Positions 1 to 64,000 of a stretch of 64,000 nucleotides of DNA are shown in pieces (the first letter of the stretch is position 1; every line of letters begins with the position of its first letter). Made by a program: the position numbers and the translations under genes. The notes under the pieces are model-generated. The model was not told the origin of the DNA. It did no database searches and worked only from the letters and a program-made list of their open reading frames with translations. Source of the DNA: Thauera sp. (GTDB lineage: Bacteria > Pseudomonadota > Gammaproteobacteria > Burkholderiales > Rhodocyclaceae); NCBI GenBank assembly GCA_024235615.1, contig JACKMB010000002.1, forward strand, positions 344,321 to 408,320. Direction: 5' to 3'.

Positions 1-639
1 CGCGGCCTCGGCATGGCGGTGGACGTGTGGGACGACGACGGCCGCCCGGTGCGCGGCGAGAAGGGCGAGCTGGTGTGCAGCAAGCCCTTCCCGGTGATGC
101 CGATCGGCTTCTGGAACGACGCCGACGGCAGCAAGTACCACGCCGCCTACTTCGATCGCTTCGACAACGTCTGGTGCCACGGCGACTTCTGCGAGATCAC
201 CGCGCACGGTGGGCTGGTCATCTACGGCAGGTCGGACGCCACCCTCAACCCGGGCGGGGTGCGCATCGGCACCGCCGAGATCTACCGCCAGGTCGAGAAG
301 CTGCACGAGGTCGTCGAGTCGCTGGTGATCGGCCAGGACTGGCCGCCGCAGAACCCCAACGACGTGCGCGTGGTGCTGTTCGTGAAGCTGCGCGAAGGGG
401 TGACGCTGGACGACGAGCTCACGAAACGCATCCGCCAGACCATCCGCGACAACACCACGCCGCGCCACGTGCCGGCCAAGGTGCTGCAGGTGGCGGACAT
501 CCCGCGCACCAAGAGCGGCAAGATCGTCGAGCTGGCGGTGCGGAACGTGGTGCACGGGCGCGCGGTGAAGAACCAGGAGGCGCTCGCCAACCCCGAGGCG
601 CTGGCGCACTTCCGCGACCGTGCCGAGCTGCAGGGCTGA
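1..639 (+). CDS. Acetoacetate-CoA ligase, C-terminal part (cut by window start)
   Basis: This is the last 212 residues of an adenylate-forming (ANL) enzyme; the frame is open through base 1, so the N-terminal two thirds lie outside the window. The visible part has the late ANL motifs in order: CHGDF, then [16 protein letters not shown] at the hinge between domains, then [10 protein letters not shown] carrying the catalytic lysine near the C-terminus. The wording of these motifs and the [10 protein letters not shown] context fit acetoacetyl-CoA synthetase rather than acetyl-CoA synthetase. Such enzymes activate acetoacetate with ATP and CoA, linking ketone bodies or polyhydroxybutyrate breakdown to central metabolism. 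An isochorismatase-like gene follows after 14 nt. Family assignment is firm; the precise substrate is inferred. Confidence 0.85.
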
Positions 640-653
640 GGAGGACCGAAGAC

Positions 654-1196
654 ATGCTGATGAACCCGAAGAAGTCGGTGCTGCTGGTGATCGACGTGCA
701 GGCGAAGCTCGCCCCCTTCATCCACGACAACGCCGCCGTGGTCGACGCCTGCGTGTGGCTCGCCCGCGTCGCCGATCGCATTGGCGTGCCGGTGGTGGTG
801 ACCGAGCACTTCCCCGAGAAGATCGGCGGTACCGTCGAGGCCGTGCGCGCGGCGACCGCCGGCGCGCACTACGTGGGCAAGCAGTATTTCTCCGCCCAGG
901 CCGATGGCTGCCTGGAGCACACCGCGGTGGCGGGCTGCGAGCAGGTGATCGTATGCGGCACCGAGGCCCACGTCTGCGTGCAGCAGACCGCGCTCGACCT
1001 GCGCCGTGCCGGCAAGCAGGTCTTCATCGTCGCCGAGGCCTCGGGCTCGCGCGATCCGGCCAACCGCGACCTCGCCTTCGCGCGCATGCGCGGCCACGGC
1101 ATCGAGATCGTGTCGCGCGAGATGGTCGCCTTCGAGTGGCTGCAGCGCGGTGGCACCGAGCTCTTCCGCGAGGTCAATCGCGACTTCATCCGCTGA
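654..1196 (+). CDS. Isochorismatase-family cysteine hydrolase
   Basis: A 180-residue cytoplasmic hydrolase of the isochorismatase-like fold. The family catalytic triad is visible: Asp in LLVIDVQ near the N-terminus, Lys in YVGKQYFSA, and the nucleophilic Cys in GTEAHVCVQQTA. Members cleave amide or ester bonds in small molecules such as isochorismate, nicotinamide or N-carbamoyl compounds; the length and lack of an aryl-carrier domain match the YcaC-like subgroup of unknown substrate. GAGGAG lies about 10 nt before the chosen ATG; a second in-frame ATG two codons later is also possible. It sits 14 nt after the ligase gene and is probably co-transcribed with it. The substrate cannot be named from sequence. 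Confidence 0.85.
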   Translation: MLMNPKKSVLLVIDVQAKLAPFIHDNAAVVDACVWLARVADRIGVPVVVTEHFPEKIGGTVEAVRAATAGAHYVGKQYFSAQADGCLEHTAVAGCEQVIVCGTEAHVCVQQTALDLRRAGKQVFIVAEASGSRDPANRDLAFARMRGHGIEIVSREMVAFEWLQRGGTELFREVNRDFIR

Positions 1197-1200
1197 GGAC

Positions 1201-1217
1201 GGCCGGCCTCGCCGGCC
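1201..1217 (+). terminator. GC hairpin after the isochorismatase-like gene
   Basis: A perfect 7-bp stem, GGCCGGC with GCCGGCC around a CTC loop, starts 4 nt after the stop codon. There is no T-tract, so it could be a weak or Rho-assisted terminator or simply an mRNA 3' stem. Confidence 0.35.
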
Positions 1218-1262
1218 CCCTGCCATCGATTCGTCCGGCCCCTGGCGAGCGCGTCTCCCGCA

Positions 1263-1304
1263 CTAGGGAAAACGTGCGTAGCCATGCCGGACGCGTTGTC
1301 CTAG
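1263..1304. promoter_or_regulatory. Imperfect palindrome upstream of the glutamate dehydrogenase gene
   Basis: CTAGG at 1263-1267 and CCTAG at 1300-1304 bracket partially complementary inner arms (AACGTGCGT against ACGCGTT). It lies about 110 nt before the GDH start, so it could be an operator for a dimeric regulator or part of the 5' leader. No regulator is identified. Confidence 0.25.
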
Positions 1305-1411
1305 CCTGATCGCTTCGTTCCACGGCGACGCGATCCGGGCTCTCTCGACGCTGTCCTCACGAGCCTGCAGACCGTCCCGCCGTATCCAAAAACGCAAGCG
1401 GGAGGTTGGAG

Positions 1412-4400
1412 ATGGAGACAAGGGAAACAGGCAGGCTGGCCACGCAGGTCGACGCGGTGATCGAGCAGATCCGCGCCCGGCTGCCCGCGGAGCAGGCCGA
1501 AGGGGTGTGCGCGTTCGCGAGCCGCTTCTTCGCCCAGGTGGCGCCCGAGGACCTCGAGGACCTCCCGGTCGCCGATCTCTACGGCGCCGTGCTCAGCCAG
1601 TGGCATTTCGTCGCCCGCCGCAAGGCCGGCAGCAAGGTGCGCGCGTTCAACCCGCGGCTCGACGAGCATGGCTGGGAATGTCCGCACACCGTTGTGGAGA
1701 TCGCCGGGGAGGACATGCCCTTCCTCGTTGACTCGATCACCATGGAGGTGGCCCGCCAGGGGCTCACGCTGCACCTGATCATCCATCCGGTGATGAACGT
1801 CGCCCGCGACGCCGAGGGCGGCTTCGTGCGCGTGGCCGAGCGCGCCGAGCAGGGCGAGGGCATCGGCTTCGAGTCGATCATGCACCTGGAGGTCGACCGC
1901 CGCACCGACCCCGGCGACCTCGCTGCATTGCAGCAAGGCATCGAGCGCGTGCTCGCCGACGTGCGCGCCGCGGTCGGCGACTGGAATGCGATGCGCGAGC
2001 GCCTGGCCGGCATCACCTCCGGGCTCGACGAGCTGCCGGGCGGCATCGATGCCGATGAGGCGCAGGAGGTGCGCGCCTTCCTCGACTGGCTTGCCGCCGA
2101 CAACTTCGTGCTGCTGGGCTGCCGCGACTATGCCCTGGTCGAGAGCGGCGAGGGCAACGAGCTGCGCATCGTCGCCGGCTCCGGGCTGGGCCTGCTGCGC
2201 GGCGACGGCGAGGAGGGGCAGTCGCGCTCCTTCGCCGCGCTGCCGCCGCAGCTGCGCGCGCAGGCCCACCTGCCGCACCTGCTCACGGTCACCAAGTCGA
2301 ATTCGCGCTCGACGGTGCATCGACCCGGCTACCTCGACTTCGTCGGCGTCAAGACCTTCGGCGCCGATGGCCGGGTGAATGGCGAGCGCAGGGTGATCGG
2401 CCTGCTCGCGTCCACCGCCTACAGCTCCAGCCCGCGCCAGATCCCGCTGCTGCGACGCAAGGTCGAGGCGGTCTTCGAGCGCGCCGGCCTGCTGCCTGGC
2501 GGCCACGCCGCCAAGGCGCTGCAGACCCTGCTCGAGCGCTATCCGCGCGACGAGCTGTTCCAGATCGACACCGACGAACTCCACGCCCACGCCATGGGCA
2601 TCCTGCGCCTCGGCGAGCGCCTGCGCACGCGCCTCTTCGTGCGCGTCGATCCCTTCGAGCGTTTCGTCTCCTGCCTGATCTACGTGCCCCGGGAGCACTA
2701 CAACACCGACCAGCGCGAGCGCATGCAGGCGGTGCTGATCGACGCCTTCAAGGGCAGCGCCGCCGAGTTCGACGTGCAGTTCTCCGATTCGGCGCTCGCG
2801 CGCATCCTGATCACGGTGCGCACCCCCGAGGGCCGGATCCCGGCCTTCGACGTGCGCGAGATCGAGCAGCGCCTGATCCGCGCGGCGCGGCGCTGGGAGG
2901 ACGAGCTGCAGCAGGCGCTCGTCGAGCAGTGCGGCGAGGAGCGTGGCCTCGCGCTGATGCGGCGCTACGGCGAGGGCTTCCCGGCGGGTTACCGCGAGGA
3001 CTACTCCGCGCGCATGGCGGTGTTCGACATCGAGCAGATGGAGGCGCTCGCCGACGATGCGGCGCTCGGGCTCAACCTCTACGTGCCGCTCGAGGTGCGC
3101 GAGGGCCGGCTCGCCCTGCGCCTCTATCATCTGGGCAGCCCGGTGCCGCTGTCGCAGAGCCTGCCGATGCTCGAGAAGATGGGCGTGAAGGTGATGGACG
3201 AGCGCCCCTCCGAGATCGAGCGCCAGGACGGCAGCACGGTGTGGCTGCACGACTTCGGCCTGCAGTTCGCCGGCGCCGAGAACCTGAACATCCACGAGGT
3301 CCGTCCGCTCTTCCAGGAGGCCTTCCTCGCCGCCTGGCGCGGTGCCGCCGAGAACGACGACTTCAACCGCCTGGTGCTGCTCGCCGGGCTGTCGTGGCGC
3401 GAGGTGGCGGTGCTACGCGCCTACGCCCGCTACATGCGCCAGGCGGCGTTCACCTTCAGTCTCGCCTACATGGAGCAGACGCTGGCGGCCTATCCCCAGC
3501 TCGCGCGTGCGCTGCTGCAGCTCTTCCGCGCGCGCTTCGACCCGGCGCTCGCGGGCGATCGCGAGGCCGCGTGCGCGGCGCAGGTGGCGGCGATCGAGGC
3601 CGCGCTCGACCAGGTCGCCAATCTCGACGAGGACCGCATCCTGCGCCAGTTCCTCGCCCTCATCCAGGCGACCCTGCGCACCAACTGGTTCCAGCGTGGT
3701 GCGGACGGCGCGCCCAAGGCCTACCTCTCGTTCAAGTTCCTGCCGGCGAAGATCCCCAACCTGCCGCAGCCGCTGCCGATGTTCGAGATCTTCGTGTACT
3801 CGCCGCGCTTCGAGGGTGTGCACCTGCGCGGCGGCAAGGTCGCACGCGGCGGCCTGCGCTGGTCGGACCGCATGGAGGACTTCCGCACCGAGATCCTCGG
3901 CCTGGTGAAGGCGCAGATCGTCAAGAACGCGGTGATCGTGCCGGTGGGCTCGAAGGGCGGCTTCGTGGTCAAGTGCCCGCCCGCGGAGGGCGGGCGCGAG
4001 GCGCTGCTCGCCGAGGGCGTGGCCTGCTACCGCAACTTCCTGCGTGGGCTGCTCGACCTCACCGACAACCTGGTGCAGGGCGCGGTGGCGCCGCCTGCGG
4101 ACGTGGTGCGCCACGACGAGGACGACCCCTACCTGGTGGTGGCGGCCGACAAGGGCACGGCGAGCTTCTCCGACTACGCCAACCAGGTCTCGGCCGAGTA
4201 CGGCTTCTGGCTGGGCGACGCCTTCGCCTCGGGCGGCTCGGTGGGCTACGACCACAAGAAGATGGGCATCACCGCGCGTGGTGCCTGGGAGGCGGTCAAG
4301 CGCCACTTCCGCGAGATGGGCAAGGACATCCAGCAGCAACCCTTCAGCGTCGCCGGCATCGGCGACATGTCGGGCGACGTGTTCGGCAACGGCATGCTGC

Positions 4401-6235
4401 TGTCGAAGCAGATCCGCCTGGTGGCGGCCTTCGATCACCGCCACATCTTCATCGACCCCGATCCCGACCCGGCACGCTCGTGGGAGGAGCGCGCGCGCAT
4501 GTTCGCGCTGCCGCGCTCGAGCTGGGACGACTACGACCGCACGCTGATCTCCCAGGGCGGCGGGGTGTGGCCGCGCAGCGCCAAGTCGATCGCGCTGTCA
4601 CCCGAGGCGCGTGCGGCGCTCGACATCCAGGCCGGGAGCCTGACCCCGACCGAGCTCATCCGCGCCATCCTCACCGCGCCGGTCGAGCTGGTCTACAACG
4701 GCGGCATCGGCACCTACATCAAGGCCGCCAGCCAGACGGACGCCGCGGTGGGCGACCGCGCCAACGACGCGGTGCGCGTCAACGGCGGCGAGCTGCGCTG
4801 CAAGGTCTTCGGCGAGGGCGGCAACCTCGGCGCCACCCAGCTCGGCCGCATCGAGTTCGCGCTCGCGGGCGGGCGCATCAACACCGACGCGATCGACAAC
4901 TCGGGCGGGGTGGACTGCTCCGACCACGAGGTCAACATCAAGATCCTGCTCGGCGGCGTGATCGCCGAGGGCGAGCTCACCCTGAAGCAGCGCAACGAGC
5001 TCCTCGCCGACATGACCGACGAGGTCGGCATCCTGGTGCTGCGCGACAACTACGCCCAGACCCAGGTGCTGTCGGTCACCCGGGCGCGCGGCGTGGCGCT
5101 GCTCGACGAGCAGGCCGAGTTCATCCGCCGCCTGGTGCAGGCCGGGCGGCTCAACCGCAAGCTCGAATACCTGCCCGACGACGAGGAGATCGCCGAGCGC
5201 AAGGCGGCGGGGGGCGGGCTCACCAGCCCCGAGCTCGCGGTGCTGCTCGCCTACAGCAAGATCGAGCTCTACGACGAGGTGCTCGCCTCCGACGTGCCGG
5301 AGGACCCCTACATCCGCACCGCGCTCGAGCGCTACTTCCCGGCGCCGCTGCGCGAGCGCTTCCCGGCGCAGATCCAGGCCCATCCGCTGCGCCGCGAGAT
5401 CATCTCGACGCACGTGGTCAACAGCATGATCAACCGCGTCGGGCCCACCTTCGTCAGCCGGCTCAAGGCCGAGCTCGGCGCCTCGCCGGCCGACGTGGTG
5501 CGCGCCTACATGGCGACCCGCGAGGTCTTCGGGCTGGTGGCGCTGTGGCGCGAGATCGAGGCGCTCGACAACCGCATCGCCGACGCGGTGCAGACCGAGC
5601 TGATCCAGGAGTCCGGTCGCCTGGTGCAGCGCGGCACCTTGTGGTTCCTGCGTCACCGCCGCTGGCTGGCCGACCTGCAGGCGACGATCGCGCACTTCTC
5701 GCCCGGCGTGGCGGCCCTGGCCGAGGGCCTCGCCGACTACGTCGCCCCCGCCTATCGCGCCGAGCTCGACGCCGCGGTGGCGCGCCGGGTGGAGCAGGGC
5801 GTGCCCGAGGCGCTGGCGAAGCGGGTGGCGGCGCTCGAGGAGCTGTATTCCGCGCTCGACCTGGTCGAGGTGGCAGTGGAGCAGGGGCGCGACGAGGCCA
5901 CGGTGGCGCGGGTGTATTTCGCCCTCGGCGGCGAGCTCGACCTGCACTGGCTGGGTGGCCAGGTGTCCGGCCTGCCGGCGGACACGCGCTGGCAGAGCCT
6001 GGCGCGCGGCGCGCTGCGCAGCGACCTGTCCTCGCTCGCCCGCGAGCTCACCAGCGCGGCGCTGCGCAACGCGCCCGCGGGGGCCGACACCCAGGACGTG
6101 CTGCGTGCAGGACGGGAACGCGCCGCGGTCCCGCTCGAGCGCTACCAGCAGCTGCTCGCCGAGATCCGCGGCGCGCCGGCGATCGACATGGCGATGCTGT
6201 CGGTGCTGCTGCGCGAGCTGCGTGGCATGGCCTGA
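1412..6235 (+). CDS. gdhB: NAD-specific glutamate dehydrogenase, large (about 180 kDa) class
   Basis: A 1607-residue enzyme oxidising glutamate to 2-oxoglutarate and ammonia with NAD+, feeding amino-acid carbon into the TCA cycle. The length is typical of the large GDH class, which has long N- and C-terminal regulatory parts flanking a central catalytic domain. Visible catalytic-domain features are GSKGGFVVK near residue 848, with the substrate-binding lysine, ADKGTASFSDYAN near 912, and YNGGIGTYIKA near 1097. The start is the ATG 6 nt after GGAGG; a TTG two codons earlier is in frame but sits directly on the ribosome site. The gene stands alone, with a palindrome upstream and pyrG 92 nt downstream. 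The class is clear; allosteric control is not readable from sequence. Confidence 0.95.
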   Translation: METRETGRLATQVDAVIEQIRARLPAEQAEGVCAFASRFFAQVAPEDLEDLPVADLYGAVLSQWHFVARRKAGSKVRAFNPRLDEHGWECPHTVVEIAGEDMPFLVDSITMEVARQGLTLHLIIHPVMNVARDAEGGFVRVAERAEQGEGIGFESIMHLEVDRRTDPGDLAALQQGIERVLADVRAAVGDWNAMRERLAGITSGLDELPGGIDADEAQEVRAFLDWLAADNFVLLGCRDYALVESGEGNELRIVAGSGLGLLRGDGEEGQSRSFAALPPQLRAQAHLPHLLTVTKSNSRSTVHRPGYLDFVGVKTFGADGRVNGERRVIGLLASTAYSSSPRQIPLLRRKVEAVFERAGLLPGGHAAKALQTLLERYPRDELFQIDTDELHAHAMGILRLGERLRTRLFVRVDPFERFVSCLIYVPREHYNTDQRERMQAVLIDAFKGSAAEFDVQFSDSALARILITVRTPEGRIPAFDVREIEQRLIRAARRWEDELQQALVEQCGEERGLALMRRYGEGFPAGYREDYSARMAVFDIEQMEALADDAALGLNLYVPLEVREGRLALRLYHLGSPVPLSQSLPMLEKMGVKVMDERPSEIERQDGSTVWLHDFGLQFAGAENLNIHEVRPLFQEAFLAAWRGAAENDDFNRLVLLAGLSWREVAVLRAYARYMRQAAFTFSLAYMEQTLAAYPQLARALLQLFRARFDPALAGDREAACAAQVAAIEAALDQVANLDEDRILRQFLALIQATLRTNWFQRGADGAPKAYLSFKFLPAKIPNLPQPLPMFEIFVYSPRFEGVHLRGGKVARGGLRWSDRMEDFRTEILGLVKAQIVKNAVIVPVGSKGGFVVKCPPAEGGREALLAEGVACYRNFLRGLLDLTDNLVQGAVAPPADVVRHDEDDPYLVVAADKGTASFSDYANQVSAEYGFWLGDAFASGGSVGYDHKKMGITARGAWEAVKRHFREMGKDIQQQPFSVAGIGDMSGDVFGNGMLLSKQIRLVAAFDHRHIFIDPDPDPARSWEERARMFALPRSSWDDYDRTLISQGGGVWPRSAKSIALSPEARAALDIQAGSLTPTELIRAILTAPVELVYNGGIGTYIKAASQTDAAVGDRANDAVRVNGGELRCKVFGEGGNLGATQLGRIEFALAGGRINTDAIDNSGGVDCSDHEVNIKILLGGVIAEGELTLKQRNELLADMTDEVGILVLRDNYAQTQVLSVTRARGVALLDEQAEFIRRLVQAGRLNRKLEYLPDDEEIAERKAAGGGLTSPELAVLLAYSKIELYDEVLASDVPEDPYIRTALERYFPAPLRERFPAQIQAHPLRREIISTHVVNSMINRVGPTFVSRLKAELGASPADVVRAYMATREVFGLVALWREIEALDNRIADAVQTELIQESGRLVQRGTLWFLRHRRWLADLQATIAHFSPGVAALAEGLADYVAPAYRAELDAAVARRVEQGVPEALAKRVAALEELYSALDLVEVAVEQGRDEATVARVYFALGGELDLHWLGGQVSGLPADTRWQSLARGALRSDLSSLARELTSAALRNAPAGADTQDVLRAGRERAAVPLERYQQLLAEIRGAPAIDMAMLSVLLRELRGMA

Positions 6236-6276
6236 GCGATCGCGCGCGCGACGCCCCGATGCGCCCGGACTGCTGA

Positions 6277-8816
<2,540 letters not shown>

Positions 8817-8935
8817 GAACCCGTTTTTCGGGAACGCGGCTGCCGGCGGGCTGATGTGCGCCATCAGCTTGCCGCCGCTCACGAGGCGGTCATCCGGTGC
8901 GAGCATGCTCCCCGCCGGATCGCGTTCCCGCGTGA

Positions 8936-10255
<1,320 letters not shown>

Positions 10256-10288
10256 ACACCCCGCTGCGCTGATCCGCAGCTTCCGGAA

Positions 10289-10316
10289 GGCCGGCGGGCG
10301 ACCCGCCGGCCTTCGT
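10289..10316 (+). terminator. Hairpin between eno and ftsB
   Basis: A perfect 10-bp stem: GGCCGGCGGG (10289-10298) pairs with CCCGCCGGCC (10302-10311) over a CGA loop, followed by the T-poor tail TTCGT. It could end or attenuate eno transcripts before ftsB. Confidence 0.5.
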
Positions 10317-10352
10317 CGTGAATGCGCCTGAACCTCTCCGATACCCGTCTCC

Positions 10353-10625
10353 ATGCGCTGGCCGATCCTGATCCTGATCGCACTCGTCGTGCTGCTGCAG
10401 TACCCGCTCTGGCTGGGGAAAGGCGGCTGGCTGCGCGTCTGGGAGGTGGACCGCCAGCTGCACGCGCAGCGCGAGGAGAACCTGCGCCTCGAGCAGCGCA
10501 ACGCCGCGCTCGCGGCGGAGGTGAACGATCTCAAGTCGGGCAACGAGGCGATCGAGGAGCGCGCGCGCTTCGAGCTCGGGCTCACCCGGCCGGGCGAGAT
10601 CTACGTGCAGATCCCGCAGCGCTGA
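10353..10625 (+). CDS. ftsB: Cell division protein FtsB
   Basis: A 90-residue bitopic inner-membrane protein of the divisome, forming the FtsQ-FtsL-FtsB complex that signals to septal peptidoglycan synthesis. One membrane helix (about residues 2-20, RWPILILIALVVLLQYPLWL) is followed by a periplasmic coiled coil rich in Glu, Arg and Leu (about 30-65), and the end has the family-typical ARFELGLTRPGE pattern. Size and position directly after eno match FtsB in related bacteria. It is convergent with the NlpC/P60 gene, leaving only a 29-nt gap. Confidence 0.93.
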   Translation: MRWPILILIALVVLLQYPLWLGKGGWLRVWEVDRQLHAQREENLRLEQRNAALAAEVNDLKSGNEAIEERARFELGLTRPGEIYVQIPQR

Positions 10626-10654
10626 GGGCGCAGTCCGCGCCGCCCGGCGCGCGC

Positions 10655-11245
10655 TCAGTTGCTCGCCAGCAGTGTGCGCGCGCCGTCGATGCGCTGCGCG
10701 AAGTAGCGGTTGGCGAGGCGCTCCACCCGCACCCGCCCGCGGCTGTTGGGCGCATGCACGAAGCGGCCGTCGCCGATGTAGATCCCCATGTGCGAATGCC
10801 GGCGCTTGAGCGTGTTGAAGAACACCAGGTCGCCCGGGCGCAGCTCGTCGACCTCGATCGGGCGGGTGCGCTCGGCGATCTGCGCGGCGTTGTGCGGCAG
10901 CCTGCGGCCGCTGATGTGCTCCACGATGTAGGCCACCATGCCGCTGCAATCGAGCCCCGCGTCCGGGTTGCGCCCGCCGAAGCGGTAGCCGGTGTCGAGC
11001 AGGCCGAGCGCGAACAGCACCATCTCCTGCGTCTGGTGCTCGCCCTCGAGCGAGAAGTAGTGGCCGCTCGGTGCGGTGGTGCGCGGCGGCGGGGCGGGGC
11101 TGGCGACCGGTGTGGGGGTGGTGCTGCAGCCTGCCAGCAGCGCGGCCACCCCTGCAGCGGCGGCCAGCAGCATCCGACGCCGGGCGCCGTGATGCGAATG
11201 TTGCCCGGAGGAAGGGAAGGCGCGAGGCAGCGACTCGGGACTCAT
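10655..11245 (-). CDS. NlpC/P60-family lipoprotein, putative cell-wall endopeptidase
   Basis: A 196-residue predicted lipoprotein. After a basic stretch (GARRR) and a hydrophobic segment, a lipobox LLAGC gives the lipidated cysteine near residue 40; the long N-region suggests translation may start further in. A Pro-rich linker leads to an NlpC/P60 domain (about 65-190) with the catalytic cysteine in LDCSGMV and the histidine in HSHMGIYIGDGRFVHAP. The family cleaves peptide cross-bridges in peptidoglycan, usually D-Glu-mesoDAP bonds. It lies alone on the minus strand, 141 nt downstream of the SIMPL-domain gene. Exact specificity is not readable. Confidence 0.9.
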   Translation of the reverse strand: MSPESLPRAFPSSGQHSHHGARRRMLLAAAAGVAALLAGCSTTPTPVASPAPPPRTTAPSGHYFSLEGEHQTQEMVLFALGLLDTGYRFGGRNPDAGLDCSGMVAYIVEHISGRRLPHNAAQIAERTRPIEVDELRPGDLVFFNTLKRRHSHMGIYIGDGRFVHAPNSRGRVRVERLANRYFAQRIDGARTLLASN

Positions 11246-11386
11246 GGCGCGATCCGATGCGGAAAGGATTCGCTCCGGAGTATGTCAGGAGCTGCCGCAA
11301 CGGGCAAGGTTCGCTTGCGGATCAGGAGCTTGGAGGGGTTTTCTCGAAGGCGGCTGAAGTCGGGCCCGCTCGCGGACCCGCCGTCT

Positions 11387-12079
11387 TCAATCGAGCAGCT
11401 CGATGCGACCGCTCACGTGCACCGACACGCGGCTCTCGCCACCTTCGAGCGGCGCGGGGGCGGCTTCCGCAGCCATCACCGCGGCGCGCATGCGCGGCAT
11501 CGGCGGCGGCTGCAGGCCGTGGTCGCCGACCGCCAGGTGGGCGATGCGGTAGCGTCGGCCGAGGGTGTCGGCGATCAGCTGCGCGCGGGTCTCGAACGCG
11601 CGCAGCGCGTCGACGGTGACGTCGGCCACCGCCTTCCTGCGCGTCTCGGGGGCCGGTTCCATGGTGAGGTGCGCGAGCGCCAGGCTCTGCTGCAGCTTGC
11701 CGACGAGCTCCGACATCGCCGCCGTGTCGGTGCTCTCGAGGCGCAACTCGGAGCGCATCCGCCAGGCCGTGATGCGGCCCTGGCCATCCTTGCCGTAAAC
11801 CGGCCAGGTGGAGACGTTGCCGCTCTGCACCTTGACGGCACCCTGTGCGCGCGCGAGCTCGAGCGCGGCGGCGATGTCGCGATTGACCTCGCGTGCCACC
11901 GCAGCCGCGCTGGTGCCGCTGCGTTCGGCGTAGAGCACCGCGACCGCGAGGTCGTTCGCCGCCGCGCCGCCGGCCTCGGCCGAGAGTTCCACGGTGGGCG
12001 GGGCGGGGGTGTCGGCGGCAACGGCCGCGGCCGACTGCAGCGCCGTGAGCGTGGCGAGGGTGGCGAGCGCGGCGCGCAT
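11387..12079 (-). CDS. SIMPL-domain (DUF541) periplasmic protein
   Basis: A 230-residue protein with an Ala-rich signal peptide (about residues 1-22, ending AAAVAADT) and one SIMPL/DUF541 domain, recognisable by VELSAEAGGAAANDLAVAVL near the start and the pattern DVTVDALRAFETRAQLIADTLGRRYRIAHLAVGDHG near the end. The family is periplasmic or outer-membrane associated, linked to oxidative stress in some species, with no known enzymatic role. The ATG overlaps the stop of the upstream gamma-carbonic-anhydrase-like gene by one base (TGATG), so the two are translationally coupled. Function is unknown beyond family membership. Confidence 0.85.
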   Translation of the reverse strand: MRAALATLATLTALQSAAAVAADTPAPPTVELSAEAGGAAANDLAVAVLYAERSGTSAAAVAREVNRDIAAALELARAQGAVKVQSGNVSTWPVYGKDGQGRITAWRMRSELRLESTDTAAMSELVGKLQQSLALAHLTMEPAPETRRKAVADVTVDALRAFETRAQLIADTLGRRYRIAHLAVGDHGLQPPPMPRMRAAVMAAEAAPAPLEGGESRVSVHVSGRIELLD

Positions 12080-12633
12080 CACTGCTCCGGCTGCGCGATC
12101 ACGCTGGACGGTTCCAGCGCACAGAGGCGGTCGGCGTAGAGGCGGGCGTTGTCCACGTAGTTGTGGGCATTGACCACCAGGTTCTCGACCTCGGTATCGC
12201 TCAGGGTGCGGATCACCCGGCCGGGCGAGCCGACCACCAGCGCGCGGTCGGGGATGACCTTGCCTTCGGGGATCAGGGTGTTGGCGCCGATGATGCACTG
12301 CTTGCCGATCACCGCGTTGTTGAGGATCACCGCGTTGATGCCGATCAGGCTGCCGTCGCCGATCGTGCAGCCGTGCAACATCGCCATGTGGCCCACGGTG
12401 ACGTGGCGACCGATGGTCAGCGGGATGCCGTCATCGTTGTGCAGCACCGAGCCGTCCTGGATGTTGGTGTCGTCGCCAATCGTGATCGGGTCGTTGTCGC
12501 CACGGACCACGACGTTGTACCAGATGCTGACGTTGCGGCCCGCAGTGACGGACCCGATGACCGTTGCGTTGTGGGCGATCCAGCTACCTTCGCCGAAGCT
12601 CGGCCGACGGTCGCCCAGGGCATAGATGCTCAT
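12079..12633 (-). CDS. Gamma-carbonic-anhydrase-like left-handed beta-helix protein
   Basis: A 184-residue hexapeptide-repeat protein of the gamma-carbonic anhydrase family (YrdA/PaaY/CaiE-like). Repeats such as IGDDTNIQDGSVL, IGRHVTVGHMAMLHGCTIGDGSLIGINAVILNNAVIG span about residues 15-130, with metal-binding histidines in LHND, VGHMAMLHGC. The C-terminal helix (about 145-175) is typical of the trimeric fold. Many members have weak or no carbonic anhydrase activity; some act on CoA thioesters. It is the first gene of a coupled pair with the SIMPL-domain gene, and its promoter should lie in the 186-nt divergent gap before rlmJ. Confidence 0.9.
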   Translation of the reverse strand: MSIYALGDRRPSFGEGSWIAHNATVIGSVTAGRNVSIWYNVVVRGDNDPITIGDDTNIQDGSVLHNDDGIPLTIGRHVTVGHMAMLHGCTIGDGSLIGINAVILNNAVIGKQCIIGANTLIPEGKVIPDRALVVGSPGRVIRTLSDTEVENLVVNAHNYVDNARLYADRLCALEPSSVIAQPEQ

Positions 12634-12819
12634 TTTCGTTCTCGCTGTCGATGTCTCGCGCCGATGCCGTGCAGCGCCAGGGGGGAGGCATCATAGCAAG
12701 CACCTCGCGCACTGCAAACAGCGCCCGTGCCGTGAATGTCGCCGATCCGGCGCGCTTTTGCCGATTTTGAGCGGTCTGCCGGCGAGTGATACGATGCGCC
12801 CGCCCCTCAGGAAGCCTCT

Positions 12820-13665
12820 ATGCTCAGTTATCGTCACGCCTTTCACGCCGGCAACCACGCCGACGTCCTCAAGCACCTCGTCCTGATCGAACTGCTCGAC
12901 TACTACGGCCGCAAGGACAAGCCGTGGTACTACATCGACACCCATGCGGGGGGCGGCTGCTACGCGCTCGACAGCGAGCAGGCGGGGAAGACGGCCGAGG
13001 CGGCGGACGGCATCGGACGGCTGTGGGGGCGCGAGGACCTGCCGCCGGCGGTCGCGAGCTATGTCGAGGCGGTGAGGCAGTTCAACCCGCAGGGTCGGCT
13101 GCTGTTCTACCCGGGCTCGCCGGCGCTCGCGATGACGCGGGCGCGCGTCCAGGACCGCCTGCGCCTGTTCGAGCTGCACCCGGCCGACTTCGAATCCCTG
13201 CAGCGCACCTTCGCGAGCGAGCAGGAGCGCGTGCAGGTGCGCCGCGCCGACGGCTTCGCCGCGCTCAAGAGCCTGCTGCCTCCGCCCTCCCGGCGCGCGG
13301 TGGTGCTGATCGACCCGCCCTACGAGGTCAAGGACGACTACCGCCGCGTGGTGGATACCATGCGCGACGCGATGCGGCGCTTCCCCACCGGCACCTACGT
13401 GGTGTGGTACCCGATGCTTGCCCGCACGGAGGCGCGCCAGCTTCCCGAGCGCCTCGCCGAGCTCGGCGCCGAGAGCTGGCTGGACGTGCGCCTGGCGGTT
13501 CGCGACGCGCCGCGCGACGGCATCGGCATGTTCGGCAGCGGGCTCTACGTGATCAATCCGCCCTGGGTGCTGCCACAGCGCCTCGAGGCGGCGCTGCCCT
13601 GGCTGGTCGAGCGCCTCGGTGTCGATGGCGGCGCCGGCTTCGACCTCGAGCATCACATCGAATGA
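12820..13665 (+). CDS. rlmJ: 23S rRNA (adenine-2030-N6) methyltransferase
   Basis: A 281-residue SAM-dependent methyltransferase that modifies A2030 of 23S rRNA. It begins MLSYRHAFHAGNHADVLKH, the conserved RlmJ opening, followed by the SAM-binding YIDTHAGGGCY (about residue 40) and the catalytic DPPYEVK motif near residue 165. The length matches E. coli RlmJ. Its TGA overlaps the ATG of the MazG-like gene (ATGA), indicating coupled translation. Divergent from the gamma-carbonic-anhydrase-like gene across 186 nt. Confidence 0.95.
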   Translation: MLSYRHAFHAGNHADVLKHLVLIELLDYYGRKDKPWYYIDTHAGGGCYALDSEQAGKTAEAADGIGRLWGREDLPPAVASYVEAVRQFNPQGRLLFYPGSPALAMTRARVQDRLRLFELHPADFESLQRTFASEQERVQVRRADGFAALKSLLPPPSRRAVVLIDPPYEVKDDYRRVVDTMRDAMRRFPTGTYVVWYPMLARTEARQLPERLAELGAESWLDVRLAVRDAPRDGIGMFGSGLYVINPPWVLPQRLEAALPWLVERLGVDGGAGFDLEHHIE

Positions 13666-14087
13666 ACCCGTCCGGCGACATCGCAGGCGAGGGCGCAGCG
13701 GCCGCGCAGGAGGCCGCCCCGGGCGCGACCGGCGCGCCGTCCGACGCGCTCCACGAGCTGCGCGACGCGATGCGGCAGTTCGCCGCCGAGCGCGCGTGGG
13801 AGCCCTTTCACACCCCCAAGAACCTCGCGATGGCGCTCGCCGGGGAGGCGGGCGAGGTCATCGAGCACTTCCAGTGGCTCACCGCCGAGCAGTCGATGGC
13901 GCTGCCGCCCGCGAGCCGCGAGGAGGTCGCCTTCGAGCTCGCCGACGTGCTGCTTTACCTGGTGCGGCTGGGCGACGTGCTCGGGATCGATCTCGCCGAT
14001 GCGGCGCGGCGCAAGATGGTGCTCGACGCGCAGCGCTATCCGGTCGAGCGCGCCCGCGGCCGCGCGGACAAGCACGACCGCCTGTAG
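13662..14087 (+). CDS. MazG-like nucleotide pyrophosphohydrolase
   Basis: A 141-residue protein of the all-alpha NTP pyrophosphatase superfamily (RS21-C6/dCTPase-like). The metal-binding core is seen as LAGEAGEVIEHFQW (ExxE type) near residue 67 and ELADVLLYLVRLGD (ExxD) near 93. An Ala/Gly-rich N-terminal 25 residues look disordered. These enzymes hydrolyse non-canonical or excess dNTPs to monophosphates, cleaning the nucleotide pool. It is translationally coupled to rlmJ by a 4-nt overlap. Substrate choice is not readable. Confidence 0.88.
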   Translation: MNPSGDIAGEGAAAAQEAAPGATGAPSDALHELRDAMRQFAAERAWEPFHTPKNLAMALAGEAGEVIEHFQWLTAEQSMALPPASREEVAFELADVLLYLVRLGDVLGIDLADAARRKMVLDAQRYPVERARGRADKHDRL

Positions 14088-14183
14088 GCGAGTGCCACGC
14101 CGCCTCTTCGGGACTTCATTCACGTTGGGCCGCGGCAAGATTTCTGAAACAATACGGGCTTTCCTGTAACACGGACTTTCATC

Positions 14184-15764
14184 GTGGATCTGCAGCACAT
14201 CAGCGACATCGAGAGGGCGGCGCACCAGGGCCGGGGCGAGGTCTTCCGCCTCGGCATGGGCGTGCTCTTCATCGTCGGGGTCATGTTCTACTCGGCGCTC
14301 AGCGGCTCCGGGGAGGGCAACCTGACCCTGGTCATGGCGGCGATGATCGGCGGCTACATGGCGATGAACATCGGCGCCAACGACGTCGCCAACAACGTGG
14401 GTCCGGCGGTGGGCTCCAAGGCGCTGACACTCGCGGGTGCGCTCGTCATCGCGGCAATCTTCGAGGCTGCCGGCGCGCTCATCGCCGGTGGCGAGGTCAT
14501 CGGCACCATCCGCAGCGGCATCATCGACCCCGACCTCATCAAGGACTCCGACACCTTCGTGTGGATCATGCTGGCGGCGCTGCTCGCCGGCGCGCTGTGG
14601 CTGAACCTGGCGACCGCGGTCGGCGCGCCGGTGTCGACCACGCACTCGATCGTCGGCGCGGTGCTGGGTGCCGGCATGGCTGCCGCCGGCCCGGCCATCG
14701 TCGACTGGTCCACCATGGGCAACATCGCGGCGAGCTGGGTGATCTCGCCGGTGCTCGGCGGCATCTTCGCCGCCGCCTTCCTGTATCTGGTCAAGCGCAG
14801 CATCACCTACCAGGTGGACATGGCCGCGGCCGCACGCCGCACCGTCCCGCTGCTGGTCGGGCTGATGGCGTGGACCTTCGCCAGCTACCTGATCCTGAAG
14901 GGGCTCAACCGTGTCTGGAAGGTGGATTTCCTGTCGGCCATGGTGTACGGCGCCGTGGTCGGCGCGCTGGTGTTCGTCGTGGTGCGCAAGGTCCTGCACG
15001 GCAACGGCGGTATCGTCGCCAACACCAAGGCGAGCGTGAATCGGCTCTTCACCGTTCCGCTGATCTTCGCCGCGGCGCTGCTCAGCTTCGCCCACGGCTC
15101 CAACGACGTCGCCAACGCCGTCGGTCCGCTCGCCGCGATCGTCGATGTGGTCAGCTCCGGTGGCGTGGTGCACAAGGACGCGACCATCCCCACCTGGGTC
15201 ATGATGGTGGGCGCGATCGGCATCTCGCTCGGGCTGGCGCTGTTCGGGCCCAAGGTGATCCGCACGGTCGGCTCCGAGATCACCGAGCTCGACCAGATGC
15301 GCGCCTACTGCATCGCGATGGCCGCGACCCTGACCGTGATCGTCGCCAGCCAGCTCGGCCTGCCGGTGAGCTCCACCCACATTGCGGTGGGCGGGGTGTT
15401 CGGGGTGGGCTTCCTGCGCGAGTACCTCAAGAGCAACTACGACCGCATGGTGGCCGAGATCAAGGCCCATCACCCCGAAGGCGACCTCGCCGCGATCGAG
15501 GCCTTCATCGCGCGCTTCGAGAAGGCCTCCATCGAGGAGAAGGGGCAGATGCTCGCCGACCTCAAGGAGCGCTCGAAGAACGCGGACGACCCGGCGCACT
15601 TCTCCAAGGGCGAGCGCAAGGGCCTCAAGAAGGTCTATCGCCGCGAGCTGGTCAAGCGCTCGCAGCTGATGCGCATCGCCGCCGCCTGGGTCATCACCGT
15701 GCCGGCTTCGGCGCTGATGGCCGCGGTGCTGTTCTTCATGATCCGCGGGATGATGCTGCCCTGA
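14184..15764 (+). CDS. PiT-family inorganic phosphate transporter
   Basis: A 526-residue multi-spanning inner-membrane symporter for metal-phosphate complexes. The two inverted PiT signatures are present: NIGANDVANNVGPAVGS near residue 63 and HGSNDVANAVGPLAA near residue 304, each in a hydrophobic block. A charged cytoplasmic segment (about residues 420-490, many Glu and Lys) precedes the last membrane helix, an arrangement known from bacterial PitA-like proteins with an extended loop. Translation appears to start at a GTG; no ATG fits before the first helix. It has its own upstream 96-nt gap and is followed 31 nt later by a DUF3301 gene. No PhoU or Pho-box was recognised nearby. Confidence 0.92.
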   Translation: MDLQHISDIERAAHQGRGEVFRLGMGVLFIVGVMFYSALSGSGEGNLTLVMAAMIGGYMAMNIGANDVANNVGPAVGSKALTLAGALVIAAIFEAAGALIAGGEVIGTIRSGIIDPDLIKDSDTFVWIMLAALLAGALWLNLATAVGAPVSTTHSIVGAVLGAGMAAAGPAIVDWSTMGNIAASWVISPVLGGIFAAAFLYLVKRSITYQVDMAAAARRTVPLLVGLMAWTFASYLILKGLNRVWKVDFLSAMVYGAVVGALVFVVVRKVLHGNGGIVANTKASVNRLFTVPLIFAAALLSFAHGSNDVANAVGPLAAIVDVVSSGGVVHKDATIPTWVMMVGAIGISLGLALFGPKVIRTVGSEITELDQMRAYCIAMAATLTVIVASQLGLPVSSTHIAVGGVFGVGFLREYLKSNYDRMVAEIKAHHPEGDLAAIEAFIARFEKASIEEKGQMLADLKERSKNADDPAHFSKGERKGLKKVYRRELVKRSQLMRIAAAWVITVPASALMAAVLFFMIRGMMLP

Positions 15765-15795
15765 GCGACGCGTGCGCGATCCCGGAGGCCGTGGC

Positions 15796-16155
15796 ATGAG
15801 CTTCGTCGAGCTGCTCGGCTTCCTCGCGCTCGGCGCGATCGTGTGGTACTGGTTCGACAGCCTCAAGGCGCGCGAGATCGGCGTCGACGCCGCGCGCCGC
15901 GCCTGCGCGCGCGAGGGCGTGCAGTTCCTCGACGAGACCGTGGTGGGGCAGGGGCTGCGCCTGGCGCGCGACGACGACGGCCGCGTGGTGCTGCGGCGCG
16001 GCTACGCCTTCGAGTACTCGGTGGGCGGCGACGACCGCAACGCGGGCAGCGTCGTGCTGGAAGGCCGCGAGGTGGTGCTGGTGGATGTCTCCGCGCACCG
16101 GCTCGCGCGCCGCGCGGTGGTCATCGAGCTGCACCCGCGCGATCCGTCGGCCTAG
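15796..16155 (+). CDS. DUF3301-family membrane-anchored protein
   Basis: A 119-residue protein with one N-terminal membrane helix (about residues 3-20, FVELLGFLALGAIVWYWFDS) and a soluble domain with the family-typical sequence AREIGVDAARRACAREGVQFLDETV, LRRGYAFEYSVGGDDRNAGSVVLEG. The family is widespread in beta- and gammaproteobacteria with no assigned function. GGAGG lies 8 nt before the ATG. Its TAG overlaps the stop of the convergent folE gene by two bases. No function can be assigned. Confidence 0.82.
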   Translation: MSFVELLGFLALGAIVWYWFDSLKAREIGVDAARRACAREGVQFLDETVVGQGLRLARDDDGRVVLRRGYAFEYSVGGDDRNAGSVVLEGREVVLVDVSAHRLARRAVVIELHPRDPSA

Positions 16156-16805
16156 CGCCGGCGCTCCTCGATCGCGCGCAGGAACTCGCTGCGCGCCTGC
16201 TCCGAGCGTTCGAACTCGCCAGCGAAGGCCTGCGTGATGACGCGCTCGTCGCCGCGGCGGTCCTCGCCGAGCAGCAGGCAGAGCTGCTCGGCCTCGATCA
16301 CGCAAGCCGCGCCGGCAGCGTGGCCGTGGTGCATCAGCGCGTCGGCGATGTCGCGCGTCATCCATTCCTGGTAGGTGAAGCGGTGGCCGATCACGTCCAC
16401 CAGGCGCGCGATGCGCCCGAAGCCGTGCAGGCGCCCGCCGGGCAGGTAGGCGACATGGGCGACTCCGCGGAAGGGCACGAGGTGGTGCGGGCACACCCCA
16501 TGCACCGCGATGCCGCGGATCACCACCATGTCGCGGCGCGCGTCCTCGAAGCCGTCGCCGAGCACCTCGGCGGGGTCGAGTTCGTAGCCGCCGAGCAGCC
16601 GGCGCTGCCAGAGCTCGCGCACGCGCTGCGCGGTGCGGCCGGTGTGGGCGTTGTCGCTGGCGATGCCGCAGGCACGCAGCAGGTCGCCGACGGCCTTCTC
16701 GAAGGCGGGCGCGTCGAAGGCGCCGCGGCGCGGAATGCCGACGCCGTCGGGGCGGGGAGCGTGGGGGTGGTCGTGACCGCAGGGGTCGTGCGCGGGAGGG
16801 CTCAT
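16152..16805 (-). CDS. folE: GTP cyclohydrolase I, divergent active-site variant
   Basis: A 217-residue enzyme of the GTP cyclohydrolase I family, which opens the GTP ring to give dihydroneopterin triphosphate for folate and pterin synthesis. The zinc and catalytic motif VCPHHLVPF (Cys and two His) and VAYLPGGRLHGFGRIARLVD are conserved. The C-terminal zinc cysteine occurs as EAEQLCLLLG, where typical enzymes have a His two residues before the Cys and an RG two or three residues after it; here the His is Gln. A His-rich N-terminal extension (CGHDHPHAP) is also present. Family membership is clear; full activity is less certain. It lies 59 nt downstream of the kinase-like gene. Confidence 0.85.
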   Translation of the reverse strand: MSPPAHDPCGHDHPHAPRPDGVGIPRRGAFDAPAFEKAVGDLLRACGIASDNAHTGRTAQRVRELWQRRLLGGYELDPAEVLGDGFEDARRDMVVIRGIAVHGVCPHHLVPFRGVAHVAYLPGGRLHGFGRIARLVDVIGHRFTYQEWMTRDIADALMHHGHAAGAACVIEAEQLCLLLGEDRRGDERVITQAFAGEFERSEQARSEFLRAIEERRR

Positions 16806-16864
16806 GGCGGCGTCCGGTGCGGTGCGCTGCGGCACCCGAACCGGCATGATACCCGCAAGCCCGC

Positions 16865-17461
16865 TCAGGCGATGAACACCGGGTCCGAGAACACCAGCGT
16901 GCCGTCGGCGCGCATCATCAGATTGTTGGCGTTGAGGATGTCGGGCAGGACCTGGTATTCCTCGACGAAGTCGGACAGGGCGCGCAGGGCTTCCTGCAGG
17001 CTGTCGCCGATCTTGAGCGGGTCGACCGTGAGGTGATAGAGCGCGATCCGCCCCATGTCGGCGCCGAGCCGGCTCCACTGCGCGCACGCCGACCAGTAGC
17101 ACTCGATCAGGCGGCGGGAGAGTTCGGCCGCAGGCGAGCCCTCGACGAGCGGATAGAGGCGCTCCATCTCGATGAGATGGAAGGGGTAGCCCGACTGCGC
17201 GCGGCCGATCACGCCATGGTCCGCGTAAACGATCGGGAAGTGCGGCCCGCGCGGGCGGTCTTCTGCGGTGTAGAGGAAATAGTCGGCCGGGGAGCTGACG
17301 ACCTTGTAGACCCGCTCCCCGTCGCCCTTGTCGATCACGATCGAGTACTCGCCGCGGCCGATCTCCTTCTTGCCGTCGAGCAGCGCATGCGAGGGCACGG
17401 GGTCGGGCAGCAGGATGGCCTGCCGGCCGAGCATCGCACGTGCCGCGTCCATGTCGATCAT
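16865..17461 (-). CDS. Small protein with kinase-like motifs, function unknown
   Basis: A 198-residue protein I do not recognise as a named family. It has the order of landmarks of a protein-kinase-like fold in miniature: a glycine-rich loop IGRGEYSIV (about residue 35), a candidate ATP-binding lysine in RVYKVV (about 53), and near the C-terminus LPDILNANNLMMRADGTLVFSDPVF, resembling a catalytic loop Asp/Asn followed by a DP-type metal-binding motif in place of DFG. No membrane segment or signal peptide. It starts 14 nt after the fabI stop, so it is probably co-transcribed with fabI and perhaps folE. The kinase idea is inference from motif spacing only; a nucleotide-binding pseudokinase is equally possible. 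Confidence 0.75.
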   Translation of the reverse strand: MIDMDAARAMLGRQAILLPDPVPSHALLDGKKEIGRGEYSIVIDKGDGERVYKVVSSPADYFLYTAEDRPRGPHFPIVYADHGVIGRAQSGYPFHLIEMERLYPLVEGSPAAELSRRLIECYWSACAQWSRLGADMGRIALYHLTVDPLKIGDSLQEALRALSDFVEEYQVLPDILNANNLMMRADGTLVFSDPVFIA

Positions 17462-17475
17462 GATGCCCCCGGGCC

Positions 17476-18255
17476 TTACGCCATGATGTTGTAGCCGGCG
17501 TCCACGAAATGCACACCGCCGCTGACCAGGCGGCCGGCGTCCGAGACCAGGAAGGCGGTCAGCGCGCCGATGTCCTCGGGCGTGACCAGGGCGTGCATCG
17601 GCGAGCGCTCGACCGCGGCCGCCATGAGGCCGTCGAAGCCGGCGATGCCCGATGCGGCGCGCGTCATCAGCGGGCCGGGAGAGACCGCATTGACGCGGAT
17701 GCCCTTGGCGCCGAGCTCGGCCGCCATGTAGCGCGTGGCGGCCTCCAGCGCCGCCTTGCACAGGCCCATCACGCCGTAGTTGGGGATGACCTTCTCCGAG
17801 CCGAGGTAGGTCATCGTCACCAGGGCGCCGCCACCGGCCTTCTCGAGCAGGGGTTCGGCCTTCTTGGCCAGGCGCACGAAGGAGTGGGTGGACACGTCCA
17901 TGGCGAGCGCGAAGCCGTCGGCCGAGGTATCGACCACGCGGCCGTGCAGGTCGTCGCGCTTGGCGAAGGCCATGCTGTGGATGGCGAAGTCGAGCTTGCC
18001 GTGGCGCGCCTCGATCGCGGCGAAGGTGGCGTCCATGGTCTCGGGGCGGGTGACGTCGAGCAGGAACACGTCCTCCACGCCGAGGCGGTGGATCACCGGC
18101 TCGATGAAGGCGCGCGTCTTCTCGTTCTGGTAGGTGATGATCAGCTTCGCGCCGGCCTGGGCGCAGGCCTCGGCGACGCCGGTGGAGATCGACTTCTCGT
18201 TGGCGATGCCGGTGATGAGGCCGACCTTGCCCTCGAGGTTGATGATGGGGGTCAT
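17476..18255 (-). CDS. fabI: Enoyl-ACP reductase (NADH), FabI type
   Basis: A 259-residue short-chain-dehydrogenase-fold enzyme reducing trans-2-enoyl-ACP in each round of fatty-acid elongation; the target class of triclosan. Signs are the nucleotide-binding LITGIANEKSIS typical of FabI, and the active-site run TYLGSEKVIPNYGVMGLCKA with the Tyr-x6-type tyrosine and lysine. Length is standard. The gene is first in a minus-strand group (fabI, kinase-like gene, folE) and diverges from the HAD gene over a 187-nt gap that should contain both promoters. Confidence 0.97.
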   Translation of the reverse strand: MTPIINLEGKVGLITGIANEKSISTGVAEACAQAGAKLIITYQNEKTRAFIEPVIHRLGVEDVFLLDVTRPETMDATFAAIEARHGKLDFAIHSMAFAKRDDLHGRVVDTSADGFALAMDVSTHSFVRLAKKAEPLLEKAGGGALVTMTYLGSEKVIPNYGVMGLCKAALEAATRYMAAELGAKGIRVNAVSPGPLMTRAASGIAGFDGLMAAAVERSPMHALVTPEDIGALTAFLVSDAGRLVSGGVHFVDAGYNIMA

Positions 18256-18442
18256 GACGGATTCCTGTTCGCGGGTTGATGTTGTTGCGGCGCAACAGCG
18301 GCAAGCATAAGCCGCGCTTTGCGACGGAAATGTGATGGTTCGTGAAATCGGATACGCAGCGGTATCGGTGCCGGTACAGTATATTGCGCATTGCAGCATC
18401 CACAAACCGCCGGCAGCGGCCTTGTTCGCCGGAGCAGGAAAC

Positions 18443-18952
18443 ATGACACGAAACGCATACATCTTCATGGACTTCGACGGCGTCACCCATCCCTGGGGCG
18501 AGGTCGAGGATTTCCGTTGCCTTCCGCATATCGAGGCGGTGGTGCGGGAGTTCCCCGAGGCGCGCATCGTGATCGCCTCCGACTGGCGCATGCTGTTCTC
18601 GCTGCCCAAGCTGGTCGCCCGCTTCTCCGAGGACATCCGCCCGCAGATCGCCGGCGCCACGCCGCACCTGCTGCCCAAGACCGGTGCCGAGCTGCACGGC
18701 CTGCGCGAGCGCGAGGCCATGGCCTGGCTGCGCCAGCACGGCGCCGACCCGGCCGAGGCGGCGTGGTGCGCGATCGACGATGCGCCGGGCAACTGGCTGT
18801 CGCGCTCGCGCCTCGTGCTGACCGACTTCAAGCGCGGCTTCACCGCCGAGGATGCGGTCGCGCTGCGCCGCATGCTGCAGGGCTTCCGCGACGGCGTGCG
18901 CAACCAGGTCGGGCAGGTCGTGCATTCGCTATGGGCGCGCGACAGCGCCTGA
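18443..18952 (+). CDS. HAD-like domain protein (RNA-repair-associated HAD type)
   Basis: A 169-residue protein whose N-terminus, IFMDFDGVTHPWG, is a HAD-superfamily motif I with both aspartates. Further on are IVIASDWR (motif II-like Ser/Asp region) and WCAIDDAP (motif IV aspartates), the pattern of small HAD domains sometimes joined to RNA-repair proteins. Phosphatase or phosphotransferase activity is expected from the family, but the substrate is unknown. GGAGCAGGAA precedes the ATG. A gene of unknown function follows after 14 nt, then yaeQ. Confidence 0.8.
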   Translation: MTRNAYIFMDFDGVTHPWGEVEDFRCLPHIEAVVREFPEARIVIASDWRMLFSLPKLVARFSEDIRPQIAGATPHLLPKTGAELHGLREREAMAWLRQHGADPAEAAWCAIDDAPGNWLSRSRLVLTDFKRGFTAEDAVALRRMLQGFRDGVRNQVGQVVHSLWARDSA

Positions 18953-18966
18953 TCCGGGGAGACACC

Positions 18967-19737
18967 ATGAATCCGGCCGAGCAGACCCTGCCGCCCGACC
19001 CGCTCGCGCGCCATGTCGACCTCGCGACCCAGCGCCAGGCGGCGCGCCTGGCCGAAGAGAGCTTCGCGCGCCTGTTCCGGCTCAGCGTCGCCGAGGGCGA
19101 CGCTGCGCGGCTGAAGGGTGTGGAGCAGCTGCGCGTCGACCTCGCCGACTGGGTGGCCGCCGCGGCCGACGCCGAGGCGCAGGCCTTGCGCCTGGCCTTG
19201 GTCCTCGCCGGCTTGGACCAGTGGGGGCTGGCGTGGAGCCGCGCCTTCGGCCTGGTGGCGATCCCCGCGCTCACCGAGCTCATCGGTGCGCTGCGCACCG
19301 GCCTCGACGAGGCCGCCGAGGCGCGCTTCCTGCGCCACTTCGAGGGCATCGCCGCGGCCGAGGAGAACGCCATCGACTTCAAGGTCGAGCTGCGCCGCGG
19401 CCTGCACCTGGCGCTGTGGCACGCCTCGATCGCCACCGGACACCGTGACGAGGCCCTGCGTCTCGCCGCCGAGCTGGGCAGCCAGTTGCTCGCGCTCACC
19501 CGCAGCATGCCGGTGGCGGGCTGGCGGCTGGTGGCCGACGCGCTCGCCTTCATCCAGATCCGCTGCCTGGCCGAAGGCCTCGCCGCCGAGGGCGTGGCGC
19601 AGGAGGCGACGCAGGCCTTGTTCGGTGCGCTCGCCCGCGAGCTGCCGGCGCCGCAGCGCGACCTCGTGATGGCGCACTCCGCGCGTGCGGTGATGGCTTG
19701 GCAGCAGGCCGGCCGCGCCTCGCAGCAGGTGCACTGA
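18967..19737 (+). CDS. Uncharacterised helical protein upstream of yaeQ
   Basis: A 256-residue protein I do not recognise. It is rich in Ala, Leu, Glu and Arg and predicted by composition to be nearly all helical, without signal peptide, membrane span, cysteine motif or obvious catalytic signature. Its stop overlaps the yaeQ start (TGATG), so it is translated together with yaeQ, and it starts 14 nt after the HAD gene. Codon use is like its neighbours, so no sign of recent transfer. Function unknown. Confidence 0.75.
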   Translation: MNPAEQTLPPDPLARHVDLATQRQAARLAEESFARLFRLSVAEGDAARLKGVEQLRVDLADWVAAAADAEAQALRLALVLAGLDQWGLAWSRAFGLVAIPALTELIGALRTGLDEAAEARFLRHFEGIAAAEENAIDFKVELRRGLHLALWHASIATGHRDEALRLAAELGSQLLALTRSMPVAGWRLVADALAFIQIRCLAEGLAAEGVAQEATQALFGALARELPAPQRDLVMAHSARAVMAWQQAGRASQQVH

Positions 19738-20273
19738 TGGCGCTCAAGGCCACGGTCTTCAAGGCCGACATCCAGGTCGCCGACATGGATCGGCACCACT
19801 ACGCCGACTACTCGCTCACCCTCGCGCGCCACCCCTCCGAGACCGACGAGCGCATGATGGTGCGCCTGCTCGCCTTCGCGCTCTTCGCCGATCCGGCGCT
19901 CGCCTTCGGCAAGGGCCTGTGCGCCGACGACGAGCCCGACCTGTGGCAGCGGGACCTGACCGGCGCGATCGAGCGCTGGATCGACGTCGGCCAGCCCGAC
20001 GACAAGTGGGTGCGCAAGGCCTGCGGGCGCGCGCGCGAGGTGGTGCTGCTGGCCTACGGGCGGGCGCTCGAGGTGTGGTGGAGCGGGGTGCGCGGCCGCC
20101 TCGAGCGCCACGGCAACCTGCGCGTCCTCGAACTCGAGCGCGAGGCCAGCGCCGAGCTCGGCCGCCTCGCCGAACGCACCATGCGCCTGCAGCTCACCAT
20201 CCAGGACGGCCACGTGCTGGTGACCAACGGCCGCGACACCGTGTCGCTCGAGCCGCGCAAGCTCGCCGGCTGA
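19737..20273 (+). CDS. yaeQ: YaeQ family protein
   Basis: A 178-residue protein of the YaeQ family, which has a PD-(D/E)XK nuclease-like fold. Characteristic sequence is MALKATVFKADIQVADMDRHHYADYSLTLARHPSETDERMM at the start, LCADDEPDLWQRDLTGAIERWIDVGQPDD in the middle and LQLTIQDGHVLVTNG near the end. In Salmonella and E. coli the family was linked to suppressing loss of the transcription factor RfaH, but its biochemical role is unknown. The ATG overlaps the preceding stop. It ends convergently 57 nt from the alpha/beta hydrolase gene. Confidence 0.9.
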   Translation: MALKATVFKADIQVADMDRHHYADYSLTLARHPSETDERMMVRLLAFALFADPALAFGKGLCADDEPDLWQRDLTGAIERWIDVGQPDDKWVRKACGRAREVVLLAYGRALEVWWSGVRGRLERHGNLRVLELEREASAELGRLAERTMRLQLTIQDGHVLVTNGRDTVSLEPRKLAG

Positions 20274-20330
20274 AGCGCTCGGCGGACATGGCGCGCGCCC
20301 CGCGCGCCCCGCGCGCTGCGCCCGCGCGCG

Positions 20331-21215
20331 TCAGCGCGGGCGGTCGAGCAGGAAGGCCGCCACCCTCTCCGCGGTCGCCTGCGGATGCTCCAGCATGAAG
20401 CAGTGCCCGCCCTCCACCTGCACGCATTTCACGTTGGCCTTGCCCGCCGCCCAGCGCGTGACCGAGCGCCGCGCGAAGGCGAAGGTGTCGCGTCCGTGCA
20501 GCGCGAGCACCGGGTGCTCGATGCGCTCGAGCGAGGACCACAGCCGGCGCGGGTAGGAGGCGAAGATCTCGGCTTCGCGCGTGGGCCGGCACTTGAGCTC
20601 CACGCCGCCGCCGGGGACATCGCGCAGCGCATGGTCGATGTAGGCCTGGAAGGAGTCCTCGCTCCAGCCGCGGAACACGCCGCGCCCGTGCAGGCCCGCG
20701 TGCGCGGTGGCGCGGTCCGGCCAGTGGTGGCGGCGCGTGCGCGCCTTGGCGGCGAGCTTGTTGCGCGAGGCCAGGCCGACGAGATCCGAGAGTGCCATCA
20801 TGCCGATCATCGCCGGGGTGAACAGCACCGGGTCGAGCAGCACGCCACGGCTGAAGGCCTGTGGATGATGCGCCAGCATCAGGCAGGTGAGCACGCTGCC
20901 GAAGCTGTGGCCTGCGGCATGCACCGGCACCGCGCCGAAGCGCGCCGCGTGCGCGAGCCAGGCTTCGGCGGCCATCTCGGCGGCATGGTTCCAGCCGCGG
21001 AAGCGACTGCCGTGGTCGCTGTCGCCGTGGCCTTGCACGTCCGACAGGAAGAGGTCGAAATGCTCGCTCAGGTGGCGGAGCATCGGCGCATAGGTCAGCG
21101 AGCTCAGCCCGTTCCCATGCAGGAAATGCAGCACCGGGCGGCCGCTCGGCGGGCTGTGGTGGCCGCGCAGCGTGAAGCCGGCGGTGGTGTGGTGAGTCCA
21201 GCTTTGCAGCTTCAT
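20331..21215 (-). CDS. Alpha/beta-fold hydrolase
   Basis: A 294-residue serine hydrolase of the alpha/beta superfamily. The oxyanion region FLHGNG (about residue 32), the nucleophile elbow AGHSFGS (Ser near 104), the acidic residue in LALHGRDTF and the histidine in VEGGHCFMLEHP complete the triad. A cap insertion lies about residues 130-220. No signal peptide, so cytoplasmic. Its substrate cannot be told. It starts 48 nt downstream of the large GGDEF-EAL gene on the same strand, so the two might share a transcript. Confidence 0.9.
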   Translation of the reverse strand: MKLQSWTHHTTAGFTLRGHHSPPSGRPVLHFLHGNGLSSLTYAPMLRHLSEHFDLFLSDVQGHGDSDHGSRFRGWNHAAEMAAEAWLAHAARFGAVPVHAAGHSFGSVLTCLMLAHHPQAFSRGVLLDPVLFTPAMIGMMALSDLVGLASRNKLAAKARTRRHHWPDRATAHAGLHGRGVFRGWSEDSFQAYIDHALRDVPGGGVELKCRPTREAEIFASYPRRLWSSLERIEHPVLALHGRDTFAFARRSVTRWAAGKANVKCVQVEGGHCFMLEHPQATAERVAAFLLDRPR

Positions 21216-21263
21216 GATTCGGCATCAACCACGCGCGCAGCAGTGGCGGTGGCGGGTTTCGGG

Positions 21264-24200
21264 TTATCGGGCCGATCGGATTGGCGGGCAGCGGCCGGGG
21301 CTCGCGCATGCCGCGTCGTCGGCGAAAGGTGCGTGAGTCTGCCACGAAAACCAGCCCGGGATGTGCTCGACCGGCATCGGGCGGGCGATGCCGAAGCCCT
21401 GGCCGAGCCTGCAGCCGAGATCGAGCAGGGCCTCGGCGTGGGCGGGCGTCTCCACGCCCTCGGCGATCACCTCGCGACCGAAGGTGCGCGCGAGCTGCAC
21501 CACGGCGCCGACGATCGCACGCGCTTCGCCGTCCTCCAGCATGTCGAGCACGAAGCTGCGGTCGATCTTGAGGCGGTCGAACGGGAGCTGGCGGAAGTGA
21601 CGCAGCGAGGCGTAGCCGGTGCCGAAGTCGTCGAGCGCGATGCGTACGCCGAGGCGGTGGCAGGCGTTGAGCACGTCCATCGCCAGCACCATGTCGTCGA
21701 GCGCGGTGGATTCGAGGATCTCGAGCTCCATCCGCGCGGGTGGGATGTCGGGGTGGCGCTCCAGGGCGCTGCGCACGCTGGCCACGAAACCCGCCTGCAT
21801 CAGCGGGCGGGGGCCGACGTTGACGCTGACGGCGATGTCCAGCCCGGCGGCGCGGCAGCGCTCGAGCGCGCCGAGCGCATGGTCGATCACCCACTGGCCG
21901 AGCCGGGTCTCGAGCTCGGTGCCCTCGAGATCGGGCAGGAAGTCGCCCGGAAGCAGCAGGCCACGTTCGGGATGTTGCCAGCGCAGCAGGGCCTCCATGC
22001 CGAGCGGGCGGCCGTCGGCCATGTCGACCTGGGGCTGGAAGTGCAGCACGAACTCGTGCCGGCGCAAGGCCAGCTCGAGGCGCTCGAGGCGTTCCTTGCG
22101 CACGCGCTGCTGCTCCTCGACGCTGGCGTCGAAGAACTGGATGCAGTTGCGCCCGCGCTGCTTGGCGCGGTACATCGCCTGGTCGGCGTGGCGCAGCAGG
22201 GTGTCGGGGTCGGCGTCGTCCTCGAGGAAGAGGGTGACGCCGATGCTCGCCGACACCGACACCTGGCGGGTGGCGAGCGCGATCGGCATGCGGATGGCGT
22301 CGAGCACGCGCTCGAGCACACGCTCGCCGTCGATGTCCTCGAGCAGCAGCACGAACTCGTCGCCGCCGACGCGGGCCACGGTGTCGCTCGCGCGCAGGAT
22401 CGTGGCGAGCCGGTCGACGATGCCGACCAGCACCTGGTCGCCGGCCTCGTGGCCGAGCTGGTCGTTCACCGGCTTGAAGCCGTCGAGGTCGATCACGCAG
22501 ACCGCGAGCGGCCGCCCGGTGCGGCGCGAGTGCGCGATCGCCTGGCGCAGGCGGTCGTCGAGCAGGCGGCGGTTGGGTGCGCCGGTGAGCGGGTCGAAGT
22601 AGGCGATGCGGTTGAGCTCTTCCTCGTGCTTCTTGAGCCGGCTGATGTCGGAGAACATCGCCAGATGGTGGATCAGCCGCCCGCGCGCATCGCGCACCCG
22701 GCTGATCGACAACACCTCGGCGAACTCGCTGCCATCCTTGCGCCGGTTCCACAGCTCGCCCTGCCAGTGGTCATGCTCTTCGAGCGCCTGCCACATCGCG
22801 CGGTAGAACTCGCGCCCCTGGCGGCCGGAGGCGAGCATGCCGGGGTCGCGGCCGAGGCTCTCCTCGCGGCTGTAGCCGGTGATGCGGCAGAAGGCGGGGT
22901 TGACGTCGACGATGCGGTTATCCGCGTCGGTGATCAGGATGGCCTCGTAGCTCGACGAGAACACGCTCGCGGCCAGGCGCAGGCGCTCCTCGTTTTCCTT
23001 GCGGCGGTCGATGTCGACCTGTGCGCCGGTCAGCAGCAGTGCGCGCCCGTCGGCGTCGCGGCGCACGGCGAGGGCGCGGTCGTGAACCCAGATCCAGTTC
23101 CCGTCGCGGTGGCGCAGGCGCAGGTCGTGCTCGTAGAAGGCGGTCTCGCCGCGGATGTGGCGCTCGAGTTCGAGCTCGGCCTCGGCCAGGTCGGCGGGGT
23201 GCACGCGCTCGCGCCAGGATGCGCGCCCGAGCCCGGTGCAGGCCTCGGGCGGGAGCCCCAGCATCGCCGCCCAGCGCGCGTCCACCCTCCATTCCCCGGT
23301 CTCCAGGTTCCACTCCCAACTGCCGGCCTGGGTGGCCTCGACCACGTTGCGCAGGTGATGGCGATCGAGTTCGACTTCCGCCGCCAGCCGGCGCGCGGCG
23401 GCGTTGGCCTGCGACAGCGCCAGGTTGCGCTGCGCCAGACGCGCGAGCAGCAGCACGATCGCCAGGGTCGCGAGGCCGAGCACGAAGAGCGTCTCGTGGT
23501 AGCGCGCCCACACGTCGTTCCAGGTGAAGGGCGGACTCGCGTCGAAGGGCGGCAGGCGCAGCTCGCGCAGCATCTCCTCCACGCGGGCGTAGTCGGCGGG
23601 GATGGTGAAGCCGTGGATACGGGCGGCGCGCGCGGCCGGATCGCCGGCCTCGAGGCCGAGTGCGAGCGCGGCCACCTTGCGCATCAGCGCCGGGTCGGCC
23701 TGGCGCAGGGCAACGAGCGGCCACTCGGGATAGAGCCGGGTGGAGCTGTGCAGCGGGAATCCGGCGTGCTGCAGCGGATGCAGCACGCGCAGGCCGGAGA
23801 GGTCGCGGCCCTCTGCGGACAGGGCCTCGAGCAGGCCGGTGCGCACGAAGCCAGCGTCGACCCGGCCGTCGAGCACCGCGTCGACGACGCTGTCCTGGCT
23901 CTGCTGCAGCGTGAGCATGTCCAGCAAGGCCGGGTCGGCGCCGGCGGCCTTCATCTCGAACGCCTGCGCCGGGTAGGTGGCGAGGAAGTTGGCGTGGGTC
24001 GTGCCGACGCGCTTGCCCTGCAGGTCGGCGAGCGCGGACAGGCGTTTGTCCCCGCTGCGCACCAGGATCACGCCGCCGAACTCGTTCAGTGCTTGCCCGC
24101 CGGCATCGGAGACCACCGTGGCGATGGCGCCGGACAGAGGGTTGGCGCTGCGCAGCGTAATGAAATGCGCCGGGTTGGTCAGCAGCAGCTCGAGCTCGCC

Positions 24201-24428
24201 GGCGGCCAGGGCGCGCTGCAGTCCGGCATCGTCGAGCGCGTGCAGGCGCACCTCGACGCCGTCGAGGCGCGTGTTCAGGTAGTCGACGAAGGGTTGCCAC
24301 GAGGCCTCGACCAGCGCCTTGGGGCGGGACGAATACACGCCGAAATCGAGTCCGGGTTGGGCCTGCAGGTCCAGGCTGCCGATGCCCAGACCAACGCACA
24401 GGAGGGCGGTGCGGAGGATTCGTCGCAT
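21264..24428 (-). CDS. PhnD-like sensor fused to PAS-GGDEF-EAL (cyclic-di-GMP signalling)
   Basis: A 1054-residue inner-membrane signalling protein. A signal peptide (1-24) leads to a periplasmic phosphonate/phosphate-type substrate-binding domain (about 27-290; note VGTTHANFLATYPAQAFEMKAAG), one membrane helix (about 312-335), two PAS/PAC domains (about 355-475 and 490-610), a GGDEF domain with intact RVGGDEF near 688, and an EAL domain with EALLR near 812, DDFGTGYASL and AEGVET. Both catalytic motifs look intact, so the protein may both make and degrade cyclic-di-GMP, with direction set by the bound ligand and PAS input. The ligand is unknown; binding proteins of this type take oxyanions such as phosphite or phosphonate. 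Confidence 0.92.
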   Translation of the reverse strand: MRRILRTALLCVGLGIGSLDLQAQPGLDFGVYSSRPKALVEASWQPFVDYLNTRLDGVEVRLHALDDAGLQRALAAGELELLLTNPAHFITLRSANPLSGAIATVVSDAGGQALNEFGGVILVRSGDKRLSALADLQGKRVGTTHANFLATYPAQAFEMKAAGADPALLDMLTLQQSQDSVVDAVLDGRVDAGFVRTGLLEALSAEGRDLSGLRVLHPLQHAGFPLHSSTRLYPEWPLVALRQADPALMRKVAALALGLEAGDPAARAARIHGFTIPADYARVEEMLRELRLPPFDASPPFTWNDVWARYHETLFVLGLATLAIVLLLARLAQRNLALSQANAAARRLAAEVELDRHHLRNVVEATQAGSWEWNLETGEWRVDARWAAMLGLPPEACTGLGRASWRERVHPADLAEAELELERHIRGETAFYEHDLRLRHRDGNWIWVHDRALAVRRDADGRALLLTGAQVDIDRRKENEERLRLAASVFSSSYEAILITDADNRIVDVNPAFCRITGYSREESLGRDPGMLASGRQGREFYRAMWQALEEHDHWQGELWNRRKDGSEFAEVLSISRVRDARGRLIHHLAMFSDISRLKKHEEELNRIAYFDPLTGAPNRRLLDDRLRQAIAHSRRTGRPLAVCVIDLDGFKPVNDQLGHEAGDQVLVGIVDRLATILRASDTVARVGGDEFVLLLEDIDGERVLERVLDAIRMPIALATRQVSVSASIGVTLFLEDDADPDTLLRHADQAMYRAKQRGRNCIQFFDASVEEQQRVRKERLERLELALRRHEFVLHFQPQVDMADGRPLGMEALLRWQHPERGLLLPGDFLPDLEGTELETRLGQWVIDHALGALERCRAAGLDIAVSVNVGPRPLMQAGFVASVRSALERHPDIPPARMELEILESTALDDMVLAMDVLNACHRLGVRIALDDFGTGYASLRHFRQLPFDRLKIDRSFVLDMLEDGEARAIVGAVVQLARTFGREVIAEGVETPAHAEALLDLGCRLGQGFGIARPMPVEHIPGWFSWQTHAPFADDAACASPGRCPPIRSAR

Positions 24429-24643
24429 CAGCGCCGGGTGGCCGTCGAGGTTGTCGGGCGCTGCGCCGGCCGGCTCACCGGGCGAGCAAGGCAGCCGCGC
24501 GCGGGCGAATCCTGGGACGGGTGGGAAACATCACGGCGCATCGGGTGGAGTAGGGCAGATCAACTGCTCATTTTAGGGCTTTCGAAGCCCCTGCGGCAGC
24601 CCGTTCGGTCGTCTTGTGACACAGTTCGCGCACGCGCCGGCCA

Positions 24644-24667
24644 GCGCGCCCCGAGCTCGGGGCGCGC
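24644..24667. terminator. Perfect 24-bp GC palindrome after the helicase gene
   Basis: A perfectly self-complementary 24-bp sequence centred on GAGCTC lies 17 nt beyond the helicase stop codon. It has no T-tract; probably an mRNA-protecting stem or weak terminator. Confidence 0.4.
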
Positions 24668-24683
24668 GCCGGCGCTGCGACGC

Positions 24684-26711
24684 TCAGTCTTCGCGACGGC
24701 GGAAGGGCTTGCCGCCGCGTTCGCCCTGGCGCTTCACCGGTGCGGAGTGGCCGCCGGCCTTGCGGTCGGTCGACGGCGGGCGGCGCTCGTCGTGCGGGCG
24801 GCGCTCGTCGTGGCCGCGGAAGCCCCCGCCGGGCTTGCCGCCATAGCCGCCACCGGGCTGGCCCGGGCGCGGACCGCCGAAGTCACGCGGGCGTCGGTCG
24901 GCGTCCTGCGACCGGAAGCCGTCGCCGCCTTCGGGCCGCGCCGGGCGACGGCGTTCGGGCACCGAGGCCGCCTCGGCCGCGCTCAGCTCGCGGATCGACA
25001 AGGGCATCTGGCGAACGCGGGTGCGCTTGAGCGTGGCGAGGAGGTCCTCGGGCAGGTTGGCGGGCAGCTCGACCGTGGAGAATTCGTCGAAGAGGTGGAT
25101 CTGGCCGATGAACTTGCCCTCGATGCCGCCCTCGTTGGCGATCGCGCCGACGATCTCCTTGGGGCTGGCGCCGTGGGCGCGGCCGACCTCGATGCGGTAG
25201 CGCACCAGCGCGCCTTCGGAGAAGGAGCGCCGGCGGGCGAGGATCTCGTCGCGGTTGGGGCGCGGCGTGCGCTCGCGCGCGGCGCCGGTGGTGAAGTGCT
25301 CGGCGCGCGGCGCGCGGCCTTCGCTCGGCGTCGTGGTGGCGATGTCCCAGCCGCGGCCGGACTGCTCGACCTGCAGCGGGCGCTCGCGCTGGGCGAGCAG
25401 CGCCAGCGCAGCGGCGACTTCGTGGATCTCGAGCTCGTTCTCCTCGATCAGGTCGTTGACCACGCCCATGAAGAAGCCGAGTTCGGCGCCCGCGATGGTC
25501 TCGGCGACCTGGCGCTTGAACTGGGCCACGCGCAGGTTGGTGACCTCCTCGCTGCTCGGCAGCGCGATCGGGGTGATCGGCTGGCGGGTGGCGCGCTCGA
25601 TCATCTTGAGCATGCGCGTCTCGCGCGGCGCCACGAACAGGATCGCCACCCCCTCGCGCCCGGCGCGGCCGGTGCGGCCGATGCGGTGCACATAGGCCTC
25701 GGTGTCGTAGGGGATGTCGTAGTTGATCACGTGCGAGACGCGCGGCACGTCGATGCCGCGCGCGGCCACGTCGGTGGCGATCACGATGTCGAGCGCGCCG
25801 TTCTTGAGCTGCTCGATCACGCGCTCGCGCAGGCCCTGGTTCATGTCGCCGTTGAGCGCGGCGGCGGCGTAGCCGCGCGCGGCGAGCTTGTCGGCGAGTT
25901 CCTCGGTGGCGATCTTGGTGCGCACGAACACGATCGCGGCGTCGAAGCTCTCCTCGGCGTCGAGGATGCGGGTGAGCGCGTCGAGCTTGTCCACCCCGCG
26001 CACCAGCCAGTAGCGCTGGCTGATCTTGGCCACGGTCGAGGTGGCGGCGCGGATCTTGATTTCCTGCGGGTTGCGCAGGTGGCGGCGGGCGACGTCGCGG
26101 ATCACGTTCGGCATGGTGGCCGAGAACAGCGCGGTCTGGCGCTCGGCCGGGGTGTGCTCGAGGATCCACTCGACGTCGTCGATGAAGCCCATGCGCAGCA
26201 TCTCGTCGGCCTCGTCGAGCACGATCGCCTTGAGCGCGTCGAGCTTGAGGCTCTCGCGCTCGAGGTGGTCCATGACCCGGCCCGGGGTGCCGACGATCAC
26301 CTGGGCGCCGCGCGAGAGCTGGCGCAGCTGCACCACCATGCTCTGGCCGCCGTAGATCGGCAGCACGTGGAAGTTCTTCAGGTGGTGGGCGTACTTGGCG
26401 AAGGCCTCGGCGACCTGGATCGCGAGCTCGCGCGTGGGGGTGAGCACCAGCACCTGCGGGCGGGTGTCGGCGAGGTCGAGCTTGGCCAGCATCGGCAGCG
26501 CGAAGGCGGCGGTCTTGCCGGTGCCGGTCTGCGCCTCGCCAAGGATGTCGTGGCCGGCAAGCAGTTGCGGGATGCACGCGGCCTGGATCGGCGAGGGGGT
26601 CTCGTAGCCCACTTCGGCAAGCGCGGAGAGCAGGGCTGCGGGGAGCTGGAGGTCGGCGAAGCGCAGTTCGGCTTCGGCGGGGGCGGATTCGGGGCGGGAG
26701 GCTTCGGTCAT
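24684..26711 (-). CDS. deaD: DEAD-box RNA helicase, DeaD/CsdA type
   Basis: A 675-residue ATP-dependent RNA helicase. The core (about 15-385) shows a Q motif (FADLQLPAAL ... TPSPIQ), AQTGTGKT, PTRELA, DEAD in VLDEADEML, SAT, and HRIGRTGRAGR. A DbpA-type RNA-binding domain follows (about 485-570), then an Arg/Gly-rich tail with RRPHDERRP repeats. These features match CsdA/DeaD, which unwinds structured RNA during cold shock and 50S ribosome assembly. It lies downstream of a cold-shock protein gene on the same strand with a terminator between, plus a leader of about 180 nt without coding potential. No strong ribosome site precedes the ATG. Confidence 0.93.
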   Translation of the reverse strand: MTEASRPESAPAEAELRFADLQLPAALLSALAEVGYETPSPIQAACIPQLLAGHDILGEAQTGTGKTAAFALPMLAKLDLADTRPQVLVLTPTRELAIQVAEAFAKYAHHLKNFHVLPIYGGQSMVVQLRQLSRGAQVIVGTPGRVMDHLERESLKLDALKAIVLDEADEMLRMGFIDDVEWILEHTPAERQTALFSATMPNVIRDVARRHLRNPQEIKIRAATSTVAKISQRYWLVRGVDKLDALTRILDAEESFDAAIVFVRTKIATEELADKLAARGYAAAALNGDMNQGLRERVIEQLKNGALDIVIATDVAARGIDVPRVSHVINYDIPYDTEAYVHRIGRTGRAGREGVAILFVAPRETRMLKMIERATRQPITPIALPSSEEVTNLRVAQFKRQVAETIAGAELGFFMGVVNDLIEENELEIHEVAAALALLAQRERPLQVEQSGRGWDIATTTPSEGRAPRAEHFTTGAARERTPRPNRDEILARRRSFSEGALVRYRIEVGRAHGASPKEIVGAIANEGGIEGKFIGQIHLFDEFSTVELPANLPEDLLATLKRTRVRQMPLSIRELSAAEAASVPERRRPARPEGGDGFRSQDADRRPRDFGGPRPGQPGGGYGGKPGGGFRGHDERRPHDERRPPSTDRKAGGHSAPVKRQGERGGKPFRRRED

Positions 26712-26894
26712 GGCGTCGTGGCCGCGGGGGCGGCGATGGGCAGCGGCGCTGCAACATCGCGAAGGCGGGCGATTGCGGCGCGGCGAGGGTGATGGGGCGG
26801 CTCGTGGCCGCGGCGTTGCGGCGGGTGGCCGCGGACTTGCGCGCCTGGCGCGTTGCGCGGGTGCGGAGGGGCGGCCCAAGGCCGCCGCAAATGC

Positions 26895-26919
26895 AAAAAC
26901 GCGGCGCAGGGCCGCGTTT
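26895..26919 (-). terminator. Rho-independent terminator of the cold-shock gene
   Basis: On the minus strand, AAACGCGGC pairs with GCCGCGTTT over a 5-nt loop and runs into TTTTTGC, 36 nt after the csp stop codon. Confidence 0.8.
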
Positions 26920-26955
26920 CGGGTCGATCGAGAGACGTCGAGGACGTCGGATCGA

Positions 26956-27165
26956 TTACAGCGGGCGGATGTTGGCCGCCTGCAGGCCCTTCGGGCCGGT
27001 CTTGACTTCGAATTCGACGCGCTGGTTTTCGGCCAGGCTCTTGAAGCCCTTGCTCTGGATCTCCGAGAAGTGGGCGAACAGGTCGTCGCCGCCGCCTTCA
27101 GGGGTGATGAAGCCGAAGCCCTTGGCGTCGTTGAACCATTTCACGGTACCGGTTTGAGTGCTCAT
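26956..27165 (-). CDS. Cold-shock protein (CspA family)
   Basis: A 69-residue single cold-shock domain protein, an RNA chaperone that keeps mRNA single-stranded. RNP1 (KGFGFI) and RNP2-like (DLFAHF) motifs are both present after the N-terminal [11 protein letters not shown]. The chosen ATG has GGAA about 10 nt upstream; an ATG four codons earlier is in frame but adds only MERK. A terminator follows 36 nt after the stop. The 282-nt gap upstream, shared with rbgA, is long enough for the extended leader typical of temperature-controlled csp genes. The DEAD-box helicase lies next on the same strand. Confidence 0.95.
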
Positions 27166-27447
27166 TTTGCGTTCCATATGGAGAATTGCGGGCTTGCGCC
27201 CCGAGGTGCAGGAACGATCAAGAAACGTAATCAGGGAGGCATCAAACCGACACGCGTTTTTTTGGAACACGCTGGCAACCACACCAACAACCACTGCTTG
27301 AATCGACTGCGAGCCGCAAGATACACGCTTTTGCGCGGATGCGTGAATTTATTTTTCAGTTCGATCGCATGCAGCCCATGCGCGGGACGCGTGCCGGCGT
27401 CCGGCGGTGGGATAATCCGCCCCCCGACAGTCAACGCAGGTCTCTCC

Positions 27448-28419
27448 ATGCCCATCCAGTGGTTCCCCGGACACATGGCCTCGGCGCGCAAGAAGGCGGC
27501 CGAGGCGATGGCCATGACCGACGTGGTCATCGAGGTCGTCGATGCACGCCTGCCCGAGGCGAGCAGCAACCCGATGATCGCCGAGCTGCGCCGCTTCCGT
27601 AACCGCCCCTGCCTCAAGCTGCTCAACAAGTCCGACCTTGCCGACCCCGAGGCCACGCGGGCCTGGATGGACTTCTACAACCGCCAGCCGGGCGTCAAGG
27701 CGGTGGCGATCTCGGCCAAGAGCCCGGCCGAGGTTGCGCGGGTGCCGGCGCTGTGCCGCCAGCTCGCGCCGCACCGCGACGACGGCACCAAGCCGCTGCG
27801 CATGATGATCATGGGCATCCCCAACGTCGGCAAATCGACGCTGATGAACGCGCTGCTCAAGCGCAAGGTGGCCAAGGTGGGCGACGAGCCGGCGGTGACC
27901 AAGCACCAGCAGACGCTCGACCTCGGTCCCGGCATGACCCTCACCGACACGCCCGGCATGATGTGGCCGAAGATCGACCACGACGCCGACGGCTACATGC
28001 TCGCGGCCAGTCATGCGATCGGGCGCAACGCGGTGATCGACGAGGAGGTGGCGGCCTTCCTCGGCGAGATCCTGATCGCACGCTACCCCGGCCGCCTGGT
28101 GGCGCGCTATCGGCTGGACGCCGCCACGGTGGCGGCGCTGGACGGCCCGGCGCTGGTCGAGGGGGTGGGCCGCCGGCGCGGCTGCCTGGTGAAAGGTGGC
28201 GGGCTGGACCTGGAGAAGGCCGCGCAGATCCTGCTGCAGGACTATCGCGACGGTGCGCTCGGGCGCATCAGCCTGGAGACGCCGCAGACGCGCGCGGCGA
28301 TGATCGCCGCTGCGCAGGCGGCCGCCGCTCAGGCCGTGAGCGCTGGCGAGGCCGCCGGGCAGGACGCGGCTGCGGATACGGCGGGGGAGGGCGACGCGGG
28401 CGGAGATGGCGGCGACTGA
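27448..28419 (+). CDS. rbgA: Ribosome biogenesis GTPase, YlqF/RbgA family
   Basis: A 323-residue circularly permuted GTPase. In permuted order the G4 motif NKSD comes first (about residue 59), then G1 GIPNVGKST (about 128), then DTPGM (about 170). The opening MPIQWFPGHMASARKKA is the family signature. Members assist late assembly of the 50S subunit. The last 40 residues are an Ala/Gly-rich tail unlike the conserved part. Its 3' end overlaps, convergently and by about 90 nt, a short predicted gene on the minus strand. Confidence 0.93.
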   Translation: MPIQWFPGHMASARKKAAEAMAMTDVVIEVVDARLPEASSNPMIAELRRFRNRPCLKLLNKSDLADPEATRAWMDFYNRQPGVKAVAISAKSPAEVARVPALCRQLAPHRDDGTKPLRMMIMGIPNVGKSTLMNALLKRKVAKVGDEPAVTKHQQTLDLGPGMTLTDTPGMMWPKIDHDADGYMLAASHAIGRNAVIDEEVAAFLGEILIARYPGRLVARYRLDAATVAALDGPALVEGVGRRRGCLVKGGGLDLEKAAQILLQDYRDGALGRISLETPQTRAAMIAAAQAAAAQAVSAGEAAGQDAAADTAGEGDAGGDGGD

Positions 28420-28649
28420 TCCGCCGTCTCCGGCACGATCTCGATCCAGCGCAACCACTGCCCGCAGGCGTTGCGCGGCCCGCGCAGCGAGCCGTGCCAG
28501 GGGCCTTCGCGACAGGGGCCGCGCGGCGCGGCGGGGTCCAGCTCCACCGTGCTGCCGTCCGCGCCCACGCGCCGCCACCCGCCCCAGCGATTGCAGGTGG
28601 GGCAGCGGCGCAGTTCCGCGACGGGCGGGGTTGTGGGCGTGGCGGTCAT
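28329..28649 (-). CDS. Small Cys-containing hypothetical protein
   Basis: A 106-residue reading frame whose first 60 residues look protein-like: CPTCNRWGG opens a possible zinc-binding site with later cysteines in GPCREG and NACGQWLRW. The rest is Ala/Pro/Ser-rich and overlaps the tail of rbgA antisense, so only the N-terminal part may matter. No known family recognised; no clear ribosome site. It occupies the gap between rbgA and the PHP gene. Confidence 0.45.
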   Translation of the reverse strand: MTATPTTPPVAELRRCPTCNRWGGWRRVGADGSTVELDPAAPRGPCREGPWHGSLRGPRNACGQWLRWIEIVPETADQSPPSPPASPSPAVSAAASCPAASPALTA

Positions 28650-28838
28650 CGTGTTTGCGGGCGTCGGTTCTCGATCATGGTGCAGGGGTGCAGCGCCGAT
28701 CGCCCTCTGCACGAGCGGTACCATCGCGACGGATGGCCCGGAAGGCGTGCGTTCGCCACATTGCCGCCGCGCGCCGCACGGCGCAGGCTGGATGCGTTTG
28801 ATATCATTGTCAATCTGTCGTTCCCCCTCCGGAGTCCC

Positions 28839-29744
28839 ATGAGCGTTCCGTCAGCCTCTCGGCTGCACGCCCTCAACGTCGACCTGCACTGCCACTCCAC
28901 CGTCTCCGACGGCTGGCTCGAGCCCGAGGCGCTGGTGCTGCGCGCAATCTCCAACGGTGTCGAACTGCTCGCGCTCACTGATCACGACGAACTCGGCGGC
29001 ATCGCGGCCGCTCAGGGCGTCGCCCGCGCGCACGGGCTGGCCTTCGTCCCCGGCGTCGAGATCTCGGTGTCGTTCGCCGGCGAGACCGTCCACATCGTGG
29101 GCCTGGGCGTCGATCCCGAGTGCCCGGCGCTGCGTGCGGGCCTCGCCGCTTTGCGTGCCGGACGCGACGGGCGCGCGCGGCGCATGGGCGAGGAGCTCGC
29201 CCGCGTCGGCATCCCCGACGCCTTCGCCGGCGCCTGCCGCTTCGCGCGCAACCCCGCGCTGGTGAGCCGCGCGCACTTCGCCCGCCATCTGGTCGCGAGC
29301 GGGGTGATGCCCGACGTGAAGACCGTCTTCGACCACTATCTCGTGCGCGGCAAGCCCGGCTTCGTCGAGCACCGCTGGGCGGCGCTGGAGGACGCCGTGG
29401 GCTGGATCCGCGCCGCCGGCGGCATCGCCGTGGTCGCCCACCCGGCGCGCTACCGGCTGTCCTCGGTCGCCCTGGGCGAGCTCTTCGACCGCTTCGTCGC
29501 GGCCGGTGGCGAGGCCGTCGAGGTGGTGGCCGGCGCACATACCGAGGACGACATGCGCCGCTTCGCGAGCCTCGCGCGCCAGCGCGGGCTCCTGGCCTCG
29601 CGTGCGTCCGATTTTCATGGCGTGCAGGAGAGCATGGTCGACGTCGGCCGCTGCAATCCGCTGCCCGCCGACCTCGAGCCGGTGTGGAGCCGCCTGCCGG
29701 CCACCGCCGCGGCGCTCGCGGCGGCTGCATCCTCCGTGCGCTAG
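28839..29744 (+). CDS. PHP-domain phosphoesterase, RNase AM / nucleoside 3',5'-bisphosphate phosphatase type
   Basis: A 301-residue metal-dependent phosphoesterase. The PHP metal sites are visible as DLHCHSTVSDG (residues about 14-24), LTDHDE, PGVEIS and, near the end, ASDFHG. The insertion between the strands and the overall length match the TrpH/YciV subfamily, members of which remove the 3' phosphate from nucleoside 3',5'-bisphosphates and trim 5' ends of rRNA. CCGGAG sits 6 nt before the ATG. The trpS and yciO genes lie downstream, an arrangement that in some relatives extends to trp genes. Substrate assignment is by family. Confidence 0.9.
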   Translation: MSVPSASRLHALNVDLHCHSTVSDGWLEPEALVLRAISNGVELLALTDHDELGGIAAAQGVARAHGLAFVPGVEISVSFAGETVHIVGLGVDPECPALRAGLAALRAGRDGRARRMGEELARVGIPDAFAGACRFARNPALVSRAHFARHLVASGVMPDVKTVFDHYLVRGKPGFVEHRWAALEDAVGWIRAAGGIAVVAHPARYRLSSVALGELFDRFVAAGGEAVEVVAGAHTEDDMRRFASLARQRGLLASRASDFHGVQESMVDVGRCNPLPADLEPVWSRLPATAAALAAAASSVR

Positions 29745-29771
29745 GGCGCGCGGCCCATCGAGCATCCGATC

Positions 29772-30395
29772 ATGGCCCAGTACTTCTCCCTCCATCCCGA
29801 ACAGCCGCAGGCGCGGCTGATCCGCCAGGCCGCCGAGATCCTGCGTGGCGGCGGCCTCGTCGCGCTGCCCACCGACTCCGCCTACGCGCTCGCCTGCCAG
29901 GTGGGCGACGCCGCGCTGCTCGACCGCATCCGCCGCATCCGCGGGGTGGACGAGCGCCACCACTTCACCCTGATGTGCCGCGACCTCTCCGAGATCGGTA
30001 CCTATGCGCGGGTGGACAACAGCCAGTACCGGCTGCTGAAGGCGGTCACCCCCGGCCCCTACACGTTCATCCTCGAAGGCACCAAGGAACTGCCGCGCCG
30101 CGTGCTCCATCCCAAGCGCAAGACCATCGGCCTGCGCGTGCCCGAGCACGCGGTGGTGTCGGCCCTGCTCGCCGAGATCGACGGCCCGCTGCTGACCTCC
30201 ACTCTGATCCTGCCCGGCGATGAGCTCCCGCTCACCGACCCCGAGGAGATCCGCGACCGCCTCGGCAAGCTGGTGGAGCTGGTCATCGAGGCGGGCTATT
30301 GCGGCCCGGAGGCGACCACGGTGATCGACCTGACCTCGGGCGCGCCCGAGCTGGTGCGCGCCGGGCGCGGCCCGCTCGAGCCCTTCGGCCTGTAG
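29772..30395 (+). CDS. YciO/Sua5/YrdC-domain protein
   Basis: A 207-residue single-domain member of the Sua5-YciO-YrdC family. Characteristic are GGLVALPTDSAYALAC at residues 28-43, KRKTIGLRVPEH in the centre and TTVIDLTSGAPELVRAGRGPLEPFGL at the end. YrdC/TsaC members make threonylcarbamoyl-AMP for the tRNA t6A modification; the YciO branch shares the fold but its physiological role is less certain. The lack of the Sua5 domain and the C-terminus point to the YciO branch. It lies 27 nt after the PHP gene and 27 nt before the M50 protease gene, so likely one operon. Confidence 0.88.
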   Translation: MAQYFSLHPEQPQARLIRQAAEILRGGGLVALPTDSAYALACQVGDAALLDRIRRIRGVDERHHFTLMCRDLSEIGTYARVDNSQYRLLKAVTPGPYTFILEGTKELPRRVLHPKRKTIGLRVPEHAVVSALLAEIDGPLLTSTLILPGDELPLTDPEEIRDRLGKLVELVIEAGYCGPEATTVIDLTSGAPELVRAGRGPLEPFGL

Positions 30396-30422
30396 AATGC
30401 GGAGTTTGCCACCGAGCCCGCG

Positions 30423-31082
30423 ATGGATTCGCTGATCTCCACCCTGGCCATCTGGGCCCTCCCGGTCGTGCTCGCGATCACGCTGCACGAGGCCGCGCAC
30501 GGCTACGTGGCGCGCCACTTCGGCGACCCCACCGCCCACCTCGCCGGGCGCATCACGCTCAACCCGCTGCGCCACATCGACCCGGTGGGCACCATCCTGG
30601 TGCCGGCCGGCATCCTCGCGCTGAGCTCGCTCGCCGGCGCGGGCGGCATCCTCTTCGGCTGGGCCAAGCCGGTGCCGGTCAACTTCTCGCGCCTGCGCAA
30701 TCCCAAGGCCGACATGCTGTGGGTGGCGGCGGCCGGGCCCTTCGTCAACTTCGTCATGGCGATCGGCTGGGCGGTGCTGTTCCGCGTCGCCGCCACCGCC
30801 GAGCCGGGCGCCTACACGCTGCCCATGCTCAAGATGGCCGACGCCGGCATCCAGATCAACGCCGTGCTGATGGCGCTCAACCTGCTGCCGATTCCGCCGC
30901 TCGACGGCGGCCGCATCGCGGTGAGCCTGCTGCCCAACCGGCTCGCCTGGCAGTACGCCCGCCTCGAACCCTATGGCTTCCCGATCCTGCTCGTGCTGCT
31001 GTTCACCGGCGTGCTCGGCACCCTGCTGTGGCCGCTGATCGCCGGCTTCCGCTACCTGCTCTCCCTCGTCTTCGGATTCTGA
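30423..31082 (+). CDS. Site-2-type intramembrane metalloprotease (M50 family)
   Basis: A 219-residue polytopic membrane protein with the zinc motif HEAAH in the first hydrophobic segment (about residues 22-26) and the second catalytic motif NLLPIPPLDGGR (about 153-164). There is no PDZ domain, unlike RseP, so it belongs to the short bacterial M50 branch whose substrates are mostly unknown. About five hydrophobic segments can be drawn. It ends 6 nt before trpS, in an operon-like run that begins with the PHP gene. Confidence 0.9.
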   Translation: MDSLISTLAIWALPVVLAITLHEAAHGYVARHFGDPTAHLAGRITLNPLRHIDPVGTILVPAGILALSSLAGAGGILFGWAKPVPVNFSRLRNPKADMLWVAAAGPFVNFVMAIGWAVLFRVAATAEPGAYTLPMLKMADAGIQINAVLMALNLLPIPPLDGGRIAVSLLPNRLAWQYARLEPYGFPILLVLLFTGVLGTLLWPLIAGFRYLLSLVFGF

Positions 31083-31088
31083 TCCTCC

Positions 31089-32291
31089 ATGTACGCTGAA
31101 CGCGTCCTCTCCGGCATGCGCCCCAGTGGCCGGCTCCACCTCGGCCACTACCACGGCGTGCTCAAGAACTGGGTGAAGCTGCAGGAGGAGTTCCCCTGCC
31201 TGTTCTTCGTCGCCGACTGGCATGCGCTCACCACGCACTACGACACCCCCGAGGTGATCGAGGCCAACGTCTGGGACATGCTGGTCGACTGGCTCGCCGC
31301 CGGGGTCGACCCCGCGCAGTCCACGCTCTTCATCCAGTCGCAGGTGCCCGAGCACGCCGAACTGCACCTGCTGCTGTCGATGATGACCCCGCTCGGCTGG
31401 CTCGAGCGCGTACCGACCTGGAAGGAGCAGCAGGAGAAGATCGAGGGCCGCGACCTGTCGACCTACGGCTTCCTCGGCTACCCGCTGCTGCAGTCGGCCG
31501 ACATCCTGATCTACCGCGCCGACAAGGTGCCGGTGGGCGAGGACCAGGTCCCGCACGTCGAGATCACGCGCGAGATCGCGCGCCGCTTCAACCACCTCTA
31601 CGGCCGCGAGCCGGGCTTCGAGGACAAGGCGAAGGATGCGGTGCGCAAGCTCGGTGCCAAGCGCGCGCGCATGTACCACGAGCTGCGCACGCGCTTCCAG
31701 CAGGAGGGCGACGACGACGCGCTCGAGCAGGCCAAGGCGCTGCTCGACGAGACCCAGAACCTCTCGCTCGGTGATCGCGAGCGCCTGTACGGCTATCTCG
31801 AGGGCAGCGGCAAGATGATCCTGGTCGAGCCCGAGGCGCTGCTCACTCCGGCTGCGCGCATGCCCGGCCTGGACGGACAGAAGATGTCCAAGTCCTACGG
31901 CAACACCATCAACCTGCGCGAGGACGCCGAGAGCGTCACGCGCAAGGTGCGCACCATGCAGACCGACCCCGCGCGCATGCGCCGGACCGACCCGGGCGAG
32001 CCCGAGCGCTGCCCGGTGTGGCAGCTGCATGCGATCTACTCGGGCGAGGAGACCCTTGCCTGGGTGCAGCAGGGCTGCCGCAGCGCGGGCATCGGCTGCC
32101 TGGAGTGCAAGCAGCCGGTGCTGGAGGCGATCCTGCGCGAGCAGGAGGTGCTGAACGAGCGCGCCCAGCCCTATCTCGACGACCCCTCGCTGCTGCGCAG
32201 CATCATCGCCGATGGCTGCGAGCGCGCGCGCCGGCTCGCGCAGGAGACGATGCGCGACGTGCGCGAGGCGATGGGCCTCGACTACGGTTGA
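31089..32291 (+). CDS. trpS: Tryptophanyl-tRNA synthetase
   Basis: A 400-residue class I aminoacyl-tRNA synthetase charging tRNA-Trp. The HIGH-like motif is HLGH (residues about 17-20) and the KMSKS motif is present as QKMSKSYG. Compared with the common 330-residue form there is an insertion of about 60 residues around 180-245 (ARMYHELRTRFQQEGDDD ... LSLGDRERLYGYLEG) between the Rossmann core and KMSKS, a form seen in betaproteobacteria. The gene follows the M50 protease closely and precedes scpA by 37 nt. Confidence 0.96.
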   Translation: MYAERVLSGMRPSGRLHLGHYHGVLKNWVKLQEEFPCLFFVADWHALTTHYDTPEVIEANVWDMLVDWLAAGVDPAQSTLFIQSQVPEHAELHLLLSMMTPLGWLERVPTWKEQQEKIEGRDLSTYGFLGYPLLQSADILIYRADKVPVGEDQVPHVEITREIARRFNHLYGREPGFEDKAKDAVRKLGAKRARMYHELRTRFQQEGDDDALEQAKALLDETQNLSLGDRERLYGYLEGSGKMILVEPEALLTPAARMPGLDGQKMSKSYGNTINLREDAESVTRKVRTMQTDPARMRRTDPGEPERCPVWQLHAIYSGEETLAWVQQGCRSAGIGCLECKQPVLEAILREQEVLNERAQPYLDDPSLLRSIIADGCERARRLAQETMRDVREAMGLDYG

Positions 32292-32328
32292 GCCACCCGC
32301 ACGCCGCCTCACCGATCGCAGCCGCACC

Positions 32329-33159
32329 ATGAACCTGCCGCTGGACCTGGCGCCGGTCGACACCGGCGCGCCGCTCGATGTGCTCGCGCGCATCTACGGC
32401 GAGCCCCTGCTCGAACTGCCCAAAGACCTGTATATTCCGCCCGACGCGCTGCAGGTTTTCCTGGAAGCCTTCGAGGGGCCGCTGGATCTGTTGTTGTATC
32501 TGATCCGCAAGGCCAACCTCGACATCCTCGACGTGCCGATGGCGCCGCTCACCGCGCAATACCTCGAGTACGTCGAGGCGATGCGGGCGACCAACCTCGA
32601 GCTCGCCGCCGAATACCTGCTGATGGCGGCGATGCTGCTCGAAATCAAGTCGCGCATGCTGCTGCCGCGGCCGCCGCGCGAGAACGCGGAAGAAGAGGAC
32701 CCGCGCGCCGAGCTGGTGCGCCGGCTGCTCGAATACGAACAGATGAAGCTCGCCGCGGCGCGGCTCGAGGCTCTGCCGAGGGTGGAGCGCGACTTCGAGT
32801 GGGTGGGCGTCTTCGTCGCCGAGAAGGTGGTCGAGCGCCTGCCCGAGGTCAGCCTGCACGACCTGCAGCTCGCCTGGCTGCGCATCATGAAGAAGGCGCG
32901 GCTCAATCAGAGCCACCGCGTCGGCCGCGAGCAGCTTTCGGTGCGCGAGCACATGACGGCGATCCTGCGCAGGCTCGGCGAAGGCGCCTTCGTCGTTTTC
33001 GACACCTTGTTCGACGTCGAGCTCGGCCCGCCCGGCCTGGTGGTGAGCTTTCTCGCCGTGCTCGAGCTGGTGAAGGAAAGACTGGTCGATGTGACCCAGA
33101 ACGAGGCCTTTGCGCCGATCTACGTGAAGCTCGCAGATGCAACCCGCAACGACGCCTGA
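32329..33159 (+). CDS. scpA: Segregation and condensation protein A
   Basis: A 276-residue kleisin subunit of the SMC-ScpAB condensin-like complex, needed for chromosome organisation and segregation. The N-terminal helical domain shows [24 protein letters not shown] (about residues 48-71) and [35 protein letters not shown], the conserved SMC-neck-binding region; the C-terminal winged helix follows. An N-terminal extension of about 40 residues is typical of betaproteobacterial versions. It overlaps scpB by 23 nt. No smc gene is in the window. Confidence 0.95.
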
Positions 33160-33739
33160 GACCTGGCTACGCATCGTCGAGGCGGCGCTGCTCGCCGCGC
33201 CGGGTCCGCTGCCGGTGTCGGAGCTGCGCAAGCTCTTCGACGAGGATCCGGGGCCGGACCTGGTGCGCCGCCTGCTCGACGAGCTGCGCACGCAGTGGTT
33301 CGAGGCCGCGCGCGGGGTCGAGCTGGTGCAGCTGGCGAGTGGCTGGCGCTTCCAGACGCGGCCCGAGTACCAGGTCTACCTCGACCGCCTGAAGGAAGAA
33401 AAGCCGCCGCGCTACTCGCGCGCGGTCATGGAAACGCTGGCGATCATCGCCTATCGCCAGCCCGTCACGCGTGGAGACATCGAGGACATCCGCGGCGTGG
33501 CGGTCTCGCCCAACGTCCTGAAAACCCTCGAATCACGCGGCTGGGTCGACATCGTCGGCCACCGCGACACCCCCGGGCGGCCGGCGCTGTTCGCCACCAC
33601 CCGGCGCTTCCTCGACGAGATGGGGCTGCGCAGCCTGACCGAGCTGCCTGCGCTCACCGAACTCGAAAAAATCATGGATCTAGTCGATGTCTCGCAAACC
33701 GAACCGGCCGCTGCGCCCGCCCCTGAAGAAGAAGTCTGA
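33137..33739 (+). CDS. scpB: Segregation and condensation protein B
   Basis: A 200-residue partner of ScpA with two winged-helix domains, seen as [23 protein letters not shown] at the start and the conserved [28 protein letters not shown] in the middle, followed by [34 protein letters not shown]. It dimerises and bridges the ScpA kleisin to SMC. It overlaps scpA at its start and rluB at its end (53 nt), so all three genes are tightly coupled. Confidence 0.95.
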
Positions 33740-34847
33740 CGCGATCGAGATCCTCGACCGCGACCCGCGCGAATCCCGTGGCGGCAGGCGCGGCGAGGGG
33801 GCGCCGCGCGACGAGGACGCCCAGCCCAGCCGCAAGGACGCCCACCTCAACGTCGACCCGCGCGGCCCGCGCACGCCGCGTCCGCCGCGAGCGGGCGGCG
33901 CGCCGGCGCCGCGCCGCCCGCGCATCGAGGGCGACCCCGCGCGCCACCCCGAGGCCCACCGCTCCGCCCTCGGCCAGCCCGAGGCCGGCGAGCGCCCGGC
34001 GCGTGGCCGGGGGCAGGGCGGGGGGCGTAACGCCCCCACCACGCTCACCGAGCCCGAGCGCCTGCAGAAGGTGCTCGCCCAGGCCGGCGTCGCCTCCCGG
34101 CGCGAGATCGAGGAGTGGGTGGTGGCCGGGCGCATCTCGGTCAACGGCCTGCCGGCGTCGCTCGGGCAGAAGATCGGGCCGGGCGATCGCGTCAAGGTCA
34201 ATGGCAAGCTCGTCCCGCTGCGCTTCACCCAGCGCTCGCCGCGCGTGCTGATCTACCACAAGCCCGAGGGCGAGATCGTCTCGCGCGACGACCCCGAGGG
34301 CCGGCCCACCGTGTTCGAGCGCCTGCCCATCCTGCGCAAGGGGCGCTGGCTGGCGGTCGGGCGCCTGGACTTCAACACCTCCGGGCTGCTCCTGTTTACC
34401 AACGACGGCGACCTCGCCAACAAGCTGATGCACCCGCGCTACGAGCTCGAGCGCGAGTACGCGGTGCGCATCCTCGGCGAGCTGACCGAGGAGCAGGTCA
34501 AGTCGCTCACCGAAGGCATCCAGCTCGAGGACGGCCCGGCGAAGTTCAACCTGCTGCGCGACGAGGGTGGCGAAGGCGCCAACCACTGGTACCGTGTGAC
34601 CATCTCGGAGGGCCGCAACCGCGAGGTGCGGCGCATGTTCGAGGCCGTCGGCCTGACCGTGAGCCGGCTGATGCGGGTGCGCTACGGCAGCGTCGAGCTG
34701 CCTGCCCGGCTCAAGCGCGGCATGTGGATGGAGATGCCCGAGGCCGAGGCCTGCGCGCTCGCGGGCCTGCCGCCGCCGCAGCAGAGCCGCCAGCAGGACC
34801 AGCGCGACAAGCGCCCGGTCAAGCTGCACCGTACCCAGCCGCGCTGA
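33687..34847 (+). CDS. rluB: 23S rRNA pseudouridine-2605 synthase
   Basis: A 386-residue pseudouridine synthase of the RsuA/RluB group, forming pseudouridine in 23S rRNA. An unstructured Arg/Pro-rich N-terminal region of about 115 residues precedes an S4 RNA-binding domain ([31 protein letters not shown], about 124-160) and the catalytic domain with the aspartate in [16 protein letters not shown] basic tail ends the protein. The start overlaps scpB by 53 nt in another frame; the extended N-terminus is common in related bacteria. A hairpin follows 40 nt after the stop. Confidence 0.94.
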
Positions 34848-34886
34848 GCGCCCCCGCCCTCGACGGGGTGTCTCGCGGGGGAGCCG

Positions 34887-34914
34887 CCCACGCGCGATCT
34901 GCGCGCGTGGGTTT
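34887..34914 (+). terminator. Terminator-like hairpin after rluB
   Basis: CCCACGCGCG (34887-34896) pairs perfectly with CGCGCGTGGG (34902-34911), then TTT. It separates the scp-rluB transcript from the rimP-nusA promoter just downstream. Confidence 0.65.
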
Positions 34915-34942
34915 GCTCGACCCCGCGTTTTGGCTGTATACT
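34913..34942 (+). promoter_or_regulatory. Sigma-70 promoter of the rimP-nusA-infB operon
   Basis: TTGCTC (34913-34918) and TATACT (34937-34942) are spaced by 18 nt, directly after the rluB hairpin. Transcription from here would give a leader of about 165 nt before rimP. Confidence 0.65.
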
Positions 34943-35049
34943 CGTTCGGCTTTGATGGATGGATTTCCTTTGTGGTCACGAGCCACGGCAGGCGTCCGCT
35001 CCGTCATGCGGTTGTGGCCAGCGGGTTTTCGTGCAGGAACAATTGTTTG

Positions 35050-35073
35050 ATGGGCGTTTCGCCCATTTTTTAT
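35050..35073 (+). promoter_or_regulatory. Attenuator (intrinsic terminator) in the rimP leader
   Basis: ATGGGCG and CGCCCAT form a 7-bp stem with a TTT loop followed by TTTTTATTT. It lies inside the leader, between the promoter and the rimP start codon, so it should terminate a fraction of transcripts before the operon. NusA, encoded in this operon, modulates pausing and termination, so autoregulation is a reasonable inference. Confidence 0.7.
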
Positions 35074-35114
35074 TTGTGGTGCCCGATGTGGCGCCGGAGC
35101 GGTGGGGCAGGCAG

Positions 35115-35549
35115 ATGCGAGCGGACGTTGAGGGATTGATCGAGCAGGTGGTGACCGGACTGGGATACGAACTCGTGGATGTCGAGTTCTCGCCCAAGGG
35201 CCGCTTGCTGCGCGTCTTCCTCGACATCGAGCGCGGCATCACGGTCGACGATTGCGCCACCGTAAGCAACCAGCTGCAGCGCGTGTTCGAGGTCGAGAAC
35301 GTCGACTACGACCGGCTCGAGGTGTCCTCGCCCGGCCTCGATCGCCCGCTCAAGAAGCTGGCCGACTTCGAACGCTTTGCCGGCGAGCAGGCGCAGGTCC
35401 GCCTTTCGCTGCCGATCGGCAATCAACGCAATTTCGTGGGTGTGATCGAGCGGGTGCAGGACGGCGCGGTGGCGCTGCGCACCGAGAAGGGCGAAGTGCT
35501 GCTGCCCTTCGACGACATCGAGAAAGCACGCCTGGTGCCCCAATTTTGA
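35115..35549 (+). CDS. rimP: Ribosome maturation factor RimP
   Basis: A 144-residue factor for 30S subunit maturation. The conserved GYELVDVEFSPKGRLLRVFLD (about 17-37), TVDDCATVSNQL and EVSSPGLDRPL (about 68-78) are present, and the C-terminal SH3-like barrel follows. The ATG is preceded by a GGGGCAGGCAG ribosome site. It is the first gene of the rimP-nusA-infB-rbfA-truB operon, transcribed from a sigma-70-type promoter about 170 nt upstream through an attenuator. Confidence 0.96.
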   Translation: MRADVEGLIEQVVTGLGYELVDVEFSPKGRLLRVFLDIERGITVDDCATVSNQLQRVFEVENVDYDRLEVSSPGLDRPLKKLADFERFAGEQAQVRLSLPIGNQRNFVGVIERVQDGAVALRTEKGEVLLPFDDIEKARLVPQF

Positions 35550-35576
35550 GACTGTGGATGTGGAGGTTTTACTGAA

Positions 35577-37052
35577 ATGAGCCGCGAGATCCTGCTGCTT
35601 GTCGATGCCTTGGCGCGTGAGAAGAACGTCGCCAAGGAGATCGTTTTTTCCGCGCTCGAAACCGCCTTGGCCTCTGCGACCAAGAAACGCATCCACGACG
35701 ATGCCGACGTGGTGGTGTCGATCGATCGCGATTCGGGTGATTACACCTCGAAGCGCCGCTGGCTGGTAATGCTCGACGAGGAGGTCGTGAACGACGAGGC
35801 CGAGATGGGCATCATCGACGCCCGCGAGCTGCGCGCCGACGTGCAGATCGGCGACTACATCGAGGAAGAGCTCGAGCCGATCGACTTCGGCCGCATCGGC
35901 GCCCAGGCCGCCAAGCAGGTCATCCTGCAGAGGATCCGCGACGCCGAGCGCGAGCAGGTGCTCAACGACTTCCTCGACCGCAAGGAATTCCTCGTCTCCG
36001 GCTCGATCAAGCGCATGGAGCGCGGCAACGCGATCATCGAGGTCGGCCGCATGGAGGCCGTGCTGCCGCGCGACCAGCAGATCCCGCGCGAGAACCTGCG
36101 CGTGGGCGACCGCGTCAAGGCCTTCCTGCTGCGCATCGACCGCGGCGCCCGCGGCCCGCAGCTCGTGCTGTCGCGCACCGCGCCCGAGTTCCTCATGAAG
36201 CTCTTCGAGCTCGAGGTCCCCGAGATCGAGGACGGGCTGCTCGAGCTCAAGGCCTGCGCCCGCGACCCCGGCCTGCGCGCCAAGATCGCGGTCAAGTCCA
36301 ACGATCAGCGCATCGACCCGATCGGTACCTGCGTGGGCCTGCGTGGCTCGCGCGTCACCGCGGTGCGAAACGAGATCGGCGGCGAGCAGATCGACATCAT
36401 CGTGTGGTCGCCGGACCCCGCCCAGTTCGTGGTCGCGGCGCTGCAGCCGGCCGAGGTCGTCTCGATCGTCGTCGACGAGGAGTCGCACGCGATGGACGTG
36501 GTGGTCGACGAGAACAACCTCGCGATCGCCATCGGCCGCAGCGGCCAGAACGTCAAGCTCGCCTCCGAGCTCACCGGGTGGACGATCAACCTGATGAGCG
36601 AGCAGGAGTCGGCCGAGAAGACCGCCCAGGAGCAACAGGGCCTGCGCGCGCTGTTCATGGAAAAGCTGGACGTCGACGAGGAAGTCGCCGACATCCTGAT
36701 CGAGGAGGGTTTCTCCTCGCTGGAAGAGGTGGCCTACGTGCCGCTCTCCGAAATGCTCGAGATCGAGGCCTTCGACGAGGACACGGTCAACGAGCTGCGC
36801 AATCGAGCGCGCAATGTGCTGCTGACCGAGGCCATCGTCACCGAGGAGCAGCTCGAGAAGGTTTCCGACGACTTGCTCGGCCTCGAAGGCATGGACAAGT
36901 CGCTGGCCGCCACACTGGCCCAGCAGGGCATTCGTACCCGCGACGACCTGGCCGACCTTGCGGTCGACGAGCTGGTCGAAATGGCCGGGATCGACGAAGA
37001 AAGAGCCAAGGCGCTGATTTCCGTTGCGCGCGCCCATTGGTTCGAAGAATGA
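35577..37052 (+). CDS. nusA: Transcription termination/antitermination factor NusA
   Basis: A 491-residue RNA-polymerase-binding factor controlling pausing, termination and antitermination. The N-terminal polymerase-binding domain ([29 protein letters not shown]) is followed by an S1 domain (about 135-200), two KH domains ([25 protein letters not shown], and [17 protein letters not shown]) and two C-terminal acidic repeat domains (about 365-490), the arrangement found in proteobacteria. It lies 27 nt after rimP and 13 nt before infB. Confidence 0.97.
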
Positions 37053-37065
37053 TGGGAGGGCAGTA

Positions 37066-40023
37066 ATGGAACAGATGAGCGTGACCCAGTTTGCCGGCGA
37101 ACTGAAAATGCCGGCCGCGGTGCTGCTCGAGCAGTTGAAGCGCGCGGGCGTGGAGAAATCCGGCCCGGCCGACCTGCTCACCGAACAGGACAAGGCGAGG
37201 CTGCTGGAATACCTGCGGCGCTCGCACGGCGACACTCAGCCCAAGGGCAAGATCACCCTGACGCGCAAGCAGACCACCGAGATCCGCGCCACCGACTCCA
37301 CCGGGCGTGCGCGCACGGTGCAGGTCGAGGTGCGCAAGAAGCGCACCTTCGTCAAGCGCGACGAGCTCGCCGAGCAGGCCGGGGTCGAGGCCGCGGCGGT
37401 CGAGCCGGCCGAGCTTGCCGAGGCGGTGATGGAAGCGCCGGTTGCGGTTGAAGCCGTCGCGCCGGCGGTTGAAGCCGTCGCGCCCGTCGCCGAAGCCGCC
37501 GCCGTCGAAGTGGCGCCGGCCGTCGAGGCTGCGGCGCCGGCGGCGATCGAGTCGTCCGAGCCGGTCGCCGTCGTGTCGGTCGCCGAGGTCGAAGCGCCGA
37601 CCCCCGCGCCGGTCGCCGAGGTCGAGGCGCCGGCACCGGTCGCTGCCCCGGCCCCTGCAGCCGCACCCGCCGCGGCCGCATCCACGGCCGCTCGTCCTGC
37701 TCAGCAGGGCGGCCGCCAGGGCCGTGGCGAGCGCCAGTCCCGTCAGGAGCCCGCGCCGCAGCCCCAGGTCACCACCGTGCTGAGCAAGCCGCTGCCGCTC
37801 TCCGAGATTCTCAGCGAGGAAGAGATCGCTGCGCGCAAGCGCGACGAGGATCGCCAGCGCGCCCTCAAGGAGCGCCAGGCGGCTGACCTGCGCGCCCGCC
37901 AGGAGCGCGAGGCTGCTGCCAAGGCGGCAGCCGAGGCGCGCAAGGCCGAGGAGGAAGCCCGCCTGCGTGCCGAGCAGCAGAAGAAGGAAGAGCCCGCCAA
38001 GGCAGCGGCCAAGCCGACCACCGGCACCCTGCATCGCCCCGCCAAGACCGAGGACAAGCCCGCCGGACGCGACAGCAAGCGTGCAGCGCCTGCAGCGCCC
38101 GCGCGTGAAGCCGACGGCGCCAACAAGCGGCGCGGCGGCATGAAGACGCGCGGCGAGGTCGGTGCCACGACCGGCAGCAACTGGCGTGGTGCCGGCAAGG
38201 GCGGCGGCCGTCACGGGCGCAATCAGCAGGACGACCGTTCGTCCTTCCAGGCACCCACCGAGCCGATCGTGCGCGAAGTGCACGTGCCCGAGACGATCAC
38301 CGTCGCCGATCTCGCCCACAAGATGGCGGTGAAGGCCACCGAGGTCATTAAGGCGCTCATGAAGATGGGCTCGATGGTCACCATCAACCAGGTCCTCGAC
38401 CAGGAAACCGCGATGATCATCGTCGAGGAGATGGGCCACCTTGCGGTGGCGGCCAAGCTCGACGACCCGGACGCCTTCCTCGAGGAGAGCGATGCGCACA
38501 AGGACGCCGAAGTCCTGCCGCGCGCCCCGGTGGTTACCGTCATGGGCCACGTCGACCACGGCAAGACCTCGCTGCTCGACTACATCCGCCGCGCCAAGGT
38601 CGCGTCGGGCGAGTTCGGCGGCATCACCCAGCACATCGGTGCGTACCACGTCGAGACCTCGCGTGGCATGCTGACCTTCCTCGATACCCCGGGCCACGAG
38701 GCCTTCACCGCGATGCGTGCCCGCGGCGCCAAGGCCACCGACATCGTCATCCTGGTGGTCGCGGCCGACGACGGCGTGATGCCGCAGACGCGCGAGGCCA
38801 TCCACCACGCCAAGGCGGCCGGCGTGCCGCTGGTGGTGGCGATCAACAAGATCGACAAGCCCGAAGCCAACCCCGAGCGCGTGACCCAGGAACTGATCGC
38901 CGAGGAGGTGATCCCCGAGGCCTACGGCGGCGACACGATGTTCGTGCCGGTGTCGGCCAAGAAGGGCACCGGCATCGACGAGCTGCTCGAGGCCGTGCTG
39001 CTGCAGGCCGAAGTGCTCGAGCTCACCGCGCCCAAGGACACCCCGGCCAAGGGCCTGATCATCGAGGCGCGCCTCGACAAGGGCCGCGGTCCGGTGGCCT
39101 CGCTGCTGGTGCAGTCGGGCACCCTGCGCAAGGGCGACGTGCTGCTCGCCGGTGCCACCTTCGGCCGCATCCGCGCGATGCTGGACGAGAACGGCAAGCA
39201 GATCGACGAGGCCGGTCCGTCCATTCCGGTCGAGGTGCTGGGCCTGTCCGACGTCCCCGCGGCGGGCGACGAGGCGATCGCGCTCACCGACGAGAAGAAG
39301 GCGCGCGAGATCGCGCTCTTCCGCCAGGGCAAGTTCCGCGACGTCAAGCTCGCCAAGCAACAGGCCGCCAAGCTCGAGACCCTCATGGAGCAGATGACCG
39401 AGGGCGAGGTCAAGACCCTGCCGCTGATCATCAAGGCCGACGTGCAAGGTTCCCAGGAGGCGCTGGTGCAGTCGCTGCAGAAGCTCTCCACCGACGAGGT
39501 CCGCGTCAACGTCATCCACGCCGCGGTCGGCGCGATCAGCGAGTCCGACGTCAACCTCGCGCAGGCGTCCGGTGCCGTCATCCTCGGCTTCAACATGCGG
39601 GCAGATGCCGGCGCGCGCAAGCTCGCCGAGACCTTCGGCGTCGACATCCGCTACTACAACATCATCTACGACGCAGTGGATGAGGTGAAGGCGGCGCTGT
39701 CGGGCATGCTGGCACCGGAGAAGCGCGAGGAGATCACCGGCCTGGTCGAGATCCGCCAGGTGTTCACGATCTCCAAGGTCGGCTCGATCGCGGGCTGCTA
39801 CGTCCTCGAAGGCGTGGTGCGACGCAACTCGCACGTCCGCCTGCTGCGCAACCACACGGTGCTGTGGACGGGCGAGCTCGAGTCGCTCAAGCGCTTCAAG
39901 GACGACGTCAAGGAAGTCAAGTTCGGCTACGAGTGCGGCCTGCAGCTTCGCAACTACAACGACATCCACGAAGGCGACCAGCTCGAGGTCTTCGAGATCA
40001 AGGAAGTGGCGAGGACCCTGTAA
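37066..40023 (+). CDS. infB: Translation initiation factor IF-2
   Basis: A 985-residue GTPase that brings initiator tRNA to the 30S subunit. It has an IF2 N-terminal domain ([21 protein letters not shown]), a long Ala/Pro/Glu-rich and basic linker (about 110-390), a second IF2-N region ([22 protein letters not shown]), and the GTPase core with GHVDHGKT near residue 498, DTPGHE and NKID, followed by domains II-IV. The ATG follows GGGAGGG by 5 nt. The linker encodes alternating Val/Ala/Pro/Glu repeats, e.g. several copies of VEAVAP. It is 3 nt from rbfA. Confidence 0.97.
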
Positions 40024-40026
40024 GCG

Positions 40027-40467
40027 ATGCCCAAGGAGTATTCCCGCAGCCAGCGCGTGGTGGAGCAGATCCGCCGCGAGCTGGCCGAGCTGATCCGGCT
40101 CGAGGTCAAGGATCCGCGTGTCGGCTTCATCACCCTGACCGACGTCGAGATCACCCCCGACTACGCGCACGCCAAGGTGTTCTTCACCAACATGACGGGC
40201 GAGGCCGACGTGCCCGAGATCCTGCAGGGCCTGCGCCGCGCGAGCGGCTTCCTGCGCCGCGAGCTCGGCCGCCGCATCCGCATCCACACCATCCCCGAGC
40301 TGCACTTCCACTATGACCGTTCGGTGGAGGAGGGCTCGCGCCTGTCCCAGCTCATCGACGAGGTGGTGAAGGAAGACGAGGCCCGCCAGCATGACGAGGC
40401 CGGCGGCGAGGACAAGGCCGGCGAAGGCCGCGCCGACGAGGACGATGACGCTCGCGCCCGCGGCTGA
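40027..40467 (+). CDS. rbfA: Ribosome-binding factor A
   Basis: A 146-residue KH-fold protein needed for 16S rRNA processing and cold adaptation. The core shows RSQRVVEQIRRELAELIRLEVKDPRVGFITLTDVEITPDYAHAKVFF and ELGRRIRIHTIPELHFHYD. A Glu/Asp/Lys-rich tail of about 25 residues extends beyond the domain. It lies 3 nt after infB and overlaps the truB start by 23 nt. Confidence 0.96.
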   Translation: MPKEYSRSQRVVEQIRRELAELIRLEVKDPRVGFITLTDVEITPDYAHAKVFFTNMTGEADVPEILQGLRRASGFLRRELGRRIRIHTIPELHFHYDRSVEEGSRLSQLIDEVVKEDEARQHDEAGGEDKAGEGRADEDDDARARG

Positions 40468-41428
40468 GGCCGCAGCGCCGGCGCGTCCGAAGCGCAAGGG
40501 CCAGCCGCAACGCAGGATCATCCGCCGCGCGGTCGACGGCGTGCTGCTGCTCGACAAGCCGCAGGGCGTGAGCTCGAACGGCGCGCTGCAGACGGCGCGC
40601 CGCCTGCTCAATGCCGCCAAGGCCGGTCATACCGGCACGCTGGATCCGATGGCGAGCGGGCTGCTGCCGCTCACCTTCGGCGAGGCGACCAAGTTTTCGC
40701 AGATGCTGCTCGACGCCGACAAGACCTACGAGGCGGTGGTGCAGCTCGGCGTGGACACCGACAGCGGCGACGCCGAGGGCAAGGTGGTCGCCACCCATCC
40801 GGTGGCGGTGGATCGCATCGCGCTGGAGTCGGTGCTCGAGCGCTTCCGCGGCGAGATCGAGCAGGTGCCGCCGATGTATTCGGCGCTCAAGCGCGACGGC
40901 AAGGCGCTCTACGAATACGCGCGCGCGGGCATCGAGCTCGAGCGCGAGGCGCGCAGGGTCGTGATCCACGCGCTCGAGCTGCTCGAGTTCACCGGCGAGC
41001 GCTTCACGATCCGCGTGCATTGCAGCAAGGGCACCTACATCCGCAGCCTGGCGATGGACATCGGCGCCGCGCTCGGCTGCGGTGCGCATCTGGCCGCCCT
41101 GCGGCGTACCGCGATCGGCGCCTTCGACCTGTCCGGCGCGGTCACGCTCGAGGCCCTGGAGGCGGCGGGCGAGGGCGCTCGCGATGCGCTGCTCGCGCCG
41201 GTCGATGCGCTGGTGGCGGGCTTCCCGGTGCTGCGGCTCGACGCCGAGGCGGCGCGCGGCCTGCTGCAGGGGCGCACGCTCGCGCTCGCGGGCGCGCAGC
41301 CGGGTGCGAAGGTCCGCGCCTATGGGCCCGAGGGCTTCCTCGGCCTGGCGCAGTGGCAGGACGACGGGCGCCTGGCGGCACGCAGGCTGATCGCCACCGG
41401 CGACCCGGGCAACGATGCATCCGCATGA
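40445..41428 (+). CDS. truB: tRNA pseudouridine-55 synthase
   Basis: A 327-residue enzyme making pseudouridine 55 in the T-loop of tRNAs. The catalytic region is GHTGTLDPMASGLLPLTFGEATKF with the essential aspartate; GVLLLDKPQGVSSNGALQ precedes it and the C-terminal PUA-like domain follows. GAGG lies 5 nt before the chosen ATG (40445); an in-frame ATG at 40391 would add 18 basic residues. The 3' end leads into the rpsO promoter. Confidence 0.94.
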   Translation: MTLAPAAEAAAPARPKRKGQPQRRIIRRAVDGVLLLDKPQGVSSNGALQTARRLLNAAKAGHTGTLDPMASGLLPLTFGEATKFSQMLLDADKTYEAVVQLGVDTDSGDAEGKVVATHPVAVDRIALESVLERFRGEIEQVPPMYSALKRDGKALYEYARAGIELEREARRVVIHALELLEFTGERFTIRVHCSKGTYIRSLAMDIGAALGCGAHLAALRRTAIGAFDLSGAVTLEALEAAGEGARDALLAPVDALVAGFPVLRLDAEAARGLLQGRTLALAGAQPGAKVRAYGPEGFLGLAQWQDDGRLAARRLIATGDPGNDASA

Positions 41429-41434
41429 TTTTGA

Positions 41435-41464
41435 TTGAGTAACTGGCGCGGCTTTGGGTATAAT
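41435..41464 (+). promoter_or_regulatory. Sigma-70 promoter of rpsO-pnp
   Basis: TTGAGT (41435-41440) and a perfect TATAAT (41459-41464) spaced by 18 nt, ahead of rpsO. Confidence 0.75.
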
Positions 41465-41505
41465 CCGCCGCTTCTGATTGGCAGAACACACGAGTAAAGA
41501 CACAC

Positions 41506-41775
41506 ATGGCTCTCGATATCGCATCCAAGTCGAAGATCGTCTCCGACTTCCAGCGCGCCCAGGGCGACACCGGCTCCCCGGAAGTCCAGATCGCGCTCCT
41601 GACCGCCCGCATCAACGGGCTCGCCCCCCACTTCAAGGAGCACGCGAAGGATCACCACTCCCGCCGCGGCCTCCTGAAGATGGTCAGCCAGCGCCGCAAG
41701 CTGCTGGACTACCTCAAGGGTCGCAACGCCGACAGCTACCGCAATCTGATCGAGCGTCTGGGCCTGCGCAAGTAA
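41506..41775 (+). CDS. rpsO: 30S ribosomal protein S15
   Basis: An 89-residue primary 16S-binding ribosomal protein. The whole sequence is conserved, with [20 protein letters not shown] and [22 protein letters not shown] the key RNA-binding segments. In E. coli S15 represses its own translation by binding its leader; the 40-nt leader here is short and no such fold was identified. A terminator about 50 nt after the stop separates it from pnp. Confidence 0.98.
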
Positions 41776-41826
41776 TTGCCGTCCGTGACGAGTCCGACAG
41801 CGCCGATCAGGGCGAAGTAAGCCAGC

Positions 41827-41865
41827 AAAGCCGGTGCGTGCCCCTGCGGCCGCGCCGGCTTTTTG
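41827..41865 (+). terminator. Terminator between rpsO and pnp
   Basis: AAAGCCGG (41827-41834) pairs with CCGGCTTT (41855-41862) and continues into T residues (TTTTTGCC). Partial read-through would feed pnp, as in other proteobacteria. Confidence 0.75.
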
Positions 41866-41993
41866 CCATTCTTCCGCCGCGTTCGCGTGCGCCGTCGCGA
41901 CCGTCTCTCCGCGGCGACCGGCCGTCCGCTCGGACGGCCCGCCGCAAGCAGTTGTCGTCTGCTGCATCCACCGAAAGAACGAGGAATACCAAC

Positions 41994-44093
<2,100 letters not shown>

Positions 44094-44144
44094 TGCCGGC
44101 GGGGCGGGCTGCGGCCCGCCGCGCATTGCAGCACGGTGCGCAGC

Positions 44145-44181
44145 CAACAAAAAAGGACGCTCCCGGCGTCCTTTTTTGTTG
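44145..44181. terminator. Bidirectional terminator between pnp and dksA
   Basis: A perfect 16-bp stem (44145-44160 with 44166-44181) over a 5-nt loop, with A- and T-runs within both arms, so it can serve both convergent genes. Confidence 0.92.
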
Positions 44182-44209
44182 TCCGTCCCGGCCGCGGCCG
44201 GGGGAGCGC

Positions 44210-44635
44210 TTACTTCGCGACCTGGCGCTCGCGCATCTCTTCCAGCGTCTTGCAGTCGATGCACAGGGTCGCGGTCGGGCGCGCCTCTAGGCGCTTGAGG
44301 CCGATCTCGACGCCGCAGCTGTCGCAGTAGCCGTACTCGCCGGCCTCGATGCGGGCGATCGTCTCGTCGATCTTCTTGATCAGCTTGCGCTCGCGGTCGC
44401 GGTTGCGCAGCTCGAGCGCAATGTCCGACTCCTGGCTGGCGCGGTCGTTGGGGTCGGCGAACACGGTGGCCTCGTCCTGCATCGTGTGCACCGTGCGCTC
44501 GATGTCATCCACCAGCTCGCCCTTGAGCGAATCCAGGATGGCGCGGAAGTGGGCCAGCTGCTTCTCGCTCATGTATTCCTCGCCCGCGGCGGGAACGTAG
44601 GGCGGAAATTGCTTGTGCAGAGTGTCTTCAGCCAT
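44210..44635 (-). CDS. dksA: RNA polymerase-binding transcription factor DksA
   Basis: A 141-residue factor that enters the RNA polymerase secondary channel and, with ppGpp, controls rRNA and amino-acid promoters. The coiled-coil hairpin (about 25-100) carries the tip acidic residues in DPNDRASQESD, and the C-terminal zinc finger has all four cysteines (YCDSCG and LCIDC). So it is the zinc-containing form. The terminator lies 28 nt after the stop. Confidence 0.96.
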   Translation of the reverse strand: MAEDTLHKQFPPYVPAAGEEYMSEKQLAHFRAILDSLKGELVDDIERTVHTMQDEATVFADPNDRASQESDIALELRNRDRERKLIKKIDETIARIEAGEYGYCDSCGVEIGLKRLEARPTATLCIDCKTLEEMRERQVAK

Positions 44636-44779
44636 GGATCGACTTCCGTAGATGGGTGTTGATTGGTGAGGTCCGACTTAATAACAGAATCAACCGGGTG
44701 CAGCAAGCATACCCCGATCGTAGCCCCGATCGTCGGCGCGTGCCCAGCCTCCGGGCTCGTCGGCGGGGAGATGCGGCGA

Positions 44780-45379
44780 TCAGCCCGCCGTGCCGGCCTT
44801 GCTGCCGAACTGCAGCAGCAGGTCGCAGCTCTTGCCGCCGGCGAACCAGCGCGACACCACGCGTACGTCGCCTGCGAAGGGAAACACGAACTCGTGCGAG
44901 ACCGGGCGCTCGCGCACCGACCAGGCGAGCGCCTCGCCGAGCCGGGGGGCGAGCCGGGCGGCGAAGGCAGCGCCGTGGGCGCGGCAGGCCTCCGCATCGG
45001 CCAGCGTGACCGCGCCGGCGCCGTCCGCGGGGATGGCGAGGATCTCCTCGATGTTGGCGTCAGCGCCGGCCATCGCCATCACCGACAGCGACTCCCCGGC
45101 GGCGCGCAATACCACGCTGATCTGGTCGCGCTCGTCGCAGCCGGGGCCGATCTGTCCGGCCGCCGGGTCGAAGCGCTGCGTTTCGCGCGCGGCTTCGGCG
45201 AGCGGAACGCCGAGCAGCATCGGTCCGATGCCGCGCGGCGTGACCGCCGCCTCGCCGGAAGACTGCATGCAGCCCGCGCCGCCCAGAGCCAGCGTGAGCG
45301 CACAGGCGAACGTGCAGGCGAGCGCGGGCCGCTGCTGCGATCGGCCCCCGACCAGGATTGAGAGGTCCGCCGTGCTCAC
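44780..45379 (-). CDS. Probable exported protein, coupled to sodC
   Basis: A 199-residue protein I do not recognise. A hydrophobic N-terminal stretch (about 20-36, ACTFACALTLALGGAGC) ends in Cys and could be a signal peptide with a weak lipobox, since the residue three before the Cys is Gly rather than Leu. The mature part has several cysteines (GPGCDERDQ, DAEACRAHG, GKSCDLLLQ). It starts at GTG overlapping the stop of the SodC gene (GTGA), so its translation depends on sodC. No function assigned. Confidence 0.65.
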   Translation of the reverse strand: MSTADLSILVGGRSQQRPALACTFACALTLALGGAGCMQSSGEAAVTPRGIGPMLLGVPLAEAARETQRFDPAAGQIGPGCDERDQISVVLRAAGESLSVMAMAGADANIEEILAIPADGAGAVTLADAEACRAHGAAFAARLAPRLGEALAWSVRERPVSHEFVFPFAGDVRVVSRWFAGGKSCDLLLQFGSKAGTAG

Positions 45380-45909
45380 TGCGCTCCGATCACGCCGCAG
45401 AAGAAGCGCCCGCCGGCGCCGCCGATCGGCTGGCTGGAATGGTCGTCGCGGTTCTCGTGGATCACCAGCGCGGCGCCGTCGGCGTCGAGGATGTTGGCGC
45501 GCCCGCCCGCACCCGAGAGGCTGGCAAGGGTGGTGAAGAACTCCGCCTCGACGCTGCCGTCGGCATGTACGAAGAGGTTGGGCAGGTCGCCGGCGTCGGG
45601 GCCGTCCGGGTTCATCAGCCCGTGCGGCCTCGCGGCCGGATTGAGATGGCCCTTGGAGGCGACGAAGCCCTGCGCACCGTCCGCGCAGGTACCTACCGAG
45701 TGGATGTGGATCGCCTTCGGCCCGGGCGGCAGGCCCTTGGCGACGACGTGGATCAGCACGCCGTGCGGGCCCTCGACGAGAGTCGCACTGCCGACCTCGG
45801 CGCCCTGGCGATCGACGATGCGGGCGCTCGCGCGCTCGGCGGCGAACGCGGGCAGGGCGAGGGTGGTGGCGAGCAGGGCGGCGAACAGGGTGGTGGAGGG
45901 CTTGCTCAT
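45376..45909 (-). CDS. sodC: Cu/Zn superoxide dismutase-like periplasmic protein
   Basis: A 177-residue exported protein with a signal peptide (about 1-23, ending LPAFAA). The Cu/Zn SOD fold is recognised by AIHIHSVGTC (copper histidines and first disulfide Cys), GHLNPAARPHG (His ligands), GDLPN, VIHENRDDH and the closing GGAGGRFFCGVI (second Cys). In the zinc loop the position usually His before GDL is Asp here (GPDAGDL), so zinc binding may be altered. Expected role is protection of the periplasm from superoxide. Translationally coupled to the following gene. Confidence 0.88.
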   Translation of the reverse strand: MSKPSTTLFAALLATTLALPAFAAERASARIVDRQGAEVGSATLVEGPHGVLIHVVAKGLPPGPKAIHIHSVGTCADGAQGFVASKGHLNPAARPHGLMNPDGPDAGDLPNLFVHADGSVEAEFFTTLASLSGAGGRANILDADGAALVIHENRDDHSSQPIGGAGGRFFCGVIGAQ

Positions 45910-46065
45910 CGGTTCTTCTCCTATTGGATCCAGTCCGGAGTTTCAAGCATAGGACAGATCGGCGCGCATGCAGCACCCGGCAGCGAGAGGCCGCGATGGT
46001 ACATCGGGTGGCACGTGCCGCGGCGAGGGCTTAACATCGGCGGCTCATCAGAAACGGAGATTTCC

Positions 46066-47775
46066 ATGGCTTCCTCCCCCGACAGCATCAGCATGGCGCT
46101 GTTCTGCGACTTCGAGAACGTGGCGCTGGGCGTGCGGGACGCGAAGTACGAGAAGTTCGACATCAAGCGGGTGCTCGAGCGCCTGCTGCTCAAGGGCAGC
46201 ATCGTGGTCAAGAAGGCCTACTGCGACTGGGACCGCTACAAGAGCTTCAAGGCGGCGATGCACGAGGCCAACTTCGAGCTCATCGAGATCCCCCACGTGC
46301 GCCAGTCCGGCAAGAACTCGGCCGACATCCGCCTCGTGGTCGATGCGCTCGACCTGTGCTACACCAAGTCGCATGTCGACACCTTCGTGATCATCAGCGG
46401 CGACTCCGACTTCTCGCCGCTGGTCTCCAAGCTGCGGGAGAACGCCAAGCAGGTGATCGGCGTCGGCGTCAAGCAGTCCACCTCCGACCTGCTGATCGCC
46501 AACTGCGACGAGTTCATCTTCTACGACGACCTCGTGCGCGACAGCCAGCGCGCCGCCGCCAAGCGCGAGGCCCGCGACAACCCGCCCGCCAGCCGCAGGC
46601 AGCCCGAGGAGGACAAGGCCCGCCGCGAGGAGCTCGAGTCGCGCCGCAGCAAGGCGATCGACATCGCCGTCGAGACCTTCGACGCGCTGCTCGCCGAACG
46701 TGGCGAGAGCGGCAAGATCTGGTCGTCGATGCTCAAGGAGGCGATCAAGCGCCGCAAGCCCGACTTCAACGAGAGCTACTTCGGCTTCCGCGCCTTCGGC
46801 AACCTGCTCGAGGAGGCGCAGGCGCGCGGCCTGCTCGAGCTCGGCCGCGACGAGAAGTCGGGCGTCTTCGTGACCCGCCCCGGTCCGGGCCTGGCCGCGC
46901 CCGCGGCGCGAGAGGAGTTCGCGACGGCGGCGGAGCGCGTCGTGGCCGAGCCTGCCGCCGCTGGTGCGGGCTCGGGCTGGGAGGGCGTCGAGGCGGACGC
47001 CGACGCCGAACGCGTCACCGCCCCTGCCGGCGCGAGCGCGGAGGCGTCTGCGAGCGCGCCCGAGCCGCGGCGCGGCCGTGGTCGCAGCCGCGGACGTGGC
47101 GCGCGTGCGGTGGAGGAGGCCGGAGCGCAGCCCGCAGCGCCCGAGGCGCACGGCGCCGCCACGGTGGAGGCTCGGGAGACCGCCCCGGAAAGCACGCCGG
47201 CAGCGCTTGTCGTGCTGGCGGAGACGGTGGCGCCGGCGGCCGCCGGGTCCCCCGTGGCGTCCTCGGTGCCCGTCGAGCCTGCTGCAGCCGAACCCGAGAC
47301 GGTGCCTGGTGAGGCTCGTCGTTCTCCCGCGACGCGCCGGCGGCGTGGCGGCAAGGCCGATGCGCCCGTCGCTGCGGCTGCCGACGTGGCCGCTGCCGCG
47401 CCCATCGCTGCGCCCACCGCGGCTGCAGTGGACCTCCTTGCGGTCCCGGCTGCGGCGAGCGCGGCCCCCGCCGCTGGCATGGACGCCGCCCAGGACGAGA
47501 AGCCGAAGGGCAAAGGCAAGGGCAAGGACAAGCCGAAACAGAAGGAGAAGCCCTCCGACGCCGTCAAGTCGTCGTCGCGGCGAGGTCGTGGCGGGCGCGG
47601 GGCGGGTGGCAAGGCTGCGCCGGAAGGGGCGGATGCTTCCGCAAGCGCAGCGCCTGCGGCGACCTCCGATGCGTCTCCTGACAGTCGTGCGCCGGCCGCG
47701 AGCGCACCCGATACGGACAAGCCGGCCGCGCGTCCGCGCCGCGCGCGCAAGCCGAAGGCCGAGTCGGCCGAATGA
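46066..47775 (+). CDS. NYN-domain (LabA/DUF88-like) putative RNase with LOTUS-like domain and long tail
   Basis: A 569-residue protein. Residues about 8-160 form a NYN (PIN-like) domain, with the acidic metal-binding residues in ALFCDFENVA, SADIRLVVDALDL and IISGDSDFSPLV. A helical region then leads to an OST-HTH/LOTUS-like domain (about 215-285; WSSMLKEAIKRRKPDFNESYFGFRAFGNLLEEAQ). The last 280 residues are low complexity: Ala/Pro/Glu with basic patches RRGRGRSRGRG, KGKGKGKDKPKQKEK and RRARKPK, likely disordered and RNA-binding. NYN proteins are metal-dependent nucleases acting on RNA. It overlaps the glycerophosphodiesterase gene by 4 nt. Confidence 0.85.
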   Translation: MASSPDSISMALFCDFENVALGVRDAKYEKFDIKRVLERLLLKGSIVVKKAYCDWDRYKSFKAAMHEANFELIEIPHVRQSGKNSADIRLVVDALDLCYTKSHVDTFVIISGDSDFSPLVSKLRENAKQVIGVGVKQSTSDLLIANCDEFIFYDDLVRDSQRAAAKREARDNPPASRRQPEEDKARREELESRRSKAIDIAVETFDALLAERGESGKIWSSMLKEAIKRRKPDFNESYFGFRAFGNLLEEAQARGLLELGRDEKSGVFVTRPGPGLAAPAAREEFATAAERVVAEPAAAGAGSGWEGVEADADAERVTAPAGASAEASASAPEPRRGRGRSRGRGARAVEEAGAQPAAPEAHGAATVEARETAPESTPAALVVLAETVAPAAAGSPVASSVPVEPAAAEPETVPGEARRSPATRRRRGGKADAPVAAAADVAAAAPIAAPTAAAVDLLAVPAAASAAPAAGMDAAQDEKPKGKGKGKDKPKQKEKPSDAVKSSSRRGRGGRGAGGKAAPEGADASASAAPAATSDASPDSRAPAASAPDTDKPAARPRRARKPKAESAE

Positions 47776-48512
47776 GCGCGCCCGCCGCCGCGCCCTGGCC
47801 GTATCCGTTCTGGATCGCCCACCGCGGCGCCGGCAGGCTCGCGCCCGAGAACACCCTCGCCGCGTTTGCGGTCGGCCATGCGCACGGCTACCGGATGTTC
47901 GAGTGCGACGCCCGCCTGAGCGCGGACGGCGAGGTCTTCCTGCTCCATGACGACCGTCTCGAGCGCACCACCGACGGCCGTGGCGAGGCGGTCGAGCAGC
48001 CCTGGGCCGCGCTCGCACGCCTGGACGCAGGTGCCTGGCACGGCTCGCGCCACGCCGGCGAGCGCCTGCCCAGGCTTGTCGAGGTGCTGGCCTTCTGCCG
48101 CGAGCGCGGCTGCATGTTGAACGTCGAGATCAAGCCCGCACCCGGTGACGAGATCCGCACCGGACGCCGGGTGGCCGAGGTCCTCTCCGCAGAGGCCTTC
48201 GCCACGTCGCCGCTGCTGAGCTCCTTCGCCTCTGCCGCGCTCGCGGCCGCGGCTGAGGTTGCGCCAGCCTTGCCGCGCGGGCTCCTGCTGGAGACCTTCC
48301 GCGCGGCTTGGCTGGACGAGGCGCGAGCGCTGGGCTGTGTCGCGGTGATCGCGGAATGCGCGGCATGGACGCCGCCGACGGCGGCGCAGGCCGCTGCGGC
48401 CGGCCTGCGCCGGCTCGCATACACGGTGAACGACGAGGCCGAAGCGGAGCGCCTGCGCGCCCTCGGCCTCGACAGCCTGATCACCGACCGCGTCGATCAC
48501 TTCGTCCCCTGA
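47772..48512 (+). CDS. ugpQ: Glycerophosphodiester phosphodiesterase
   Basis: A 246-residue cytoplasmic enzyme releasing glycerol 3-phosphate from glycerophosphodiesters. The family catalytic residues are present: IAHRGAGRLAPENTLAAF with the HR and the Glu, ECDARLSADGEVFLLHDD with metal-binding Glu/Asp and His, and LNVEIKP. No signal peptide, so the cytosolic UgpQ type rather than GlpQ. ATGA overlap with the NYN gene suggests coupled translation, though a functional link is not obvious. Confidence 0.92.
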   Translation: MSAPAAAPWPYPFWIAHRGAGRLAPENTLAAFAVGHAHGYRMFECDARLSADGEVFLLHDDRLERTTDGRGEAVEQPWAALARLDAGAWHGSRHAGERLPRLVEVLAFCRERGCMLNVEIKPAPGDEIRTGRRVAEVLSAEAFATSPLLSSFASAALAAAAEVAPALPRGLLLETFRAAWLDEARALGCVAVIAECAAWTPPTAAQAAAAGLRRLAYTVNDEAEAERLRALGLDSLITDRVDHFVP

Positions 48513-48588
48513 ACTGCGCGGCAGGGGGCGTGGAACTCGCGTGCGCGCGCGGGCTCTACCGCTTGTCACGTTCCCCGAGCCCACGATC

Positions 48589-49815
48589 ATGTCCTCTTCC
48601 TCCTGGCTGAGCGCGCTCGCGCTCACGAGTGGTGTCCTGTGCACCGTTCCGGCGCTGGCAAACCCGGTGCAGGGCCCGTCCGCGCCCGCCTGCCTCGCCC
48701 CCGCGAGCTGGGCGCGCACCGACACGGCGACGCCGCAGCGGGTGGACGCGGACGGGCTGCTGGCCGCGATGGCCGAGCGCGCGGTCGTGCTGCTCGGCGA
48801 GCAGCACGACGACATGGACCACCACCGCTGGCAGCTGCAGACGCTCGCCACGCTGCACACGCTGCGCCCCACGATGGTGATCGGCTTCGAGATGTTCCCG
48901 CGCCGAGTGCAGCCGGTGCTCGACCGCTGGGTGGCGGGCGAGCTGACCGAGGCGGAGTTCCTGCAGCAGGCGGAGTGGGGCAAGGTGTGGAGCATGCCGG
49001 CGGAGCTCTACCTGCCGCTCTTCCACTTCGCGCGCCTGAACCGCATCCCGATGCTCGCGCTCAACATCGACGCCGAACTCACCCGGCGGATCGCCGACAA
49101 GGGCTGGGACGGCGTGCCCGAGGGCGAGCGCGAGGGCGTGGGCCGCCCGGCCGCGGCCTTGCCGGCCTACGAGGACTTCCTCTTCGAGATCCACAGCCAG
49201 CACGCGCAGATGCGCATGCACGGCAAGGACAAGGCCAGGCCGGCGCGTGGCGACGCCGCCTTCCGCAACTTCGTCGAGTCCCAGCTCGCCTGGGACCGCG
49301 CGATGGCCGAGGCGATGGTCGCCGGCCGCGCGCGCCACGCGGCGGCGGACGGCAGCCTGCCGCTCGTCGTCGGCATCATGGGGAACGGCCACGTGCGCCA
49401 CGGCCATGGCGTGGCCCACCAGCTCGCCGCGCTCGGCGAACCGAGCGTGGGCCAGCTCATGCCGGTCGAGGCCGCCACGCCCTGCGCCGAGCTGCCCGCC
49501 GGGCTCGCCGACGCGGTGTTCGCGGTGCCGGCGCTGCGCCAGCCGCCGCCTCCGCCGCCGCGGCTCGGCGTCGGGCTGGAGGACGCCGAGGGCGGCATCC
49601 GCATCGCCGAGCTCACCGCGGGCAGCCTCGCCGAGCGCACCGGCCTGCGCCGTGGCGACCTGATCACCGAGGCGGCGGGCGCGCCGGTGAAGCGCTCCGG
49701 GCAGCTGATCGGCCTGATCCGCCGCCAGCCGGCGGGCACGTGGCTGCCGCTGCAGGTGATGCGCGAGGGCAAGGCGGTCGAGGTGGTGGTGCGCTTCCCG
49801 CGCGAGGCGCGTTGA
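48589..49815 (+). CDS. ChaN-domain exported protein with C-terminal PDZ domain
   Basis: A 408-residue protein with a signal peptide (about 1-25, ending VPALA). The ChaN/DUF399 domain (about 50-290) is recognised by AVVLLGEQHDDMDHHRWQLQTL, VIGFEMFPRRVQPVLDRW and VGIMGNGHVRHGHGVAHQL; in Campylobacter ChaN binds haem cofacially. A PDZ domain follows (about 320-405; LGVGLEDAEGGIRIAELTAGSLAERTGLRRGDLITEAAG). PDZ fusion suggests it docks to a partner, and the next gene, starting 1 nt after its stop, encodes a membrane or exported peptidase. A role in iron or haem acquisition is inference. Confidence 0.87.
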   Translation: MSSSSWLSALALTSGVLCTVPALANPVQGPSAPACLAPASWARTDTATPQRVDADGLLAAMAERAVVLLGEQHDDMDHHRWQLQTLATLHTLRPTMVIGFEMFPRRVQPVLDRWVAGELTEAEFLQQAEWGKVWSMPAELYLPLFHFARLNRIPMLALNIDAELTRRIADKGWDGVPEGEREGVGRPAAALPAYEDFLFEIHSQHAQMRMHGKDKARPARGDAAFRNFVESQLAWDRAMAEAMVAGRARHAAADGSLPLVVGIMGNGHVRHGHGVAHQLAALGEPSVGQLMPVEAATPCAELPAGLADAVFAVPALRQPPPPPPRLGVGLEDAEGGIRIAELTAGSLAERTGLRRGDLITEAAGAPVKRSGQLIGLIRRQPAGTWLPLQVMREGKAVEVVVRFPREAR

Positions 49816-49816
49816 G

Positions 49817-51886
49817 ATGTTGCGTGCGCTGCTTGCAGGGGTGCTGCTCGCCGGCTGGCTCGCCTGTCTTTCGCCCGCCGAGGCCGCGCCGGTGCCAGCC
49901 AGGTTGCATCTTGCGGTCGAGCTCGATCCGGCGCGTGGCGAGCTGCAGGTGGAGGCGGTGCTGCGTGTGCCCGAGGCCGGCTACGGCTTCGTGCTGCACG
50001 AGTCGCTGCAGCCGCAGGCGGCGAGCGCCGACGGGCGTGCGCTGTCGCTGCGTGCGGCGGGCAGCCGCGGTTCGCTGCGCGCGTGGCGGGTGGAGGCGCC
50101 GGCCGGCGCCGAGTTGCGCCTGCGCTACGGTGGCAAGCTGCCCGCGCTCGAGCAGGCACGCGACCATCGCGAGGTGTTGAAGGCAATGCCGCCCATGGCC
50201 TCGCCCGCAGGCACGTTCCTGGCCAGTGGCAGCGGCTGGTATCCCCGTCCGGCCGAACTCTTCGCCTACGAGGTGGACCTCGTGGTTCGCGGCGGCCAGC
50301 CGGCGCTGGTCGCCGGCCGGCTGGCACGCGAGCAGCCCCCCGCCGCCGCAGGCGAGCCTTACCGCGCGCGCTTCGTCTTCGAGCACCCGGCCGACGGCAT
50401 CGACCTGATGGCCGGGCCCTGGGTGGTGCGCGAACGCCTCGCCTCCCAGGCCGACGGCCGGGCGTTGCGCCTGCGCACCTACTTCCCCGCCGCGCTCGAC
50501 GCCGAGGCGGGGCTGGCCGAGGCCTACCTCGCCGACAGCCAGCGCTACATCGAGCGCTACGCCGGGCAGGTCGGCGCCTATCCCTTCACCGAGTTCTCGG
50601 TGGTGGCGGCCCCGCTGCCCACGGGTTTCGGCATGCCCACGCTGACCTACATCGGCGAGCAGGTGCTGCGCCTGCCCTTCATCCGCGCGAGCTCGCTCGG
50701 CCACGAGGTGCTGCACAACTGGTGGGGCAACGGCGTGCTGGTCGACTACGCGCGCGGCAACTGGTCGGAGGGTCTGACCACCTTCATGGCGGACTACGCC
50801 TACAAGTCGGAGGAGTCGGCCGCCGCGGCGCGCGAGATGCGCCTGGGCTGGCTGCGCGACTTCGCCGCGCTGCCGGCGGGCGCGCATGCGCCGCTCGCGG
50901 ATTTCCGCTCGCGCACCCACGGCGCCGCGGCTGCGGTGGGCTACGGCAAGGCGGCGATGGTGTTCGTGATGCTGCAGGACGAGATCGGCGAGGACGCCTT
51001 CGCGCGCGGCATCCGCCTGTTCTGGGCGCGTGAGCGCTTCCGCACCGCCGGCTGGGACGCGCTGCGTGCCGCCTTCGAGGAATCAGCGGGGCGCTCGCTG
51101 CAGGGCTTCTTCCGGCAGTGGCTGGAACTGCCGGGCGGCCCGGCGCCGCGCATCGAGCGGGCGCGCCTGATCGAGCAGGCCGGGCAGGGTGCGCGCCTGC
51201 GCGTGGTCCTGACGCAGCCGGCGCCGGTGCATGCCTTGCGGCTGCCGCTGCGGCTCGTGGCGGGTGATCGTGTCGAGACCCGGATCGTCGAGTTTGCGGA
51301 GGGGCGAGCAGAGGTGGAGCTGACGGCCGGCTTCGTGCCCGAGGGCGTGGCGCTCGACCCGGAGCTGCGCCTGTGGCGCCTGCCGGAGGCCGCCCAGCTG
51401 CCGCCCATCCTCCGCCAGTGGATCGTCGCCGCAGCACCGCGGCTGGTCGTTGCCGACGCACTGGAGGAGGCGGACGCTGCCGGGACGGGCCGAGGCGGCG
51501 AGTTCGCCGAGGCAGCGCAGGCGCTGGCCGGGCGACTGTTCGAGCGTCCGCCGGCGGAGGAGGGGCTTGCTGCGCTGACCGCCGAGGGTGGGCCCGTGCT
51601 GCTCGTGGGCAGCGTGCCTGCAGTGGCGACCGCGCTCGACCGCGCCGGCCTGCCGGCGCAGCCCCTGGACATGCCCGCCGGTGGCACGGCCAGGGTGTGG
51701 ACCGTGCAGCGCGAGGCCGGTCCGGCGCTCGCAGTGATCGCCGCCGCCGATCCCGCCGCGCTGCGCGCGCTGCAGCGCCCGCTGCCACACTACGGCAGCC
51801 AGAGCTGGCTGGTCTTCGATGGCGCGCGTGCAAGTGCCCGCGGGGTTTGGCAGGCGCCCGGGCGGTCGGTGGCGGTGGAGCGTTGA
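49817..51886 (+). CDS. M1-family-like exported metallopeptidase
   Basis: A 689-residue protein with a signal peptide (about 1-23, LLAGWLACLSPAEAA). The zinc site is GHEVLHNWWGN (HExxH near residue 296) with the third ligand in NWSEGLTTF, the pattern of gluzincin M1 peptidases. The N-terminal beta domain (25-230) is shorter and divergent, without the usual GxMEN exopeptidase motif; PTGFGMPTLTYIG stands in its place, as in the aminopeptidase-like Cys/Gly catalytic subgroup. After residue 450 the sequence is not recognisable as a known domain. It follows the ChaN-PDZ gene by one base. Confidence 0.85.
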   Translation: MLRALLAGVLLAGWLACLSPAEAAPVPARLHLAVELDPARGELQVEAVLRVPEAGYGFVLHESLQPQAASADGRALSLRAAGSRGSLRAWRVEAPAGAELRLRYGGKLPALEQARDHREVLKAMPPMASPAGTFLASGSGWYPRPAELFAYEVDLVVRGGQPALVAGRLAREQPPAAAGEPYRARFVFEHPADGIDLMAGPWVVRERLASQADGRALRLRTYFPAALDAEAGLAEAYLADSQRYIERYAGQVGAYPFTEFSVVAAPLPTGFGMPTLTYIGEQVLRLPFIRASSLGHEVLHNWWGNGVLVDYARGNWSEGLTTFMADYAYKSEESAAAAREMRLGWLRDFAALPAGAHAPLADFRSRTHGAAAAVGYGKAAMVFVMLQDEIGEDAFARGIRLFWARERFRTAGWDALRAAFEESAGRSLQGFFRQWLELPGGPAPRIERARLIEQAGQGARLRVVLTQPAPVHALRLPLRLVAGDRVETRIVEFAEGRAEVELTAGFVPEGVALDPELRLWRLPEAAQLPPILRQWIVAAAPRLVVADALEEADAAGTGRGGEFAEAAQALAGRLFERPPAEEGLAALTAEGGPVLLVGSVPAVATALDRAGLPAQPLDMPAGGTARVWTVQREAGPALAVIAAADPAALRALQRPLPHYGSQSWLVFDGARASARGVWQAPGRSVAVER

Positions 51887-52000
51887 GCGCACCCGGCACC
51901 TTGGTCCTGGCGTGCCGGCCATCCGGTCGCCAAACCGCGGTACCGTCTTCACGGTGCTAGACTGCCGCGCCCACCCGCAATCGAACAACAGGTCGTCTCC

Positions 52001-53203
52001 ATGTCTTCCCGTCCCCTCGTGCTCGCGGCCGCGCTTGCGGCACTCTCGCTGCCCCTCTCCGCCGCCGCCGACGAGGCCGCGTTCGCCTCCTGCCTCGCCA
52101 AGCTGCGTGGCGAGGCCGCGGCCAAGGGGGTGCGCGGCGACACCTTCGACGCCCACACGGCTGCGCTTGCCCCCGACATGGCGGTGATCGGGTTCCTCGA
52201 CGCCCAGCCCGAATTCGTCACCCCGATCTGGGACTACCTCGCCGCGCTGGTGGACGAGGAGCGCGTCGCCGACGGGCGCGCGATGCTGGCGCAGTGGAAG
52301 GAGGTGCTCGCCGAGGTCGAGCGCCGCTATGGCGTCGAGGCCGAGACGGTGGTCGCGGTGTGGGGCGTGGAGAGCAACTACGGGCGCAACTTCGGCAGCC
52401 GGCCGCTGCTCACCTCGCTGTCCACACTGTCCTGCTTCGGGCGCCGGCAGGCCTTCTTCCGCGGCGAGTTCTTCACCACGCTGAAGATCCTGCAGGAGGG
52501 CCACGTCGCCCCCGAGCGCCTCACCGGCTCGTGGGCGGGCGCCTTCGGCCACACCCAGTTCATGCCCTCGACCTTCATGCGCCTGGCGGTGGACTTCGAC
52601 GGCGATGGCCGCCGCGACCTCATCGACAGCGTGCCCGACGCGCTCGCCTCGACCGCCAACTTCCTCAAGCGCGCCGGCTGGCGCAGCGACCTGCCCTGGG
52701 GCTTCGAGGTGCGCCTGCCGCGCGGCATGGACACCTCCGACGCCGGCCGCCGCAACAAGCAGCCGATGGCCGAGTGGGCCGCGCGCGGCGTGCGGCGGGC
52801 CGACGGCAGCGCCTTGCCCGCGGGCGGTGCGCCGGCCGGGCTGATGCTGCCGGCCGGGCGCGAGGGCCCCGCCTTCCTGGTCACGCGCAACTTCGACGCG
52901 CTGTATTCCTACAACGCCGCCGAGAGCTACGGCCTCGCGATCGCCCACCTCTCGGACCGCCTGCGCGGCGGCGTGCCCTTCGTCGCCGCGTGGCCGACCG
53001 ACGACCCTGGCCTGTCGCGCGCCGAGCGCCGCGAGCTGCAGCAGCTGCTGATCGCGCGCGGCCACGACATCGGCGAGGCCGACGGCATGATCGGCGCGCG
53101 CACCCGCGAGGCGCTCCAGCGCGAGCAGGCCGCGCTCGGCCTGCCGGCCGACGGCCGCGCCGGGCAGCGCGCGCTGCAGGCGCTGCGTGCGGCGGGGCGC
53201 TGA
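52001..53203 (+). CDS. Lytic murein transglycosylase (MltB family) with peptidoglycan-binding domain
   Basis: A 400-residue exported enzyme cleaving glycan strands with formation of 1,6-anhydromuropeptides. A signal peptide (about 1-23) is followed by the SLT_2/MltB domain: catalytic Glu in AVWGVESNYGRNFG (about 128), GAFGHTQFMPSTF, and RNFDALYSYNAAESYGLAIAHL. A C-terminal peptidoglycan-binding domain 1 (about 340-398; QQLLIARGHDIGEADGMIGARTREALQ) completes it. No lipobox, so a soluble periplasmic form. Three 11-bp direct repeats overlap the stop codon. Confidence 0.93.
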   Translation: MSSRPLVLAAALAALSLPLSAAADEAAFASCLAKLRGEAAAKGVRGDTFDAHTAALAPDMAVIGFLDAQPEFVTPIWDYLAALVDEERVADGRAMLAQWKEVLAEVERRYGVEAETVVAVWGVESNYGRNFGSRPLLTSLSTLSCFGRRQAFFRGEFFTTLKILQEGHVAPERLTGSWAGAFGHTQFMPSTFMRLAVDFDGDGRRDLIDSVPDALASTANFLKRAGWRSDLPWGFEVRLPRGMDTSDAGRRNKQPMAEWAARGVRRADGSALPAGGAPAGLMLPAGREGPAFLVTRNFDALYSYNAAESYGLAIAHLSDRLRGGVPFVAAWPTDDPGLSRAERRELQQLLIARGHDIGEADGMIGARTREALQREQAALGLPADGRAGQRALQALRAAGR

Positions 53204-53229
53204 GAGGGCGCTGAGAGGGCGCTTAGAGG
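53197..53229. repeat. Three tandem 11-bp repeats at the transglycosylase stop codon
   Basis: Unit GCGCTGAGAGG occurs twice exactly and once with T for G in the sixth position; the first unit holds the TGA stop codon. Confidence 0.8.
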
Positions 53230-53412
53230 GCGCTCGGGTGCGTCCGCGGCGCGTCTTCGCGCTCGTCGTTTGACGGTCAGGCCGTCGCCGGCACGGCCCC
53301 GGCGGCCCCCAAGCCGGTTCTCATGCAAGCCTCACGGGGCCGGCTCGCCGGTCGCGATCGCCGTCCGGCTGGCGTGCTTTCGGCGGCTGGGCGGCTGCGG
53401 CCGCGCCGGCGC

Positions 53413-54183
53413 TCAGGCCGGCTCGCGGCGGCGCTGCGCGCGCTCGATGCGTCTTGCCTCGTCGTGGGTCTCGTCGAGCACTTCCTGCACGTAGTCCATG
53501 TGCTCCGAGGCGAGGCGGCGGGCGTCGTCGGGCCGGCCACCGACGATCGCGTCGTACAGGGACTGGTGCTGGGCGAGCAGCTTGTCGCGCACCGCGCTGC
53601 CGAGCGGCAGCATGCCGCCGATGTTGGTCACCACGTTGTGCTCGAGCAGCTCGAACAGGCTGCGGATGGTGTGCAGCAGCACCGCGTTGTGGCTGGCCTC
53701 GGCGATCGCGAGGTGGAAGAGGGCGTCGGCCCGCCCCTCGTCCGCCCGGCTGATGCGCCCCTGCTGCAGGTAGCAGTCCTGCACGCGCTCGAAGGCGGCC
53801 TTCAGGCGCTCGCGGTCGGGGGCGGTGGCGCGCTGCGCAGCGTAGTAGGCGCAGGCCCCCTCCAGGGTGTGGCGGAACTCGATGAGGTCGCGCTGGGCCT
53901 CGGGGTTGCGCCCGAGCAGCTCGATCATCGGATCGCGGAACGAGGCGCCGAGCGTGCTGTTCACGAAGGTGCCGCCGCCATGGCGGCTCACCAGCAGCCC
54001 GCGCGCCACCAGCTTCTGGATCGCCTCGCGCACCGACGGCCGCGACACGCCGAATTCCTCGGCGAGCGCGCGCTCCGCAGGCAGGCGCTCGCCCGGCCGC
54101 AGGCTGCCCTCGAGCACCAGGGTCTCGATGCGCTCGACGATGCTGTCCGACAGGCGGCGGGGCTGGAGCGGGGCAGGTTTCAT
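53413..54183 (-). CDS. GntR/FadR-type transcriptional regulator
   Basis: A 256-residue repressor of the FadR subfamily. A winged-helix N-terminus (LSDSIVERIETLVLEGSLRPGERLPAERALAEEFGVSRPSVREAIQKLVARGLLVSRHGGGTFVN) is joined to an FCD ligand-binding domain (about 95-230) with metal- or acid-binding residues in EFRHTLEG, DALFHLAIAEASHN and HQSLYDAI. Such PdhR/LldR/GlcC-like proteins bind small carboxylates. No target operon sits next to it: on one side is the transglycosylase gene, on the other the end of the CRISPR array, so its ligand and targets are unknown. Confidence 0.9.
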   Translation of the reverse strand: MKPAPLQPRRLSDSIVERIETLVLEGSLRPGERLPAERALAEEFGVSRPSVREAIQKLVARGLLVSRHGGGTFVNSTLGASFRDPMIELLGRNPEAQRDLIEFRHTLEGACAYYAAQRATAPDRERLKAAFERVQDCYLQQGRISRADEGRADALFHLAIAEASHNAVLLHTIRSLFELLEHNVVTNIGGMLPLGSAVRDKLLAQHQSLYDAIVGGRPDDARRLASEHMDYVQEVLDETHDEARRIERAQRRREPA

Positions 54184-54463
54184 CGAGGGGGCGTCCTGGG
54201 TGGTGGTGTGGTGCGGGGTGTGAATCTAGTCCGGCGGGGGCGTGGGGGCAAGGGGATTGTCCGGGCTGTCCGGTTCGACGCGTCGGAGTCTTCCCGGCTG
54301 GTGTCGATCGTTGAAGGTCCTCGGGATCGCCACTGAGGAGCCGTCCGAGCGATCGGCGCCCTTTCCTAGCATTGGGGAGTCGAGGGGAGGTGCAGCATGC
54401 GCGGGTCCCCGCTCCCATGGGTGGCGCTGGGCGCGGATGCCTGCGGGTGCTCGGCGCCGGCGT
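54184..54463. other. 280-nt gap between the regulator gene and the CRISPR array
   Basis: No gene, repeat or tRNA seen. It holds the upstream region of the GntR-type gene and the leader-distal flank of the array. No degenerate repeat was found left of 54464. Confidence 0.6.
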
Positions 54464-54491
54464 TTTCTGAGCTGCCTATCCGGCAGTGAAT

Positions 54492-54523
54492 TTGGTGTCG
54501 AACGGGTCGTTGCTGCTGAACAA
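54492..54523. other. Leader-distal spacer adjacent to the IS110 insertion
   Basis: A 32-nt spacer, the last one in the array, lying between the intact terminal repeat (54464-54491) and the split repeat (from 54524). A deletion-bearing version of the same spacer occurs at 57191-57215, also directly beside an IS110 copy. Confidence 0.85.
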
Positions 54524-54619
54524 TTTCTGAGCATCCCATCCGCGCGTCCCGCACGCCCGGCGTTCCGGAAGAAACGACTATGGCTTACAAGGAGAACGGC
54601 AGCGCCGCGATGACCGACA

Positions 54620-54790
54620 CGTCATTGGTGCGAGCTCGCGGCGTTAGAGGACGCTGTGGAGCGAGCCCGACTCTGAGCATGGTCCGGGAATCGTCGGCGA
54701 CAGTGGTGAGCACAGCGATGTGCATCCCGTTTGAGAGATCGAGTCGAAATCGACGCTTCCCTTGGCGCTGCCGTTCTTGGACGAGGATGG
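54620..54790 (+). ncRNA. Candidate IS110 bridge RNA region
   Basis: The non-coding left end of the element contains a clear stem-loop: GCTCGC (54634-54639) with GCGAGC (54661-54666), and inside it GCGT (54641-54644) with ACGC (54651-54654). Directly after it, TCTGAGC (54672-54678) is identical to seven bases of the interrupted CRISPR repeat, as expected for a left target guide. TTGAG (54731-54735) matches the element's right junction, as expected for a donor guide. IS110-family bridge RNAs are established knowledge; assignment of loops here is inference. Boundaries are approximate. Confidence 0.45.
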
Positions 54791-54795
54791 AGCAG

Positions 54796-56121
54796 ATGAT
54801 GGCGATGCGCAAGCGGACAGACACGGTGTTCCCGAACGCGGCGGGGATCGATGTGGGTGCTTCGAGCCACTGGGTGGCGGTGCCGCCCGACGCGGCAGAG
54901 GAGTCGGTGCGCGAGTTCGGCGTCATGACGGACGATCTGCGCGCCTTGGCCGACTGGTTGATGGCGTGCAAGGTGGAGATCGTCGCCTTGGAGTCGACCG
55001 GCGTGTACTGGATCCCGCTGTTCGAGATCCTGGAGCAGCGCGGACTGCAGGTCTGGCTGGTCGATGCGCGACAGATGAAGTACGTGCCCGGCCGCAAGAG
55101 TGATGTGCAGGATTGTCAGTGGCTGCAGCGTTTGATGAGCTACGGGCTGCTGCGCGCAGCATGGCGACCTGCCGGAGAGGTCTGTGAGCTACGGGCGATT
55201 GCCCGGCTGCGCGAGACCTTGCTCGCCGAGCAGGCCAGTTGGGTGCAGCGCATGCAAAAAGCCTTGGTGCAGATGAACATTCAACTCACCGAGGTGCTCA
55301 CCGACGTGATGGGGATGAGCGGTCAGGCGATCATCCGTGACATCGTCGCCGGCGAGCGCAACCCTGAAGTGCTGGCGCGTCACCGTCACCGGCGGGTCAA
55401 GGCCAGCACCGAGGAGGTCATCCGTGCGCTGACCGGGAACTGGCGCCAGGAGCATCTGTTCGTGCTGGGTCAGGCACTGTCGATGTACGACGACATCGCC
55501 CGTCACCTGCGCGAATGCGACGCCCAGATGCAGGTGCTGCTCGGGCAGCGGGCGCAGTGCGCGATCAACGTTGGCGCGGTGCCTCGAGCCGGCAGCAAGG
55601 CGCGCGCTGCCTTCGATGTCCGGCAGATGCTCGCCAATTGGGCAGGGGTCGATCTGACGCGGATCAACGGGCTCGAGGTGAGCTCGGTGATGAAGATCCT
55701 GACCGAGATCGGACCCGACCTCTCCCGCTTTGCCAACGTGAAGCACTTCTGCTCGTGGCTGGGGCTGTGCCCAGGGACCAAGGTCAGCGGTGGCAAGGTG
55801 CTCTCGGCCGGTACCAAGCGTTCGGCCAACCGCGTGCGCCAGGCCCTGAAGATGGCCGCGATGACGCTATCGCACAGCAACTCCGCCCTCGGAGCGTTCT
55901 ATCGGCGCCTTTGCAGCCGGATGGACAAACCCAAGGCGAACACCGCAACGGCGCATAAGCTCGCGCGCATGGTGTATTTCATGCTCACCCGCGGCGAGGC
56001 CTTCGTCGACCAGGGGCAGCAGCGATACGAAGAACTGCAACGCGAGCGCAGCATCGCTGCACTCAAACGCCGAGCCACCGCGCTCGGGTTCCAGATCAAC
56101 CCCATCGGGGCAGCCGCATGA
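54796..56121 (+). CDS. IS110-family transposase (serine/DEDD recombinase)
   Basis: A 441-residue recombinase with the two-part IS110 layout. The N-terminal RuvC-like DEDD domain has Asp in AAGIDVGASSHWVAV, Glu in VALESTGVYW and the Asp pair in GRKSDVQDCQWLQ. The C-terminal transposase_20 domain has the helix-hairpin-like LTEIGPDLSRFANVKHFCSWLGLCPGTKVSGGKVLSAGTKRSANRVRQALKMAA, with the serine candidate in the SGG region. The start is uncertain: ATGs at 54787, 54796, 54799 and 54805 are in frame; 54796 follows GGAG closely. Reading upstream to 54580 is open but covers the guide-RNA region, not protein. It is transcribed opposite to the array. Confidence 0.93.
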   Translation: MMAMRKRTDTVFPNAAGIDVGASSHWVAVPPDAAEESVREFGVMTDDLRALADWLMACKVEIVALESTGVYWIPLFEILEQRGLQVWLVDARQMKYVPGRKSDVQDCQWLQRLMSYGLLRAAWRPAGEVCELRAIARLRETLLAEQASWVQRMQKALVQMNIQLTEVLTDVMGMSGQAIIRDIVAGERNPEVLARHRHRRVKASTEEVIRALTGNWRQEHLFVLGQALSMYDDIARHLRECDAQMQVLLGQRAQCAINVGAVPRAGSKARAAFDVRQMLANWAGVDLTRINGLEVSSVMKILTEIGPDLSRFANVKHFCSWLGLCPGTKVSGGKVLSAGTKRSANRVRQALKMAAMTLSHSNSALGAFYRRLCSRMDKPKANTATAHKLARMVYFMLTRGEAFVDQGQQRYEELQRERSIAALKRRATALGFQINPIGAAA

Positions 56122-57223
56122 AAACCGCCCCGGCTAGTTTTGTTTCTTGAGCTGCCTATCCGGCAGTGAATCGTCCGCAGGCTCAACACGGTGCTGTTTC
56201 TGGCTGCCTATCCGGCAGTGAAATCTTGTCCTTCGCGGAATTTCGCCCGGACTTTCTGAGCTGCCTATCCGGCAGTGAATTATGTGCGCGTCACCGAGGT
56301 CGCGGTCTCAGTTTCTGAGCTGCCTATCCGGCGGTGAATTGCCGAGTAACATTCACGCACGCGTTGCGTCTTTCTGAGCTGCCTATCCGGCGTGAATGGT
56401 GAATCCTGCTATAAGCGCGTTTTCTGAGCTGCCTATCCGGCAGTGAATAAGCGATCGCCGTGCTCCCGTACCGATTTCTGAGCTGCCTATCCGGCAGTGA
56501 ATTGGGATCATGCGGGTCGACAGGTTTTCTGGGCTGCCTATCCGGCAGTGAATCTTCGTGCCGACAGCACCGCCGAGGCTTTTCTGAGCTGCCTATCCGG
56601 CAGTGAATGTAGAACGCCTCGCGCTGCTGGTCCATTTCTGAGCTGCCTATCCGGCGGTGAATACGGTATCCCAGAGCACGTGCAGGGGACGCTTTCTGAC
56701 GCCTATCCGGCGGTGAATGTATGCGACGGCGTGAACGCATTTCTGGCGCATCCGGCAGTGAATATGAGACTGGTGGTTCCGCTGGCTCGACTTTCTGGAG
56801 CTGCTATCCGGCGGTGAATGGCGTGCGCCGCGATGGACCGTGCTTTCTGAGCTGCCTATCCGGCAGTGAATCGACGAGCTGCGATCCGCGACCGAATTTC
56901 TGGGCGCCTGTCCGGCGGTGAATCCCCGACCTTGCGCAGATTCTTTCTGAGCTGCCTATCCGGCGGTGAATCGACCGGAATGCGCGTCGCTCGTAGGATT
57001 TTCTGAGCTGCCTATCCGGCGGTGAATGTGCCGGTGCTCTATCGGCGCTGCTTTCTGAGCTGCCTATCCGGCAGTGAATGTCATGGTCATTCTGCGCGCG
57101 GATCCATTTTTTCTGGCTGCCTATCCGGCAGTGAATGGAGACATGCTGGGCTGCTCGGCGCATTTCTGAGCTGCCTATCCGGCAGTGAATTGGTCGAACG
57201 TCGTCTGCTGAACAATTTCGAGC

Positions 57224-58434
57224 ATCCATCCCGCGTCCCGAGCCCGGCGTTCGAGAACGATATACAAGCGCACGCCGCGTGACCGGCACGTCATTGGTGC
57301 GAGCTCGCGGCGTAAGGACGCTTGGGCAGGCGATGAGCATGGCGGATCGTCGGCGAAGTGGTGAAGCTGCATCCCGTTGAAATCAGCAAATCACCTTCAG
57401 CGCTGCCTTCGGCGAGATGCGCAGATGCGACGCAGCACACGTTCGAACGCGGCAGATCGTGGGCTTCGAGCCACTGGGTGGCGGTCGCCCGGCAGCGAGG
57501 CAGTGGCGAAGTTGGCGCCACCGCGGCGATCTGCGCGCCGGCGACTGATGCGGCGGTGGAATCTCGCCTTGGTCCGGCGTTACTGGATCGCTGCATTCGA
57601 GATCCTGGAGCAGCTCGTGATCTGCAGGCTGGCTGGTATGCGCTCGACAGATGAAGTACGTGCCCGCATGATGTGCAGGATTGCAGTGCTGAGCGTTTTG
57701 AGCTACGGCGCTCGGCAGCTGGCGCTCTGGAGTCTCGCTCCGGCCGCGGCGTGACATCAAACTGCGCCACTCAGGTGTCACCGACGTGATGAGCGTCGGC
57801 GATACGCATCGGCCGGGCCCGCTGGCGTAGTCCGGCGGGTCGCCGCCCGTGCGCTGCGGGAACTGGCGCCAGGAGCATCTGTTCGTGCTGGGTCAGGCGT
57901 CATGTACGGACGTCGCCCGTCACGCGCGATGCGCGCCCGATGCAGGTGCTGCTCGGGCAGCGGCGCAGTGCGCGATCAACGTTGGCGCGTGCCTCGCCGG
58001 CGGCGCGCGCCTTCGATTCGGATGCGCATTGGGCGGGGTGATTGCGCGCACGGCTGTGAACTGAAGATCCTGACGAGATCGGCGACTCCGCTTGCCAGCG
58101 GAAGCACTTCTGCTCGTGTGGCTGCTGGACCAGGTCAGCGGTCAAGTGCTCGGCAGATACCAAGCGTTCAACCGCGTCGCCAGGCTGAGCCGCGATGACG
58201 CTCGCTGCTCGCCCTGGGCGTTCTATCAGCGCCTTGCGCCGGATGACAAACCAAGCGAACACCAGCGCATAGCTCGCGCGCTGTTATCAGCTCACCCGCG
58301 GCGAGCCTATCGCCAGGGGCAGCAGCGATCGGAACTGCAACGCAGCGCAGCATCGCTGCACTCAACGCCGAGACCGCGCGGGTTCCAGATCAACCCCATC
58401 AGGCAGCCGCATGAAAACGCCGCTAGTTTGTTCT
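57224..58434 (+). pseudogene. Second IS110 copy, disrupted by many small deletions
   Basis: A colinear version of the element at 54533-56147, about 1211 bp instead of 1615, with recognisable segments throughout (for example the GNWRQEHLFVLGQA coding region at about 57858-57899 and the 3' end to 58434). Differences are almost all deletions of 1-5 nt spread along the whole length, with few substitutions, so no reading frame survives. It sits in the same position of a repeat and beside the same spacer (57191-57215) as the intact copy. Either a decayed duplicate or unpolished sequence. Confidence 0.85.
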
Positions 58435-60211
58435 TAGCTGCCATCCGGCAGTGAATGCGAACAACGGCGTCGCTCTGCCACCCTGCATTTCTGAGCTGCC
58501 TATCCGGCGGTGAATGACAACGTTTGCCGACGTGGAGCGTTTTCTGAGCTGCCTTCGGCGAGTGATCCGGCCGCGCGGGCTGCGACGCGACTGGCGCCTA
58601 TCCGGCGGTGAATGTCGATGCCGAGATCGGCGTCGAGAATTCTGGCTGCCTATCCGGCAGGGGATCAGCGCAGTAGAGCGCTTTTCTGAGCGCCTATCCG
58701 GCAGTGAATGCGGCGACCCGCAGCGGTCTTCGCCGACTTTCTGAGCTGCCATCCGGCAGTGAATCCGAGAGCCCTTCACCGGCCGGGCCATTTCGACTGC
58801 CAGCGGTGATCCCGTCAGCAGTTCGGGGCTCGACTCTGAGCGCCATCCGGCGGTTCGCGCACGCCGGGCTGCAGCGAGGCTCATTCGAGCCCACCGGCAG
58901 TGAATGCTCGCAGCGTGCTCCGAACGCGCTTCTGAGCTGCTATCGGCGTGATCTGGCAGCACGCACCGCCGGCATTCGGCTGCATCCGGCAAATCGCCTT
59001 GCCGGCGAGCAGGCCTCGGATTTCGAGCTGCCTTCCGGCGGTGAATAGCAGCATCCATGCGCTGGCCTCGGCTGCTATCCGGCGGAGACTCGGCGCCTGG
59101 AGCTGCCCAGTTCTGCCACCGAGCTGGGACTGGTGAGCTGCCTATCCGGCGTGAATGTAGTCACGCCGGGCTGTGATCCGTAGCTCGAGCTGCCTCCGGC
59201 GGGCCTCGATTCGCTGCGCCGAGCGCCTCCGGCAGTGAAGTCACGATCGGACGGCCACCGCTCGCTGGGCTGCCACGGCAAACCGCCGAAGCCCTTATTT
59301 CTGAACGCCATCGGCGTTGCAAGAAAATCGACGGCACCGGTCGACTGCATCGGCAGTGTCGAGCCGACGCGAACGCGCGGCGCGCTGCTCTGAGCGCCAT
59401 CCGGCGGTGAAGATCGCCGGCTTCAGATCGAGCCTTTTCTGAGCTGCTATCCAGCAGGATCGGCTCCCCGATCCGGCGTTTCTGAGCAATCCGCTGGCGA
59501 GCGCGGCCGATTTCTGAGCTGCCTATCCGGCGGTGAATGTCGAGATGCCGATCCACCGTCCTCTTTCTGAGCTGCCTATCCGGCAGTGAATGCGAAGCAG
59601 TGGAAGACGTGGATGCTTTCTGAGCTGCCTATCGGCAGTGAATGACTCAGTGCCGCTGACGAGTCGACTTTCTGAGCTGCCTATCCGGCGGTGAATGCAT
59701 CGACCCCATGCGGAATCGTCGGTGAAGACAAGCGGCCATCTCGCGGAGCATTTCTGAGCTGCCTATCCGGCGGTGAATGCACGCGCCTCTCCGCCGCGCA
59801 ATTTCTGGCTGCCTATCCGGCAGTGAATTCCGAGGCCCTGGCCGAAGCTGCATCCGGGGCGTGGATTTCTGAGCTGCCTATCCGGCAGTGAATCCCTTGC
59901 CAATCCTCGGCTATTTGCATTTCTGAGCTGCCTATCCGGCAGTGAATCTGCGCGAGAAGGACGACTCCCGCGTCGTCCATTTCTGAGCTGCCTATCCGGC
60001 AGTGAATCAATGCGCTCGCGCCGCCCATTTCGAGCTGCTATCGCAAATCAGCCTCGGACCGCGCCTTTCTGAGCTGCCTATCCGGCAGTGAATGCGCGAT
60101 CGAGATTATGGAGGCATGACCATGTTTCTGAGCTGCCTATCCGGCAGTGAATGACCGCGGGCTTGCGCCCGTGGCACGGCCGCTTTCTGAGCTGCCTATC
60201 CGGCAGTGAAT

Positions 60212-60341
60212 TAGAGGAGAAAGCTCGGATGTTATTGATTGTTAAAGAAAAAGATCAAGGTGTGCCGAAAGCTCCCTTCGTTGTAGAGCATCCGTAACAC
60301 CTTGATTTCATTGCTGCTAGAAGCGCCTCGCAAAAAAGGGT
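60212..60341 (-). promoter_or_regulatory. CRISPR leader with a match to the IHF consensus
   Basis: An AT-rich 130-nt stretch between cas6f and the first repeat, unlike the GC-rich surroundings. On the minus strand AATCAAGGTGTTA (60295-60307) matches the IHF consensus WATCAANNNNTTR exactly, and a second partial copy (GATCAAGGTGTG, 60253-60264, plus strand) makes a perfect 10-bp inverted repeat with it. The T-rich run next to the first repeat fits other I-F leaders. Promoter elements were not pinned down. Confidence 0.75.
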
Positions 60342-60905
60342 TCAGAACCAAGGCACGGACGCGCTCTGGCTCAGGCCGTATGACCCGAACTCGCCGGAGG
60401 TCGGGCTGGCCTGGAGGGGAAGGTGCTCGACGAACAGTTTGAACTGCTGTCCGGTCGTGCGGCTCCGGATCTCGACGTAGGGGAGGGGCAGCATCTCCGC
60501 AGCGCTGTCGGGGATCGCGGTGCGCGCCTCTTCCGCTTCGATGGCCTTGCGCGCCATCAGGCGGCGACGCAGGCGCTCGGGACTGCTCTTGGCTTGAACG
60601 CGACGGACAATGCGGTATGAAGTCTCGACCGGGACCGCGGTTGTGGCGCCGATCTCGGTGTGATCGCGCATGCCATGCGTCCACCCGTTGCTCATCAGCT
60701 GCTCGAGCGAAGCCTTGCTTCCGTGCAGTCGCAGCCGCGCGCCCAGCGTGCGCTTGCCTGGCGCAACATCGGGAAAGCTGACTCCGATGTCGCGCCCGCC
60801 CCAGTCGACCAGGCCACGGTGCAGCTTCGAGAACAAGGCATTCATCAGGATGGCCGGTGGAAATTCGGGATCTGGTCGCAGGGTGATGTCGATGTAGTGG
60901 TCCAT
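60342..60905 (-). CDS. cas6f: CRISPR endoribonuclease Cas6f (Csy4)
   Basis: A 187-residue nuclease, the same length as the Pseudomonas aeruginosa Csy4, that cuts pre-crRNA at the base of the repeat hairpin and stays bound to the 3' end. Catalytic residues fall at the same numbers: His29 (SKLHRG), Ser148 (EIRSRTTG) and Tyr176 (GSYGLS); position 150 is Thr instead of Ser. The Arg-rich helix RVQAKSSPERLRRRLMARK (about 102-120) reads the hairpin. The gene starts 2 nt after csy3 and ends 130 nt before the array. Confidence 0.97.
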   Translation of the reverse strand: MDHYIDITLRPDPEFPPAILMNALFSKLHRGLVDWGGRDIGVSFPDVAPGKRTLGARLRLHGSKASLEQLMSNGWTHGMRDHTEIGATTAVPVETSYRIVRRVQAKSSPERLRRRLMARKAIEAEEARTAIPDSAAEMLPLPYVEIRSRTTGQQFKLFVEHLPLQASPTSGEFGSYGLSQSASVPWF

Positions 60906-60907
60906 GT

Positions 60908-61927
60908 TCAGCCTGCCTCGCCAAAGACGCCACCACGGACGAGCGTGGCGATCACGAAGTGTTGCTGCTCGGCTGGCGGCGTCTGGTCCTTGATGATCCA
61001 GTTGTCGAGCAGGCTGTAGAAGTCGAGCTTTTGCTTGGGCTGGCGGTATGCTTTTCCTTGGGTGGTGACCGAGCCATACGGCTCCACTGCGATCGGCCCC
61101 ATGTCGTCGGCGCCTTCGTACCAGGTGTCGATTGTGCGCAGGGCATTGCCGATTTTTTGCGAGTGGATGCCGGCGATGCCCGCGACCTGGTAAAGCGTCT
61201 TGCTCTTCTCGCCGCGACCGCGGTCTAGGATGAGTTCCTGCGATGGGAATACCTCCTGACCCGAGCCGATGCGGACGAAGGCAGTGACTTGCAGCAGAAC
61301 ATGCTGCTGTCCGGCGAGCCCGTTGGCGATCAGGTGGGCGAGGCCGTCGAGTGCGGGAGCGAACTCGGCAGGCGCATCGAAGCTGCGTAGCGGCAGTGCC
61401 AGCGCGTCGAAGGTCCAGGTCTGCTGCGGCATGCCCCCCACCAGATGCGCGACGCGGACCTCCACCTGCTCGGAACCGATGCGGTTGCGCCACAGGAAGC
61501 GACCGTTGGCGAGGTTGAAAGCGTAGCGGCGGGCAAGTTCGCCAAAGCCTTGGGCGTTTGCGTAGCCCCGGACGGTCTCCAGCAGCTTGTTCAGGTAGTC
61601 GGCGTCGTTGCAGGCGGACGGTTTGCCGGTGCCGCCCAGCACACGCAGCGTGAACACGACCTTCAAGGTGTCGGTGGTGCTGGGCAAAGCGGCGACGTCG
61701 ACTTTCTGCAGGTTAGGGTTCTCGATCGCAGCGTCGAGCTTGGCGGGGTCTTGATCCTTGGCTTTCAGGCGGTTGGATATGGTGCCGCGCACAGACTTCT
61801 CGCTGATGGCAACCGCTCGCCAGCCGTCGGTGGTGTCCCGTTGATCCCAGTTACCCGCGTGGAAAAGGGCGTCGGAAGGGTCGAGTTTGCGTTCGAAGGC
61901 GAGTACGGAGGCGGTCTTGAGCGTCAT
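60908..61927 (-). CDS. csy3: Type I-F Cascade backbone protein Csy3 (Cas7f)
   Basis: A 339-residue RAMP protein; six copies form the backbone along the crRNA spacer in the I-F surveillance complex. The opening [27 protein letters not shown] is the family signature, and [20 protein letters not shown] lies near the end. AAGGAA is about 11 nt before the ATG. It lies 26 nt after csy2 and 2 nt before cas6f. Confidence 0.96.
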
Positions 61928-61953
61928 GATCTGAATTCCTTGTCGTGGGGGGA

Positions 61954-62940
61954 TCAGGCAGATTGCAGGGATGCGAAGTCGTTGCGGCAGCGGTACAGGC
62001 CCGCGACCGGGTCGGTGCTGGCGTACCAGAGGAGTTGGCCGACGTTCTCCAGCCGATGCGGGCTGATCCACTGGCCGATGGAGTAGAGGCTTTCGACAAA
62101 ACGGAAGGCGGTGTCGTGGTCGCGGGCGTTTTGCACTTCTCCCGCGGGTAGCAACTCGGAAAGCGCGCCGAAGCCGACCGGGATCGGAACGATCCAGCCC
62201 GGGCGTGGTTCGGGCGCCCATTCGAGTTTTTCCGGGGCGCTGGGCGTGGCGGCCTTTGCGGGATCGTGCCGGACCGGTCGCCAGTTGAAGCGCGAAAGAC
62301 CGAGCAGGGCATCCAGGGCCGACGCATCCGGCGCGGTTTCGCGCAGTTGTTCGACGCGCGCTTGCAATAGATCGTCGCGACAGACCAGAGCAAAACCCGG
62401 CAGCCAGCGACGACGCAGATGCCGGAAGCGGCGGCGGACGTCCTCGTGATCGTCACCGAGCCGTACGAGCGCCGGGCGGCTGCGCCAATCGCCGCCGGGT
62501 AGCACGCTTCCACCGGCGATGCGCATGCCGGCCAGCTCGTGCGCAACGGTTTTGGCGATCTCGCCATGTGCGGCTTCGTCGAGCTCGACGAAGCCGCCGC
62601 TGACGCCGAAGATCAGCGTGATCTCCATGTGCATGCGCCCTTCCTCGACGATGGCTGCACTGCCGCCGTCCTTGTCGACCGGGTTGCGGGTGAGGCGGAA
62701 GGCTTTCACGTAACCGCCCTCGGTGACTTGCTCGTCGAAGTCGTGGCAGATCACGCCGACGCTGTCGAAAGCGAGGGGCAGATCGTGTGCTTCCAGCTTG
62801 CGGGCGAGTGCCCACATCAGGCCGAGGAATGCGGTCATCGACGGGAAGCCGTGAGTCAGGGGGCTGGAGATGGCGTTGGCGTTTTGCACGCGCAGCCGCG
62901 GCAGGATCAGCAGGCCGTCGCTGGAGGGTAGGGCGCTCAT
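61954..62940 (-). CDS. csy2: Type I-F Cascade protein Csy2 (Cas5f)
   Basis: A 328-residue subunit that with Csy1 caps the crRNA 5' end. The signature [36 protein letters not shown] opens the protein, followed by [27 protein letters not shown] and, near the C-terminus, [21 protein letters not shown] with [22 protein letters not shown]. The ATG overlaps the csy1 stop (ATGA). Csy1 and Csy2 are separate proteins here, as in the I-F1 subtype, not fused as in transposon-linked I-F3 systems. Confidence 0.95.
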
Positions 62941-64000
62941 TGCGCGGACTCCCTGGTCGGAACGTAGGTGGGCGCATCGCCCTGAGCGCGCAGCCGGTGC
63001 AGCGTGCCCCCCCATGTGGAGTGGAGCAGCAGTTCGTCGCGCCATTCGCGAGCTTCGATGTCGCCGAGCGGCAAGGTCTGCCCGAGTTCGTGGTTCAGCC
63101 AATTCGCGAAGCGGTGGCCGATCTCGGCGGGCCAGTCCATGTGCTGCCAGGCTGCCCGGAAATCGGTGTCGGTTGCGTCGCCTGTCTCTGCACGCCTGGG
63201 GTCCAGCCAGAGCCGTTCGGCTTCGGCCAGGCTGCATTCGGCGTCGCGGCTCCAGCCGACGGGCAGGGTGGCCTGCAGCGGGTTTGCGAAGTCGATCAAC
63301 TCGTCGATCAGCCGATCCAACAGCGCGTCGCGGTGGTTGCGGGTTTCCTTGTTAGGAGGCGGCTCGCTCTCGAGAAAATCGCGCAGGGTCCGTACGGCCT
63401 GTCGCACCTCCGGAACCCGGCCGAAGCGCGGCAACACGGAGTCGGTGTGCAGCGGCGTCTTGATTGCGAGGGTCTTCCACTTGGGCGGGCGGGAGGAGAG
63501 CAGGTAGTTGTTACCCCCGCGCTCGCTGTTCAACTGGCTGATGTTCTGCGGTTTGGTGCCGCCGAACTTCTGCACGGCGAGATCGGGGTATTCGCGGTAG
63601 CCGGTGTCGTGGTCGCGCTGCTCGCGCCTTGCCTGGCGGGCGAGCTTCCCCGCCTCGCCGAAGCGGTCTTCGTTGATCGTCTGGAAGACGGCATGGGCGA
63701 GTGCGCTCGAATACAGCGGCGCGAGGAGGTGGTACTGGCTGTCGTCTGCGGGGTCTTCGCCCGCCAGCCAGTAGAGCTGCTTGGCCAAGGTGTGCGAGCT
63801 TGCTATCGCGCTGCGCGGGGCCGTGATGGCGATGAAGGCGTCCAGCCATTCGCTCGCTTGGTCGGCGTGGTCGCTCATCGCGGCGAGCAAGTCAGGGTCG
63901 CATTCCTGCATCCAGGCGAGCAGGGGGCGTTCATCAACTTGCAGCTTGAGCAGCTTGAAGACGTCGAGCGCGGCTGCATTGCCGACGACGTCGCTGCTGA
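62937..64000 (-). CDS. csy1: Type I-F Cascade large subunit Csy1 (Cas8f), C-terminal part
   Basis: The frame is open to the window edge; 353 residues are visible, out of about 430 in the family, so roughly the first 80 are missing. Recognisable are VVGNAAALDVFKLLKLQ at the visible start, QYHLLAPLYSSALAHAVFQTINEDRFGEAGKLARQARR and FGGTKPQNISQLNSERGGNNYLLSSRPP. Csy1 recognises the PAM and recruits Cas2-3. cas1 and cas2-3 normally precede csy1 and should lie beyond the window. Confidence 0.94.
   Translation of the reverse strand, partial: SSDVVGNAAALDVFKLLKLQVDERPLLAWMQECDPDLLAAMSDHADQASEWLDAFIAITAPRSAIASSHTLAKQLYWLAGEDPADDSQYHLLAPLYSSALAHAVFQTINEDRFGEAGKLARQARREQRDHDTGYREYPDLAVQKFGGTKPQNISQLNSERGGNNYLLSSRPPKWKTLAIKTPLHTDSVLPRFGRVPEVRQAVRTLRDFLESEPPPNKETRNHRDALLDRLIDELIDFANPLQATLPVGWSRDAECSLAEAERLWLDPRRAETGDATDTDFRAAWQHMDWPAEIGHRFANWLNHELGQTLPLGDIEAREWRDELLLHSTWGGTLHRLRAQGDAPTYVPTRESAQ

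What the first reader, a model, noticed from the sequence alone, without database searches (positions are those of the whole stretch)
54524..56171. IS110 element inserted inside a CRISPR repeat
The intact element splits a type I-F repeat: TTTCTGAGC on the left and TGAGCTGCC onward on the right rebuild the repeat with TGAGC shared by both ends. IS110-family elements choose targets through a bridge RNA. A repeat occurring dozens of times in one locus would be a safe, abundant landing site and could act as a dedicated reservoir for the element. Two copies in one array, if real, strengthen this.
Basis: partly seen in the sequence, partly recalled or inferred. Interest (0 to 1): 0.75.

Follow-up and report, generated by a model that had tools for sequence, protein, structure and literature searches.

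The report
Jumping gene landed in CRISPR repeat
A mobile element that probably picks landing sites with a short guide RNA has inserted into a CRISPR immune-memory repeat; a near-identical element did so in another bacterium, most likely because its short target word is packed into such arrays rather than because it is dedicated to them.

Summary
An intact IS110 element splits the second repeat from the trailer end of a type I-F array; the genome's only other match is a degraded copy in the same array. That second copy is full of small deletions and shares the first copy's left spacer, so it is no evidence of a second insertion. Covariation over relatives' insertions exposes a bridge-RNA left target guide and a target rule CT-N4-AG, right side unread. 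This element's N4, TCTG, lies in TTTCTGAG at the end of the I-F repeat; 31 of the genome's 36 TTTCTGAG words are in the array. A near-identical element in a Zoogloea metagenome assembly splits an I-F repeat at the same position, but three Thauera aminoaromatica S2 copies and a second Zoogloea copy lie outside CRISPR: 2 of 6 in CRISPR. A different IS110 sits in another type of CRISPR repeat in a further Thauera-genus genome. Best reading: guide-directed insertion, arrays favoured by site density, not a dedicated reservoir. IS110 in CRISPR arrays was already in print in 2016.

The parts
54464..60211 (-). type I-F CRISPR array (leader side at the right, next to csy4), split by the element
   Evidence: CRISPR-DR4 matches on the minus strand; repeats mapped; AT-rich leader-like stretch at 60212+ read by eye
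54524..54531 (+). left half of the split repeat: left target TTTCTG plus core AG
   Evidence: sequence; register set by the Zoogloea junctions
54530..56151 (+). IS110 element with both copies of the core
   Evidence: two mismatches to each of three copies in T. aminoaromatica S2, which are 1622 core to core against 1620 here
54532..54798 (+). non-coding left end that should encode the bridge RNA
   Evidence: covariation scan; fold of 54590-54800 z = -3.46 against shuffles; transcript not shown
54670..54677 (+). left target guide ACTCTG plus core AG
   Evidence: best of all left-end positions in the covariation scan, z = 13.2, next 5.4; by element, by position
54729..54737 (+). left donor guide GTTTGAGAG
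   Evidence: follows the right end (left donor), z = 8.8, next 4.8; both parts are inherited together, so this is weaker than the target guide
54799..56121 (+). IS110 transposase, 440 aa, open
   Evidence: PF01548 and PF02371, NF033542, match to the IS621 transposase 8wt6, E 1.8e-7
56142..56151 (+). right end GTTTCTTG-AG; expected GTTTCTTGAG-AG, 2 nt short here
   Evidence: compared with relatives
56152..56171 (+). right half of the split repeat
   Evidence: sequence
57216..58431 (+). second, deletion-ridden copy of the element; probably poor assembly sequence or an array duplication
   Evidence: 202 deletion events, 10 insertion events, 18 substitutions against copy 1; same left spacer
60345..63908 (-). 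csy4, csy3, csy2, csy1 (I-F effector genes)
   Evidence: Pfam

Best explanation
An IS110 element inserted by bridge-RNA-guided recombination into one repeat of a type I-F array. Its recombinase joins the element circle to a site of the form (C/T)T-N4-AG; the N4 word and core are read by the left target guide in the element's left end (here TCTG-AG), while the right side is hardly read. The I-F repeat of these hosts happens to end in TTTCTGAG, so each array offers tens of near-identical landing sites, in this genome most of the sites for that word. The array is thus a hot spot through site density, not the element's dedicated home. Shown: junctions, guide-target covariation, site counts, a second I-F array hit in another genus. 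Inferred: that the RNA is made and used, transposition activity, neutrality to the host, density as the cause.
For: Guide found without assumption by a covariation scan over 54 left ends (z = 13.2, next 5.4). Guide equals target at positions -4, -3, -2, -1 in 44, 47, 50 and 50 of 52 insertions; mean pairs of six positions (wobble allowed) 5.10 against 3.39 for shuffled pairs, maximum 3.90 of 2000. Right target shows no covariation (46 elements, best z 3.6) and no clear base preference. The six insertions of this lineage all read N-T-Y-C-T-G-AG. TTTCTGAG: 31 of 36 genome sites in the array here; 92 of 142 in the Zoogloea genome. The Zoogloea array (60 + 1 split + 31 repeats) is cut at the same position with csy4, csy3, csy2, csy1, cas3 and cas1 beside it. 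Of 47 genomes with this subfamily that I searched for the canonical I-F repeat pattern, 4 have it: the two with this lineage carry it in the array; in the other two (G812, G818) the fetched elements have guides CTTGAG and GCACAT and no I-F repeat within the fetched DNA.
Against: The guide here reads ACTCTG, so it mismatches the CRISPR target at -6 and -5; T at -5 is found mostly whatever the guide says (44 of 52), which I put down to the protein without a test. If all TYCTGAG words were equally good, the array would hold only 32 of 230 sites here and 92 of 630 in Zoogloea, and the outcome would have probability 0.038, so density alone is strained unless TTTCTGAG is a better target; yet of the four insertions outside CRISPR only one uses TTTCTGAG. 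The Zoogloea element's guide is not seen: its contigs end 124 nt into the left end. That genome is a metagenome assembly with the two array halves on different contigs. The window's right junction lacks 2 nt. The 52 insertions are of related elements (26 distinct guides), and the shuffles do not model relatedness.
Confidence: 0.75

Rival explanations
1. Dedicated niche: this element lineage has been selected to target I-F repeats, as other IS110/IS1111 elements target REP or attC sequences, and lives there as in a harmless reservoir.
For: Both genomes found with the lineage and a matching I-F array carry the element in the array; in the window genome no copy was found elsewhere; equal-weight probability of the array hits 0.038.
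Against: Four of six insertions are outside CRISPR. The guide matches the repeat only over TCTG-AG, and no right target guide for CTGCC was found. In samples of 395 family, 399 order and 369 class genomes (overlapping) only the window and G164 show the junction.
Confidence: 0.1
2. The insertion, or the whole two-copy structure, is an assembly artefact.
For: The array from about 56172 to 60060 is full of deletions; spacers are mostly shorter than the 32 nt expected from the 60-61 spacing in Zoogloea; copy 2 is noisy and repeats copy 1's left spacer; the right junction of copy 1 lacks 2 nt.
Against: Copy 1, the repeat before it and the first spacer look clean; copy 1 has two mismatches to S2 copies; the junction position is the one used in the unrelated Zoogloea assembly.
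Confidence: 0.05
3. Chance landing of a loosely specific IS: the CRISPR repeat is no better than any other site and its number is not the reason.
For: The right side is unread and hundreds of TYCTGAG sites exist (230 here, 630 in Zoogloea); four of six insertions are elsewhere.
Against: Two of two genomes with array plus lineage have the array hit at the same position; a second subfamily also sits in a CRISPR repeat.
Confidence: 0.1

Closest known systems
IS621 and its bridge RNA (PMC11208160, passages seen)
   Same: IS110 recombinase with a guide RNA; the left target guide reads the bottom strand and includes the core; inserts into a repeated genomic sequence (REP elements)
   Different: core AG instead of CT; only about four guided positions found, no right target guide found; CT ahead of the guided word mostly irrespective of guide; most insertions of this lineage are not in repeats
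IS110 copies in Thermoanaerobacter CRISPR arrays, and 59 transposon-split CRISPRs (PMC4852346, passages seen)
   Same: IS110 elements inside CRISPR arrays, several per array
   Different: reported before bridge RNAs were known, other bacteria; no guide-to-repeat link in the passages I saw
ISKpn4 and ISPst6 (attC), ISPa11 (REP), all IS1111, and ISEc21 (IS110 type), PMC11187229, passages seen
   Same: guide-RNA-directed insertion, some into repeated sequence families; non-coding region upstream as in the IS110 type
   Different: those on attC and REP are described as targeting these sequences; here most insertions of the lineage are elsewhere
IS1000 of Thermus (IS110 family), 32 bp of which equal CRISPR repeats (PMC6352166, passages seen)
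   Same: end of an IS110-family element identical to a CRISPR repeat; I suspect the annotated end includes a flanking repeat
   Different: the authors read it as recruitment of IS sequence by CRISPR; not tested here

Membership tests
IS110 family | DEDD N-terminal domain plus Transposase_20 domain | tested here: met
   PF01548 E 6.3e-21, PF02371 E 6.3e-15; NF033542 276.5 bits, cut-off 140; catalytic residues not checked
IS110 family | non-coding region upstream of the gene (IS110 type, not IS1111) | tested here: met
   267 nt upstream, 28 nt downstream; criterion as stated in PMC11187229
IS110 family | guide RNA with target and donor guides | tested here: met
   left target and left donor guides found by covariation; the RNA itself is not shown
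IS110 family | right target guide that pairs with the right target | tested here: inconclusive
   no covariation, best z 3.6; a short or constant guide could be missed
IS110 family | dinucleotide core shared by both junctions | tested here: met
   AG in the Zoogloea copy and in most relatives with both ends seen (not L021, L054); window right junction 2 nt short
IS110 family | circular intermediate | not testable with these tools
   needs PCR or reads
IS dedicated to CRISPR repeats | most insertions of the lineage in CRISPR repeats | tested here: not met
   2 of 6
type I-F CRISPR-Cas | I-F repeat and csy genes | tested here: met
   cas1 and cas3 of this locus would lie beyond the window edge and were not looked for

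The most novel reading that the evidence does not exclude
CRISPR arrays are a general niche for IS110 elements: with guides of only about four to six bases, lineages arise again and again whose guide matches a repeat, and the array then acts as a dense, host-tolerated landing strip, at the price of splitting the immune memory. Three cases in the sampled family (two IS110 subfamilies, two repeat types) fit this.
Probability: 0.25. Interest if true: 0.65.

Novelty: new member of a known kind. Interest (0 to 1): 0.45.

Why it matters
It ties two RNA-guided systems together in a testable way: the guide of a bridge-RNA element predicts which CRISPR repeat variants can be hit (here TTTCTGAG, not TTTCTAAG or TTTCTTAG). 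It suggests a mechanism for IS110 insertions in CRISPR arrays such as those reported in 2016, and gives a compact subfamily rule (CT-N4-AG, right side unread) that may be of use to people who reprogram IS110 recombinases.

Tried and rejected
Rejected: a TGAGC or CT core (the Zoogloea junctions give AG). Rejected: GAGAG as a conserved right target in relatives (it is left donor plus core). Rejected: copy 2 as an independent insertion. The other six junction-pattern hits, in G174, G372 and G486, G616, G627, G712, are unbroken I-F repeats inside arrays, after spacers that end in GTTTC, GTTT or the like. Viral contigs: no junction, one distant relative, 45% aa. Plasmids: five records with relatives at 60-80% DNA identity. 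Papers: eight searches of the held open-access library; in their listings and in the passages I opened I saw no paper linking a bridge-RNA guide to a CRISPR repeat; this says nothing about papers not held. Passages of PMC7344871, PMC10883916 and PMC3718332 did not bear on the question.

Counts and dropped rows. One search kept the best 80 (78 loci) of 117 matches. For the target table, hits under 1000 bases or starting past position 80 of the element were left out, L017 and L027 had no recognisable left end, L034 too short a flank, and L081, L082, L083 and L085 repeat L005, L006, L019 and L016. 54 left ends gave 52 distinct insertions and 26 distinct guides; the two G164 copies of this lineage are not among them, since their guide is not seen. 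Right targets were available for 46. The pattern there is the canonical repeat only. The array scan covered 109 loci with limited flanks and flagged 6: L001 and L002 (the window's array), L003 and L093 (other arrays), L033 and L069 (tandem repeats that do not look like CRISPR).

Full report
What is there. The window lies in a genome (G000, contig C2) of the genus that includes T. aminoaromatica S2 (G103 by contig match), so Thauera. A type I-F array runs from 54464 to 60211 with csy4, csy3, csy2 and csy1 to its right; the repeats match on the minus strand and an AT-rich leader-like stretch follows at 60212, so I place the leader on the right. The IS110 element sits in the second repeat from the trailer end, with an open 440-aa transposase that matches the IS621 transposase weakly. 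The only other match in the genome lies in the degraded stretch 57216-58431 of the same array.

The second copy. Against copy 1 it shows 202 deletion events (425 bases), 10 insertion events and 18 substitutions. Similar damage shows in repeats and spacers from about 56172 to 60060, while copy 1 and the neighbouring genes that I checked are open. Deletions so dominant over substitutions, across unrelated sequence, are what unpolished long reads look like rather than decay; that is inference. Its left spacer is copy 1's left spacer, its right spacer is not copy 1's. A duplicated array segment or a chimeric assembly could give this; reads would tell.

Junctions and core. Three copies in S2 (two mismatches each to the window copy) lie at ATTTCTG-AG-GATC, ACTTCTG-AG-AAGT and GCTCCTG-AG-AACG, none in CRISPR. 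S2 has 15 TTTCTGAG sites and no match to the canonical I-F repeat pattern; an array of another type (I-E by its repeat, from recall) starts 3.5 kb from one copy, lacks TCTGAG in its repeat and does not hold it (L003). In G164, a Zoogloea metagenome assembly by contig match, the I-F array is cut: contig C141 ends in the array and runs into the left end at TTTCTG-AG-CATCCC; contig C123 starts with the right end GTTTCTTGAG-AG-CTGCC and goes on with the array. That makes 60 + 1 + 31 repeats at 60-61 spacing with I-F cas genes at the right. As the intact repeat is known, this fixes the core as AG. A second G164 copy reads TGTTCTG-AG (left, C101) and AG-ACATGG (right, C60), outside CRISPR. That each left and right contig end belong to one insertion is inferred.

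The guide. From relatives at about 72-79% DNA identity, plus the S2 copies, I took left ends, left targets, right targets and right ends, aligned the left ends and asked at which position the sequence follows each element's own target. One place stands out (z = 13.2; next 5.4): the left target guide. Another follows the right end (z = 8.8; next 4.8): the left donor guide. The second is weaker evidence, as right end and guide descend together; a trivial z = 15.7 for the left end against itself is ignored. Over 52 insertions the guide equals the target at -4, -3, -2 and -1 in 44, 47, 50 and 50 cases, at -5 in 34 and at -6 in 23; the target is C at -6 in 41 and T at -5 in 44, mostly whatever the guide says; the right target has no clear preference. 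So the subfamily reads CT-N4-AG, and its right end has the same form, GTTT-CT-N4-AG. The window element's guide is ACTCTG-AG (54670-54677). The IS621 paper describes the same strand logic (PMC11208160, passages).

Why the array. In this genome 31 of 36 TTTCTGAG words and 32 of 230 TYCTGAG words are in the array; in G164 92 of 142 and 92 of 630. With TTTCTGAG as the only target the array hits seen have probability 0.754; with all TYCTGAG words equal, 0.038. The truth probably lies between: the four insertions outside CRISPR use TTTCTGAG, CTTCTGAG, CTCCTGAG and GTTCTGAG. In 47 genomes searched that bear the subfamily, four had the canonical I-F repeat; the two with this lineage have the element in the array, and in the two with other guides (CTTGAG, GCACAT) the fetched elements have no I-F repeat in their fetched surroundings. 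The junction pattern hit 4 of 395 family genomes (two true: the window and G164), 5 of 399 order genomes (one true: the window) and 1 of 369 class genomes (the window); the six others are unbroken repeats.

A second case. A scan of 109 loci for arrays flagged 6, among them L093 (G300, same genus): an IS110 of another subfamily (40% aa identity over residues 8-238) inside a repeat GTTCGAACCGATGCCCTGATATGAAAGGGATTAAGAC. Two relatives at 86% aa let the same logic be seen: targets CATATC-AG, CATTTC-AG and CATGTC-AG against guides TATTTC-AG, TATGTC-AG and TATGTC-AG. Only the first of the three is in an array. Three insertions are too few for a statistical test.

Prior art. IS110 copies in Thermoanaerobacter CRISPR arrays, and 59 transposon-split CRISPRs, were reported in 2016 (PMC4852346, passages). 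So the event is of a known kind; the guide-to-repeat link and the site counts are what is added here.

Noticed in passing
L093:958-2457: A different IS110 subfamily inserted in a CRISPR repeat of another type in another genome of the same genus; its putative guide matches the repeat at ATxTCAG.
   Followed up: partly
window 56172-60060: The array is full of small deletions, so spacers here are unreliable and should not be used for target searches.
   Followed up: partly
window 57191-57215 and 58457-58487: Copy 2 shares copy 1's left spacer but not its right spacer; I have no simple duplication or assembly history that explains both.
   Followed up: partly
L003:7382-8817: Array of another CRISPR type (I-E by its repeat, from recall) 3.5 kb from an S2 copy of the element; its repeat lacks TCTGAG.
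   Followed up: no
literature, PMC6352166 (passages): IS1000 of Thermus (IS110 family): 32 bp of its annotated end equal CRISPR repeats; perhaps the IS was annotated with a flanking repeat it had inserted into.
   Followed up: no
L014, L024, L030, L031, L033: Head-to-tail pairs or remnants: one element's right end serves as the next one's left target.
   Followed up: no
L021, L054 right ends: Right junctions that depart from the GTTTCT-N4-AG rule; L021 lacks the same 2 nt as the window copy.
   Followed up: no
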